Virus record (IMG/VR): IMGVR_UViG_3300010885_008144 | Span: 1 to 43,060 of that record | DNA length: 43,060 nt | DNA from: a virus | Strand: one strand, 5' to 3' | Shown: positions 1 to 43,060 of the stretch, one piece after another | Position numbering within the stretch: the first letter of the stretch is position 1 | How the letters are laid out: each line of letters begins with the position of its first letter | Notes under the pieces: generated by a model | What the model was told of the DNA's origin: nothing | What the model saw: only the letters and a program-made list of their open reading frames with translations | Databases searched by the model: none | Program-made: the position numbers and the translations under genes

Positions 1-763
1 CCCCTCCGACCGTGAACGAATGAATCTGAATCGAACCCGTGGTGCTAGACCCCGACGACCAATTTCGCACGGTTCCGATGGTCGTTGCGTTCCCCGAGGA
101 AGGAATGCCGCTGTCGATGTAGTAGGCGGTCTGCCCACCGACGAACGACTGAGCGGTGAATCCCGAACCCGAAACCACGAACTCGGAATATCGGTTCAGG
201 GCGAGTTCGATGACCTTGTCTTCGATGCGGAGATCGTTCGAGTCGATGTACGAGACGGTCGAGGCGACATTCAGGTTGCCGATGATGTTCACATCGCCTT
301 GGATCGTGAACGAACCGTTGCCCGAGGGACCGAAGGTGACCACGGGCGGAAGCATCCTGTTGGCAGTCGTCCGCTTCGGGGTGCCATATGCGCCCTGCCT
401 AGTGTCGCTCTTGTCCGAGACGATGATGTAGTCGTCCGTGGCAGGATTGGCACTCGCACCCGTGCCCAAGTCCCCAAGCAGGAGCGCATCGACGACGACC
501 TTGTTGACATTGTTCGTGAACGATCCCGAGCCGATGCCCAAGCCCGCACCGACATTCACCGACATGAGGGCGTAGCCGTTGTAGTAGCCACCCGAGCAGC
601 CCGATTCGATGAACAGACCGCTCGTGGCACCCAAGCCGATGTCGTAGATGTTCAGGGCGTTTGCAGCCTGAATGACCTCATTCGTCCTGTCGAACCAAGT
701 CGAGAAGGTATCGGACAGAGTGAGCGGTTGGATGTTGATCAGGTCTGCTGCGGTACAGGACAT
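1..763 (-). CDS. Fibre-like virion structural protein, N-terminal part (runs off left edge)
   Basis: Read on the minus strand from an ATG at 763, the frame stays open for 254 codons to the window edge, so the C-terminus is missing. The product begins MSCTAADLINIQPLTLSD. It contains a segment close to NLNVASTVSYIDSNDLRIED followed by KVIELAL; this type of 'new layer of beta structure, then inventory of elements' segment is common in tail-fibre and structural proteins of cyanophage-type T4 relatives. The residues are rich in Gly, Ser, Thr and Asn, as expected for a beta-rich trimeric fibre. It follows the coiled-coil gene by four bases and ends the tail operon seen here. A GATAAATA element 67 bases upstream, inside the preceding gene, could give it a late promoter of its own. 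Fibre or virion protein is likely; the exact role is unknown. Confidence 0.75.
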   Translation of the reverse strand, partial: MSCTAADLINIQPLTLSDTFSTWFDRTNEVIQAANALNIYDIGLGATSGLFIESGCSGGYYNGYALMSVNVGAGLGIGSGSFTNNVNKVVVDALLLGDLGTGASANPATDDYIIVSDKSDTRQGAYGTPKRTTANRMLPPVVTFGPSGNGSFTIQGDVNIIGNLNVASTVSYIDSNDLRIEDKVIELALNRYSEFVVSGSGFTAQSFVGGQTAYYIDSGIPSSGNATTIGTVRNWSSGSSTTGSIQIHSFTVGG

Positions 764-767
764 CTAC

Positions 768-974
768 TCACCGTTTCCCTATGATTTCCGAGATCGCCTT
801 TTGGAGTTCTGCGACCGTCTGTTCGAGGTTATTTATCCTCTCGGCTTGCGACTGTCTTTCCCTTTTCCGTGCCTCATACGCACGGATCGCATCCCTGTCG
901 GTCGAGAGGAGGGCACCCGTTCTTCGGTCACGAACCATCCGTTCGTTCTCGACGGGAATCCTGTCGGGTGTCAT
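768..974 (-). CDS. Small coiled-coil protein of the tail operon
   Basis: This is a 68-aa protein whose ATG overlaps the stop of the upstream giant structural gene as ATGA, implying translational coupling. The N-terminal half carries an RDRRTGALLSTDRDA segment. The C-terminal half (about residues 35-68) is highly charged with heptad-like leucine/isoleucine spacing (INNLEQTVAELQKAISEII) and should form a coiled coil. Similar short charged proteins occur beside tail-fibre genes in marine T4-like phages. A fibre-assembly chaperone or small connector is possible, but nothing in the sequence proves either. Codon use matches its neighbours. Confidence 0.75.
   Translation of the reverse strand: MTPDRIPVENERMVRDRRTGALLSTDRDAIRAYEARKRERQSQAERINNLEQTVAELQKAISEIIGKR
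830..837 (-). promoter_or_regulatory. Candidate T4-type late promoter (GATAAATA)
   Basis: GATAAATA on the minus strand differs from the T4 late consensus TATAAATA only in the first base. It lies inside the coiled-coil gene, 67 bases upstream of the fibre-like gene starting at 763, and could boost late expression of that gene. The internal position makes a chance match possible. Confidence 0.4.
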
Positions 975-3900
975 GTGGCGATGATCCTGAGATTGCGAAT
1001 CCTCGGGATGGCGGAGCCGTTCGTGTCACCGTACATGACGATCTTGACCGAGAAGGTCGTGAACTTGTCCAAGGTAGTGCTGCCGATGTTGGTGTATGAC
1101 ACCTCACGAAAGTCCGTATCCGAGGTCGAGATCGCCGTGTCCGTGGTGGTCAACTGCACATAGTCCACGAAATCGGAATCGTTCTCCCCGATGGGTATCG
1201 GACGCACGAAGACTTGAATGCTTGCGGCGTTCGAGTTGCCCTTCTTCGGGTTGCAGAGCGACATCGTGACCGTGACATTGTCCGCCTCGACTCCCGACTC
1301 AAGGGTGACCTTCTTGGTTATGTACCGAGCCGCCGTCCTGTATGCAGTAGCAGCAAGCGAATTCGACGGCTCCAACTCGCCGTTGTAGGCGGCATTTCCT
1401 CGGGTCAGGTTCGTGTTGTTGTTGACCGTGTTGCTGATTGCGACGATGCTCGACCTGTGCAAATCGAACACAGGCGACACATAGCCATCGCTGCTTGCCG
1501 AGAGGGTCGCCGTCACCGTGCCGAATCCCCCCACGCTCGTGGACGAGACAAGAGACAGATAGCCATCGCTCGGGATGATGTTCCTGTTCGGCACCAACTG
1601 CGAATAGGTCGTATTCGGGCTAGTGGCGATGCTTGCCGAATACGAGATCGTGCTGCCTTCGGGTGCGAAAGCGGCGGCATTGAGCCTGAACTCATTGGCA
1701 TTCAGCGAGGAGGAACCACTTGCCGCATCGTTGCTGAATGCAACGGTTCCCGACGAGGTGAACCTACAGAGGTTGAGCCTCATGGCGAGAGTCTCGTTGT
1801 CGGTCTTGGTCAGTTTCCCACCGTTCGATGCCTTGAACAGCGACCGCATGAACGGTTGTTTCGCCACATTGATCTTGGGGTCTTCCTCCGAAGCCCGCAG
1901 GACGCTCGACCCGATCTTGCCCATGAAGACCGAGAAGTTGGGTGAGTTCGTGGATACGCAGATTGCATATTCACGACCAGGCAGAAGATAGACAGGTGTG
2001 GTGAACGCAAAGTTGGTCTTGTCGCCGCTACCCGAGGAGATCAGCGTGGCGGTGATGATGCTGTTCGAGTACAGGGTGGACGATCCGAACGGCAACACCT
2101 TGGACGGATGGGGATAGCCCGAGATCGTCGGACGCACCTGCACCGTCACAGGGATCGTGGTGAGCGTGTCCTTGGCGGAGAAGTACAGATCGACCGACTT
2201 GAGGAAGACACCCTTCGGATACCGAACGGGGTCGATGTAGACCGTCTGCGCAAGCGGGTCGCTGTAACCCCTGATCTCCCCTGCACTCGTCAGGATTTCC
2301 GAAAGGTTGGAAATAACCTTCTCGGACTTGACCGACTTCCTGCGGGTGTCAGGCAGACGGGTCGAGAGGATTCCGTCCTCGGTGACCGAATCGTATGCAC
2401 CCTCGACTGCATATGCAGCCTCGGCAAGCATCGTCCATGCCGCTTGGTTGTCGATGCTCGTGCCGTCCGTGATCCTCACGCTGTGGCGACCGACTAGGAA
2501 GTTCTGCTCGGAATACGAGCCGATCTGCGGCGTGTTGAAGGGGAAGTAGACGGTCGCCTCGCCCTTGGCATCGGTGTATTGGCTTGCACCCGTACAGTAC
2601 GCCGTGACATCGACATCGTCGCAGTAGACACGGTAGGCGGTCGAGGGCTTCAATCCCTTGGCGGTCAGCGTGAGGGTCTTCTCACGGGCGATTGGGAGGA
2701 CATCCCTAGCGATAGTCCTGTTCGCCACCACCTTCTTCATCGCCTCGGGGACGATGGAGGCGTTGATGCTCGACACGGACAGACCCTCGGTCTTCGCCGT
2801 GAGCAACTTGTTCCTGACGAGGTTGGGCTTCGAGTTCTTCTCGTTTGCATTCTCACGCCCGAACCACATCGCCTCCCAATCGTTGTATCGGGTTCCGAAG
2901 CCGTAGTTGGCGTTCTGCTCCCAATTGTCGTTCTCGCCCTCGACATTGACCCGCACCTGCGGCTGCTTCGTCGTGTCGAACCATGTGTCGGCTGCGGGGG
3001 AGATGGACAGGGTGCCGAGGTAGTTGATGACGCTGAACGGGTTGATCGCCGTGGAGTCGCTCGACAGGAGATGCGAAATCTCGGGGGATTCCGTGAAGGA
3101 CAGGAGGTACACGCCGTCAGAGGTAAGACCCGTGACATTCGTGGTGCTTGCCGAGGTCAGCCCGTAGGAGCGGGGCGTGAACGGAGGACGCAGTTCGTTG
3201 CGCTCGTAGTCGATGCTTGCGGCGAACATCGGATCGGCGTTGTCAGCGACCGTGTGACCCTTGAACTGATCCACGAGGATGCCCTTCTTCGGCATCTCGT
3301 CACCAAGCGTGTCGAGAACCTTCTTCGCCTTCGCCTCCTGTTCGAGGAGGCTGAGGGTGGTGTAGTACTCGACCGCTTCGATGCGCTTCTCAAGGTCACC
3401 GATGTCACGCATCGTGTAACGCTTGTTCTCGACATACCGCACCGACACATCGTCGCTGTCGAAGGTGTACGGGTTCATCCTGACCGTGTACAGCGACATT
3501 GCGTTCGGATCGTCTGCGGGGATGTCGCCGTTGATCGACGGAATGCCCGAGACGATGGCGAACCTGCGATCCCTCGTCAGGACGATCTTGTCCGTGCGGG
3601 GAAGGTGGTGCGTATAGGTGAAGTCGTCGTCGTTGGCGGAGGTGTTCGTGGGAATCCACGGAGTCGCCTTGATCTTGCCGTCCGTGTCACGCACGGGACG
3701 GAAGTCGATGCAGTCACGCAGTTGGTAGACCGTGCCCGTGGTGCGGCTCGTGTAGGCGGGGATATCCTCGTAGTCGGGATACGACTTGACCGAGAAAGGA
3801 CCACGGTTGCTGTCATGGGCGTAGTGACGGAAGGTGGCGAGATAAGGTCCCGTAACACCCGTCACGCCCGCATTCAGGGTGAGCCTCGACCAATCGTAGT

Positions 3901-5905
3901 GCGAGTCACGCTGACCGCTGTCGAAGGTGAAGTACGAGAGGAGGTTCTGCGCCGTCAGACTGCCCTTGCCGCCCGTCAGGGAAAGGACTTCGATGATGTC
4001 GGCGTATCCATTCAGATACAGGGTGTCGGAAGTCGTGCCACGGAAGTCTCCCGTCAGAGCCGAACCCCATTGACCCGTAAGCGTCAGGCTGACGGTCGTG
4101 TCCGTCTTCGTGCGGCTGAACATCGGGGTCTGCGAGACATCCTGCGTGGCGACGACATGGAGCGTCTTGCCGCTGCTCGTGTTCGAGGAAACCGTTATCG
4201 ACAGTTCCGTCTCGTTGATGCCCCGTGCGGCGGTGCCACCGACCACCCGCCCATCGTTGTCAAAGACCGTCACATCGGCGTTCGGCAGCGTCACGGGCGA
4301 GGTCGTGATCGGGAACTGCAATCCCGTGTAGGCGTTGACGGTGAAGGTGTACGGGAGCGATCCCGAAACCTGCTTGGTGTAGGTGGTGACGGCGTAGTTC
4401 GCCTCGTTGAAGGCGGTGACACCCGCTCCCTCGGGAACCTGCCACAGGAGATTGCCCTGATCCTCACGCTCAAGCCCTGCGCTGCCCGTGATCGTGAAGA
4501 GATGCTTGGCAGCGGCGGTGACACCGCCCATGAAGATGCGGGTGACATCCGAGAACTCGTTCGCCGTGAGCGAGATGTCGTACAGCGAGAGGTTGTAGAT
4601 CGGCGCACCGTATGGCTCGACCCAACGAATCCTCGCCGTGCCGATGGGGGCATAGGCGGCACCACTCGTTCCTGTCGAGAGAATGACCAACGGATGCTTG
4701 CTCAAGTCCGAGGTAACGCCGAAGGAATCCGTGATGCTTGAGAAGATGACCTTCGTGTACGGACCGACCGAGCGATTGAAGTCACGGGTGACCGTGCGCT
4801 CGTGTGCGCTCCCACGGGCGCACGGGAGGTTCAACTTGGTCTTGGACTGCGTCTCGAACTCGTAGCCGAAGACATAAGCCTTGCCCGAGGAGAGTTCAGC
4901 CTTGAGGACGCTCGTACCGCTCACGGCGGTCGGTCCCTTGAGGTTGAGTTCAAACGGCGTGACGGTGTAGTTGCCCGACTCGTCGTAAGTCCTGCGGGCG
5001 AGGGTGTCCTCAAGTACGGCGTAGTCGGGGTACTTCTCGACCTTGACGATGTCGCCGTCGTCGAGACGCATGAACTCCACGAAGCCCACTCGGCTGAAGT
5101 TGTCCACCGAGGAGGTGTCGGTGGGGACGAAGTCACGCTGCGAGAGCGTGAGGTCGATCTTGAAGCGGTCGCTGCCAGGTGCGGCGTAGTTGTAGAAGCC
5201 GAAGGCGGGATCGTTCAGCGAGGTGTCGTCGGTCGCCGTGACGAAGGACTTCTCGACCGTGAAGCCGATGCTAGTGGTTGGCGACTCGTAGAGCCTGACG
5301 AACGAACCCGTGCTGCCCGTGAGCGTGTATGCGCCGATGGACTGCGCCGTGTTGAGGACGAAGTAGCCCTCGACAAAGCGGACTCCACGGTCAACCGACA
5401 CCACGATGCCGTCACCCACGATCTTGCCGAGGGCGGGACCCGTGACCGATGCGGTGATGCCCGAGCCGTTCGATGCGGTGGCGGAGATGACATCCCCCGC
5501 CGTGAAGGTCGTGCCGCCGTCCATGTACTCGAAGAACAGGACGCTGTACTCGTCGTTCGAGTCGTCAAGGATGTCCTCGGCGTGGACGATCCTCGCCTTC
5601 GCCTTGCCTGAAACCGTGGCGACCGTGCCGATGAAGTCGGTGGGATCGACCGCTGCGCCCAATGCGACCTTGGCGTACTTGACCCTGTTCTCGCTGATCT
5701 GACCGTCGAGGACGATGCTGCCCTCGTCGAAGACATGGGAACCGAAGCGTTCGATCTGATTCTGAAGGATCGTCTGTAGTTGGGTCAGTTCCCTCGCCTG
5801 AACCCCATACCCAGGACGGAACATGAGCCGAAGGAACTTCTTGTCCTCGCTGAAGTCGTCGTAGTACGGATCGACATTGAACAGGCTTGAGTCGTATGAG
5901 GGCAT
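971..5905 (-). CDS. Giant DUF4815-type virion structural protein (1644 aa)
   Basis: The N-terminus (about residues 10-65: DPYYDDFSEDKKFLRLMFRP, then ARELTQLQTILQNQIERFG and FDEGSIVLDG) matches the conserved start of the DUF4815 family of large structural proteins in cyanophages and other T4 relatives. These proteins are encoded just after the baseplate wedge genes. The rest is long, Gly/Ser/Thr-rich and beta-like, with a recurring style suggesting repeated domains and a short helical segment near 'EKRIEAVEYYTTLSLLEQEA'. It starts 17 bases after the gp8 stop. It occupies the position where T4 has gp9 to gp12, so it may be a peripheral baseplate or fibre-network protein; this is inferred from position. 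No signal peptide or membrane segment is present. Confidence 0.85.
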   Translation of the reverse strand: MPSYDSSLFNVDPYYDDFSEDKKFLRLMFRPGYGVQARELTQLQTILQNQIERFGSHVFDEGSIVLDGQISENRVKYAKVALGAAVDPTDFIGTVATVSGKAKARIVHAEDILDDSNDEYSVLFFEYMDGGTTFTAGDVISATASNGSGITASVTGPALGKIVGDGIVVSVDRGVRFVEGYFVLNTAQSIGAYTLTGSTGSFVRLYESPTTSIGFTVEKSFVTATDDTSLNDPAFGFYNYAAPGSDRFKIDLTLSQRDFVPTDTSSVDNFSRVGFVEFMRLDDGDIVKVEKYPDYAVLEDTLARRTYDESGNYTVTPFELNLKGPTAVSGTSVLKAELSSGKAYVFGYEFETQSKTKLNLPCARGSAHERTVTRDFNRSVGPYTKVIFSSITDSFGVTSDLSKHPLVILSTGTSGAAYAPIGTARIRWVEPYGAPIYNLSLYDISLTANEFSDVTRIFMGGVTAAAKHLFTITGSAGLEREDQGNLLWQVPEGAGVTAFNEANYAVTTYTKQVSGSLPYTFTVNAYTGLQFPITTSPVTLPNADVTVFDNDGRVVGGTAARGINETELSITVSSNTSSGKTLHVVATQDVSQTPMFSRTKTDTTVSLTLTGQWGSALTGDFRGTTSDTLYLNGYADIIEVLSLTGGKGSLTAQNLLSYFTFDSGQRDSHYDWSRLTLNAGVTGVTGPYLATFRHYAHDSNRGPFSVKSYPDYEDIPAYTSRTTGTVYQLRDCIDFRPVRDTDGKIKATPWIPTNTSANDDDFTYTHHLPRTDKIVLTRDRRFAIVSGIPSINGDIPADDPNAMSLYTVRMNPYTFDSDDVSVRYVENKRYTMRDIGDLEKRIEAVEYYTTLSLLEQEAKAKKVLDTLGDEMPKKGILVDQFKGHTVADNADPMFAASIDYERNELRPPFTPRSYGLTSASTTNVTGLTSDGVYLLSFTESPEISHLLSSDSTAINPFSVINYLGTLSISPAADTWFDTTKQPQVRVNVEGENDNWEQNANYGFGTRYNDWEAMWFGRENANEKNSKPNLVRNKLLTAKTEGLSVSSINASIVPEAMKKVVANRTIARDVLPIAREKTLTLTAKGLKPSTAYRVYCDDVDVTAYCTGASQYTDAKGEATVYFPFNTPQIGSYSEQNFLVGRHSVRITDGTSIDNQAAWTMLAEAAYAVEGAYDSVTEDGILSTRLPDTRRKSVKSEKVISNLSEILTSAGEIRGYSDPLAQTVYIDPVRYPKGVFLKSVDLYFSAKDTLTTIPVTVQVRPTISGYPHPSKVLPFGSSTLYSNSIITATLISSGSGDKTNFAFTTPVYLLPGREYAICVSTNSPNFSVFMGKIGSSVLRASEEDPKINVAKQPFMRSLFKASNGGKLTKTDNETLAMRLNLCRFTSSGTVAFSNDAASGSSSLNANEFRLNAAAFAPEGSTISYSASIATSPNTTYSQLVPNRNIIPSDGYLSLVSSTSVGGFGTVTATLSASSDGYVSPVFDLHRSSIVAISNTVNNNTNLTRGNAAYNGELEPSNSLAATAYRTAARYITKKVTLESGVEADNVTVTMSLCNPKKGNSNAASIQVFVRPIPIGENDSDFVDYVQLTTTDTAISTSDTDFREVSYTNIGSTTLDKFTTFSVKIVMYGDTNGSAIPRIRNLRIIAT

Positions 5906-5922
5906 CTGCTATCCACCTAGAG

Positions 5923-8256
5923 TTAGAAGTCGATGACGATCTTGATCTCTTCCCGCTGCTCAAGATCACGCTGAATCGGCTTCATGTTCTGTATGTAGAG
6001 GACTTCACCCGACCTGTACTCCAGTTCGCCCTCGTGGATGACGCTCGTCACCGTGGCGATGTCCGATCCGTAGGCTGCGGTCATTCCCGCACGGAAAGTG
6101 CCCTGCGTACCCGAGACACGCAGCGTTCCCGTGGTTCCCGCACCTGCCGTGACCCAATCCATGACATATCCGTTTGCGGAACCCGTCGATCCGACATGGA
6201 AGTCGATGAACGAATCCTCGGGGAACGATGCGGAGGTGAAGTTGGTCGTACCGTCATACGCCATGACGAGGGAGGTGGTTTGGTCGTAGGCATCCACGCC
6301 CTCCCTGATGACGGTGTCGATGGCGGTGATCTGACCGATGCCGCTCAACCCGAACGAGAAGTCATCGAAGAACTGATCGCTCTGCGTGACCCTCTCCCCG
6401 ACCTTGAACGAACCGATGGGGTTCTCGACATAGAGGAAGCCCGAGATCAGGGTTCCCGCCTGTGGCTCCCACGCATAGATGTCGCCGCTAGCCCTCGACG
6501 GCGGCACGGAGGTCGAGTAGTCCCCCACACCATGCACAAGGTAGCCCTTCGTGAAGTCGTTTGCGGAAATGTTGAACTGCGATCCGATGGGCGAGAGCGT
6601 GAGCCTGACCAAACGCCTCGACTCGGTTCCCGCAACCGTGCGTTCGTCCACACGCAAGACCGTGAGTCCGTTGACCTGCCCGCCGTACTCGAAGTCGCCG
6701 TTTTGGATGTCGGTGAGTACGAGTTCGTTCGTGCCGCTGTGACCCGTCGAACCCTCCCGCCAAGACACGACCTCGCCGTAGGCACCGCTGTATCCGCCGC
6801 CCGTCGATTGCTGCGCCGTCAGTCCCTCGGTGAACGATCCGCTGACTCCCGCTTGGAAGAAGCGGAGCCTCACCTGCTTGTCGGCAAGAAGAGGATTGAG
6901 GATGAGCGAGAACTGACGGAATTCGTTCGCTGCGCTGACCTTGCCATCCTCATCCTGCGCATATTCCTTGCTGATCATCATGGACGAGCATCCCAACTCC
7001 CTCACGGGATTGGAACCATGACCCCCAGGCGGCGACATCACCGCCGTGGCGAGGCTGTCCAAGTTGACCTTCGCTGTCGGCACGATCAGTCCCTTGACGA
7101 AGTCGAGGGTGGCGAATGTGTAGTCCTGACCGCCGTCCACAAGTTCGATGGAATCGACCAAACGCCGAGTCTCGAAGAAGTCGGCGCATGCGGTCGCACC
7201 GCCGACCGAGAAGTCCGCCGTGCCACCGAACCTCACGGTCACCTCAGCCGCATTCGAGTACGGGTTGTAGGTGTTGTCGTATGAGGTTCCGTCGCCCACC
7301 ACCGTGATGTTGGGCACGATGGAGAAGGTGCTTGGATAGCCGCCGCCCGAGAGGCTGACGGAGAACGGCGAATCCACGGAGACGAATGCCGCACCACCCA
7401 CACCCGATGGGGTGAACGATGTGATCCTCCTCCGCTGACCCTGCCCATTTCCGCTGTCGATGGACAGCACCATGTCGTTGTAGTACTCAGGCTTCAGGAT
7501 GAGGCTCGGAGAGGTCATCGTCAGTCCCGTTGCACCCACGGGCACATTGGTGACGACGGTGTTGGTCGCACTAGGGAAAATGCACGAGTCGGACACCACG
7601 AATGGCTGCACATCGGGGTCGATCTTGATGAAGGCGATCTCGCCGTCAACCGCCGCCTGTTGCACATTCCATTGGAGGATGCGCTCGTCGTTGAGACGCA
7701 GGTAGTCCACGAACTCGACGGGCATGTAGCCGATGCTGTCGCCCTGCGTCTTCGTCAGGAAGTCCCGCTTCGACTCGGGGATTTGGTACAGGAACTTCCA
7801 TCGGTAGCCATCGGACAACTTGCGGATCTGACTGTCCGTGTGGGTAGGTGCGACGAGCGATGCCGCACCATTGGCGTTGTCGATGCACTTGTAGACCCTC
7901 TCCTCGTCAACGAGGACATAGAAGGGGGCGGGATCGAAGTCGTCGAAAAGGTCGAGGTCGTCCCTGTACGCCGTGTAGACCACGGACGGTGTCCAATCGT
8001 ACCTCCGCACCACAAGCGAGACATCCGAGCGGTCGATGCGCTTGTGTGCGAACAGACCACGCCACAGGTCGGTGTCATCTCTGACGCTATCAACGCTTGC
8101 AGGGGGATTCTGATCCGTCCCCAACCCGCTCCATTGGGTGACCTTGCCGATGGAAAGGAACAGGTTCTTGTCGTCGGTGTCCCCGTAGACGGAGAACAGC
8201 GTGTCGGCAACGAGCCGCTTGTGGTTCTGACGGAATGGGTCGCATGAGCCTGGCAT
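5923..8256 (-). CDS. 8: Baseplate wedge subunit gp8-like
   Basis: This 777-aa protein is assigned as the gp8-type wedge subunit from its N-terminal region (residues 1-180: DPFRQNHKRLVADTLFSVYG, LFLSIGKVTQW, then RRYDWTPSVVYTAYRDD, FYVLVDEERVYKC and GYRWKFLYQIP). That pattern is typical of gp8 in marine T4 relatives. T4 gp8 is only 334 aa, so this version carries some 440 extra residues, mostly Gly/Thr/Ser-rich beta-type sequence in the C-terminal two thirds. gp8 joins gp7 in the wedge, and here the gene follows the gp7-like gene by 23 bases. A CTAAATA element ends seven bases before its ATG, so it can probably be transcribed separately late in infection. Confidence 0.75.
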   Translation of the reverse strand: MPGSCDPFRQNHKRLVADTLFSVYGDTDDKNLFLSIGKVTQWSGLGTDQNPPASVDSVRDDTDLWRGLFAHKRIDRSDVSLVVRRYDWTPSVVYTAYRDDLDLFDDFDPAPFYVLVDEERVYKCIDNANGAASLVAPTHTDSQIRKLSDGYRWKFLYQIPESKRDFLTKTQGDSIGYMPVEFVDYLRLNDERILQWNVQQAAVDGEIAFIKIDPDVQPFVVSDSCIFPSATNTVVTNVPVGATGLTMTSPSLILKPEYYNDMVLSIDSGNGQGQRRRITSFTPSGVGGAAFVSVDSPFSVSLSGGGYPSTFSIVPNITVVGDGTSYDNTYNPYSNAAEVTVRFGGTADFSVGGATACADFFETRRLVDSIELVDGGQDYTFATLDFVKGLIVPTAKVNLDSLATAVMSPPGGHGSNPVRELGCSSMMISKEYAQDEDGKVSAANEFRQFSLILNPLLADKQVRLRFFQAGVSGSFTEGLTAQQSTGGGYSGAYGEVVSWREGSTGHSGTNELVLTDIQNGDFEYGGQVNGLTVLRVDERTVAGTESRRLVRLTLSPIGSQFNISANDFTKGYLVHGVGDYSTSVPPSRASGDIYAWEPQAGTLISGFLYVENPIGSFKVGERVTQSDQFFDDFSFGLSGIGQITAIDTVIREGVDAYDQTTSLVMAYDGTTNFTSASFPEDSFIDFHVGSTGSANGYVMDWVTAGAGTTGTLRVSGTQGTFRAGMTAAYGSDIATVTSVIHEGELEYRSGEVLYIQNMKPIQRDLEQREEIKIVIDF

Positions 8257-8263
8257 TGCTTGT

Positions 8264-8270
8264 TATTTAG
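8264..8270 (-). promoter_or_regulatory. Late promoter element CTAAATA abutting the gp8 start
   Basis: CTAAATA on the minus strand lies in the 23-base gap between the gp7-like stop and the gp8 ATG. Only seven bases separate it from the ATG. If it acts like the T4 element (about -13 to -6), transcription would start within two or three bases of the start codon. Confidence 0.6.
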
Positions 8271-8279
8271 ATGTAGCCG

Positions 8280-10436
8280 TCAGGATGGCGGCACGAACTC
8301 GTATCCGAAGATGACCACGGTCTGCGTCCCGCTGACCAAGCGACCCATAGAGTCGATGAACTCCAATCGGAGCGTGTGAAGACCGTTCGATACATTCGGG
8401 AACGACACGCTCCTGGCATTCAGGCTCGTGGTGATGACAGTCCTATTGTCCAAGGTCGCTCGGATTTGGCTTGCGCCGACTTGGGGAAGCGAGAGATTGC
8501 CTTCGTTGGTCACATTGAACCTCACGATGGCGTTTCGGAAGAACCCATAGTCGCTCGGCAGCGTCCCCTCGGGAACCGTGGGATTGTTCAAGGTCGATCC
8601 CGATGTCGGGGCGATCATTGAGAACTGCGGGAGTACGGGGGAGGCGAACGACTCCTCACGGCAGTCGAACTCCTGCCCCGTCTTCATCGTGAAGAACGAC
8701 CTTGCCGTCAGTTTCCTGAACTGCGAGTTCTCGTCGTAGTCGAGGAGGGCGTACTTGAAGTCGTAGGGTTCCCTGTAGAGTTCGCCACGGCAGCACGATC
8801 CGCAGCAAGCCGCCTCCGTGCCGTCCGCAGCGGTGGTTCCCGCAAGCATGGCGATCCACTCGTCCATCCTCGCCTGACCATCGGGATCACGGGCGAATGT
8901 CCATTCCCCCCAAGTCTGAAAGTCGGTGAGTTGCGTGTTCCAAATCTTAGCAATGTGGCTCTCTCGGCTGACCTTGCGGTTCGGATGCTCGTAGATGATC
9001 CAAAACGGGTCGGCATTCTGAAAGCCCGTCAGTCCGAATACGCCGCCATCGGTCGCACCGAACGGGATGTTGTTCGAGATCGGATTGCCGATCACGGCGT
9101 ATCCGTCACCTGCCCCACGGATGAACGGATCGTGCGCTGCGGGGCTGTAGCCCGCCGCAGTCATGCCGCCTGTCACGCCCGTCATAAACCATGTGGACAG
9201 GTCATCGAAGGTTTGGAATGTGTACGGGAGATAGTGCCCGATGATCGGCACCTCGTAGGAAACGATAGCCGATGCGTTCGCCAAATCCGCATGGCTGCAT
9301 CGCTTGATGAGGATCGAACCGAACATCGCCGTGCCCACGGGGTGGATGAGCCGCCGCACGATCTCACGGTATCGGTCGATCACGACCTCGCTCTTCAGGA
9401 CATACGACCAATTCTGATAGTAGTGGTTATCCTGAAGCACCTTGTTGGTCGAGAGCCGACCATCGTTGTTCGCATAGAAACCCACGGACTGCGCCAAGGC
9501 ACCGACCGTCACCGTGCCCGAGAACCCCGTTCCCTTCAAAGACACGATGGACACGCTCGGCGCAGTCTCGTAGTTGATGCCGTAATCCTCAATCGTGATC
9601 TTTCGGACGCTGCCGACGCTATCGACCTCGGTGACCGTTCCCGTTCCACGCTGTCCGCTGTCGCCCGCTGCGGGGGTGAAAGTCACCCTCTCGCTCACCT
9701 GATAGTCCGAACCTCCGTCCGTTATCGTGACCGACGAAATGAGGCTGTAGACCTTCACCTCACGGAGGGTTTCCGACCCGTCCGTGAATTCGATGCCGAG
9801 GTTTCCCGCTTGGAATGTGCCGTTTCGGTTCGATATCAGAAGTTCGGCTACATCGAAGTTTCCGACCTGATACACGCTGACATCGACGCAACGGGCGGTG
9901 GCGAGAATCTGTCCGCTTGCGTTCCGCTGCACGATGTTGTTGCCCGCCGCACGGAAGATGCGGTCACCGAGCGAGTTCGAGATGCGGAGGTAGTTGTTCT
10001 GCGTCCACCGTCCCGAGGAGAGCCGCAGGATGTCCTTCTTGGGGTAGTAGAACTCGACCGAGGTGTCGTACAGGATGCGGAACAGGAATTCGTATGACTT
10101 CTCTGTGCCCTTGGCGAGGTAGAACTGACGGATGTTCTTGATCAATCTGCGGGGATCGACCCCGTTGCCCGTGGTCGGATCGACGGCAAGGGATTCGGGG
10201 AAGTCGAGAAGGAACTGCGCCTTGAACTGCTCCACGAACTGATCAAGGGTGCGGTCGATGTCCGCTATTCCCTGCATGTCGAGCGGGGAGACGATCTTGC
10301 CCTCGTTTCGCCTCAGCCCCAACCACTCGTAGTAGGCGGAGAGAAACGAAACTAGCGTGGGGTGATCGACCCGCACAAACTCAGGGAGTCTGTCGGGGAC
10401 GAACTGCGAGAGTTGCCGATCACCGTCGATGCTCAT
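8280..10436 (-). CDS. 7: Baseplate wedge protein, gp7-like by sequence style and position
   Basis: The protein is 718 aa. Its N-terminal 160 residues (SQFVPDRLPEFVRVDHPTLV, FLSAYYEWL, DIDRTLDQFVEQFKAQF, then a run of KGTEKSYEFLFRILYDT and FYYPKKDILRLSSGRW) are the characteristic conserved block of a wedge protein encoded between gp6 and gp8 in cyanophage-type T4 relatives. The order gp25, gp6, this gene, gp8 matches T4 order 25/6-7-8, so gp7 is the natural assignment, although T4 gp7 is longer (1032 aa) and direct similarity is weak. Residues near 560-575 hold a Cys-rich patch (ACCGSCCRG) that may bind metal or form disulfides. The final 100 residues look like an Ig-like beta domain. Confidence 0.65.
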   Translation of the reverse strand: MSIDGDRQLSQFVPDRLPEFVRVDHPTLVSFLSAYYEWLGLRRNEGKIVSPLDMQGIADIDRTLDQFVEQFKAQFLLDFPESLAVDPTTGNGVDPRRLIKNIRQFYLAKGTEKSYEFLFRILYDTSVEFYYPKKDILRLSSGRWTQNNYLRISNSLGDRIFRAAGNNIVQRNASGQILATARCVDVSVYQVGNFDVAELLISNRNGTFQAGNLGIEFTDGSETLREVKVYSLISSVTITDGGSDYQVSERVTFTPAAGDSGQRGTGTVTEVDSVGSVRKITIEDYGINYETAPSVSIVSLKGTGFSGTVTVGALAQSVGFYANNDGRLSTNKVLQDNHYYQNWSYVLKSEVVIDRYREIVRRLIHPVGTAMFGSILIKRCSHADLANASAIVSYEVPIIGHYLPYTFQTFDDLSTWFMTGVTGGMTAAGYSPAAHDPFIRGAGDGYAVIGNPISNNIPFGATDGGVFGLTGFQNADPFWIIYEHPNRKVSRESHIAKIWNTQLTDFQTWGEWTFARDPDGQARMDEWIAMLAGTTAADGTEAACCGSCCRGELYREPYDFKYALLDYDENSQFRKLTARSFFTMKTGQEFDCREESFASPVLPQFSMIAPTSGSTLNNPTVPEGTLPSDYGFFRNAIVRFNVTNEGNLSLPQVGASQIRATLDNRTVITTSLNARSVSFPNVSNGLHTLRLEFIDSMGRLVSGTQTVVIFGYEFVPPS

Positions 10437-10451
10437 TTCCGCCCCCTGCGA

Positions 10452-12386
10452 TTACCGATTGAAGGCGGAATCGCTTGCATTGTTATCTATGATCGTCTTC
10501 TCGGGCACCGCCGTGACGGCGATGGCATCCTCGTCGATGACGATGATCTGATTGCGGCGGGCGAAGATGTCCTTCGTGCGGGGAGACACCGTGATCAGGA
10601 GATCGGTCTTCCCGTTTCCTAGCGATTCGGGCTTGAATGCCCGCAGCGAGAGCGTCCCCATCTCGTAGTCGATGCTGCCCGTGTTGCGGGACAGATAGAC
10701 CTTGGTCGTGCCGACCTGCTTGTAGATGCGGATGTTCCCATAGCCATCGTCGTCGAGATACGCATCGACCATGGGCTTCGTCGTGGCGGTGGAGGTGCTG
10801 TCCGCATACCCGAACACCTCGCTCGAAAGGATCGGGGTGTATCCGCTGATCGGATGCAGGAGCGGGTTGTCGTACTTGATCGTGTACGGCGCAGACCGAC
10901 CAAGATTCGGCTCGAACCGCTTGCCGAGCATGATCTCCGTGCTGTTCGAGTTGATGGCGGGCGAGGAGCCGTCGATTGCGGACGAGAACTTCGACAGCCT
11001 GAAGTTGCGGCTGAAGAGTCCGAGATACGAGGTCGAGAACCCCTTGATGATCTCCGTGACCCTAGACTCGACACCCTCCTTGTTCAGGGTGGTCTTCGCC
11101 TCGTCGTAGTAGACCGTCACGGTGGGGTCGATGTAGAGGATGTCGGGATCGACCACCTCGGGGGTGATCGTGACTAGGTTCCGTTCACCGAGGATGCTGC
11201 GCTCAATCGCCTGTTTCTCCGCAGACGAGAGCCTCGTACCGACCTTCGGCTTGATGGAGATGTACACCTTGCCATACTGCGGGGGATCGTTCTCCTCGCC
11301 GCCCCAAATGAAGAACGAGTCAGCCCGCTGCGAGTACTCCCGCCCGAGGATCGCCTTGTAGTCGTCGGCGGTCACAGCCCTGTCCTGCGCCTGATAGTTG
11401 CGAGGTGCGTAGAAGCGGATGCTGTCGGTCGCCTCCGCATCCTCGCCGCCGAACGACACCTGAACCTTGCCGTTCGCATCGGTCTGAATGCGGACTTCGC
11501 CGCCGTCCGTGACCCTGCCGTCGCTACAGGTTATAGCCCTCTTGGTCGTGGTTTCGTTGAAACCGATTCCGTTGCCCGTGCTGCCGTTCGTCACGAGGTA
11601 TCGGACGGTCACGATGTTGCCGTTCTCAATCGCCCGACCGATGAATCCGTCACCGAAATACAGTTCCCACAGCCCGTCACGGCTCTCCTGCACGAAGAAC
11701 ACGGGCGAGGTTCCGTTCAACTTGTTCACATCCGTGGCACGGCTCCACAATTCGGTGGCACCCGTGCTGTCGGTCTGCGAACGCTGCACGAACACCGAGA
11801 TCGTGTCGATGTCCACGCTCGTGTCGGGGACCGCAAAGACTGCATTCGTGCCTCCCTGCGTGTTTGCGACGAAGGAAATCTGCTTGAGGTAGCCTTGGGA
11901 CAGGGTGACCGACTTGACGATGTTCTCGCCGCCGCTGCGGACAGCCCTGTAGGTGTCGAGGTTGACGAAGTTGACCGTCTTGCCTTCCGTGTCCTTGCCT
12001 CGGAAGACGGTTCCACGCTCAAGGAACTGACGACCTTGGATGACGCTCTGCGTGAATGCGTCCTCAAGATTGCCTGGTGTCATAACCACATCTACGATCA
12101 GTTGAGCCGCCTTCTTGCTCCTCGGGGTGTAGTTGAGGTGCTTGGCGAGGCTGACCACGGACTGTCGGATGACCGCCGAGTCGAGGAACGATTCGTTCGC
12201 CGCCATGTTGGCATAGAAAGCCTGATAGTGCGTGTTGTAGGCGAGGAGGTCGAGGATGATGTTGAGGGCTGATCCCTCGAAGTCATAGTCCTTGAACTGC
12301 TCCTGACCACGCAGGTATTCCTTCAGATTCGTCTTGATCTCGTCGAATCCGAGCGTTTCGATTGGAGTGTTGGAAGTATTGCTCAT
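10452..12386 (-). CDS. 6: Baseplate wedge subunit gp6
   Basis: The 644-aa length is close to T4 gp6 (660 aa). The N-terminal hallmark FDEIKTNLKEYLRGQEQFKD, FEGSALNIILDLLAYNTHYQ, and a following AFYANMAANESFLDSA segment identify the gp6 (gpJ-like) family, whose members dimerise to form the ring that joins the wedges around the hub. The middle carries the conserved 'TVRYLVTNGS' type segment. Its ATG overlaps the gp25 stop (ATGA), so the two are probably translated together, as fits their shared role in the wedge core. Confidence 0.9.
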   Translation of the reverse strand: MSNTSNTPIETLGFDEIKTNLKEYLRGQEQFKDYDFEGSALNIILDLLAYNTHYQAFYANMAANESFLDSAVIRQSVVSLAKHLNYTPRSKKAAQLIVDVVMTPGNLEDAFTQSVIQGRQFLERGTVFRGKDTEGKTVNFVNLDTYRAVRSGGENIVKSVTLSQGYLKQISFVANTQGGTNAVFAVPDTSVDIDTISVFVQRSQTDSTGATELWSRATDVNKLNGTSPVFFVQESRDGLWELYFGDGFIGRAIENGNIVTVRYLVTNGSTGNGIGFNETTTKRAITCSDGRVTDGGEVRIQTDANGKVQVSFGGEDAEATDSIRFYAPRNYQAQDRAVTADDYKAILGREYSQRADSFFIWGGEENDPPQYGKVYISIKPKVGTRLSSAEKQAIERSILGERNLVTITPEVVDPDILYIDPTVTVYYDEAKTTLNKEGVESRVTEIIKGFSTSYLGLFSRNFRLSKFSSAIDGSSPAINSNSTEIMLGKRFEPNLGRSAPYTIKYDNPLLHPISGYTPILSSEVFGYADSTSTATTKPMVDAYLDDDGYGNIRIYKQVGTTKVYLSRNTGSIDYEMGTLSLRAFKPESLGNGKTDLLITVSPRTKDIFARRNQIIVIDEDAIAVTAVPEKTIIDNNASDSAFNR

Positions 12387-12775
12387 CGCAGCCTCTCTAG
12401 CGCAACGGTGGTCGAGAAGACCTTCTGAATGTCCTTGATCGTGAAGTGGATGGTTATCCGAACCTCATTCCTATCTATCACATCCGCCACATCTATGATC
12501 GCCGTGTTCACACGGGGTTCGTAGTTGCGGATCATGTCCGATATGCGCTTCTTCGCCTCGACAACGGACAGGGGATCGACCAACTCGAACAGCATGTCCT
12601 GAACGCCCGAATGAATCTCGGGGTGGAACGGCTTCTCGTTGCGCTTGATGAGGATGAGGTTCCTCAGCGACCTCTTGATCGCCTCCTCGTCCCGCCGAAG
12701 GGAGACATCTCCCGACAGGGGGTTGCGGTCGAAGTTGATGTCTAGGTCGATGGAGGTGTTCGTGATCTTCGCCAT
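12383..12775 (-). CDS. 25: Baseplate wedge subunit gp25
   Basis: This 130-aa protein has the gp25/lysozyme-like wedge fold signature: NPLSGDVSLRRDEEAIKRSL, LILIKRNEKPFHPEIHSGV, then FELVDPLSV and a region around RNYEPRV. T4 gp25 is 132 aa. gp25 nucleates contraction-sheath assembly at the inner baseplate together with gp6 and gp53. The start is the ATG at 12775, two bases after the stop of the membrane/GAF gene. It is one of the most conserved proteins of contractile injection systems, and no catalytic function is implied by the family name. Confidence 0.93.
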   Translation of the reverse strand: MAKITNTSIDLDINFDRNPLSGDVSLRRDEEAIKRSLRNLILIKRNEKPFHPEIHSGVQDMLFELVDPLSVVEAKKRISDMIRNYEPRVNTAIIDVADVIDRNEVRITIHFTIKDIQKVFSTTVALERLR

Positions 12776-12778
12776 GCG

Positions 12779-13438
12779 TCACCTCAATGCGAGTTCGAGT
12801 TCGATGTAGTCCCTCGACTGCCTGAATGTGTCCTCAAGGGGGGACTCCTTGGTGGGGGTCTTGTCCGCATCGAACCATTCGAGCATGATGAAGCCGATGA
12901 ACAGGTCGCCCTTCATAATCGGCAGTATGGAGTAGGCGGCGATCCCGTTCGCATTGATGTAGGAGCGGAAGTAGCCGTCCCTAGTGTCCATAGCCCAATG
13001 CAGGACTGCGCTGTTGTCCCGCATGATCTTGACCAAGTCCCAAAACATCGTCACTAGGATGTTCTGAAAGTTGGCACCGTCGTAGGGAATTCCCCTGTCG
13101 CAGGACTCATGCGTGATTGAGAACTTCTTCATCGGGGTTCCGTCGAGGAACTTGCCGCCGTTGTGGAAGTGACCGATCCTCGCCCTGTCCGCACCCGTCT
13201 TGATCCGAAGGGTGGTGAGCGTCTCGTGGATGACCGTGTGCTTCGCTTGGAAGGTGCTGTTCTTGCAGTTGATCGACGCTTCCTCGACCGCCTTCTTCTC
13301 GTCCGACCTGACCTTCCTCCGCATGATCGCCATGCCCGCAACCAAGCCGCCGATCAGTCCCGACAGCCCGATGCCGACCTCGAACCATTTCGAGAAGGAA
13401 GAGAAGTCAGCCTCCACAGAAGACGCTCCCACTTCCAC
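12779..13438 (-). CDS. Membrane-anchored GAF-like domain protein in the baseplate operon
   Basis: The longest frame gives 219 aa from a GTG at 13438. A second GTG at 13417, preceded by GGGAG at eight bases, would give 212 aa and is a good alternative because it removes most of the 32-base overlap with the PAAR gene. Residues about 18-40 (VGIGLSGLIGGLVAGMAIM) form one hydrophobic transmembrane segment followed by basic residues, so the bulk should face the cytoplasm. Residues about 65-200 look like a GAF/PAS-type sensor fold: TLRIKTGADRARIGHFHNGG, KKFSITHES, then ILPIMKGDLFIGFIMLEWFD near the end. It lies between PAAR and gp25. The function is unknown; no enzymatic motif is visible. Confidence 0.75.
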   Translation of the reverse strand: MEVGASSVEADFSSFSKWFEVGIGLSGLIGGLVAGMAIMRRKVRSDEKKAVEEASINCKNSTFQAKHTVIHETLTTLRIKTGADRARIGHFHNGGKFLDGTPMKKFSITHESCDRGIPYDGANFQNILVTMFWDLVKIMRDNSAVLHWAMDTRDGYFRSYINANGIAAYSILPIMKGDLFIGFIMLEWFDADKTPTKESPLEDTFRQSRDYIELELALR

Positions 13439-13694
13439 GGGCGCAAGCCGATCCGCAGTTGACGGGATCGCCCACCCTTGCCGCCGAAAGGCTGTTCACG
13501 AACACCGAGGATGAACCCAAGGCGGTCTTGCTCTTGTGGCAGTTGTCGCCGCAGCAATGCGCAGCCCACCCGTCTCCCTTTCGGTGCCACCCGAGGGAAT
13601 TCACGAAGACATTTCCCGATCCCTGAAGGTTCCTGCGGGGTGGAAAGCAGCCGTGCCCCGTGCAGATATCGGTCTTCCTGTGTGCCGCTGGCAT
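13407..13694 (-). CDS. 5.4: PAAR-repeat tail-spike tip protein (gp5.4-like)
   Basis: This 95-aa protein shows the PAAR pattern: MPAAHRKTDICTGHGCFPPR, two copies of a VFVNSLG/S motif, a Cys/His cluster (HCCGDNCH) and a closing GSGSVFCGG. PAAR proteins cap the gp5-type spike with a sharp tip stabilised by a metal ion held by His and Cys, and they may attach extra effectors. T4 gp5.4 has similar size. Its ATG overlaps the upstream stop as TAATG. A CTAAATA element 112 bases upstream, inside the preceding gene, may provide extra late transcription. Placement two genes after gp5 fits a spike-tip role. Confidence 0.88.
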   Translation of the reverse strand: MPAAHRKTDICTGHGCFPPRRNLQGSGNVFVNSLGWHRKGDGWAAHCCGDNCHKSKTALGSSSVFVNSLSAARVGDPVNCGSACARGSGSVFCGG

Positions 13695-14512
13695 TATCTC
13701 TTCGTCCTTCTCGGGCAGGTGTCCCGAAAAAATCCCCGTTCCTTCATGGTCGAAAGGTATTTCTCATTCGTGACGGGCTTGCCGTCGATGAAAAACTGAT
13801 TGCGGATATTTAGGATGAAGCCGTCACGGTCGGAAGACCAATTGCTCTGCACCCTGAAGGTGAACTGACCGTCGATGTACCGTGTGGTGGGAGCGGTGGA
13901 ATCGAACGCACGGGCGATGAACTTGACATCGCTTGCCTTGCCGAAGCCCTTGCTATGCGCCTTGGAGGAGCCGAATGTCCCGTAGTTATCCTCCGTATAA
14001 CGCCTCGGAGTCTGCGTCCCATAGTCGAACCCGAAGACGGAAGCCGCCTCCAACGCCGAGTTCTCCTCGGGAATGTCGGACGGCACATCCCCGAACTCGT
14101 CAGCGAGAATCTCGTCAAGGTCGTTCATGCGACCGTAGATTCGCCCCGTGTCGATGTTGAGCGTGAGGTTGGACGGGAACCTACCCTGAATGATGGCGAA
14201 CTTGATCGTTCCCACCGAAGGCACGAGCCATCCACCCGTCCCAAATCCGCCTCTGTTCCTCGTGAACTGAGCCTTGAGCGATACGGTAATGGCACATGAT
14301 TCCACCTCATCCACATTCAGAAACTTGAGTTGTTCGTATATCGGAGTTATCGGAGATGCCCGATTATTCAATCTGTTCAGTATGGACGGCGAAACCCACG
14401 AGATGACCTCGCTGGTGGTCTGCCTAGAGTCTGTGGAGACGATGTTCAACTCACCGAACTCACGGTTCGGGTAGTAGTACTCAATCGGATTCTCCCCCAC
14501 CATCGAAGCCAT
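13694..14512 (-). CDS. Conserved virion or baseplate protein, function unknown (272 aa)
   Basis: The chosen start is the ATG at 14512, which overlaps the preceding stop as TAATG; the frame is open further upstream but only as antisense-like Arg/Gly-rich sequence inside the previous gene. The protein begins MASMVGENPIEYYYPNREFG and has a mixed alpha/beta composition. The C-terminal 70 residues (QFTFRVQSNWSSDRDGFILN, FFIDGKPVT, then MKERGFF) resemble a compact beta domain. No enzyme motif, signal peptide or membrane segment is seen. Its position between the gp5 spike and its PAAR tip suggests a baseplate or spike-associated component. Confidence 0.8.
   Translation of the reverse strand: MASMVGENPIEYYYPNREFGELNIVSTDSRQTTSEVISWVSPSILNRLNNRASPITPIYEQLKFLNVDEVESCAITVSLKAQFTRNRGGFGTGGWLVPSVGTIKFAIIQGRFPSNLTLNIDTGRIYGRMNDLDEILADEFGDVPSDIPEENSALEAASVFGFDYGTQTPRRYTEDNYGTFGSSKAHSKGFGKASDVKFIARAFDSTAPTTRYIDGQFTFRVQSNWSSDRDGFILNIRNQFFIDGKPVTNEKYLSTMKERGFFRDTCPRRTKR
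13807..13813 (-). promoter_or_regulatory. Candidate late promoter element CTAAATA upstream of the PAAR gene
   Basis: CTAAATATCC on the minus strand lies inside the upstream gene, 112 bases before the PAAR start. It matches the element seen before several other genes in this window, but the intragenic position means chance cannot be excluded. Confidence 0.35.
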
Positions 14513-15204
14513 TAGAACTCCCCGAGGTCTATCTGATCGTCCAAGGCATCGACCGTGACCTCGGGGGAGTCGATCACGATTGTCGGCTGCGTCCCATAGG
14601 TCGGAGTCTCCACCACCGCTGCGGCGGGCGGCTGCGCCTCGGGAGCGAACGCCTGACCTAGTGCAGCGACCTCCTGCACATCCTCGACCGTCACAGGCTT
14701 CTGTCCGCACGAAAGAGTCGGGATGGACGATTGAAGGGCGGCACCGAGGTCGCCTACCGCCGAATCGACCGTGCCGACGATCCCGTAGATCGCATCGGAT
14801 GCGACTTGCAGGGACGGCAGGGTGATCCCTTGAATACTCGCCATCACCTCATTCAGACTCAACTGCAATTGCGCTGCACTTGGGAGATTCAGGTTCGAGT
14901 CAGGCAGGTTGCTCATAAAACCACAGAGGTCGATGTCAGGAATCGTCGCCAAGTCCCCCCGCTGAGTGGTCAATTCGTTGAGCGACTGCTTCGATTCCGT
15001 GAAATCGGTGGCTACAGGCACGGAAACCATCCCCACTAGGCTCTTGTTCTCGGTCGGAGGACTTGCTGCAATGAGACTCACCGATGCCACCTCGGGATGT
15101 TGACGCAGGTACGCATTCCAATCCGCCCGTCGCTGCGTGTCAGGTGCAATCGCAACCTGTTGGTCGGGCATGACCTGTATGGTCGGCTGTTGATCGAAAC
15201 TCAT
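14512..15204 (-). CDS. Hypothetical protein of the spike region (230 aa)
   Basis: I do not recognise this protein. It starts MSFDQQPTIQVMPDQQVAIA at an ATG one base after the gp5 stop. The N-terminal 60 residues and C-terminal 60 residues are Pro/Gln/Ala-rich and probably disordered. A central segment of about residues 85-160 (LNLPSAAQLQLSLNEVMASI, then ITLPSLQVASDAIYGIVG) looks helical and amphipathic. The C-terminus is strongly acidic (DALDDQIDLGEF). Tight coupling to gp5 and to the next gene suggests a small structural or chaperone role in hub/spike assembly. It is too short and featureless to be the missing lysozyme. Confidence 0.75.
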   Translation of the reverse strand: MSFDQQPTIQVMPDQQVAIAPDTQRRADWNAYLRQHPEVASVSLIAASPPTENKSLVGMVSVPVATDFTESKQSLNELTTQRGDLATIPDIDLCGFMSNLPDSNLNLPSAAQLQLSLNEVMASIQGITLPSLQVASDAIYGIVGTVDSAVGDLGAALQSSIPTLSCGQKPVTVEDVQEVAALGQAFAPEAQPPAAAVVETPTYGTQPTIVIDSPEVTVDALDDQIDLGEF

Positions 15205-15205
15205 C

Positions 15206-16693
15206 TCACACCCCCCGTTGGCGGATACGCCGTTCCAACTCGGTCAACTGCCTAGTGCCACGGAAACGCTCAAGAGAATCAGGCGTGTATGCCAATTGCG
15301 CTGCCGTGGAATCGTCGAATGCGGCAAGCCGTGCGGCGACATCGTCGGTAGCCCACGGAAACTTCTCCCTCATCCGTGCGATGTCGTACTGCCTAGCCTC
15401 CTCTTCCTTCGCCACCGCCTGTTCCCTTGTGGCGGCGGCGGGTTGGTCGGGTGAGGTAGGCGTGGGTTCATTGCTCACCACGGTCGTGTCGCTAGGACTC
15501 ATGGTGTTGATCAAGGAGTTCACGAAGCCACGCAACTTGTCCATGAAGGTGCTGACCTCCGTGGCATTGTTCCCCTCGGGATTGAGGTCGATGCGGGGAG
15601 CCATGATGACCATGTTGCCCTCGCTTGACAGCGTGTAGGTGCCGCCGACCTTGTGGAGGGCGTTGCCCTTGACCTCGGTGGTCATGTTGCCATTGACGAG
15701 CATCTTGACATCTCCCAAGACCTCAATCTCCAAGTCCTTGCCCAACTTGACCTTGAGGGTCTTGTCGGCATTGAACGATGCGTTGCCCTTCACAAGGATC
15801 ATCTTGTCGTTGAGGGTGATGTCCCATGCGTTGCCGACCACCTTGTGGACTTCGCTACCCTTCGGATGGACTTCGGTGAATGTCCCCGAGCAATGGTAAT
15901 GATGCATCCGTTCGGCACCTGGGGTATCGTCGTACTCGACCACATGCCCCGCTTGGGATTCATAGACATTGTTGTATGGATACTGCGCTGCATATGCAGT
16001 CTGCGGCTCGACCCAAAATCCGTAGAGAGCCGTGGAACAGAACTCAAGGGTCGAACGCTTCTTGCCGACAATCGTATTGTCGATCTGCTCACCCCTAGCG
16101 AGTCGGTTGGTGTCAGCCTCGCCCATGCGTGAGATGAGCGGGAAAAGCCCATCGGGGTCGGTGAATCCCCTGTTTGGATTGATCGTCGGGTTCCTCGGCA
16201 GTTGATACGGCTTCAGACCAACATCGTTCTTGGCATCGTTGATTGCCTTATCGACCTCGGCTTTCCGACTCTCCACCATTTCCGCAAGCATCTCCCGCCG
16301 TTCCTGCTCACCCCCGAACGGAGTGTTGCTTTGCAGGTCAGGGACGGGAATCCTTACCGTGTTGATTCCTCCGAGCGTCCCGAAGACAAGTGGTTCCTGT
16401 GCATTCAGTCCGTCACGGAAGAAGCCGATGACCCATGTGCCTTGGAGGATGCCCGTGGGCGACCAACCCTTGCCCGACACGGATGCGCTGTTCGTCGGCA
16501 TGATGACTCCCGCCCAAGGCAAATCCTCGGTCGGAATCTGCGCCTTGTCGTCGGTGTGCCACCCAAGCACACGCACACGCACACGCCCGATCTTGAGGGG
16601 GTCTTGGATGTCCTCGACCACGCCCTGCCACCATACGAATCCGTTCCTGCCCATGTACTCGGGATGTAGTGGTTCATGGTTGTGCATCGTCAT
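15206..16693 (-). CDS. 5: Central spike protein gp5 (no lysozyme domain)
   Basis: The 495-aa protein has an N-terminal OB-fold (residues about 18-125: GFVWWQGVVEDIQDPLKIGR, VRVRVLGWH, then GTWVIGFFRDG and PLVFGTLGG), as in T4 gp5 and VgrG. A later region (about residues 255-400) forms a beta-helix of short repeated strands (VKGNASFN, LKVKLGKDLEIEVLGDVKM, VNGNMTTEVKGN). The T4 lysozyme domain between these parts is absent; only about 130 linker residues without catalytic motifs are present, as in cyanophage gp5. The last 70 residues are an added helical, charged tail (MREKFPWATDDVAARLAAFD). Its ATG overlaps the hub gene stop (ATGA), fitting the gp5-gp27 complex. Confidence 0.85.
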   Translation of the reverse strand: MTMHNHEPLHPEYMGRNGFVWWQGVVEDIQDPLKIGRVRVRVLGWHTDDKAQIPTEDLPWAGVIMPTNSASVSGKGWSPTGILQGTWVIGFFRDGLNAQEPLVFGTLGGINTVRIPVPDLQSNTPFGGEQERREMLAEMVESRKAEVDKAINDAKNDVGLKPYQLPRNPTINPNRGFTDPDGLFPLISRMGEADTNRLARGEQIDNTIVGKKRSTLEFCSTALYGFWVEPQTAYAAQYPYNNVYESQAGHVVEYDDTPGAERMHHYHCSGTFTEVHPKGSEVHKVVGNAWDITLNDKMILVKGNASFNADKTLKVKLGKDLEIEVLGDVKMLVNGNMTTEVKGNALHKVGGTYTLSSEGNMVIMAPRIDLNPEGNNATEVSTFMDKLRGFVNSLINTMSPSDTTVVSNEPTPTSPDQPAAATREQAVAKEEEARQYDIARMREKFPWATDDVAARLAAFDDSTAAQLAYTPDSLERFRGTRQLTELERRIRQRGV

Positions 16694-18078
16694 CCCTCCA
16701 AGAGCAATTCAGCCTTCTTGATGTCCGCCAACGGCTCGGGCAGCGAGTCACGGGACAGGGTCATCGTCATCCTGTGATCCCTGTCGGTTATCACATGCTT
16801 GATCGTGGTCACTAGGTATCGACCCTTCATGTACTCGTCCTCGTAATCGTCCTTCATCTTGGTCGATTCGATGGACGGAACCCGCAGTTCCACGACCTGA
16901 CCGACCCTCACATTGCTGTCGCCGTGGCATTCGACGATCAGGTTCATCGCATTGATCTGATTGAGGAGCGACTGCCGCAGGAGGACAGTCTCCTCGTAGT
17001 CGTGGACGGAAGCGACACCCTCCATCGTGAAGGTGCTGTTGGGATAGAAGCGCAGGTGGGACTCGTGCGCATCGGTGTAGTCCGTCTTCTCGGCGGGCAG
17101 GAGCGGATGCTTCTCCACATGAAGCCCCTCACCGAAGTACGAACCATCGTAGTTGAACTGCCTCGTCGCCCAAGACTTCGTAGTCATGTCATGCGTTAGT
17201 ATGGAGGACGAGAGCATCCCGAGCATCTGCTGCTTCACCTTGTCCGTGGTATCCTCGACGGTCATGGCGATGATGTTCCGCAGTTCGGATTCGATCATCC
17301 TCTCGCCCCGCTTGCTGCGGAAGCCCTGCACATAGTCCGTGTAGGTGAACGATGACGGCTGTCTCTTCAGCCTCGAAAGGGGGACGAAGTGGTGACCGTC
17401 CGAGTTCTCGTAGAACACATAGTCGCAGAGCGTGGTGTCGAACTTCGACCTTGCACGGTGGCACAGCCAATTCATCGTGTACAGCGGCGACCAATACGGA
17501 ATGACATACGAACGGGTGTCGAATGTGTCCTCGACGGTAACGATACCCTTCGCCGTGTTGTCGGTGCTGTCGTACACCGAGCCACGCAGGACGGACGAGG
17601 ACACACGACCCGACTCGTCGTCGGGGACGGACAGATACTCCCCGTACAACTCCCGAACCATGTCGGACACACGCATCACCCTGTAGGACTTCGACACCTT
17701 GGACTGCATGCTCTTGATCGCCTGTGGGGACACGAATTCGATCCTCACCATCTGCGCTGCGGGCTGCGCTGCGGCGACCTTGACGGAAATCTTGAAGGTG
17801 CGGAACACGAGTTTCACCAACGGAGAACCCTTGTACGGAGTCCTGTACCGCAGGGTGAGAGTCTCCGCACCGATGATCGGGAAGTGCTTCACGATGTTCA
17901 TGCTGTCGATGATCGTGATGCTGCCCGACATGCAGTTGCCGAAGATGTCCTCGAAGACCGTGATGTTCTGAAACACGCCCTTGAGGCTCATGGTGAAGCC
18001 CGTGTAGGAGCGGAGGGTGATCTCGTCGATCACCACATCGCCTGGTTTCGTCATCGTGTCTACATCAATCTCTGCCAA
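16690..18078 (-). CDS. 27: Baseplate hub protein, gp27-like
   Basis: The 462-aa protein opens with a hub-type barrel: GFTMSLKGVFQNITVFEDIF, GNCMSGSITIIDSMNIVKHF and PIIGAETLTLRYRTP. This 'perturbation, D-x, G-x-E' pattern is typical of the gp27/gpD family that forms the trimeric torus holding the gp5 spike. Later segments such as GDSNVRVGQVVELRVPS and YLVTTIKHVIT match the C-terminal barrel of hub proteins. T4 gp27 is 391 aa. It is translationally coupled to gp5 immediately downstream. The family call rests on pattern and context rather than strong identity. Confidence 0.72.
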   Translation of the reverse strand: MAEIDVDTMTKPGDVVIDEITLRSYTGFTMSLKGVFQNITVFEDIFGNCMSGSITIIDSMNIVKHFPIIGAETLTLRYRTPYKGSPLVKLVFRTFKISVKVAAAQPAAQMVRIEFVSPQAIKSMQSKVSKSYRVMRVSDMVRELYGEYLSVPDDESGRVSSSVLRGSVYDSTDNTAKGIVTVEDTFDTRSYVIPYWSPLYTMNWLCHRARSKFDTTLCDYVFYENSDGHHFVPLSRLKRQPSSFTYTDYVQGFRSKRGERMIESELRNIIAMTVEDTTDKVKQQMLGMLSSSILTHDMTTKSWATRQFNYDGSYFGEGLHVEKHPLLPAEKTDYTDAHESHLRFYPNSTFTMEGVASVHDYEETVLLRQSLLNQINAMNLIVECHGDSNVRVGQVVELRVPSIESTKMKDDYEDEYMKGRYLVTTIKHVITDRDHRMTMTLSRDSLPEPLADIKKAELLLEG

Positions 18079-18093
18079 CTGACGCTCCTTCGA

Positions 18094-19002
18094 TCAGAAC
18101 AGACGGCGCAAGTCCCGCAGGACTAGGTCGATGTACTCGGGGCGCATGACCCTGATCGTGCGCTTCCCATCGTTGACCCGCTCCTCGTGGACTATGTTGG
18201 TGACGATGGTGGCGTTGCCCAAGTCCTCGCCACCCGCATCGTCGCCCATCGGGATCGACTCATCACGACCAAGCACATAGCGGTCGATCAGGGGGGACGG
18301 GTTGCCCGAGGGAGCGAACCACGGGGAGATCGTCTCCTCGTCGGCGTTCTCGAACCTGTTGAGGGCGTATCTGTTGTCGTCCGTGATCCTGACGAGGGGG
18401 AAGGCGACCGTGAGTCCCTCGGTCGTGACCGTGGTCAAGTCCCTCGTCAGGAGGCTCCTGTCGGCTATGACCGACGAGAACCTCGCCGCCTCCCCTTGCA
18501 GCCTGAAGGAACCGCTCACCACATCGACCACGACCTTGTACAGGTTGGGATCGAACGACTGCACGGTTGCGGTGGCGACCACAGCCCCGAGGTTGTTCCT
18601 CTGCTCTATCAGATCGCCTTCCTGAAGATGCTTGCGCCTCCTGTCGAAGGATTGCGCCCTGTCGGAGTCGAGCATCATCGTGGGGTCGATGAAGAGAGCC
18701 TTGCCCGTGTACGAGGCTTCCATGTGCCTCGCCAACTCGTCCATGCTCATAGGCCACCCGAAGTACGGATCGTGGACTTCGTTGAAGAGCAGGATGAGCC
18801 AATGGTAGTCCGAACGCCCGTACACACGGTATGCGAGAGTCTCGGGCTTCTCGCCGTCCTCAATCGTGTACTCAAGCGCAGCCGACTGCGCCTCCCGAAC
18901 CGAGTCGAGTACCTTGGCACGGGTGACGATGTTCTTGGCGATGACATTGCCCCCCTCGTAGTTGGGGTAGGCGATGTTCGGAAGGAAGTCGAAGTAGCCC
19001 AT
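18094..19002 (-). CDS. 53: Baseplate wedge subunit gp53
   Basis: The 302-aa protein carries the gp53 signature at residues about 50-90: GEKPETLAYRVYGRSDYHWL, ILLFNEVHDPYFGWPMSMDE. This mirrors T4 gp53 (196 aa), where a LysM-like fold binds gp25 and gp6 in the inner wedge. The extra 100 C-terminal residues are charged and beta/helix mixed (RVNDGKRTIRVMRPEYIDLV at the end). It sits between gp48 and the hub gene with short spacings of 8 and 15 bases. Confidence 0.88.
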   Translation of the reverse strand: MGYFDFLPNIAYPNYEGGNVIAKNIVTRAKVLDSVREAQSAALEYTIEDGEKPETLAYRVYGRSDYHWLILLFNEVHDPYFGWPMSMDELARHMEASYTGKALFIDPTMMLDSDRAQSFDRRRKHLQEGDLIEQRNNLGAVVATATVQSFDPNLYKVVVDVVSGSFRLQGEAARFSSVIADRSLLTRDLTTVTTEGLTVAFPLVRITDDNRYALNRFENADEETISPWFAPSGNPSPLIDRYVLGRDESIPMGDDAGGEDLGNATIVTNIVHEERVNDGKRTIRVMRPEYIDLVLRDLRRLF

Positions 19003-19010
19003 GTGTCAAC

Positions 19011-20180
19011 TCACGCACTAGGAATGCCGACCACATCAATCCCGAACCGCTCACGGGTCAGGATTTCGAGTTCGGTGAAGGTCAAGTCCAACTTCATCTT
19101 GGTCGGTGACGCACCGATGGAGTCGCTCTCGAAGGTCGAGAACACCGTCTCCTCGCCATAGTTCACCTTGATGTCCTTGAGGGCGCACTTGAAGATGTAC
19201 GGCATGTAGGAGTTGATCCTCGACTCGCCTTGAATGAAGTAGATTTGGAACTCTGCGGGATAGTCGAGGAACCGTCCCGAACCCTCGGATCGCTTCGGGT
19301 GGGCAAAGTACTTCAGGATGTTGATGATCTCGTGGCAATTGAGCATCTCCACACGGCTCTTCGGAAGGAAGGTGTAGCCGAAGGAGAACTCCCTGCGCTT
19401 GACCTCCTTGAAGATGTGCAGGGACATCGGGTTCACGACCTGCCGTTGCTGCGCCGATGCGAACTTGCCGAACGACCCCGATTCCGCACCCACGACCTCC
19501 CCCAACTTGTCCATGACCTTGAGGTTGGAAAGGGCGATCTTCTTCGAGATGTCCTTGGCGACATCGGCGTTGCCCTCGGCAAGAGCCTTTGGCAACTTGA
19601 GGATGTCCATAGCACTCATGTTGGCATCCTCGTACTCGAAGCCGTAGCCGAACTGAACGCTAGAAGGCATGTAGAGATAGATGCGGTGCATGACGGGGGC
19701 GGTCGATCCCGCAAGACCCGTCTGTTCCTCGGTGTACGAGTCCCGACCTATGCCCCGACCCTGTAGGTTTCCACCTGCGAAGAGGTTGGAGAGGATGCTT
19801 GCCACCGAACCCGCCGCCTCGGTCACGCCCTGAACGCCCGCACCGACCACATCCCCGATGTCCACCTGCTTGTTGTCCGTCTGCGCCTGTGAGAGGGATT
19901 GGTTGATCTTGTCAGCCACGCTCTCACCGATTTTTTGGAACACCTGACGCTTGGTGGCGAGATAGGTGGGGTTGTTGTCCCAAATCTCAATGCACATGGC
20001 GTTCTGATGCTCGGGGTGGTTGAGGATTTCCATCGGGTACTTGAAGTACTTCCTGTCCCGCTGATCCTTGCCACGCTCGTACAGCCGCTTCTCGAAGTCC
20101 GTCTTGGACTTGCCGAGGAGAAGCCCCTCCACCGCACGGATGTCGTTGTAGGTCTTGACGCTGCTGTACTCGTTCGCCAT
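19011..20180 (-). CDS. 48: Baseplate tail-tube cap protein gp48
   Basis: At 389 aa it is close to T4 gp48 (364 aa). The pattern IYLYMPSSVQFGYGFEYEDA, then REFSFGYTFLPKSRVEMLNC, HEIINILKYFAHPKR, YPAEFQIYFIQGESRINSYM and a final LDLTFTELEILTRERFG is the gp48/gp54 tube-cap family, built on the same fold as the tail tube protein. The N-terminal and middle linkers are Gly/Ala-rich. It is the first gene of the minus-strand tail block, and a CTAAATA element ends six bases before its ATG, so the whole block is probably driven as a late operon from here. It diverges from gp4. Confidence 0.88.
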   Translation of the reverse strand: MANEYSSVKTYNDIRAVEGLLLGKSKTDFEKRLYERGKDQRDRKYFKYPMEILNHPEHQNAMCIEIWDNNPTYLATKRQVFQKIGESVADKINQSLSQAQTDNKQVDIGDVVGAGVQGVTEAAGSVASILSNLFAGGNLQGRGIGRDSYTEEQTGLAGSTAPVMHRIYLYMPSSVQFGYGFEYEDANMSAMDILKLPKALAEGNADVAKDISKKIALSNLKVMDKLGEVVGAESGSFGKFASAQQRQVVNPMSLHIFKEVKRREFSFGYTFLPKSRVEMLNCHEIINILKYFAHPKRSEGSGRFLDYPAEFQIYFIQGESRINSYMPYIFKCALKDIKVNYGEETVFSTFESDSIGASPTKMKLDLTFTELEILTRERFGIDVVGIPSA

Positions 20181-20186
20181 GTGGGG

Positions 20187-20193
20187 TATTTAG
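20187..20193 (-). promoter_or_regulatory. Late promoter element CTAAATA abutting the gp48 start
   Basis: CTAAATA followed by CCCCAC and the gp48 ATG. It lies in the 30-base divergent gap between gp48 and gp4. With T4-like spacing the mRNA would begin one base before the ATG. It is the only visible promoter for the 20-kb tail operon. Confidence 0.7.
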
Positions 20194-20210
20194 CGGTGAG
20201 CGGCTACATA

Positions 20211-20699
20211 ATGAACACGGAGGACTGCACCATCGCCACCAACAAGTCCTACAAGGGCAGGTACACCCCGAAGCGACCCGAGAAGTACAAGGGCGATCCC
20301 GAGATGTGCTTCTACCGATCCCTGTGGGAGCGGCGGTTTATGACCTTCTGCGACGAGAACGACACGGTGGTGGAATGGTCTTCCGAGGAGATCGTCGTGC
20401 CGTACATCTCCCCCCTAGACGGTCGGCGGCACAGGTACTTCGTGGACTTTTGGGTTCGGCTGCGGAAGCCCGATGGCAGCGTCGAGGAGTCCCTGATTGA
20501 GGTCAAGCCGAAGAAGCAGACCGTCAAGCCGACCAAGCCGACCACCAAGCGGGTTTCCAAGTCCAAGATCACCGAGATCAGGAATTGGCTAGTGAACTCC
20601 GCAAAGTGGGCGGCGGCGAAGGACTACTGCGAGGACAAGGGGTGGAAGTTCCGTGTCCTGACTGAGGAACACATCTTCGGGAAGAAGGATCGGACATGA
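20211..20699 (+). CDS. 4: Head completion protein gp4 (TnsA-like nuclease fold)
   Basis: The ATG at 20211 gives 162 aa; a GTG at 20196 is an alternative. The frame is open far upstream, but only as sequence antisense to gp48. The gp4 family pattern is clear: YRSLWERRFMTFCDEN, VVEWSSEEIVVPY, RYFVDFWVRL, ESLIEVKPKKQT and NSAKWAAAKDYCEDKG. The E…VDF…EVK arrangement matches the PD-(D/E)XK/TnsA nuclease core, and T4 gp4 (150 aa) is needed to complete the packaged head so it can accept a tail. Its stop overlaps the next gene's ATG (ATGA). Confidence 0.88.
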   Translation: MNTEDCTIATNKSYKGRYTPKRPEKYKGDPEMCFYRSLWERRFMTFCDENDTVVEWSSEEIVVPYISPLDGRRHRYFVDFWVRLRKPDGSVEESLIEVKPKKQTVKPTKPTTKRVSKSKITEIRNWLVNSAKWAAAKDYCEDKGWKFRVLTEEHIFGKKDRT

Positions 20700-21289
20700 G
20701 CAAGAAGGAAGCGCAGAAGGTAATGACGGAGTTCGTCAGGACGGGAATCCGTCTCGACGACGACAGGGCTACCAAGTGGCTTGCCGACAACCTGTCGAAG
20801 ATCAAAGGCACCATGCGCCCATCGGCGTTCATCAACTCGTCTAGGACGGCGACCAAGTCGATGCTCACGCCAGGTCGCATGATGTTCTACGCCTACGACC
20901 CGAAGACGAAGGACTCGCTGCCGTTTTGGGACGACTTCCCCATCGTCATCATCCTCCACCCGAAGCCCAACGGTTTCCTCGGTCTGAACCTGCACTACCT
21001 CCCCCCTAGCGTCCGTGCGACCTTCCTGAACAACCTCATCAAGTTCGTCAACGATCCGAATTGGGCGGTCTACAACAACTACAAGGCTCTCATCAAGGTC
21101 ACATACCCGATACTGAAGCACACCAAGAAACTGAAGCCGCCGATGCGGAAGTGCATCAAGCACTACCTCTACGACCACATCGTGAGCAAGGTCGCCTTCA
21201 TCCCGTCAGCCGAATGGAAGACCGTCCCGTTCTTCCCGCTCGAACGGTTCCAAGGTGCGACCAAGCAGGATGTGTGGCGATTGGCGTGA
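20696..21289 (+). CDS. Conserved T4-superfamily protein, function unproven (197 aa)
   Basis: The protein contains a distinctive block at residues about 55-115: MLTPGRMMFYAYDPKTKD, LPFWDDFPIVIILHPK, GFLGLNLHYLPPSVRATFLN. I associate this with a small conserved protein found near head-completion and tail genes in cyanophage-type phages, but I cannot name the function with confidence. The rest is basic and helical (KKLKPPMRKCIKHYLYDHIV). No signal peptide or membrane segment is seen. It is coupled to gp4 by a 4-base overlap. In T4 the neighbour of gp4 is gp2 (DNA end protector), so a head-completion role is possible by position only. Confidence 0.85.
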   Translation: MSKKEAQKVMTEFVRTGIRLDDDRATKWLADNLSKIKGTMRPSAFINSSRTATKSMLTPGRMMFYAYDPKTKDSLPFWDDFPIVIILHPKPNGFLGLNLHYLPPSVRATFLNNLIKFVNDPNWAVYNNYKALIKVTYPILKHTKKLKPPMRKCIKHYLYDHIVSKVAFIPSAEWKTVPFFPLERFQGATKQDVWRLA

Positions 21290-21301
21290 TAGATACTACA
21301 A

Positions 21302-22336
21302 ATGGGACTTGACTTCAGATCGGACTTCCTCGCAGCACGGACGCAGTTCCTCCAAGGGTCGCAGGACAGCCCCGCACCATCGTTCCTCGACTCCGCCTAC
21401 GGGCGCATGCGGGACACGGGCTTCCTGTCCGCAAACCGATGGCTCGTCATGGTGTTCCCGAACCAAAAGGTCAGGGATGCCTTGGGGATGTCGTTCGTTC
21501 CCGATGTCGCCCGCCTCGCCACGACCTGCAAGTCCGTCTCCCTGAACGACAGGTCTTGGTACACCTCGGAGCAGAGCATCGGCGCAGGACCGAACCGCCT
21601 CTTCCCGTATCAGAAGAACAGTAGCAACAGTTCGGGCGTGAGGCTGTCGTTCAACATCGGAGCCGACATGTTCGAGAAGGAGTTCTTCGAGGCGTGGTAT
21701 CACCACATCCAAGACCCCCTCACGAAGCAATGGAAGTTCTACGACGACTATGCGCACGACAGCGAGATGTTGGTTCTCATGCTGCCGAACCATGTCCGCA
21801 ACTTCTCAATGGCGATTGAGGCTATGTACCAAGGCAAGGTCACGGGGATCAAGTTCACCGAGGTCTACCCGTACAGCATCAACATCAACGGCGGCAACCT
21901 CGGCTACGAGACGAACACTTCCCCGATGACCGTGGACATCTCCATGATGTACCTCGACATGGTGCCGCTCAAGGACATTCGGTTGCAGTACTCCAACTCC
22001 ATCCCCGCCATCACCGACACGGGATACCCCGTCATCGACAGCAGTTGGTCGAAGGGTGCCCTCGACGCAGCCCAAGCGTCGATGGACAAGGCGGTCAACG
22101 GATTCGTCACTAGGGGACGCTTGGCACGGAAGGCTTTCAACGAGGATCGCAGGAGGCAGATGACGATCCTCGAATCCTATGCGAAGCAGTTGGATCAGTA
22201 CAAGAACGACAACTTCCCGAGGGCGGTCGATGGCAAGGTGGTCTACCAAACTCCACGCCAAGGCGGACTCGACCTCGGTCTGACCCTCCTCTCGCAGACC
22301 CAAGGGTTCTTCGGAGCGGGTTTCTTCGGCGGCTAA
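21302..22336 (+). CDS. 54: Baseplate tail-tube initiator gp54-like
   Basis: At 344 aa it is similar to T4 gp54 (320 aa). It has a tail-tube-like beta fold: WLVMVFPNQKVRDALGMSF, a middle region RLSFNIGADMFEKEFFEAW, YHHIQDPLTKQWKFYDDYA, then GIKFTEVYPYSININGGNLG and PMTVDISMMYLDMV. This is the pattern of tube/initiator proteins that form the platform on which tube polymerisation begins, together with gp48. The C-terminal 90 residues are helical and charged. It lies 12 bases after the previous gene. Confidence 0.72.
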   Translation: MGLDFRSDFLAARTQFLQGSQDSPAPSFLDSAYGRMRDTGFLSANRWLVMVFPNQKVRDALGMSFVPDVARLATTCKSVSLNDRSWYTSEQSIGAGPNRLFPYQKNSSNSSGVRLSFNIGADMFEKEFFEAWYHHIQDPLTKQWKFYDDYAHDSEMLVLMLPNHVRNFSMAIEAMYQGKVTGIKFTEVYPYSININGGNLGYETNTSPMTVDISMMYLDMVPLKDIRLQYSNSIPAITDTGYPVIDSSWSKGALDAAQASMDKAVNGFVTRGRLARKAFNEDRRRQMTILESYAKQLDQYKNDNFPRAVDGKVVYQTPRQGGLDLGLTLLSQTQGFFGAGFFGG

Positions 22337-22354
22337 CCACATCAGGAGAACGAC

Positions 22355-23059
22355 ATGTCCCTCAGCGGAATCATCGCATCAGTACCAAAGCATCAGACCG
22401 TCCTGCCCCTCAGCGGGAAGAAGATCGAATACCGACCGTTCGTGGTCAAGGAGGAGAAGATTCTCCTCATGGCTGCGGAGACGAAGAACGAGGACACGAT
22501 CCACAGCGCAATCAGGGAGGTCGTCCTCGCATGCACGGGCGGGCGTGTGGATGTCACCAAGATTCCGCTCGTGGACATGGAGTACCTGTTCCTCCAACTG
22601 AGGAGCCACTCTGTCGGTGAAACCACGAAGCCTAGCGTCAAGTGCAGCAAGTGCGAAACCCCGAACGAATGCGAGATCAACCTCAAGGACATCGCCCCGC
22701 AGGTCAGTCCCGAACACAGGAAGGTCATCCCGATTGTGTCGGACATCAGCGTCATTATGAAGTACCCCACGATTGAGGACATCAAGTCGGTCGAGGGGGG
22801 CACGGATGTCGAGAAGACCTTCTCCCTCCTCGTCAAGTGCGTGGACAAGGTGGTGCAGGGAGAGACGACCTACAACGCCTCGGAGATGGACGAGGACGAG
22901 GTGCGTGACTTCGTCGAGCAGATGACGCAGGATCAGTTCAGGAGGCTGTTCGGCTTCCTTGAGACGATGCCGAAGATGGAGAGGCAGATCGCCTTCACCT
23001 GCAAGGCTTGCAAGGAGAAGAACGACCAAGTGCTGAAGGGGATCGCAAGTTTTTTCTGA
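22355..23059 (+). CDS. 26: Baseplate hub assembly protein gp26-like (tail assembly chaperone)
   Basis: The 234-aa protein matches the T4 gp26 'T4_baseplate' family pattern: KHQTVLPLSGKKIEYRPFVV, KEEKILLMAAETKN, IPLVDMEYLFLQLRSHSVGE. Two CxxC pairs (VKCSKCETPNE near residue 105 and FTCKACKEKND near 220) could bind one zinc ion. T4 gp26 (208 aa) helps assemble the central hub around the tape measure. A good SD (AGGAG) precedes the ATG. The last codons before the stop read AGT TTT TTC TGA and form a -1 slippery heptamer, so a fraction of ribosomes probably extend the protein by 63 residues. This resembles the G/GT chaperones of other tailed phages, including the position just before the tape measure. 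Confidence 0.8.
   Translation: MSLSGIIASVPKHQTVLPLSGKKIEYRPFVVKEEKILLMAAETKNEDTIHSAIREVVLACTGGRVDVTKIPLVDMEYLFLQLRSHSVGETTKPSVKCSKCETPNECEINLKDIAPQVSPEHRKVIPIVSDISVIMKYPTIEDIKSVEGGTDVEKTFSLLVKCVDKVVQGETTYNASEMDEDEVRDFVEQMTQDQFRRLFGFLETMPKMERQIAFTCKACKEKNDQVLKGIASFF
23036..23056 (+). promoter_or_regulatory. Programmed -1 frameshift signal: SD-like AAGGGG plus T TTT TTC
   Basis: T TTT TTC (23050-23056) is in the X XXY YYZ phase relative to the gp26 frame and is followed at once by the TGA stop. AAGGGG (23036-23041) lies eight bases upstream, the placement of the SD-like stimulator in E. coli dnaX -1 frameshifting. The -1 frame is open to 23247. No strong downstream hairpin is evident. Confidence 0.75.
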
Positions 23060-23247
23060 TCTCCTCCGCACACGACAACCTCCTCAACATGATGTCCGTG
23101 AACTTCGCCTTGATGCAGAACTTCTACTGGTCGTTGGCGGACATTGAGGGGATGATGCCGTGGGAGCGGAGGATCTACATAGACCTCCTCATGGAGCATC
23201 TGAAGCAGGAGAAGGAACGGATGGAGTCGCTGAAGGAACAGCGGTAA
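23056..23247 (+). CDS. Frameshift extension of gp26 (GT-like second domain; possible gp51 counterpart)
   Basis: After a -1 slip at 23050-23056 the frame continues for 63 codons to a TAA, giving a predicted 297-aa fusion with gp26. The extension reads LISSAHDNLLNMMSVNFALM, a region FYWSLADIEGMMPWERRIYI, then DLLMEHLKQEKERMESLKEQ. A compact helical 'E-x-M-x-x-W-E-R' motif in this position resembles the T part of G/GT tail chaperones. The tandem ATGs at 23090 have no SD, so independent translation looks unlikely. In T4 the gene after 26 is 51, another hub assembly factor, so this may be its functional equivalent; that is inference. Confidence 0.65.
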   Translation: MISSAHDNLLNMMSVNFALMQNFYWSLADIEGMMPWERRIYIDLLMEHLKQEKERMESLKEQR

Positions 23248-23262
23248 GGGGAGAAAGAAGGC

Positions 23263-25896
23263 ATGTCGGGGGAATCGACCAACAATCCTGAAGGCATGGG
23301 ATCGAACCCAGGCAGACCGTCCCTCAACGACCAAGGGATCGGTCAGCCGAACTACGCACCGCCCCCGCCCGCAAGTGCCCTGCCCGATCCCGAGATGGAC
23401 AAGGCGAACAAGGCTCTCGACTCGTTCTTCGACCGCATCAAGGAACTTGAGAAGACCACCGATGCGCTGAACGAGAGCATCAAGAGGCAGCGTCAGTTGT
23501 CCGATGCGGCTGCGAAGTCGGCGGTCGTGCGCAAGGAAGCCGAGGTCAAGGCTGACAAGCAGCGTGAAGAGGTCGAGCGGAAGTACGCCAAGTACAAGGA
23601 TGCCGAGGGCAAGTGGTACGCAGGGTCGGAGCCTCTCCGCAAGCAGTACGAGGACTCCCTCAAGTCGATCAACTCGGAGATGGGGAAGGCTGCGGATGCC
23701 GACAAGGAGGCGCAGAAGGCTGTCCGTGCCAACACCAAGCAACTGAAGGAGGAGAGCAAGGCTAGGGAGAAGGCTCTCGCCACCATGCAGGAGGACATCG
23801 TCTCCGTGCGTGACATCAGTCCGAGTATGTCGAGGGACATGCAGACCTACCTCAAGAAGTCCTCGGACGCAGTCGCCAAACTCAACAAGAAGATCGACGA
23901 AACCCTGACCGAGAGCAAGGTGTCTGCCGAATCCCTCAAGAAGAGCGGCATCGCTGAACTGCTGGCGAGGGAGAACGCCAAGGTCGCCGCCGATGCCATC
24001 GCCCGTGCGGAGCGTGAGGTCGGGGTCGCCAAGTCGGTTGCCGAGCAACAGAGGGCAAGCGGCGTGTCCACCGCCGCCCTACAGATCGGTGCTGCGGGAG
24101 GAATCACAGGACTGACGGAGATCAAGGCTGAAGTCGATGCCATCACGGAAGCCGAGATGAAGCGTTACGCCGTGCTGAACCCCAAGGCGACCGAACAGGA
24201 AGCCGAGGCGTACAAGCGGAAGTACATCGAACAGAGCAAGACCTTGGTCGTGGATCGGTTGGTCGCCAAGCAAGAGAAGGAGATGCTCGAACTCAAGCGG
24301 AAGCAGATCGAAACGATCATCCGTGAGAGGGGCGTGTCCGTCGCCGCCGCCACCACCATCGCAGCCACGGGCGAGACGGGTCGTGAGGCGGCTCTCCTCC
24401 AAAGCCGCCACGAGCAGACCCTCGCCGCACTCGAAAAACTCGACAAGGATCAACTCATCCTCGTCGAGCAGATGAAGGCGGAGGATGCGAAGGCTGCGGA
24501 GCGTGAAGCCGAGGCGGTCAACGATGTCCCCGTTTGGGCGCAGAAGATCATCGACACCTACAACACGACCTCCTCCACACTCAAGGACATGTTCTCGGGC
24601 ATCTTCAGGAAGGAAGAGGGATGGTTCAAGACGATCATCCTCATCCTGAGCGTGACCATCGGTGCGGCTGTCGGCTACATCTACACCTACATTCAGAAGG
24701 TCTTCAACGCAGTCAAGTGGCTTTCGGGCGGCATTCCCGTGCTAGGACGGCTCGTATCCGATCTCGGGGCGGGTGTCGGCGGCTTGGTCGGGCGCATCGG
24801 TTCGGCGTTCCTGTCGGCGGAAAAGGGATTGATGGGACTCGTCAAGGGCATTCCCATCATCGGACAGTTCTTCTCCTTCTTCCCCCGTGTCCTGAGCGCA
24901 CTCCGTGTCGGCTTCAACTTCGTGGGCAAGTTCTTCTGGCCGCTGCAAATCCTCATCTCGACCATCGACGGCATCATCGGTGCGTTCAAGGGATTCAGGC
25001 AGTTGGGCATCAAGGGTGCCATCATCGGTGCGGTGTCGCAGATCGTCAGCGGACTCACCTTCGGTCTGCTCGACTTCCAAAGGGTGTTCGACTTCCTCAA
25101 CGATGCGTTCGGAGGCTTGGTCGATGTCTTCGTGAAGTTCGCCAAGCAGACCTATAACCTCATCATCAAGCCGTTCGTTGATGCCTTTCACAACATCGTG
25201 GAGATATTCCAAGGCGGCGGCAACCTCTTCTCGAAGGTGCTGAAGTCGGCGGTCGAGGTGTTCCTCGCCGTGGTCAAGTTCCTCGTCGGAAGGATCGTGC
25301 AGACCTTCGTTCAGATTCCCGTGCTTCTCCTGAATGCGGTGGGGTATGTCCTCAAGTTCGTCATCGTGGACATCCCGAAGATGCTCTACGATGCCGCCAC
25401 ATGGGTCTACGAGTGGATAACTAGCGGGGTATGGCTCGACGATCTCCTGTCGTTCGGGACATGGCTCAACGACAAGTTGGTCGGCTTCTTCACAGACATC
25501 ATCAACTCCATTGCGGATGCGTTGGGCGAGATTCCGATAGTCGGTTCGCACATCAAGGCTGCGCTCGGCGGAGGCACCCCTGTTGCCGCACCACAGGCAT
25601 CGACCCCCCGAATCGCCACAATCGCCACCACGCCCTCGGGAGGGGTGCAGGTAGCCGCCATGACCGCCCCGATGGCGTTCGGGGCACCCGCCCTCATGGG
25701 AGCCGCCACGACTGCCTCGACGGCACAGTACCTCGCCAACAACCGCAGCATGGGTTCGGTGGTGAATGCCCCGACCACAAACATCGTGGGTGGGGGTGGC
25801 GGGGGCGGTGACGGTGCAGTCCTCATGCCCCGCACAAGCCGCAACAACGATCCCACCTTCAGGGCGTTGCTGTTCCAAGAGGCTCCCGCCCTATAA
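23263..25896 (+). CDS. Tape measure protein (gp29 position)
   Basis: The 877-aa protein has a Pro-rich start (residues 1-45), a long charged coiled-coil region (about 45-430, for example RIKELEKTTDALNESIKRQR), and a hydrophobic C-terminal half. Membrane-like segments lie near 452-480 (KTIILILSVTIGAAVGYIYT), 565-605 (GAIIGAVSQIVSGLTFGLL) and 665-705 (VLLLNAVGYVLKFVIV). A glycine run precedes the C-terminus. Coiled coil plus late hydrophobic helices is the usual tape-measure layout, and the gene directly follows the gp26 chaperone/frameshift unit. T4 gp29 is 590 aa, so the tail may be longer than T4's if length scales as in other phages. The start at 23263 follows a GGGGAGAAAG SD. Confidence 0.75.
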   Translation: MSGESTNNPEGMGSNPGRPSLNDQGIGQPNYAPPPPASALPDPEMDKANKALDSFFDRIKELEKTTDALNESIKRQRQLSDAAAKSAVVRKEAEVKADKQREEVERKYAKYKDAEGKWYAGSEPLRKQYEDSLKSINSEMGKAADADKEAQKAVRANTKQLKEESKAREKALATMQEDIVSVRDISPSMSRDMQTYLKKSSDAVAKLNKKIDETLTESKVSAESLKKSGIAELLARENAKVAADAIARAEREVGVAKSVAEQQRASGVSTAALQIGAAGGITGLTEIKAEVDAITEAEMKRYAVLNPKATEQEAEAYKRKYIEQSKTLVVDRLVAKQEKEMLELKRKQIETIIRERGVSVAAATTIAATGETGREAALLQSRHEQTLAALEKLDKDQLILVEQMKAEDAKAAEREAEAVNDVPVWAQKIIDTYNTTSSTLKDMFSGIFRKEEGWFKTIILILSVTIGAAVGYIYTYIQKVFNAVKWLSGGIPVLGRLVSDLGAGVGGLVGRIGSAFLSAEKGLMGLVKGIPIIGQFFSFFPRVLSALRVGFNFVGKFFWPLQILISTIDGIIGAFKGFRQLGIKGAIIGAVSQIVSGLTFGLLDFQRVFDFLNDAFGGLVDVFVKFAKQTYNLIIKPFVDAFHNIVEIFQGGGNLFSKVLKSAVEVFLAVVKFLVGRIVQTFVQIPVLLLNAVGYVLKFVIVDIPKMLYDAATWVYEWITSGVWLDDLLSFGTWLNDKLVGFFTDIINSIADALGEIPIVGSHIKAALGGGTPVAAPQASTPRIATIATTPSGGVQVAAMTAPMAFGAPALMGAATTASTAQYLANNRSMGSVVNAPTTNIVGGGGGGGDGAVLMPRTSRNNDPTFRALLFQEAPAL

Positions 25897-25943
25897 CGGG
25901 AATCTTGGAAATCCTTGTTCGGAGCGTTTGACTCTCCTATTCC

Positions 25944-25961
25944 ATAAGCGACCTTATGGGT
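25944..25961 (+). promoter_or_regulatory. Hairpin upstream of the small gene at 25976
   Basis: A perfect 7-bp stem, CCATAAG with CTTATGG around a CGAC loop, lies about 15 bases before the ATG at 25976 and directly before its GTAAGGAG SD. No T-run follows, so it is not a typical terminator. It may modulate translation or mark a processed 5' end. Confidence 0.5.
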
Positions 25962-25975
25962 AAGGAGATTCAGCC

Positions 25976-26362
25976 ATGACCACCAAGACCGTCACCCCCG
26001 CCACCCTCCGCACCGAAGCCGCCAAGCAGAAGGTCGGCAAGCCGATGCGGTTCGGCATCGAATACTCGTGGTACAACGCCGACAACCTCGACAACGCCAT
26101 CCTTGAGCGTCAGCAGTCTGCGATCAAGTGGCGCATCGACCTCGCCACCGCTATGGAGACTGAGGGCGTGACCAAGGTCAAGGTCAAGACCGTGCGTTAT
26201 CGCTCGACCTACTCGTCCATGTGGATCACCGCCACCCTGTACCTCTACACGGACGGCTCGGTGTTCCGCACCCGCCGCAAGGTGAACGGCAAGCAGGAAC
26301 TCCGCCTCGGCACGGAGTGGATGCAGCGGGTCGAGAGCGGCGAGATCGTCGTCGCCAAGTAA
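25976..26362 (+). CDS. Hypothetical protein (128 aa)
   Basis: I do not recognise this protein. It has a strong SD (AAGGAG) and the same codon use as its neighbours. The N-terminal 25 residues are Thr/Lys/Ala-rich; the rest alternates charged helices (NAILERQQSAIKWRIDLATA) with strands rich in aromatic and beta-branched residues (YSSMWITATLYLYTDGSVFR), suggesting a small globular alpha/beta fold. It has no cysteines, signal peptide or membrane segment. An 80-base gap with a hairpin separates it from the tape measure, so it may belong to a separately expressed early or middle pair with the next gene. Confidence 0.8.
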   Translation: MTTKTVTPATLRTEAAKQKVGKPMRFGIEYSWYNADNLDNAILERQQSAIKWRIDLATAMETEGVTKVKVKTVRYRSTYSSMWITATLYLYTDGSVFRTRRKVNGKQELRLGTEWMQRVESGEIVVAK

Positions 26363-26373
26363 AGGAACACGCC

Positions 26374-26682
26374 ATGAGCCACACCATCGACAACATCCTC
26401 CGCATGGTCGCACAGACCGACGAGATCGACCGCAAGATTCTGATCCTGCGCCGATTTGCGTACCGCCTCGAATGCGATCTCGCCGTGTTGAAGCGCAAGG
26501 AGAACATCGGGGTCGCACAGATTCGGGTCGATCCGATCCTCAATCCCGACATCCTGCGGTACGAATACCTCTACCCGCTCATCCAAGCGGCGATCTCCAC
26601 CACCGAGGAGATCACCACCGTCACCGATCAGAAGGTGCGCATCGACAGGCTGATCGCTGAACTCGTCGAGCGTCGAGGATAA
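26374..26682 (+). CDS. Hypothetical helical protein (102 aa)
   Basis: The start is the ATG at 26374, preceded by AAAGGAA and eleven bases after the previous stop; longer readings only extend into the overlapping frame of that gene. The product (MSHTIDNILRMVAQTDEIDR...) is mostly helical with heptad-like spacing at both ends (KILILRRFAYRLECDLAVLK and TVTDQKVRIDRLIAELVERR), suggesting a dimeric coiled coil around a central Pro-containing linker. No known domain is visible. The pair ends at a strong GC hairpin facing gp32. Confidence 0.78.
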   Translation: MSHTIDNILRMVAQTDEIDRKILILRRFAYRLECDLAVLKRKENIGVAQIRVDPILNPDILRYEYLYPLIQAAISTTEEITTVTDQKVRIDRLIAELVERRG

Positions 26683-26691
26683 AAGCAACAA

Positions 26692-26707
26692 CCCCCCGAA
26701 AGGGGGG
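26692..26707. terminator. Intrinsic terminator between convergent genes
   Basis: Six C and six G residues pair around a GAAA loop between the plus-strand pair (ending 26682) and gp32 (ending 26738). On the minus strand the stem is followed by TTGTTGCTTTT, so it should terminate gp32 transcripts well. On the plus strand the T-tract is weaker (CTGTCGTT). Confidence 0.8.
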
Positions 26708-26737
26708 CTGTCGTTCGGTCGCATCGGGGATCGGGGA

Positions 26738-27661
26738 TCAGTCCTCGTCCTCTGCAAGACGCTTGAAGTAGGCGAGGGCATCGTCATCATCGTCAGCCTT
26801 CGCCGCCTTGGCGGGAGCGGAAGACTTCTTGGCGGCGGCGGGGACATCGTTCGCAAGCCGCTGCGACATGGTGCGGAAGTCCTCGGGCTGCGCCTCCTCG
26901 GCACGGACAGCCCCGCCCTCGACCACGCCGCCCTTGAGGACGGTGCCGAGTCGTGCGGAGAGGTCTTCGTAGGACTTGAACTGATCGGCGGCGACGAACG
27001 GAAGCAGCGGGTGCTGCGACTTCCACAGGGCTTCGAGTTTCTTGTCATCGCCGTCGAAGAGTTCGGACTGCGCTTGGAAGGCGGACTTCTCGTAGGAGAC
27101 ATAGCCCGACTCAAGGTGCGCCTTCAACTTGAAGTTGGCACCCTTCCACAGGTCGAACGGGTTGAACTTCGGCTCGTCGGGAGTCGTGGGGTTCATCGCC
27201 TCCTGCAACTTGTCGAAAATCTTCTTGCCGAACTTGAACAGGAAGACCTTGCCGTCGTTGGCGGTGTTGGCGGGGTCGCTGACCACGAGGATGTTGGCGA
27301 TGTACGACAACTTCCTCTTGCGGTCACGGGCGATCTGCTTGTTCGACTCCATGCCGCTCGACCACAGTTCGTTGTTCGCCTCGCAGATGGGGCACTTCTT
27401 GCCGATGGTGGTGGGGCAGTTCTCAATGAGCCACCCGCCCTTGCCTTGGAAGCCGTGCGAGAACACACGCACCCACGGCACATCCTCTCCCTCGACGGCG
27501 GGGAGGAAGCGGATGACTGCGTAGCCGTTCTGCGCCTTGTCACGGGTCAGCGACCACATGCGGTCGTCGTCGTAGCCCTTGCTCGACAACTTCTCAATCT
27601 CCTTCGACAGGCGGTCGATGGAGGACTGCGAACTCTTCTTCAGACTTGCGAATCCCGACAT
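26738..27661 (-). CDS. 32: Single-stranded DNA-binding protein gp32
   Basis: The ATG at 27661 has AAGGAG upstream and gives 307 aa (T4: 301). The N-terminus carries the basic LKKSSQSS cooperativity segment. The core shows the zinc-binding pattern, with a histidine in FSHGFQGKGG, then NCPTTIGKKCPICEANNELW, matching the T4 H-x12-C…C-x2-C arrangement with a slightly shorter loop. The OB-fold includes YIANILVVSDPANTANDGKV and FLFKFGKKIFDKL. The acidic tail (DDDDDALAYFKRLAEDED) is the protein-interaction domain. gp32 coats ssDNA during replication, recombination and repair. It ends the minus block just before the terminator. Confidence 0.95.
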   Translation of the reverse strand: MSGFASLKKSSQSSIDRLSKEIEKLSSKGYDDDRMWSLTRDKAQNGYAVIRFLPAVEGEDVPWVRVFSHGFQGKGGWLIENCPTTIGKKCPICEANNELWSSGMESNKQIARDRKRKLSYIANILVVSDPANTANDGKVFLFKFGKKIFDKLQEAMNPTTPDEPKFNPFDLWKGANFKLKAHLESGYVSYEKSAFQAQSELFDGDDKKLEALWKSQHPLLPFVAADQFKSYEDLSARLGTVLKGGVVEGGAVRAEEAQPEDFRTMSQRLANDVPAAAKKSSAPAKAAKADDDDDALAYFKRLAEDED

Positions 27662-27696
27662 ATCTCGTATCTCCTTGTTTCGTATGGGTTCATGTC

Positions 27697-27933
27697 TCAC
27701 TCAAGCGGCAGTCTTGACTTCCGACCGCCCTTGAGCATGTTGCGTTGCTCGAACTCCGCCTTGAGGCGTTCCTTGATGGGCCTCGACACCAACTTCGCCA
27801 CCGAATCGGGTTCGATCCCGTGCTTGTCGCACAGTTCGATGATGGCATCAATGACCGAGGCATCCTTCCGCTTGAGGCAGATCGCCTCGACCTCACGGGC
27901 GAAAGTCTCCTCAATCTTCAGTATCGACCCCAT
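27697..27933 (-). CDS. 33: Late-transcription co-activator gp33
   Basis: The ATG at 27933 overlaps the stop of the previous gene (TGATG) and gives 78 aa; the frame is open for 23 more codons upstream but those are Gly/Asp/Arg-rich antisense-like residues. The conserved body SVIDAIIELCDKHGIEPDSV, then AKLVSRPIKERLKAEFEQRN and LKGGRKSRLPLE is the cyanophage-type gp33 pattern. gp33 bridges RNA polymerase and the sliding clamp at late promoters together with gp55, which is also encoded in this window. T4 gp33 is 112 aa. Confidence 0.85.
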   Translation of the reverse strand: MGSILKIEETFAREVEAICLKRKDASVIDAIIELCDKHGIEPDSVAKLVSRPIKERLKAEFEQRNMLKGGRKSRLPLE

Positions 27934-28184
27934 CACCCCATCCTTTCGTCGCCATCTTCCTCGGTCATGGAGATCGGCATCGTGTCCACCGTCTCCACCC
28001 ACCGCATCAAGCCCCGCTCGAACTCCTCGGTGGTGAGGAGGACGGCGATCTGCTCACCACGCTCCGTCATAAAGCGGATGCAATGAAGACGCTCGGGTTG
28101 GGCGGGAACGGGAACATTCGGCAGGGGAGGCAGGGCAGTCGCTTTGCCGAACAGCGCACGGAACAGGTCACGGAGCCACCTCAT
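27933..28184 (-). CDS. Hypothetical small protein upstream of gp33 (83 aa)
   Basis: I do not recognise this protein. It starts with an amphipathic, Trp/Leu/Arg-rich helix (MRWLRDLFRALFGKATALP), which could bind a membrane or a protein surface, followed by a Pro-rich linker and a short alpha/beta segment (RGEQIAVLLTTEEFERGLMR). The acidic end reads TEEDGDERMG. Overlaps with both neighbours (17 bases with the nuclease gene and 1 base with gp33) show it is part of this operon. Confidence 0.7.
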   Translation of the reverse strand: MRWLRDLFRALFGKATALPPLPNVPVPAQPERLHCIRFMTERGEQIAVLLTTEEFERGLMRWVETVDTMPISMTEEDGDERMG

Positions 28185-28860
28185 TGGCTACCTCCCTGAT
28201 CCTGTTCGCCACGCCCTGCACCTCGGTGAAGTCGTGCTTCTTCCAATAGTCCTCAATGACCTTGGAAAGACCCTCACGGTGGTCGATGCGATCCTCCACG
28301 AACTCCTGCACGGAGCCGTCGTCGCAAGCGATCAGGACAACGAGGGTTTCGATCTTCTCGCCCGTGCGCTCCTCCCACATGTATGAGTATGCGGCGGCTT
28401 GGTGGAAGTAGTTGGTGATCCACTCCCGCCTCTTGGGCTTGCCCGAGGTCTTGAAGTCGATGATGGACGGACATCGGTCGTAGTCACCGATGCAGTCGGT
28501 GCGCCCCGCAAGCATCATCACATCCGACCACAGGGACTTCTCAATCGCATGGATGCGACCGATCCGCTTGAGGTACGGGAGGAGAGGATCGAAGTGCCAC
28601 CGCTCGTCAAGGGTCGTCGGGGTCTTCCCGAGCATCAACCAATCCTCGACAACCCTGTGCAGTCGGTTGCCTCGTTCGATGGCGGCTTGCGAAACCTTGG
28701 CGTTATCGGGATTCTTGCGCCATTCAGCCCACTTCTCCGCATCCCGATGGTTCACCACCGTGGTCACGGAGGGATACCAACTGCCGCTAGTCGGTGACCG
28801 ATAATAGCGACCCTTGCCCTCAGCCTCCACGGACTCAAGTTTTTCCTTTTCCGTGTCCAT
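28168..28860 (-). CDS. PD-(D/E)XK exonuclease, MGME1/Cas4-like
   Basis: This 230-aa protein has the pattern of the MGME1/RecB-nuclease-like phage exonucleases: GRYYRSPTSGSWYPSVTTVV near the start, SQAAIERGNRLHRVVEDWL, then LAGRTDCIGDYDRCPSIIDF and KTSGKPKRREWITNYFHQAA. The D…(x)IIDFKTS series supplies the nuclease acidic residues and lysine, and the downstream Q/Y motif (FHQAAAYSYMWEE) is also typical. It probably trims DNA ends or flaps in recombination-dependent replication. It lies upstream of gp33 and gp32, where T4 has the helicase loader gp59, which is not seen here. Confidence 0.85.
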   Translation of the reverse strand: MDTEKEKLESVEAEGKGRYYRSPTSGSWYPSVTTVVNHRDAEKWAEWRKNPDNAKVSQAAIERGNRLHRVVEDWLMLGKTPTTLDERWHFDPLLPYLKRIGRIHAIEKSLWSDVMMLAGRTDCIGDYDRCPSIIDFKTSGKPKRREWITNYFHQAAAYSYMWEERTGEKIETLVVLIACDDGSVQEFVEDRIDHREGLSKVIEDYWKKHDFTEVQGVANRIREVANEVAP

Positions 28861-28862
28861 AA

Positions 28863-29117
28863 TCAGTAGTCCTTCATCTTGGAGCGTGGATGGGCGGCTT
28901 TGATCTTGGAGATGACTTCCTTGAAGCCACTATCGGGTCGGCGGATTCCAAGACGAACGGGGTCGATCAGCACGGGAGCGGAGGCGATGAACTGATCGAC
29001 CTGCACTTCGCCGCACTTGGGACAGGGAGTCTTGCAAGGCTTCTTCCGATCCTTGATGAGATGGAACTCCTCGAATCGGTGGTCACACGCCCCGCAGCGG
29101 TAGTCATAATTCGGCAT
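28863..29117 (-). CDS. FmdB-type zinc-ribbon protein
   Basis: The 84-aa protein begins MPNYDYRCGACDHRFEEFHL and has a second pair in PCPKCGEVQVDQF, giving the CxxC…CxxC zinc ribbon of the FmdB regulatory family, which recurs in cyanophage-type T4 relatives. The C-terminal half is basic and unstructured. A GATAAATA element ends 12 bases before its ATG, so it appears to have its own late promoter. A regulatory or nucleic-acid-binding role is likely, but the target is unknown. Confidence 0.82.
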   Translation of the reverse strand: MPNYDYRCGACDHRFEEFHLIKDRKKPCKTPCPKCGEVQVDQFIASAPVLIDPVRLGIRRPDSGFKEVISKIKAAHPRSKMKDY

Positions 29118-29129
29118 GGTGTAGTACCG

Positions 29130-29137
29130 TATTTATC
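29130..29137 (-). promoter_or_regulatory. Late promoter element GATAAATA upstream of the FmdB-type gene
   Basis: GATAAATA differs from T4 TATAAATA only at its first base and ends 12 bases before the ATG at 29117. It lies in the 45-base gap after the Pro-rich gene. Confidence 0.6.
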
Positions 29138-29161
29138 GGCACTCATCATGCGGATTATGGT

Positions 29162-29419
29162 TTAGAATCTCGAAAAGAGAGCGTTTGTCACCCGCCGCAG
29201 CCAACCCATCGGAGCATGAGTCGGAGGTTCCTCCCCCGTGCGCACGGGAGCGGGCGCAGGGGCGGGCGTGGGCGCATCCACGGGCGTGGGCGCAGGGGCG
29301 GGCGGGCGGACGGGCACAGGCATAGGGGCGGGCGTGGGAGTCGGTACAGGCGGTGCGCAGACCTCCGCCTTGTCAGGCAGAATCTTCTTCGTGGTTTTGC
29401 GCCGTGCCTTCTTCGACAT
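29162..29419 (-). CDS. Pro/Ala-rich small protein (85 aa)
   Basis: The ATG at 29419 overlaps the previous stop (TGATG), so it is chosen over the longer open frame. The protein starts with a basic patch (MSKKARRKTTKKILP), then has about 45 residues of short Pro-Ala-Pro-Thr/Val repeats (PTPAPMPVPVRPPAPAPTPV and similar), and ends with an amphipathic LRRVTNALFSRF helix. The repeat segment is a flexible or polyproline linker. A DNA-associated or scaffolding role is possible from the basic start. The function is unknown, and the repeats explain the low-complexity DNA in this stretch. Confidence 0.65.
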   Translation of the reverse strand: MSKKARRKTTKKILPDKAEVCAPPVPTPTPAPMPVPVRPPAPAPTPVDAPTPAPAPAPVRTGEEPPTHAPMGWLRRVTNALFSRF

Positions 29420-29652
29420 CATTCTCTCCCATTTCCCGACCATCGACCCTGTCCGATCTGCTCGACATTGGATTCCTTGACCCAATAGGTTTCGGGACCC
29501 CAATCCCCGCTTGTCGTCGTGACGAGATACTGCTTCCCGTGGTTCGGATGGTTCTCGACCCTGCGGATGACCGCAGACCTCTGCTCCTCCCGAAGCCAGA
29601 CACGCTCACGCTGCGGACGGGTGTAGACCGATTCCCTATTCTCGCTGTCCAT
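29419..29652 (-). CDS. Hypothetical small protein (77 aa)
   Basis: The start is the ATG at 29652 because AGGAGG lies nine bases upstream; an ATG seven codons earlier lacks such a site. The product MDSENRESVYTRPQRERVWL... is polar and contains a compact beta-type core (KQYLVTTTSGDWGPETYWVK). No known family is recognised. It diverges from the DUF6433-type gene across a 59-base gap and heads the minus-strand replication block that leads to gp32. Confidence 0.65.
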   Translation of the reverse strand: MDSENRESVYTRPQRERVWLREEQRSAVIRRVENHPNHGKQYLVTTTSGDWGPETYWVKESNVEQIGQGRWSGNGRE

Positions 29653-29677
29653 GACGAATGCCCTCCTGAGCAACCTG

Positions 29678-29692
29678 TATGTAGGCTACATA
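29678..29692. promoter_or_regulatory. Palindrome in a divergent intergenic gap
   Basis: TATGTAG-G-CTACATA is a perfect 7+7 palindrome in the 59-base gap between two divergent genes. It could be an operator or a promoter feature. GGCTACAT also occurs before gp4 (20202) and gp55 (33612), which hints at a shared element, but no convincing -35 sequence accompanies any of them. Confidence 0.35.
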
Positions 29693-29711
29693 TGGGACGG
29701 AGCCTCAAATC

Positions 29712-30149
29712 ATGCCTATGACCATGTCCATTCCCGAAATTCTCACGAAAATCATGCGATCCGCCAAGAGCAAGGAAGATGTCGTCCGCATGCTGCGTGA
29801 GAATCAAAGCCATTGCTTGAAGCAAATCCTCCACTATGCGTTCATCGACAAGGGCAAGTGGTATCGCAAGGACTTGCCGACCTACACGCCCGATGCTTCG
29901 CCCGAGGGTCTGACGATGACGAGCCTGTTCCAAGAGAGCAAGAGGCTGTACATCTTCAAGGACATCTACAAGTTGCAGCCTGAGCGCAAGGATGTCCTCC
30001 TCACCCAAATCCTCGAATCGGTGCATCCGAGCGAAGCCAAGATCATCAAGGAACTCTTCGAGGGAACCTTCGGTCGTGCCTATTCGCTCGACAAGAAGAT
30101 CGTCCTTGAGGCGTTCCCCGACCTCGGGGCTACGGTGCTGTCTTCGTGA
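29712..30149 (+). CDS. DUF6433-type conserved phage protein
   Basis: The 145-aa protein has the pattern of the DUF6433 family of cyanophage-type phages: MSIPEILTKIMRSAKSKEDV, VRMLRENQSHCLKQILHYAF, then a region ending SLFQESKRLYIFKDIYKL and LLTQILESVHPSEAKIIKEL. It is helical and has no enzyme motif. GGAG lies nine bases before the ATG at 29712. The family is often near replication and nucleotide-metabolism genes; its function is not established. Its 3' end overlaps the convergent RuvC-like gene by 20 bases. Confidence 0.8.
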   Translation: MPMTMSIPEILTKIMRSAKSKEDVVRMLRENQSHCLKQILHYAFIDKGKWYRKDLPTYTPDASPEGLTMTSLFQESKRLYIFKDIYKLQPERKDVLLTQILESVHPSEAKIIKELFEGTFGRAYSLDKKIVLEAFPDLGATVLSS

Positions 30150-30702
30150 CCGACCGTCCGTAGTCCGCAAGGAACCACGAATCGACCACATCGGACAGCG
30201 GACTGCCGCAGTTGCCGACATCCATGAGGCTTGCCAAGTCCACTCCCGTCTTCTCCTTATGGGCGGCGATCATGGCGCATTTGTCGGCATTTCCCTTGCC
30301 TGTGGCGTGTTTCTTGAGGGCGGTGGGCGATACTAGCGTGAAGCCCAACCCGTGTTGCCACAACTTGTGCTTGAGCAAGCCGCAGTTCTCACCGAGATGG
30401 AACACCCTTCCCTTGGCTCCCATCGCATAGTCTTCGATGAATATGCGGTCGGCACCGATGCAGAAGGGGACAGCCCACGATGCGAGTGAGTTGAACCGTC
30501 CCTCGGGACTCTGATACTCGGGTAGCCGATGACCGTGCCAACTGAATCCCGTCACCCCGCCAACGCCTTCCCCCTTCTTGGTGGGGCTGACATAGTGGCT
30601 CACGGTTTCCCACCCGCCGTCGAGCATGATGGTCAGGGCAGGGCAGGTCATGCTGTAGTCGATGCCGACGATCTTCACGGGGATATCTAGCGGAGCAACC
30701 AT
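30130..30702 (-). CDS. RuvC-like Holliday-junction resolvase / RNase H-fold nuclease
   Basis: The ATG at 30702 gives 190 aa. The frame is open upstream, but that part is antisense to uvsY. The RNase H-fold acidic series is visible: VKIVGIDYSMTCPALTI (first Asp, residue about 12), RIFIEDYAMGAKGRVF (Glu, residue about 85), and a C-terminal SPLSDVVDSWFLADYG (paired Asp). A TALKKHATGKGNADK motif before it is typical of RuvC-like phage enzymes. It may resolve recombination intermediates in place of T4 endonuclease VII (gp49), which is not seen here. No SD precedes its ATG, and that ATG overlaps the divergent uvsY ATG. Confidence 0.75.
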   Translation of the reverse strand: MVAPLDIPVKIVGIDYSMTCPALTIMLDGGWETVSHYVSPTKKGEGVGGVTGFSWHGHRLPEYQSPEGRFNSLASWAVPFCIGADRIFIEDYAMGAKGRVFHLGENCGLLKHKLWQHGLGFTLVSPTALKKHATGKGNADKCAMIAAHKEKTGVDLASLMDVGNCGSPLSDVVDSWFLADYGRSVTKTAP

Positions 30703-31138
30703 GAACATCGACACGATCAAGCAGATGGTGGAGACGGAACTCAAGATCGACGGCACCGAACTCGGTGACGAGAGCCTCCGCATCCCCGTGCTGCACGGCA
30801 AGTTCCTCAACATCTTCCACGACGAGTCGCTCATCCTCCGCAAGTTGGATGCCGACTACCGCATCCTGCGCAAGCGGAAGTGGGAGTGGTACAACGGCAA
30901 GATGTCCCAACAGGAACTCAGCGATGCGGGATGGGAGCCGTTCGCCACCCGCATCCTCCGTCAGGACATGGATGTCTACATGGAAGCCGATCCCGACCTG
31001 ACGAAGGCGATGCAGAGGATCGACCTACAGAGGGCGAAGGTCGAGTACCTCGACTCGGTCATCAAGCAGATCAACAACCGCAATTGGGTGATCCGCAACG
31101 CCATCGAATGGCGCAAGTTTATGAGCGGCGTGTCATAA
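30701..31138 (+). CDS. uvsY: Recombination mediator UvsY
   Basis: The start at 30701 is set by GGAG seven bases upstream. The product is 145 aa (T4: 137). The UvsY pattern is clear: MNIDTIKQMVETELKIDGTE, SLRIPVLHGKFLNIFHDESL, a region RKWEWYNGKMSQQEL, and the C-terminal KQINNRNWVIRNAIEWRKFM. UvsY is the mediator that loads UvsX recombinase onto gp32-coated ssDNA; UvsX is outside this window. It is followed by uvsW, so the pair forms a recombination operon as in T4. Confidence 0.92.
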   Translation: MNIDTIKQMVETELKIDGTELGDESLRIPVLHGKFLNIFHDESLILRKLDADYRILRKRKWEWYNGKMSQQELSDAGWEPFATRILRQDMDVYMEADPDLTKAMQRIDLQRAKVEYLDSVIKQINNRNWVIRNAIEWRKFMSGVS

Positions 31139-31148
31139 GTACCCTGCC

Positions 31149-32678
31149 ATGCCGTCGATTGAAGTCCGCACCATGAACTCGGCAAACCTCCGTGTCATCA
31201 CGGAGAACGCCGTGGCGCACGAGTTGCAGGACTACTTCACATTCGAGGTGCCTGGTGCGAAGTTCACGCCCGCCTACAGGCGCAGGGTGTGGGACGGCAA
31301 GATCAGGCTGTTCAACGCCTACTCGGGTCTGCTTCCCGCAGGACTGCTCGACTACCTCGCCACCTTCTCCCGTGACCGTGGCTACGAGATGCAGGTCGAT
31401 TCCGCCGTGGCGCAGCCCGAGATCAAGCACGACTGCGAGAAGGTCAAGGGCATGATCGAAGCCCTCAAGCCGACCTCCGATGGCAAGCCCCTGTCGCCGC
31501 ACGACCATCAGGTCGATGCCGTCTGCCATGCCCTGAACCACTCACGGTGCGTCCTGCTCTCGCCCACCGCTTCGGGCAAGAGCCTCATCATCTACAGCCT
31601 GTGTCGGTACTACCAACAGGTCATCGCCCCCACCCGCAAGATACTGATAGTCGTCCCGACCATCTCGCTCGTGGCGCAGATGTACGGCGACTTCAGGGAT
31701 TACTCGTCCGAGGTCAAGTGGGATGCCGATGCGAACTGCCACAGGATCGTCGGGGGCGAGGCGAAACTCACCGACAAGCAGATCGTGATCTCCACATGGC
31801 AGTCGATCTACAAGATGCCTAGGGCGTGGTTCGACAACTTCGAGGTGGTCATCGGTGACGAGGCGCACCTGTTCAAGGCGCAGAGCCTCAACGGGATTAT
31901 GAACAAGTTGGTGGACTGCCCCTACCGCATCGCCCTCACGGGAACCCTCGACGGCAGCAAGATTCACAAGTTGGCGATTGAGGGTCTGTTCGGTCCCGTC
32001 CACAAGGTCATCTCGACCAAGGAATTGATGGACAGGAACCTCCTCACCAACCTGCGGATTGAGTGCATCATGCTCCGATATCCCCCCGAGGTTCGGAAGA
32101 GCGTGTGCGGGTTGGACTACCAACATGAGATCGAATGGCTCGTGGGCTGCGAGAAGCGCAACGAGTTCATCGCCTACCTCGCCAAGGCGACCCGAGGCAA
32201 CACGCTCGTCCTGTTCAACTTCGTGGAGAAGCACGGCAAGCCCCTGCATGACCTGATCGCCAAGGTCTGCGGAGACGAACGCAAGGTCTACTTCGTGGCG
32301 GGCGAGACGGAACTTGAGGAGCGTGAGGGCATCCGTGCCATCGTGGAGAAGGAGGAGAACGCCATCATCGTGGCGAGTTACGGGACATTCTCCACGGGCA
32401 TCAACATCAAGTCCCTGCGGAATGTCGTGTTCGCCTCCCCGAGCAAGTCGAGGATCAGGGTGCTACAGAGCATCGGTCGGCAGTTGAGGAAGAGCCAAGG
32501 CAAGCACATCGCCAAACTGTACGACCTAGCCGACGACCTCCATGACGGCGAGAACCTCAACTACACCCTCAAGCATTTCCTCAAGCGTGTGCGCATCTAC
32601 GAAGCCGAGGAGTTCCGATACAACTTGGTCAAGATGCCGCTCGACATGAGGATCGAACGCCCAAGGAGCGGTGCTTGA
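31149..32678 (+). CDS. uvsW: Recombination helicase UvsW
   Basis: The 509-aa protein (T4: about 500) has a superfamily-2 helicase core. Walker A is SPTASGKS (residues 138-145); motif Ia is VVPTISLVAQM; motif II is IGDEAH (236-241), followed by ALTGTLDG (III). The C-terminal half includes VLFNFVEKHGKPL (IV), YGTFSTGINIKSL (V) and QSIGRQLRKSQG (VI). The N-terminal 90 residues include TPAYRRRVWDGKIRLFN, the double-stranded-DNA-binding domain. UvsW unwinds R-loops and branched DNA, which shuts down origin-dependent initiation in favour of recombination-dependent replication. Its stop overlaps the next TTG start. Confidence 0.94.
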   Translation: MPSIEVRTMNSANLRVITENAVAHELQDYFTFEVPGAKFTPAYRRRVWDGKIRLFNAYSGLLPAGLLDYLATFSRDRGYEMQVDSAVAQPEIKHDCEKVKGMIEALKPTSDGKPLSPHDHQVDAVCHALNHSRCVLLSPTASGKSLIIYSLCRYYQQVIAPTRKILIVVPTISLVAQMYGDFRDYSSEVKWDADANCHRIVGGEAKLTDKQIVISTWQSIYKMPRAWFDNFEVVIGDEAHLFKAQSLNGIMNKLVDCPYRIALTGTLDGSKIHKLAIEGLFGPVHKVISTKELMDRNLLTNLRIECIMLRYPPEVRKSVCGLDYQHEIEWLVGCEKRNEFIAYLAKATRGNTLVLFNFVEKHGKPLHDLIAKVCGDERKVYFVAGETELEEREGIRAIVEKEENAIIVASYGTFSTGINIKSLRNVVFASPSKSRIRVLQSIGRQLRKSQGKHIAKLYDLADDLHDGENLNYTLKHFLKRVRIYEAEEFRYNLVKMPLDMRIERPRSGA

Positions 32679-33136
32679 CGCAGTTCTACCCGATCAGGTT
32701 GGTGCGGCTTGTGACGGGCGAGACTCTCGTCACGGGCATCGGGGAGAGTGGCAAGAACAACTATGTCCTAGAACGACCCATGCTGCTCGTCACGATGGCT
32801 GTGGAAGGCGAAGGTGGCGAGGAGTCTCCCCAACAGGTGAGCGTTGCCATGAAGGATTGGATCGACTTCACGGGCGACGACTACATCATGGTGCGCAAGG
32901 ACATCGTGGTGTGCATCGTGAAGCCCGTGAAGGGGATCGTCTCCGACTACATGCAAGCGAAGATGACCTCGGACATCATGGACGACATGATGGAGCGGAA
33001 CAACCGACCGATGACGGTCGATGACCTTGCCCGTGAGGAAGAAGAGGGAGGCGTAGCCGATTCCCCTGCAAGGGATGACGACGAACCCCGTCCCGACGAA
33101 TTCCCTGGGTGGGGTGGCAGTCCCGACTTGAGTTGA
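32675..33136 (+). CDS. Sm-like fold protein, T4-superfamily hypothetical (153 aa)
   Basis: A TTG start overlaps the uvsW stop (TTGA) and has AAGGAG six bases upstream. The core (about residues 5-95: YPIRLVRLVTGETLVTGIGE, YVLERPMLLVTM, then AMKDWIDFTGDDYIMVRKDI, VVCIVKPVKGI) has the spacing of an Sm/LSm-like beta barrel, as seen in small proteins of cyanophage-type phages. The C-terminal 50 residues are acidic and Pro-rich. A related protein lies at 35876. An RNA-binding role is suggested by fold only. Confidence 0.75.
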   Translation: MTQFYPIRLVRLVTGETLVTGIGESGKNNYVLERPMLLVTMAVEGEGGEESPQQVSVAMKDWIDFTGDDYIMVRKDIVVCIVKPVKGIVSDYMQAKMTSDIMDDMMERNNRPMTVDDLAREEEEGGVADSPARDDDEPRPDEFPGWGGSPDLS

Positions 33137-33158
33137 CATGAATCCGTATGGGACTTGA

Positions 33159-33201
33159 GGGAAAAATACGGGATCGTGCGATATCGCCTCCCGATTTTCC
33201 C
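33159..33201 (+). terminator. Large hairpin after the Sm-like gene
   Basis: GGGAAAA and CGGGA (33159-33173) pair with TCCCG and TTTTCCC (33189-33201), with small bulges. Between the arms is the perfect palindrome GCGATATCGC (33178-33187). It sits 22 bases after the stop at 33136 and directly precedes the AT-rich island. It probably ends the uvsY-uvsW-Sm transcript; the embedded palindrome could also serve as a protein-binding site. Confidence 0.55.
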
Positions 33202-33203
33202 CA

Positions 33204-33489
33204 CTAGTACTTCTAGGTTTTATCAGTACTTGGTACTCTAGGTTACTAGGACTAGATATCCTAGTTCTACTTCTAGTAGGTACTTCAAGAGGTTATCTCA
33301 AGAGTACTTCTAGAAGGTACTTCAGGAAGACTTCTTCTAGTACCTAGAACCAAGTACCTAGTAACCTAGTTCCTGTTACCTAGTACTTACTAGTCAACAT
33401 CTAGAGGTACTCTTTAGGTACTTTCTAGAGACTTTTTGGAAGATTCCTAGAAGTCCTAGTTGTGTTCTAGAAGTCCTAGAAGTATTTAG
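33204..33489. repeat. CTAG/GTAC-saturated AT-rich intergenic island
   Basis: The 480-base gap between 33136 and the gp55 start holds no gene. Positions 33204-33478 carry 20 CTAG and 11 GTAC tetramers in about 275 bases, in recurring words such as AGTACTTCTAG, AGGTACTTC, CCTAGTAAC and TTCTAGAAGTCCTAG (twice). An 11-base inverted repeat (AGGTTACTAGG at 33240-33250 and its complement at 33357-33367) spans about 106 bases. GC content is far below the rest. There is no exact long direct repeat, so it is neither a CRISPR array nor a tandem array. Possible roles are a replication origin, recombination or packaging site, structured RNA or protein-binding array. Confidence 0.8.
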
Positions 33490-33497
33490 TAGGGGGA

Positions 33498-33514
33498 AAA
33501 GATAAACTATCTTT
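33498..33514. promoter_or_regulatory. Hairpin AAAGATA-AAC-TATCTTT upstream of gp55
   Basis: A perfect 7-bp AT-rich stem around an AAC loop follows the CTAG island and lies about 100 bases before the gp55 start. It may be part of the same regulatory or origin region. The remaining 33515-33616 shows no gene; a GGAAAGGG SD precedes gp55. Confidence 0.45.
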
Positions 33515-33616
33515 GATTCTACGGATTTCGGAGAAAAAGGTAAGTTTTCTTATCGGATGTCCACACCATGCCGTTCCTTGCTGCCGATAACTGTTGTAGA
33601 AACGGGAAAGGGCTAC

Positions 33617-34186
33617 ATGGCAGCGAAGGGACAAGGCACACACTACATCGACAACGAACGCTTCCTCAAGGAACTGATCGCCCATCGCAAGGCGATTGCA
33701 AAGGCGAAGAAGGCGGGGAAGAAGCCACCTGGTGTCAACAACTACATCGGGCAATGCTTCCTCGACATCGCCAACAACCTCGCCAAGAAGCCGAACTTCG
33801 CCAACTACACCTACAAGGAGGAGATGGTCTGCGACAGCGTGGAGAACTGCATCATGTATGCGGGCAACTTCGACCCACGCAAGTCACGCAACCCGTTCGC
33901 CTTCTTCACTCAGATCATCTACTACGCCTTCCTCCGCCGCATACAGAGGGAGAAGAAGCAACTCTATGTCAAGATGAAGTGCTTCGAGCAGAACGACCCC
34001 ACGGGCAGGTTCCGCAATTGGATGGAGGACAAGCACTTGCAGTACGGCGAGGGAGAACAGAGTCCGTTCGCTGACTTCATCACGGGCGAAATCTCCGCAG
34101 AGTCGCTGAAGCCGAAGAAGAAGCGTCGAAAGAGGAAGGTGCAGAAGGACACCAAGGGGCTTGACGATGTCATGGAGGACTTGTGA
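33617..34186 (+). CDS. 55: Late sigma factor gp55
   Basis: The ATG at 33617 has GGAAAGGG just upstream and gives 189 aa (T4: 185); an ATG 20 codons earlier lacks a good site. The gp55 pattern is clear: GTHYIDNERFLKELIAHRKA, then VNNYIGQCFLDIANNLAKKP and ENCIMYAGNFDPRKSRNPFA, FFTQIIYYAFLRRIQREKKQ. gp55 directs RNA polymerase to late promoters of the TATAAATA type, and candidate elements are found across this window. The C-terminus is Lys/Arg-rich and ends LDDVMEDL, similar to the clamp-binding tail of T4 gp55. Its stop overlaps the gp47 GTG start. Confidence 0.93.
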   Translation: MAAKGQGTHYIDNERFLKELIAHRKAIAKAKKAGKKPPGVNNYIGQCFLDIANNLAKKPNFANYTYKEEMVCDSVENCIMYAGNFDPRKSRNPFAFFTQIIYYAFLRRIQREKKQLYVKMKCFEQNDPTGRFRNWMEDKHLQYGEGEQSPFADFITGEISAESLKPKKKRRKRKVQKDTKGLDDVMEDL

Positions 34187-35232
34187 TCGCCATCCTGAAC
34201 GACACCCACTTCGGGGCTAGGAACGACAGCCCGATCTTCCTCGACCACTTCCTCGACTTCTTCGAGAAGGATTTCTTCCCCTACCTCACGGCGCACGGGA
34301 TCAGGCACATCGTCCATCTAGGCGACTTCCTAGACAGGCGCAAGTTCGTCAACTTCCACACCCTCAATCAGGTGAGGACGAGGTTCCTAGACCCCCTGCG
34401 GGACATGGGTGTCCACATGGACATCACCTTGGGCAACCACGATGTGTTCTTCAAGAACACCAACCGACTCAACTCGGTCGTGGAACTGTTCAGCATGTAC
34501 CCCAACATCTCCGTCCACGAGGCTCCCACCGTCCTGTACCTCGACAAGCGACCCATCGGACTCGTCCCGTGGATCACCAAGGACAACGCCGACGAGTGCC
34601 TCAAGTTCATGCAGACCGCCCCCGTGGATGTCCTCATGGGTCACTTCGAGATCAACGGCTACGAGGTGCTGCGTGGGGTCGAGTACCATGAGGGGATGGA
34701 TGCCCGTGTCCTGTCGAGGTTCAAGGCGGTGTACAGCGGTCACTTCCATTGCCGCCACAGCAAGGGCAACATCCACTACCTCGGGACGCAGTATCAGATG
34801 ACCTTCACCGACCTAGGGGAGCGCAAGGGGTTCCATGTGTTCGACCCCGACACGGCGGCGATGGAGTTCGTGGAGAACCCCCGTGCGATCTTCCATGAGA
34901 TCGTGTACGACGACAGGACGAACGACTACGCCATCCACAACTGCAAGCCGTATGTCCATTCGTTCGTGCGGATGCGGGTGGAGGCGAAGACCCGACCGAT
35001 CATGTTCGACAACCTCCTCGACAGGCTCAACGAAGCCCCCGTCCACTCGGTCACCATCGTGGACGAATCCGATAACCTCAACTCCACGGCGGGGATCACG
35101 GCGGCTGCGGACATCTCCAAGGACACCCTCACCCTGATCTGCGACGATATCGACTGTATGGATGGTGTCGTTGATCCCGTCAGGCTGAAGACGCTTGTGC
35201 GAGAAATCTACGCCGAATCCGTGCAAGGTTGA
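34183..35232 (+). CDS. 47: Recombination nuclease subunit gp47 (Mre11/SbcD-like)
   Basis: A GTG start overlaps the gp55 stop (GTGA). The 349-aa protein (T4: 339) has the metallophosphoesterase motifs: NDTHFGARND (residues 6-15), VHLGDFLDRRK, TLGNHDVFF, a MGHFEINGYE and YSGHFHCRHSKG. These bind two manganese ions. With gp46 it resects double-strand breaks to start recombination-dependent replication. Here gp46 is encoded about 1 kb away on the opposite strand rather than next to gp47 as in T4. Confidence 0.94.
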   Translation: MIAILNDTHFGARNDSPIFLDHFLDFFEKDFFPYLTAHGIRHIVHLGDFLDRRKFVNFHTLNQVRTRFLDPLRDMGVHMDITLGNHDVFFKNTNRLNSVVELFSMYPNISVHEAPTVLYLDKRPIGLVPWITKDNADECLKFMQTAPVDVLMGHFEINGYEVLRGVEYHEGMDARVLSRFKAVYSGHFHCRHSKGNIHYLGTQYQMTFTDLGERKGFHVFDPDTAAMEFVENPRAIFHEIVYDDRTNDYAIHNCKPYVHSFVRMRVEAKTRPIMFDNLLDRLNEAPVHSVTIVDESDNLNSTAGITAAADISKDTLTLICDDIDCMDGVVDPVRLKTLVREIYAESVQG

Positions 35233-35239
35233 CATCTCT

Positions 35240-35629
35240 ATGTACAGTATCCGCATGAGCAAGCCGAAGTTCGTCAACTACAAGACCATGCGCCTCCCCC
35301 GTGCCCTCCTCTACATGGCGACCGTGATGGTCATGGTCGTAGCCGCAGGAGGCTGCAAGCGGCGACCCGATTTCGAGGTCTTCGAGACACGCATCTCCGC
35401 CACGGTGAGCGATCCGAAGAATCCCTCCGCCGCCAACGAGTACAGCGCACTACTGAAGGCGTACATGAACCATGCGGATGGCACGGTCAATGTGACCTTG
35501 GTCGAACCGAGTCCATCCTTCACCCTGCAATGTCCCGACTGCGTGGATGCCCTCATGGCACGGGCTTCCGTGGTGATCGGTCAGGCATACCCCGAGTATC
35601 AAGGGATGACCTTCTCCAAGTCGAAGTGA
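35240..35629 (+). CDS. Putative phage lipoprotein (about 129 aa)
   Basis: The ATG at 35240 is preferred because it follows the gp47 stop by eight bases and has AAGG upstream; ATGs at 35255 and 35288 are possible. The N-terminal region is basic (SKPKFVNYKTMRLPR), then hydrophobic (ALLYMATVMVMVVAAGGC), and the Cys in AAGGC lies where a lipobox Cys would be, though the -3 residue is Ala. The mature part contains CPDCVDALMARAS with a CxxC pair. Such a protein could be anchored in the host envelope, for example for superinfection exclusion or lysis. The function is unknown. Confidence 0.65.
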   Translation: MYSIRMSKPKFVNYKTMRLPRALLYMATVMVMVVAAGGCKRRPDFEVFETRISATVSDPKNPSAANEYSALLKAYMNHADGTVNVTLVEPSPSFTLQCPDCVDALMARASVVIGQAYPEYQGMTFSKSK

Positions 35630-35633
35630 CTCC

Positions 35634-35640
35634 CTAAATA
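35634..35640 (+). promoter_or_regulatory. Late promoter element CTAAATA abutting the start at 35646
   Basis: CTAAATA is followed by GGGAC and then ATG. With the T4 placement (-13 to -6), +1 would be the A of the ATG, giving a leaderless mRNA. There is no usable SD for the downstream gene. Confidence 0.65.
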
Positions 35641-35645
35641 GGGAC

Positions 35646-35852
35646 ATGGTCAAGTCGTTCATGGAGTGGTCTACCGCTGTCGCCCGTGGGGGTGGCGGTC
35701 ATGTCACCTCGACCCTAGACATCTCCAACGGCAAGTCCGCCCTCGCCAAGCGACCATCGTGGAGGGATGCCCGCAACCTGTCCCCTTCCCGCAAGAAGAT
35801 TGCGAAGGAAAGGGAGAAGACTCCCTATTGGAGTGCGGGTGGCATCACCTAG
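35646..35852 (+). CDS. Small basic protein with possible leaderless late mRNA (68 aa)
   Basis: MVKSFMEWSTAVARGGGGHV... is a short basic protein with a glycine run near residue 16 and a Lys/Arg-rich segment near the end (RKKIAKEREK). No family is recognised. The ATG has no SD; the late promoter element is five bases away, so it is a good candidate for leaderless translation. Expression from a late promoter suggests a structural or maturation role. It follows the lipoprotein gene by 16 bases. Confidence 0.65.
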   Translation: MVKSFMEWSTAVARGGGGHVTSTLDISNGKSALAKRPSWRDARNLSPSRKKIAKEREKTPYWSAGGIT

Positions 35853-35875
35853 ATACGGGTGAGGTACTCCATACC

Positions 35876-36202
35876 ATGAGCAAGATTCATCTGTTCCGCC
35901 TGAACTCGGGCGAGGAAATCATCGCTGAGTGCGACATGGCGAAGCATGCCCAAGACGAGCATGGCTTCCGTGCATACGAGGTCAAGAACCCGATCATCAT
36001 GCTGCCGATGGGTCAGGGGGAGATCGGGCTTGCCCCGTGGCTCCCGTACTGCGAGGCATCGACCCTGTTGATCCCGACCTCGTCGGTGCTGTTCACGGCG
36101 GTTCCGAAGAAGAACCTGTCGGACAAGTACACCACCGCCGTGTCGGGCATCGTCGTCCCCGAGGCATCGGTGTCCAAGGGACTCCGACTCATCTCGGAGT
36201 GA
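35876..36202 (+). CDS. Second Sm-like protein (108 aa)
   Basis: The ATG at 35876 has GAGG about 13 bases upstream. The protein MSKIHLFRLNSGEEIIAECD, then AYEVKNPIIMLPMGQGEIGL, APWLPYCEASTLLIPTSSVL, matches the same small Sm-like beta-barrel style as the gene at 32675 (G-E near residue 12, a K/R-P-x-x-L/M strand, a W/D strand, a final hydrophobic strand). Conserved small proteins of this kind are common in marine T4-like phages. Function unknown; RNA binding is an inference. The stop lies three bases from the convergent gp46 stop. Confidence 0.78.
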   Translation: MSKIHLFRLNSGEEIIAECDMAKHAQDEHGFRAYEVKNPIIMLPMGQGEIGLAPWLPYCEASTLLIPTSSVLFTAVPKKNLSDKYTTAVSGIVVPEASVSKGLRLISE

Positions 36203-36205
36203 CCG

Positions 36206-37909
36206 TCACGCCATCCGACTGAAGTTGCCACGCTTCACGAACTGAAGCGTCCTGTCGAACTTGTCCTGAAGCACTTCCTTCGGCTTGTGGCTGATCACGA
36301 AGGTGTTCGTGCCCTTGTCGAGCGAGTTCACGATGTCGAGGAACGAGTCGGTCGCCTGATCGTCTAGGCTCCCGTCGAGAATCTCGTCGAGGATCAGGAT
36401 GTTCGTGGTGATGCTGTTCTTGAGCGAGGCGATCCTGCGCCATGCGAAGAGCAGGGCGAGGTCGATCTTCTTCTTCTCGCCCTCGCTGAACGAGGCATAG
36501 GTGAACTCGTCCCTGTGGCGGCTCTTGATCGTCTCCGTGAACTCCTCGTCGAGCCTGAAGTCCACGAAGAAGTTCATCTGCGTGAGGTACTTGTTGATCG
36601 TCTCGTTGATGACGGGGATGTAGTTGCGGATGATGCGGCTCTTGATCCCGCCGTCCTTGAGGAGGGTTGCGGCGAGGGAGAGGTAGTGCTGCTCCTCCAC
36701 CAACTCACGCTTGCCGTCGAGTGCCTCTTCCTCGGATCGAACCGCCTGTTCGAGTTCGGCGGTCTTCTCCTCCGACTGCACCGTGACGCTGCGCCGCTCG
36801 GCAAGCAACCTGATGTTGTTCTCGGATGCTGTGATCTCCTTGTTCCGCTGCACGACCACGGCGTTCAGCGACCGCACCTTGTCCATGACGGCGGCGATCT
36901 CGCCCATGCGCTCGTGTGCGAGGGCGACCTGACCGTCGATCTCGGTCACCGCCTTCTCCATCTCACCGATCCGTGCGGTGCCCTTGGACAGCACCCCCGA
37001 CTTGAACTCGGTGTCGATGCGCTGTGTGCAGGTCGGGCAGGTGTCGTTGCCCTCGTAGAAGGCGATCTCCTTGCGGAGCAGGGCGATCTTGCGTCCCATC
37101 TGCCCCTTCAGGGATTCGTACTTCTCGGAGGTCTTCCTCACGGCATCCCCGTCCTGTACGGATGATATCAGTTCCGATATACTCGCCGTGGCGGCATCCA
37201 TCGCAGACTTGGCTTCGGAGATCGACTTCTCGGCTGCGGCGATCTGATCAGCCTCCCAAGCCTCGTCGTGCCGTTGCCGCTTGCGCTCGTCCTCGACCAT
37301 TCTTCGCAGGAGGGCGACCCGCTCCCGTGCCACGGCTACAGCCGACTCCGCATGGCGGATTTCCTCCTTGTTTGCGCTGATCCGTTCCTTGAGGGTGGCG
37401 TTCATCGTGGAGAAGATGCCGATGTCTAGGATCGACTCCACGACCGCCCTGCGCTCCGCTGCGGGGAGCCGCATGAACGGGACATAGTTAGCCGACCCGA
37501 GGATCACCACCTGACAGAAACTCTTGTAGTTCATGCCGAGGATCGACTCCTCCAAGGTCTTCTGATAATCCCTCGCCTTCGCATCCTGATCCATCAACTG
37601 ACCATCGCACCAAATCTCGAACAACTTGGGTGACTGTCCCCTCACCACCCTGTAGCCGTACTTGCCGTCCGAGAACTCAATCTCCACGACACAGTCCCGC
37701 TCGTTCACGGATGACACTAGTTGGGGAAGGTTGACCGACCGATAAGGCTTGTTGAAAAGAACGAAGGTAAGAGCATCCAAGAGGGTACTCTTACCTGCGC
37801 CGTTCTCTCCGATGACGAGTGTCGTATCGGATTTGTCGAGTTGTATCTCCGTGAAGAGGTTCCCCGTCGAGAGGAAGTTCTTCCATCGGATTTTGGTGAA
37901 CTTGATCAC
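36206..37909 (-). CDS. 46: Recombination nuclease subunit gp46 (Rad50/SbcC-like)
   Basis: The 567-aa protein (T4: 560) has Walker A GENGAGKS (residues 34-41), a Q-loop region, long coiled-coil arms (about 170-440) and the zinc hook TCPTCTQ near residue 300. The C-terminal ATPase half has the signature FSEGEKKKIDLALLFAWR, Walker B ILILDEILDGSLD, and a D-loop after it. It is the ATPase partner of gp47 in double-strand-break resection. It is convergent with the gp47/Sm-like operon, an arrangement different from T4, where 46 and 47 are adjacent. Confidence 0.94.
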   Translation of the reverse strand: MIKFTKIRWKNFLSTGNLFTEIQLDKSDTTLVIGENGAGKSTLLDALTFVLFNKPYRSVNLPQLVSSVNERDCVVEIEFSDGKYGYRVVRGQSPKLFEIWCDGQLMDQDAKARDYQKTLEESILGMNYKSFCQVVILGSANYVPFMRLPAAERRAVVESILDIGIFSTMNATLKERISANKEEIRHAESAVAVARERVALLRRMVEDERKRQRHDEAWEADQIAAAEKSISEAKSAMDAATASISELISSVQDGDAVRKTSEKYESLKGQMGRKIALLRKEIAFYEGNDTCPTCTQRIDTEFKSGVLSKGTARIGEMEKAVTEIDGQVALAHERMGEIAAVMDKVRSLNAVVVQRNKEITASENNIRLLAERRSVTVQSEEKTAELEQAVRSEEEALDGKRELVEEQHYLSLAATLLKDGGIKSRIIRNYIPVINETINKYLTQMNFFVDFRLDEEFTETIKSRHRDEFTYASFSEGEKKKIDLALLFAWRRIASLKNSITTNILILDEILDGSLDDQATDSFLDIVNSLDKGTNTFVISHKPKEVLQDKFDRTLQFVKRGNFSRMA

Positions 37910-37939
37910 GGGATGCTCATTGCGAAGAGTTCAGTTCGA

Positions 37940-38062
37940 TCACTTGCCCCACGGCAACTTGGTCTTGAGCCAAGTCCACAGCGGTGCGCCGAGGAAGGCA
38001 CCCGCCACGAAAGCGACGAGGAGCCAACCGATGCTGCCGAAGAAGTCCTTGATTGCGTCCAT
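37940..38062 (-). CDS. Small membrane protein (40 aa), holin-like size
   Basis: The ATG at 38062 has AAAGGAG nine bases upstream and a CTAAATA element 24 bases upstream, so this short gene is well supported despite its size. The protein MDAIKDFFGSIGWLLVAFVA, then GAFLGAPLWTWLKTKLPWGK has one hydrophobic span of about 18 residues followed by a basic, Trp-rich end. The arrangement suggests a small inner-membrane protein, for example a holin, antiholin or membrane modulator; no specific function can be assigned. It sits just upstream of gp46 on the same strand. Confidence 0.7.
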   Translation of the reverse strand: MDAIKDFFGSIGWLLVAFVAGAFLGAPLWTWLKTKLPWGK

Positions 38063-38086
38063 GTGGTCTGTTCTCCTTTCTGCCCG

Positions 38087-38093
38087 TATTTAG
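38087..38093 (-). promoter_or_regulatory. Late promoter element CTAAATA for the 40-aa membrane gene
   Basis: CTAAATACGGGC lies 24 bases before the ATG at 38062, with an AAAGGAG SD between. This is the one late element here with a conventional leader and SD. Confidence 0.65.
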
Positions 38094-38096
38094 GGG

Positions 38097-38396
38097 TCAG
38101 AAGCGGACGATCCCATGACCGCCGTCGTTGACCACCACGATCCTGTTGTTGAACAGGGCACGGGCTGCGGTCAACTGATCCCCCTTGATCGACGGGAACG
38201 AGCGACAGACCTTCAACAGGTTGGAGTGCGCACCCTTTCCCTTCTTGCACGAACATGAGTTGGGATCGAAATAGGTCTTCGCAAGGGAGTAGAACAGCCC
38301 CACCGAACCGTGGACTGCGGCATCCGCCCCACCCTTGCCGTGGATGTGGTCGAAGAGCGGCTTGAGTCCGTGGAAGATGAGTTCGTTCTCGTTCAA
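38097..38396 (-). CDS. Hypothetical protein with TTG start (99 aa)
   Basis: A TTG start overlaps the previous stop as TTGA; the frame is open far upstream, but that part is antisense-like sequence inside other genes. The protein reads MNENELIFHGLKPLFDHIHG near the start, has a CSCKKGKG motif in the middle and ends ALFNNRIVVVNDGGHGIVRF. No known family is recognised; the Cys/Lys cluster might bind metal or nucleic acid. It is coupled to the membrane protein gene upstream. Confidence 0.6.
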   Translation of the reverse strand: MNENELIFHGLKPLFDHIHGKGGADAAVHGSVGLFYSLAKTYFDPNSCSCKKGKGAHSNLLKVCRSFPSIKGDQLTAARALFNNRIVVVNDGGHGIVRF

Positions 38397-38758
38397 AATT
38401 CGATGTCCTCGTCGTGGTTGGAGAACCACGATTCGACCCAAATGAAGCCCGAATACCCCAACTGCGATCCGAAGTAGACCATCGGAAGCCAATCCCATCC
38501 GATCAGGGCTGACGGGATGAGCGACAGCCACACCCCTAGGCAGTAGCGGCAAGAGAACAGGTCGATCAGGAACGAGGGATGGTCGTTCTGCATGAAGGTC
38601 GAGTACGGGATCGACCATCGGTAGAACTGCTTGTACCGCTTGATCTGCGTCCATCTGTCGAGGAACGGCATCCTGCTGAGGTAGGCATAGACCGAGTTCG
38701 TACCGTACAGGAGGTACAGCACGAACATGACCCACAGGATTGACAGGACGACATCCAT
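38393..38758 (-). CDS. Membrane protein with CRYC motif (121 aa)
   Basis: The N-terminus (VVLSILWVMFVLYLLYG, residues 3-19) is a clear transmembrane segment, and a second hydrophobic stretch follows a CxxC motif (LFSCRYCLGVWLSLIPSALI, about residues 68-87). The remaining part is rich in Trp, Tyr and Phe, with an acidic C-terminus. The 'C-x-x-C-L-G-x-W' motif resembles DUF1360-type small membrane proteins found in phages and bacteria, whose role is unknown. It begins three bases after the ribonucleotide reductase stop and is coupled to the next gene. Confidence 0.75.
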   Translation of the reverse strand: MDVVLSILWVMFVLYLLYGTNSVYAYLSRMPFLDRWTQIKRYKQFYRWSIPYSTFMQNDHPSFLIDLFSCRYCLGVWLSLIPSALIGWDWLPMVYFGSQLGYSGFIWVESWFSNHDEDIEF

Positions 38759-38761
38759 GCG

Positions 38762-40708
38762 TCACGCACCCGATGCGGTGAGATCGACGATCTCGCACTT
38801 GTCGCCCGAACAGGCGAAGGTTTGGTTGCCCACGGTGTTGTCCTCCTTCTCGTAATTCGAGAGGAGGTTCCAATCCACTCCCTTCGGCATCTTGGCGAGG
38901 AGTGCCTCGTACTCGTCCTCCGTGCAGTCCTGATACGGAGCCTGACGGTACGAGTGATCCGAGAACGGGAGGAACGAGATGCCCGACACCTCGTCGAAGT
39001 GGTCGTAGACCCAAGAGCCGACCTGCATCCATTCGTGTTCCTTGACCGTCACGGTGATCGACGGCTTGTGTTCGCACCAATGGCGTTGATAGGTCAGCCA
39101 CAGGTCGAGGTGTTCGATGGCGGTCATGTCCTTGCGGAACACGGCATCCTGCGGGGACTTCATCGGGAACGAGAAGACGGTCGTATGCTCGGGCTTCATC
39201 ACATCCGCCTCGTAGGGGAAGCCCATCTCCTTCATCATCACGCAGAGCGGGTCTTTGTTGTCCGCACGGACGGTGCGGATGTAGTGGGGCGCATGGCGGG
39301 CATGGATTCCCGATGCGGCATCCGTCAACTGCGACACGGTGCCCGAGGGCTTGACGCAGGTGATCGAAGCCGAGGGATTGATCCCGATCCGCTTCGCCCA
39401 CTCCGAGTTGGTCGTGACCGCAGTCTGCCGCATGTCGTCGAGGCGGTGCTGAAGCGTGTCCGTGTCGAAGTCGTAGAGCATCGGGTTGTCGAGGATGCCC
39501 GTGAGGCTCACGCCGAGCAGACGCTCCTCCTCGCAGTTCCTACGCCACTCCGAGGAGATGTACTGGAAGTTGACCAAGGTGGACTGAACCGTGCCGAGGA
39601 TGGCGGCGAGGCGGCACTTCCTGATCAGCGATTGATAGTCGTCGCCTTCACGGACGATGACCTCCGTGAGGTTGCAGAACTCACGGTCACGGAGGATGAT
39701 CTCGCTGCACGGGTTCGTGCCGAAGTCGTGGTTCGCCTGTCGGCGGTCGCCCAACTTCGCCACGGTCTTCTGCGCTGCGGCACGGTTGAAGATGCCACGC
39801 TCACCCGACTTCGACTTGTAGAGGCTGACCCACTCCTCCATGAAGATGCCGATGTCGGGCTTCTCCTTGTAGGCGACCGAGTTGTTGGCGAGTGCCCTCT
39901 GCGGGTTCGCCTCCCACCATGCACCGCTCTTCGCATCCCGCATCCTCTCGTCCGTGAGGTTCGAGAGCGAGATGAGAGCCGAGCGGCGGACACCGCCCAC
40001 CACGACGATCTCCGCAGTCTTGCAGACGATGTCGTGGCATTCGATGGAGGTCAACTTGCGACCCGCAGCCTTGCGGAATGTCTCGACGGTGAACTTGAAG
40101 AGTTCGTCGAGGGGTCGTGGTCCCGAGGCACGACCACCGAAGGTCTTGAGCCTCGCCCCCGCAGGACGCACCTTGCTCAAGTCCCACTTCGGAACCTGAC
40201 CGACGAGGAGAAGGCTGATCAGTTCTCGGAACGCCTTCGCCCATCCCTGCTTGGAGTCAGCGACCACGATGGTGGTGTCGGTGTCCGAGAACTCCTCTGC
40301 GATGGTCGGCAACTTGTCCGTGAACTGACGCTCCACGCTGAAGCCCACGCCCGTGCCGCACATGAGGACATAGAGGATTTCATCGAACGCACGGATGCGG
40401 TTCACATGGAGGTACGAGCAGTTGTACCCTGCGATGTTGTCACGCTTGAGTGCCTCGCCCGCCGTCATCAAACAGCGCATCGAAGGCATGATCTCAAGGT
40501 TCAGCACCGCCTGACGGAGTTCCTCCCGTGTCTCGGGAGGCAGCGTGAATCCGTGATTGTCCTTGAGGTGACCGTCGAAGAACTCGAAGTAGCGGTCAAC
40601 CGTCTCTTGCCAAGTCTCACGCCGCCCCTTCTCGGGAAGCCACCTGCTGTAGCGGGAGAGGTGGATGAACTGCTGATAAAGGGTCGGAAGGCTGTGCGAC
40701 TCGCTCAT
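38762..40708 (-). CDS. nrdJ: Adenosylcobalamin-dependent ribonucleotide reductase, monomeric class II
   Basis: The 648-aa enzyme reduces ribonucleotides to supply DNA precursors. Catalytic residues match L. leichmannii RTPR: C97 (GYNCSYLHV) pairs with C345; the thiyl-radical motif is NPCSEIIL (N332, C334, E336), with C345 eleven residues after C334, as in RTPR (C408, C419); the C-terminal redox pair is CSGDKC, as in RTPR (C731, C736). PSMRCLMTAGEAL and GTGVGFSVERQF are typical monomeric class II segments. T4 uses the class I NrdAB system, so this phage relies on host B12. The stop is near the membrane gene; the ATG is 66 bases after the fibre-adaptor stop. Confidence 0.93.
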   Translation of the reverse strand: MSESHSLPTLYQQFIHLSRYSRWLPEKGRRETWQETVDRYFEFFDGHLKDNHGFTLPPETREELRQAVLNLEIMPSMRCLMTAGEALKRDNIAGYNCSYLHVNRIRAFDEILYVLMCGTGVGFSVERQFTDKLPTIAEEFSDTDTTIVVADSKQGWAKAFRELISLLLVGQVPKWDLSKVRPAGARLKTFGGRASGPRPLDELFKFTVETFRKAAGRKLTSIECHDIVCKTAEIVVVGGVRRSALISLSNLTDERMRDAKSGAWWEANPQRALANNSVAYKEKPDIGIFMEEWVSLYKSKSGERGIFNRAAAQKTVAKLGDRRQANHDFGTNPCSEIILRDREFCNLTEVIVREGDDYQSLIRKCRLAAILGTVQSTLVNFQYISSEWRRNCEEERLLGVSLTGILDNPMLYDFDTDTLQHRLDDMRQTAVTTNSEWAKRIGINPSASITCVKPSGTVSQLTDAASGIHARHAPHYIRTVRADNKDPLCVMMKEMGFPYEADVMKPEHTTVFSFPMKSPQDAVFRKDMTAIEHLDLWLTYQRHWCEHKPSITVTVKEHEWMQVGSWVYDHFDEVSGISFLPFSDHSYRQAPYQDCTEDEYEALLAKMPKGVDWNLLSNYEKEDNTVGNQTFACSGDKCEIVDLTASGA

Positions 40709-40774
40709 TGAGGCTCCTGTGAGGCAGGGTATGTATCGACCCTAGAAGCCCCCCGATAACCGACATGATGCGAG

Positions 40775-41101
40775 TTAGCCGAAAGTCCCGCCATCCATCG
40801 TGCCGTAGGGCGAGGCGGGATAGAGCATTTGCTCCAAGATCGCCACGGCGGTCGTTCCGACTCCGAATGTCGAGCCTGTCGGAATCCCTGCGATGTCCAC
40901 GGCGGTCGTGGGAGTGGTCAACGACCATGTAGTCTCGCTGCCACCCGATCCGCCTGAACCGCCGATTATTGAGACGGTGTTTCCATCCGTCGCACCGACA
41001 TACAGGATTCGGTCAGCCACATTGATGGCGATCTCGCCGTAGGTCAGCCCAACGGGGATGGCACCTGCCGTGGAGGAACGAAGGAACTTGATCAGCGGCA
41101 C
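40775..41101 (-). CDS. Short fibre-adaptor protein, apparently truncated (108 aa)
   Basis: A GTG start lies five bases after a GATAAATA element. The N-terminus MPLIKFLRSSTAGAIPVG, then LTYGEIAINVADRILYVG, is a widespread adaptor of tail-fibre and particle proteins. It then has a Gly/Ser linker and a segment ending DIAGIPTGSTFGVGTTAVAI, then LEQMLYPASPYGTMDGGTFG. In longer fibre proteins this last domain usually continues for tens more residues, so this copy looks cut short. No continuation is visible in the other frames up to the reductase gene. Confidence 0.65.
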   Translation of the reverse strand: MPLIKFLRSSTAGAIPVGLTYGEIAINVADRILYVGATDGNTVSIIGGSGGSGGSETTWSLTTPTTAVDIAGIPTGSTFGVGTTAVAILEQMLYPASPYGTMDGGTFG

Positions 41102-41106
41102 GGATT

Positions 41107-41114
41107 TATTTATC
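41107..41114 (-). promoter_or_regulatory. Late promoter element GATAAATA abutting a GTG start
   Basis: GATAAATA is followed by AATCC and the GTG at 41101. With T4-type spacing the mRNA would start on the G of the GTG. No SD fits in the five-base gap. Confidence 0.65.
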
Positions 41115-41135
41115 GGAAGCGAACGAACTGACCCG

Positions 41136-41681
41136 TCAGGTCAGATCGCAGATCACGATGTATTGGACATCGTAAGGACCGATTGCAGAAATGGTGTAGT
41201 TGGTAATCTGCAAATTCGCCAAGATCGTCGCTATTTCCTGTTGGCTGAAAACTACCACATTGACCTCATCGAAGCCCGTGTTTTCCTTCATCACGGTGAA
41301 CACGACATATCTGTTCGACAACGCTTTAGCCATACCTAGCAGGTAGGACAAGGTTTGCTTGTACTCATCCTTGTCATCCAACAAGCAGAATGTCACGGTT
41401 CCAAGCAGAGCGACCAAGTCGTACTTGCCATCGACCTGTGAAACATCGGAATAGAACGGACAGTTGCAATGTTGCTGCACTTCCGCCCGAATATCAACCG
41501 CCTTGTACACGATGTTCGGATCGTCCAACCAAGTCAACAACTTGCAAGGTCCAGACCCGATATCAAGAACCGATCCGAATGACAGTTGGGACAAATACGA
41601 GAATCTGATTTCATCGTATTCGGAAGAATATCCATTGTCCGTGGAATCCGTGAAATAAAGGTCAAGTTTGTCCCTGATCAT
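41136..41681 (-). CDS. SAM-dependent class I methyltransferase, low GC
   Basis: The start at 41681 gives 181 aa and overlaps the previous stop as ATGA, the pattern used by its neighbours; an ATG at 41699 would give 187 aa. The SAM-binding motif I is VLDIGSGPCKLLTWL, with an acidic end of strand 2 (YKAVDIRAE), then DLVALLGTVTFCLLDD. No target-recognition domain or catalytic motif of DNA methyltransferases (DPPY, NPPY) is seen, so a small molecule, protein or sugar is a more likely substrate. GC is about 45% in a hand sample against about 60% elsewhere, suggesting recent acquisition. It sits between fibre genes. Confidence 0.8.
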   Translation of the reverse strand: MIRDKLDLYFTDSTDNGYSSEYDEIRFSYLSQLSFGSVLDIGSGPCKLLTWLDDPNIVYKAVDIRAEVQQHCNCPFYSDVSQVDGKYDLVALLGTVTFCLLDDKDEYKQTLSYLLGMAKALSNRYVVFTVMKENTGFDEVNVVVFSQQEIATILANLQITNYTISAIGPYDVQYIVICDLT

Positions 41682-42157
41682 GTGTTCGTGTGTACCCATG
41701 TATCAAGAATCGTGTTCGAGTCGCTTGTATTGGTCACGGTGAGCGTAGTTGTCCCCGCCCCATAACCACCTGGGGAAGAACCAACGATGTATCTGAAAAA
41801 CAACCATTGATTGTTCGAGACGCTAAATGTAGGAGAAACGGTGTCCGTACCGACTATCGGTGAGCCAGCGATAAGACCGATATAAGTCGGTTTCGTGGAA
41901 TCGTTGGTCGCACTTACGCCATAACTCAAACTACCTATTCTTAGGCTTGTGCTGTTGGTAACTGTGAGATTGATGCTTGAGGTGATTCCCGTTATCTGTT
42001 GACCGATGGTGGTCACCGTAACTGTACCTTTCAAAGGTCGTGTCGCCGCTGTATCAGTCCAATTTACAGCATCGGGTGTGTTGTCGGTGCCGCCGCTGAC
42101 AACGACTCTAGGTCTATTTGCTGCGACTGTTCCGAATGAATGGCTAGGGATGATCAT
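41678..42157 (-). CDS. Putative fibre or decoration protein (159 aa)
   Basis: The ATG overlaps the upstream stop (ATGA). The protein is beta-rich: many Thr/Ser/Gly/Val residues, few charges, with TVTTIGQQITGITSSINLTV and a middle segment LRIGSLSYGVSATNDSTKPT. It has no cysteine, signal peptide or enzyme motif. The composition is like phage fibre, tip or decoration domains. GC content is below average, like the methyltransferase that follows. The role is inferred from composition and position between two fibre-type genes. Confidence 0.7.
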   Translation of the reverse strand: MIIPSHSFGTVAANRPRVVVSGGTDNTPDAVNWTDTAATRPLKGTVTVTTIGQQITGITSSINLTVTNSTSLRIGSLSYGVSATNDSTKPTYIGLIAGSPIVGTDTVSPTFSVSNNQWLFFRYIVGSSPGGYGAGTTTLTVTNTSDSNTILDTWVHTNT

Positions 42158-42768
42158 CCTGTCAATGCTCCTGCTACATTGAAGGTATTGCTTGCATAGG
42201 AGATGATGCCCACCGCCCCGTGTTGCCCTGCGATTCGCAACTTGTTCTCGAAACTATTCAAGGTCACGCCACTTCCCGTGATCGACACCGATCCTGTTCC
42301 GATTTGTATCACCGTGGCATTGAATCCGATGACCAATCCCGATGGAACCGTCAGGGTCACGCTAGATGAACTGCTAGATGTCACGATCTTGCCATTGTCG
42401 GCGGATGTGAGGGAATAACTCGTTCCCGTCAACGAATTGATCGCAGTAGAGGTAATCTGATATCCTGTGTTGGACGATACCGCCCCACCGAAAGTCGCAC
42501 CATTGGACACCCACAGGTTGTCGGTCGTCAAGCCTCCCGAGAAGGCAGCGGACACCGTGAAGGTCTGCGGAGCCGTGAACGATTGCGTGATGCCAAGACC
42601 CGCAAGGGTCGTGTTGCTCGTCGGGAAGGTTATCGTGGCGGTTCCCGAACCCGACAGCGTGATGTCCGCACCCGTGACCGTCAACTTGCGGGAGGTCGAT
42701 CCTCCCGAGATGTCGAATCCATCGGGATTGTTCGTGATGTCGAGGTTGACCGAGTTCTGCTTTGCCAT
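42154..42768 (-). CDS. Fibre-type structural protein (204 aa)
   Basis: The N-terminus MAKQNSVNLDITNNPDGFDI, then GGSTSRKLTVTGADITLSGS, is a recurring adaptor of structural and fibre proteins in marine T4-like phages. The rest is Ser/Thr/Gly-rich beta sequence, with a run of five serines (KIVTSSSSSSVTLTVPSG), and resembles trimeric fibre domains. The start has an AGTAGGA-like SD. It begins 18 bases after the previous partial gene's stop. A weak GATAAGTA sequence just upstream may be a degenerate late element. Confidence 0.75.
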   Translation of the reverse strand: MAKQNSVNLDITNNPDGFDISGGSTSRKLTVTGADITLSGSGTATITFPTSNTTLAGLGITQSFTAPQTFTVSAAFSGGLTTDNLWVSNGATFGGAVSSNTGYQITSTAINSLTGTSYSLTSADNGKIVTSSSSSSVTLTVPSGLVIGFNATVIQIGTGSVSITGSGVTLNSFENKLRIAGQHGAVGIISYASNTFNVAGALTG

Positions 42769-42786
42769 GATGCCTAGTCCTACTTA

Positions 42787-43060
42787 TCAGACTCCCCTAG
42801 AAGACAGCCAATCGGAACCAAGCACATCCTGCAAGACCACGCCCGCCGAGGTGATCGACTCGTACAGGTCTAGGTCGGCGGCGTACCACGACAGAATCCT
42901 CGCCTCTTGCTCCTGCGTTGGAACGGGCTTGTCGGCGGTTGCGGGGTTGATTATCGGCAGAGGCAGGATGAAGCCCACCTCGGTCGCACCTTCGGTCAGG
43001 TGGTCGGGGAACCTGTAGAGTTTTGCCGTTGGGGTGAGCCAAAGGTACTGTGGCTTGAAG
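42787..43060 (-). CDS. C-terminal part of a virion/tail protein (runs off right edge)
   Basis: The minus-strand frame is open from the window edge to a TAG at 42787, giving the last 90 or so residues of a larger protein: FKPQYLWLTPTAKLYRFPDH, then GATEVGFILPLPIINPATAD, KPVPTQEQEARILSWYAADL and DLYESITSAGVVLQDVLGSD. It is not a recognisable enzyme. The mix of short strands and an acidic helical end fits a structural protein of the fibre cluster. Its start is outside the window. Confidence 0.65.
   Translation of the reverse strand, partial: FKPQYLWLTPTAKLYRFPDHLTEGATEVGFILPLPIINPATADKPVPTQEQEARILSWYAADLDLYESITSAGVVLQDVLGSDWLSSRGV

Follow-up and report, generated by a model that had tools for sequence, protein, structure and literature searches.

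The window, by which we denote the whole stretch of 43,060 nucleotides analysed here (positions 1 to 43,060 of IMG/VR virus record IMGVR_UViG_3300010885_008144), carries a gene of the gp26 family of T4-type phages between a tail gene and a long open reading frame (ORF). The 3' end of gp26 reads GCA AGT TTT TTC TGA, in phase with the ORF 22355-23059, whose coding part therefore closes with the codons TTT and TTC. The following features were located:

21302-22336, plus strand: upstream tail gene, tail tube or tube-initiator like (phrog_3629, tail tube protein, E 5.6e-8)
22344-22348, plus strand: Shine-Dalgarno site of gp26, AGGAG, 6 nt before the ATG at 22355
22355-23059, plus strand: gp26, short form, an in-phase ORF of 234 amino acids
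23036-23041, plus strand: AAGGGG, Shine-Dalgarno-like possible stimulator, 8 nt before the heptamer
23050-23056, plus strand: putative slippery heptamer T TTT TTC, in phase, with zero-frame codons TTT TTC
23057-23059, plus strand: zero-frame stop TGA, directly adjoining the heptamer
23056-23247, plus strand: -1 frame extension, gp51-like C-terminal domain, 63 amino acids plus stop
23263-25896, plus strand: 877-aa ORF, tape measure protein by position only

The heptamer lying in phase before the stop, the AAGGGG eight nucleotides 5' of it and the 63-residue -1 frame, on which a preliminary description had built its proposal of a programmed -1 frameshift, were all confirmed in the sequence. The first codon of the extension begins at 23056 and its stop occupies 23245-23247; the long fusion product would comprise 297 amino acids, and the extension contains the motif EGMMPWERRIY. 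The AGGAG 5' of gp26 is found also in the five close relatives compared. The assignment of the window to a T4-type phage, likewise proposed earlier, was borne out by neighbouring genes matching T4-type DNA end protector, head closure, tube-cap and wedge families. The 877-aa ORF begins 16 nt past the stop of the extension; its PHROG matches are weak (tape measure, E 0.16) and comparison with T4 gp29, performed with 29 sequences (the ORF of the window, the downstream ORFs longer than 400 aa of other lineages and two cyanophages), gave no alignment (probability 0.4%, E 0.16), so that its identity as tape measure protein rests on position. The upstream tail gene (21302-22336) also contains an in-phase heptamer, G GGT TTC (22318-22324), separated from the stop codon by 9 nt; this heptamer occurs in loci L004 and L005, is absent from L002, L006 and L007, and was set aside as probably due to chance.

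The gp26 product matches PF12322 (T4_baseplate, E 3.6e-59) and phrog_150 (E 8.5e-58), and a profile search of PDB sequences gave no match to any chain. Its AlphaFold2 model, obtained from a 32-sequence alignment, has a pLDDT of 89.2. Using VIA-align, the highest-ranking structure was the HK97 tail assembly chaperone 2ob9 (Z 7.4, rmsd 3.6 over 85 residues, residues 1-87 of the model), followed by YqbN 3klu (Z 6.8, rmsd 3.9, 87 residues), both with Z below 8, which VIA-align grades as middling; the third match reached only 4.7 and covered another region of the model. Foldseek against the PDB ranked 2ob9 at E 0.59, with no structure at E 0.001 or below, and we therefore regard the structural match of gp26 to HK97 as moderate. 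The named best matches in a viral structure library were mostly gp26-like baseplate hub proteins. The modelled N-terminal domain of gp26 thus bears a moderate resemblance to the tail assembly chaperone (TAC) fold. The protein (22355-23059) also has two Cys-x-x-Cys pairs, KCSKC and TCKAC, a putative metal-binding site; across the 32 aligned sequences, C97 alone of these cysteines is unchanged.

We confirmed relatives of the locus in IMG/VR by tblastn and analysed the best 80 of 185, which with the window make 81 loci in 32 lineages at 80% identity; the relatives reach down to 32% identity and the search patterns that retrieved them do not span the shift site. Alignment of the gp26-gp51 regions, suggested earlier as a check for a conserved slippery site, showed T TTT TTY in phase, followed by the corresponding -1 extension, in 81 of the 81 loci (56 TTTTTTT and 25 TTTTTTC). 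The zero-frame stop lies 0 or 3 nt past the heptamer in 77 loci and 24-42 nt past it in the other four, which also carry the heptamer; the extension is complete in 78 loci, and three contigs end within it. By itself, the T6Y motif is not rare in the window, where two copies were found against 3.17 expected from shuffling. The site nonetheless exceeds chance, since the in-phase heptamer adjoins the stop, 80 of the 80 relatives keep it and TTT is scarce (32 of 569 Phe codons in the selected long ORFs of the window): position, phase and conservation are what count, rather than the rarity of the motif. Codon choice at the site is constrained. The codon preceding the TTT of the heptamer is NNT in all 32 lineages (20.0 expected from their own codon usage) and the first Phe codon is TTT in all 32 (20.1 expected), with a joint log10 P of -17.4 over the 32 lineages, which are only partly independent.

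Furthermore, 26 named phage records were inspected at the gp26 locus: nine Ackermannviridae-type, three T4-type and 14 outside these two types. The last set includes Kyanoviridae, other cyanophages, a Pelagibacter phage, Pootjesviridae, Delftia PhiW-14, Desulfovibrio 7757, Aeromonas AS-zj, 65 and PX29, Vibrio EniLVp02 and Stenotrophomonas Mendera, and its 14 members without exception carry T TTT TTN in phase together with a -1 extension. All nine Ackermannviridae-type loci (end of gp26 in L088, L093, L094, L095, L096, L097, L101, L103 and L105, where L101 is counted here and its record names no family) keep a gp51-like -1 extension, with the site [NNT][TTY][NNN][stop] in place of T TTT TTY. 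The three T4-type records (two Tevenvirinae and SonariX, family not given) have neither heptamer nor extension.

The extension itself is conserved in all 31 complete aligned lineages, and its conservation begins with the first residues after Phe-Phe (x-I-x-L-S-H), 5' of any Met. The extension lies within the 79-aa ORF 23008-23247. This ORF matches the gp51 family phrog_634, 'baseplate hub assembly catalyst' (E 4.9e-20), and also positions 225-281 of phrog_150 (E 1.3e-6); this C-terminal match suggests that some phrog_150 members already hold the fused form. When the five closest sequences are compared, the -1 frame has 0.22, 0.04 and 0.38 differences per codon at positions 1, 2 and 3, and dN is 0.08-0.17 against a dS of 0.5-1.4 in six of the ten pairs, the other four pairs, all involving L007, giving no dS value. 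With dN well below dS, the -1 extension is under purifying selection.

A conserved reading frame of this kind could also belong to an independent small gene (gp51) on which ribosomes re-initiate by coupling to termination at the gp26 stop. The named phage records inspected would agree with this: those that annotate the extension stretch show a separate short gene, never a join, and the others annotate nothing. Moreover, an ATG overlaps the stop in the -1 frame in five of the nine Ackermannviridae-type loci and in five of the 14 heptamer-bearing phages (TGATG in L087, L089, L098, L102 and L104); restart could therefore contribute in those five phages, not in the window, and a free C domain could also arise at their TGATG. 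At the corresponding position the window reads ATC in place of ATG, and a start overlaps the gp26 stop in just one of the 81 loci (L056). The sole -1 start codon 5' of the heptamer in the window is the TTG at 23008, which lacks a Shine-Dalgarno match of at least 4, in line with the earlier remark that the -1 part has no good start. In 77 of the 81 loci the -1 frame has no ATG, GTG or TTG between its last stop and the heptamer, the window being among the exceptions, and in 26 of the 78 complete loci start codons of any kind are absent both upstream and within the first 60 nt from the heptamer. Within the same limits, none of the 81 loci has a start with a Shine-Dalgarno match of at least 4, so the relatives are without the start and Shine-Dalgarno site of its own that had been named beforehand as speaking against frameshifting. 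As conservation moreover begins 5' of any Met, and as re-initiation would leave the codon bias of the heptamer unexplained, we consider a separate gp51 gene very improbable.

Programmed -1 frameshifting in gp26, yielding a short and a long tail assembly chaperone, is by these data very probably the right reading. It is strongly supported by the conservation of the site, the codon constraint, the absence of a start and the fold of the N-terminal domain, and on these grounds the G/GT-style arrangement put forward in the preliminary description is supported as well. In the course of events that we infer, including the slippage, its efficiency, the Shine-Dalgarno effect and the chaperone role, most ribosomes would terminate at the TGA at 23057 and release the short chaperone (TAC-N, lambda gpG-like), while a minority would slip by -1 with tRNA-Phe on both UUU and UUC of U UUU UUC, probably assisted by the upstream Shine-Dalgarno-like AAGGGG. 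The slipped ribosomes would translate 63 further codons to give the long form of 297 residues (TAC-NC, gpGT-like) with its gp51-like domain. Judging from lambda gpG/gpGT, the role of the short form would be to coat the tape measure protein, and that of the additional domain in the long form to recruit tube or hub subunits.

Support for AAGGGG as a stimulator is modest. Over the 32 lineages, the 21 nt upstream of the heptamer pair with the anti-Shine-Dalgarno sequence at a mean of -6.6 kcal/mol; the corresponding values are -4.6 kcal/mol for synonymous recodings and -2.2 kcal/mol for other stretches of the same genes. In the window itself, 14 of 100 synonymous recodings match the strength of this pairing; several lineages have little or no such pairing, and in many single loci it is weak relative to synonymous recoding. 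The suggested dnaX-like element is accordingly a possible stimulator, present 8 nt upstream in the window and stronger in mean pairing than synonymous recodings, though not so in every lineage. Upstream elements of this type, like downstream stem-loops or pseudoknots, are common at -1 frameshift sites without being obligatory. In pseudoknot-free folding, downstream RNA structure was not significant in the window (z +0.97) and a consensus downstream fold was absent among 31 sequences; folding z fell below -2 in three of 12 loci folded singly, none of them from the group of the window.

The same run of T might instead produce the -1 product during transcription, through slippage of RNA polymerase, and a run of at least six T is present in every locus and of seven or longer in 56 of the 81. 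The run is nevertheless short, six in the window, and slippage by bacterial polymerase usually requires about nine or more; the X XXY YYZ phase and the proximity of the stop correspond to the needs of ribosomal slippage, and Shine-Dalgarno-like pairing is enriched upstream, which together make a transcriptional origin extremely unlikely. Any single disruption of a frame might also be a sequencing error or a recent frameshift mutation that truncated gp26; that all 81 loci and the named isolates have their frame disrupted at this one codon refutes the explanation for practical purposes.

T4 itself would reach a similar pair of proteins by another arrangement. The short form and T4 gp51 both align with T4 gp26 (E 3.4e-21 and E 6.8e-11, respectively), and T4 gp51 aligns to the fused profile over 229 columns, nearly all of gp51 (E 8e-15). 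When the two parts were used alone, the N part aligned to T4 gp51 residues 13-185 (E 7.9e-10) and the C part to residues 208-245 (E 6.2e-6). Since residues 13-185 align with gp26 and only the end with the extension, T4 gp51 would be a complete long form, and T4 gp26 and gp51 look, by alignment, like the short and long forms encoded by two complete genes. The suggestion that gp26 and gp51 are the G and T halves of a split chaperone accordingly needs correction for T4, whose gp51 aligns with the whole fusion and not with the T half only. T4 gp26 shares Phe-Phe at the equivalent place with the window; its codons there are TTC TTT, however, with no heptamer and no -1 extension, and the T4 long form is a separate complete gene, unlike the frameshifted fusion of the window.

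Lambda gpG/gpGT and HK97 gp13 resemble the window in having a short protein and a -1 extension just upstream of a long ORF, and HK97 gp13 (2ob9) also in the fold of the N domain. The N protein of the window is larger than that of these chaperones, and its slippery site is T TTT TTC, unlike the G GGA AAG of lambda. Among T4-like phages, Vladimirov and colleagues reportedly found frameshifting to be conserved in several groups, with T4 using genes 26 and 51, and in the system they described the gp51-like domain is said to be the extension, as in the window. The gp26 family is the short form both in their TAC-N/TAC-NC system and here, with no essential difference, and the window represents another, metagenomic, phage beside theirs. 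As cited in passages of PMC10885494 and PMC12846349, the TAC genes of T4-like phages were identified by Vladimirov, Gautam and Davidson (2022, Virology 566:9-15), so the idea has a published precedent in T4-like phages, to whose frameshifting chaperones the window very probably adds one more. Citing Vladimirov 2022, PMC12846349 attributes poly-T slippery signals to the TAC-N genes of T4-like phages, and PMC10885494 describes a short gene with a separate fused long gene in some of these phages. Vandenendeviridae and Andersonviridae, as described in PMC12846349, are similar to the window in a -1 shift at a T-run near the end of TAC-N, with the small downstream piece annotated as its own gene, as in T4-like phages; they differ in their GTTTTT motif and in being different families.

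According to Sullivan 2010 (PMC3037559), cyanophage gp51 has about 20% of the length of T4 gp51 and lacks the first approximately 200 residues, and the relevant passages note this short gp51 without a frameshift explanation. Cyanophage gp51 is short because the annotated gp51 is only the -1 extension of gp26. In PMC3004832, T4 gp26 and gp51 appear as hub assembly chaperones. The gp51 of PMC11948020 is an unrelated one. In the public T4-like records examined, the annotated gene pair should be a single frameshifted gene, and the long form in metagenomic phages becomes easy to annotate.

Least clearly accounted for are the Ackermannviridae sites. At [NNT][TTY], only tRNA-Phe on UUY could re-pair well, and we therefore propose, tentatively and as a possibility that we hold to be somewhat doubtful, that Ackermannviridae-type phages use single-tRNA -1 slippage or a mixture of slippage and stop-start in place of the canonical double slip. 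If true, and counted with the two complete genes of T4, gp26/gp51 would show three ways to one short/long chaperone pair. Within the Straboviridae, the Aeromonas phages outside Tevenvirinae, AS-zj, PX29 and phage 65 (L086, L107 and L108), have the heptamer layout; the AS-zj record has no annotated gene from 3260 to 5288 of L086, and the phage 65 record has only an 81-nt ORF over the extension.

Follow-up and report, generated by a model that had tools for sequence, protein, structure and literature searches.

The T4 origin oriF (ori uvsY) is an R-loop origin with a MotA-dependent middle promoter upstream of uvsY. The T4 late promoter consists of a TATA box of 8 bp placed about one helical turn ahead of the transcription start, and variant boxes are found in T4 relatives (PMC2988020). 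Among the RNAs described from T4-like cyanophages, manA and wcaG are structured elements that lie in the 5' UTRs of metabolic genes and have conserved folds catalogued in Rfam (PMC2864571), and CfrI is an antisense RNA of ~225 nt in cyanophage S-PM2 (PMC2984593). Phage antisense RNAs such as CfrI are the closest described things to the locus reported here, and our literature search found nothing useful on CTAG islands or CTAAATA late promoters. The locus lies in the window, the whole stretch that we analysed, which is a 43,060-base piece of one T4-like phage record. It is an island packed with CTAG and GTAC, and on balance we lean toward reading it as the body of a leftward, structured noncoding transcription unit served by a late promoter; we infer its transcription, RNA ends and function from sequence. 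The features around the island are as follows.

30662-31138, plus strand: uvsY recombination mediator (PHROG 231, E = 5e-43)
31149-32678, plus strand: uvsW helicase (PHROG 16 helicase, E = 2e-107; tblastn match to cyanophage UvsW)
32675-33136, plus strand: gene for an Sm/LSm-like protein (DUF6561; profile and structure match to PDB 3by7), convergent to the predicted RNA
33159-33202, no strand assigned: terminator-like hairpin GGGAAAAATACGGGATCGTGCGATATCGCCTCCCGATTTTCCCC with T tracts in both directions (read directly and by folding)
33204-33489, no strand assigned: CTAG/GTAC island as first reported (tetramer counts)
33203-33477, minus strand: body of the predicted leftward noncoding transcript (fold z-scores and nested arms; putative ends)
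33465-33481, minus strand: inverted repeat TTCTAG-GACTT-CTAGAA, centred near the predicted start at ~33477
33482-33489, minus strand (reads 33489-33482): putative leftward T4-type late promoter box CTAAATAC (motif shared with minus-strand genes)
33497-33519, minus strand: conserved stretch ahead of the leftward promoter, GAATCAAAGATAGTTTATCTTTT (comparison with relatives)
33557-34186, plus strand: gp55 late sigma factor (PHROG 234, E = 1e-56)
34183-35232, plus strand: gp47, SbcD-like (PHROG 100, E = 4e-91)

The gene order is thus uvsY, uvsW, the small Sm-like gene, the island, gp55 and gp47, with gp46 and ribonucleotide reductase beyond, in agreement with the initial annotation, in which the island had the uvsW operon on one side and the late sigma gene on the other. 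Comparison with relatives suggests that the true gp55 start is probably at 33618 (MAAKGQGTHYIDNERF).

The island (286 bases) holds 20 CTAG, the first at 33204 and the last at 33476, and 11 GTAC, exactly the numbers counted initially, out of 83 CTAG and 152 GTAC in the whole window. The density of CTAG is 69.9/kb in the island versus 1.47/kb elsewhere (48-fold, Poisson P ~1e-26; ~50-fold in the initial estimate), and that of GTAC is 38.5/kb versus 3.3/kb (12-fold, P ~6e-9); within the window, only the island is packed in this way. In 5000 dinucleotide-preserving shuffles of the island, the two tetramers together reach a mean of 10.8 and a maximum of 22 versus 31 observed, so composition alone cannot account for the enrichment. 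The words AGTACT, TCTAGA and CTAG are scattered among inverted arms, with irregular CTAG spacing and no regular repeat unit, and the island is therefore neither a tandem nor a CRISPR array, as had been noted. The 11-base inverted repeat reported at first turned out to be an understatement: a perfect 13-nt inverted pair is present (33238-33250 and 33357-33369), long arms nest over the whole island, and one pair ties its two ends together (33203-33217 and 33446-33460). Each reading frame on both strands contains 5-16 stops, which indicates that the island is noncoding and rules out an origin from a degraded gene.

One initial claim did not survive. The genome had been said to avoid CTAG, below chance; in the rest of the window, 63 CTAG are observed versus 59.6 expected from dinucleotides, and we have dropped a CTAG-specific avoidance. 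CTAG is scarce there without being depleted because TA itself is rare in the rest of the genome. It is evident, however, that many restriction palindromes are avoided simultaneously across the window (1-43060): AGCT, ACGT, CCGG, CGCG and TTAA are completely missing (106, 192, 278, 315 and 32 expected, respectively), and GGCC occurs 3 times versus 198 expected. AGCT and ACGT are also missing or nearly so in nearly all of the related contigs tabulated, with L074 as the exception.

A search of IMG/VR with gp55 returned dozens of related contigs, and the alignment of homologous gaps that the initial annotation had called for could be carried out. The homologous gaps in the relatives carry counterparts, i.e., shorter or longer elements (about 40 to 300 nt) with related words such as AGTACT, CTTAAG, CTAG, TCTAGA and CTATAG. 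Because these come from independent contigs, an assembly artefact is excluded, and so is an island private to the window. Seven related contigs were also checked for psbA as a pointer to the host, and the gene is absent from them. In the 168-kb genome G001, the source of contig L020, the homologous gap is the longest noncoding gap, and nowhere else is the genome as dense in CTAG or GTAC. The TA flanks are symmetric: 26 pooled elements contain 72 CTAG and 85 GTAC versus 7 CTAC and 12 GTAG, where ~40 of each are expected. Between the window and L005, identity is 92% in gp55, 80% in the Sm gene and 66% in the island, with 68 gapped columns in the latter; judged from this alignment, the island is evolving fast relative to its flanking genes.

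The vocabulary of the element differs among relatives. In L043, L047 and L048, the genome flank contains 0 CTAG (13-22 expected) and the element likewise 0 CTAG and no GTAC, with TATA-type words instead. GTAC is missing from flank and element alike in L030, as is TTAA in the window, L005 and L012. Position, promoter and self-complementarity are kept in these relatives. By this comparison, the CTAG vocabulary is dispensable, and the words of an element track the palindromes tolerated by the genome that hosts it. We propose that the words are CTAG and GTAC because an AT-rich self-complementary rod would be limited to the palindromes that a restriction-avoiding genome tolerates. The retention of the element without CTAG in L043, L047 and L048 argues against a protein that reads CTAG, and the sink for a CTAG-binding protein suggested initially is contradicted by these relatives. 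A functionless expansion of palindromes, selfish or mutational, might have arisen at an intergenic site that tolerates it, through slippage at hairpins or through template switching, and could produce the rapid divergence, the changes in length from about 40 to 300 nt and the capacity of any copy to pair with any other. We consider it highly improbable, since place, promoter, dyad and self-complementarity are conserved across many lineages and forbidden palindromes are swapped for tolerated ones.

The gp55-side edge of the island is the minus-strand box CTAAATAC. Its CTAAATA core also lies 10-35 nt before the window's minus-strand genes at 38093, 20193 and 8270. In G001, 24 of the 40 CTAAATA sites are located just upstream of large ORFs, whereas reversed controls are not. 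Of the features of a T4-type late promoter, a TATAAATA-like box upstream of genes of the same genome (here CTAAATA) and a gp55 encoded by the phage are both present. By this placement, CTAAATA is the late promoter of the window's phage clade. Relatives have CTAGATA, CTACATA, CTAAATA or TATAAATA at the same edge and on the same strand, and the segment upstream (33497-33519 in the window), which reads GAATCAAAGGCAATTTAC in relatives, takes the same relative position in L005 and L011-L031. A leftward promoter signature is present in 72 of 87 distinct Sm-gp55 gaps, 38 of them late-type and the other 34 sigma70-type. The late-type box occurs on the minus strand in 38 of these gaps versus 5 on the plus strand, but the degenerate pattern, being short and AT-rich, turns up by chance in ~20/87 gaps in mononucleotide shuffles; the sigma70 part (at least 10/12 on the minus strand in 39 gaps in all versus 4.7 expected in shuffles) is thus the stronger half of the promoter argument.

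All 11 cyanophage isolates examined (L285-L294 and L085) carry an almost perfect host-type sigma70 promoter on the minus strand, with 11-12 of 12 matches, TTGACA-17 nt-TAGAAT or TATAAT. A scan of 100 kb of cyanophage S-M1 gave zero 12/12 sigma70 matches and one 11/12 match on the minus strand, and the sigma70 promoter in the gap is thus exceptional. The initial annotation knew of no described counterpart of the island. This stands as far as the literature search and Rfam go, where no family scored above its gathering score for the element, but homologous leftward promoters do exist in sequenced cyanophage isolates, and the leftward unit apparently belongs to a wider, undescribed set at this locus in cyanophage-type T4 relatives. 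In the window, the promoter is aimed into a noncoding region and the island beyond it has no ORF, both as looked for in a phage antisense or noncoding RNA. We are more confident of the leftward promoter itself than of the transcript.

An inverted repeat directly follows the promoter box, constant in position and covarying in sequence across phages. A perfect stem of at least 4 pairs is found in 43 of 84 sequences versus 7.4 expected, in 27 distinct stem sequences. The arms include CTCTTGA/TCAAGAG, TCCTTG/CAAGGA, CCTTTG/CAAAGG and, in the window, TTCTAG/CTAGAA, as well as TCCCC/GGGGA, CAACTG/CAGTTG, CTGG/CCAG and others in further relatives. The position of this dyad is fixed relative to the leftward boxes, sigma70 and late type alike, and among the 48 sigma70-type gaps, 47 have TGT within the first 12 nt. 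The usual promoter-start spacing would put the start within the dyad loop, so that the dyad might act as RNA or as DNA, and a start 5-6 nt past the box would leave half of the dyad outside the RNA, which counts against a leftward RNA. The dyad also follows one other strong promoter in S-M1 and is thus not unique to the locus: at L297:43003 (record position 143003), another perfect sigma70 promoter with the same dyad, AACCTTGTGAGGGGTT, precedes a small ORF and then a long gap that runs up to tRNA-Val. It may mark a second noncoding unit. In L108, L111, L112, L113 and L118, the predicted transcribed start after the late box, CCGGTGTCCGGTATGAAATGAAAGGTTC, is strongly conserved, and in three of them it is followed by another small hairpin, which shows a compensatory change.

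In several of the cyanophage isolates, the leftward sigma70 promoter and the gp55 promoter overlap face to face, with the -35 boxes inside each other's spacers, so that polymerase could sit on only one at a time. Such an arrangement would suit a switch, and with the repetition of words (AGTACT, for example, occurs 40 times versus 9 expected) it invites the explanation that the words are an operator, bound by a protein that controls the divergent leftward and gp55 promoters, or that they titrate a CTAG-binding factor. However, the words change freely between relatives in step with the tolerated palindromes, three elements lack both tetramers, and the dyad at +1 comes in 27 different sequences, all of which make an operator quite improbable.

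The island folds with z of about -4 on either strand (for the body, -3.6 versus dinucleotide shuffles and -2.4 versus 8-nt block shuffles). Most elements of relatives fold with z of -1 to -4, and that of L047, which has no CTAG, with z of -7.1 versus shuffles; 8-nt block permutation usually worsens the fold. In alignments of relatives, RNAalifold gives weak consensus folds and weak covariation inside the block on both strands, which suggests that self-complementarity is kept and not one fixed structure. This disfavours a single conserved fold of the block and counts against a leftward RNA, as it is the vocabulary that is retained, more than any fixed pairing. The GU/AC wobble asymmetry shows no minus-strand preference in the window group and favours the promoter-bearing strand in L006, L008 and L012; the former, and the slightly better plus-strand folds of several elements, are further points against a leftward RNA.

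At the far end of the block, the hairpin at 33159-33202 has folding energies of -22.7 kcal/mol on the minus and -22.3 kcal/mol on the plus strand and is terminator-like only, since strict terminator scans did not flag it; we propose it as the shared 3' end of the plus-strand operon and the minus-strand RNA. Across relatives, minus-strand intrinsic terminators are found in 9 of 72 versus 6 in shuffles, and this absence of enrichment also counts against a leftward RNA. The L006/L008/L012 group is turned round: its CTAAAT late promoter sits at the left end on the plus strand, which is also the better-folding strand, and a strict poly-T terminator is located ~232 nt downstream, at the opposite end, in L006, L008 and L009, though not in L012. 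The strongest sign that promoter, block and terminator belong together as one unit is this mirror-image layout. In S-M1 (L293), a strong intrinsic terminator, GACCAACTTTGTTGGTCTTTTTTT, lies ~117 nt after the leftward promoter, within the Sm-like coding region on the opposite strand.

Some of these data would also fit a plus-strand RNA, in which the block, as a structured 3' UTR or an insulator, would terminate the late uvsY-uvsW-Sm mRNA, protect it and stop transcription from running into gp55, the leftward promoter being a separate feature next to it. In most relatives the block comes right after the stop codon of the Sm gene, several elements have slightly better folds on the plus than on the minus strand (-103.5 versus -97.7 in the window; -31.0 versus -23.5 in L018), and the hairpin is terminator-like in both directions. 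We nevertheless regard a plus-strand 3' UTR as unlikely, because the dyad is fixed relative to the leftward boxes, promoter and terminator are reversed in orientation in the L006 group, and many elements (L032, L015, L028 and L047) fold better on the minus strand.

A further explanation is a DNA element, i.e., a replication origin or recombination hotspot whose palindromes extrude as hairpins and are unwound or cut by UvsW and gp46/47; here the leftward RNA could prime replication from an R-loop, as happens at T4 origins. The palindromes are symmetric between the strands, the sequence is TA-rich and easily melted, there is one copy per genome, and the site adjoins uvsY, uvsW and gp47, the T4 origin and recombination genes. 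Two observations nevertheless speak against it, and we judge a DNA element unlikely: there is no GC-skew turn at the site in G001 (168 kb), although T4-like genomes need not show such a turn at an origin, and most cyanophages keep the promoter without the palindromic block.

The leftward noncoding RNA is suggested by the leftward promoter in 72 of 87 gaps and CTAAATA being the clade's late promoter; by the covarying dyad, better-than-shuffle folds in most relatives and the terminator-like hairpin at the far end; and by words that follow tolerated palindromes, the adjacent Sm/LSm fold and fast evolution. Of the options listed in the initial annotation, a structured RNA is thus the best supported. 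RNA polymerase with gp55 would start near 33477 from the late promoter at 33489-33482, and the palindromic block would be copied into an RNA of ~275-320 nt, folded as a long and imperfect rod that carries a small dyad at its 5' end. The transcript would stop at the hairpin 33202-33159, where it meets the uvsY-uvsW-Sm-like operon tail to tail. At the locus, the RNA may regulate the convergent uvsW/Sm-like mRNA, either as an antisense RNA or at its 3' end, and may also be a ligand of the adjacent Sm-like protein.

The product of 32675-33136 matches PDB 3by7 by profile (E = 3e-13). In its AlphaFold2 model (mean pLDDT 75, core above 90), the protein has the Sm fold, a five-stranded bent barrel. 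The best Foldseek match of the model is 3by7 (TM(target) 0.92), whose title calls it similar to Sm/LSm-like RNA-binding proteins; spliceosomal Sm and LSm proteins come next. The family is DUF6561, frequently annotated as 'methylamine utilization', and the protein has an acidic tail and a C-terminal DEFPGWGG motif. In the clade, the protein ends (33060-33136 in the window) in an acidic tail and a conserved peptide, DEFPGWGGDPRL, which recall the tails through which SSB proteins interact. Beyond gp47, at 35666-36202, lies a second, diverged DUF6561/Sm-like gene that probably starts inside the listed ORF. The convergence of a predicted noncoding RNA unit with a gene for an RNA-binding protein is suggestive of a partnership between the two. 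More tentatively, T4-like phages from marine and freshwater habitats may share an undescribed leftward RNA gene, driven early by a host-type sigma70 promoter in some lineages and late by gp55 promoters in others, with an Sm-ring partner and a body that has grown in the window's clade into a rod of tolerated palindromes. If real, the leftward RNA would be a candidate RNA partner for a widespread orphan Sm-like protein of cyanophage-type T4 relatives, an added regulator at the switch to late transcription and a clear case of restriction avoidance dictating the words of a noncoding element. A direct test is possible in cultured cyanophages, given the sigma70 form of the promoter in 11/11 isolates examined.

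Compared with known systems, the predicted leftward unit resembles CfrI in that it would be a noncoding antisense RNA of a T4-like phage with similar length. It differs in position, between the Sm-like gene and gp55, whereas CfrI lies at psbA and a homing-endonuclease gene, and in being palindrome-rich with a late promoter. As in T4 late promoters, a TATA-type box precedes a predicted start in a gp55-encoding genome; however, the box is CTAAATA here and CTAGATA or CTACATA in relatives, and it points away from gp55 into noncoding DNA. Like manA and wcaG, the unit would be a structured RNA of a T4-like phage, but unlike them it has no matching Rfam family. The adjacent gene shares family and fold with 3by7, a Sm/LSm-like protein of uncultured marine/phage origin that is not known to have an RNA partner; the predicted leftward RNA would hint at one. 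The locus shares with T4 oriF the uvsY/uvsW neighbourhood and a promoter that would fire into a special sequence; unlike oriF, its promoter is of the late type and lies downstream of uvsW.
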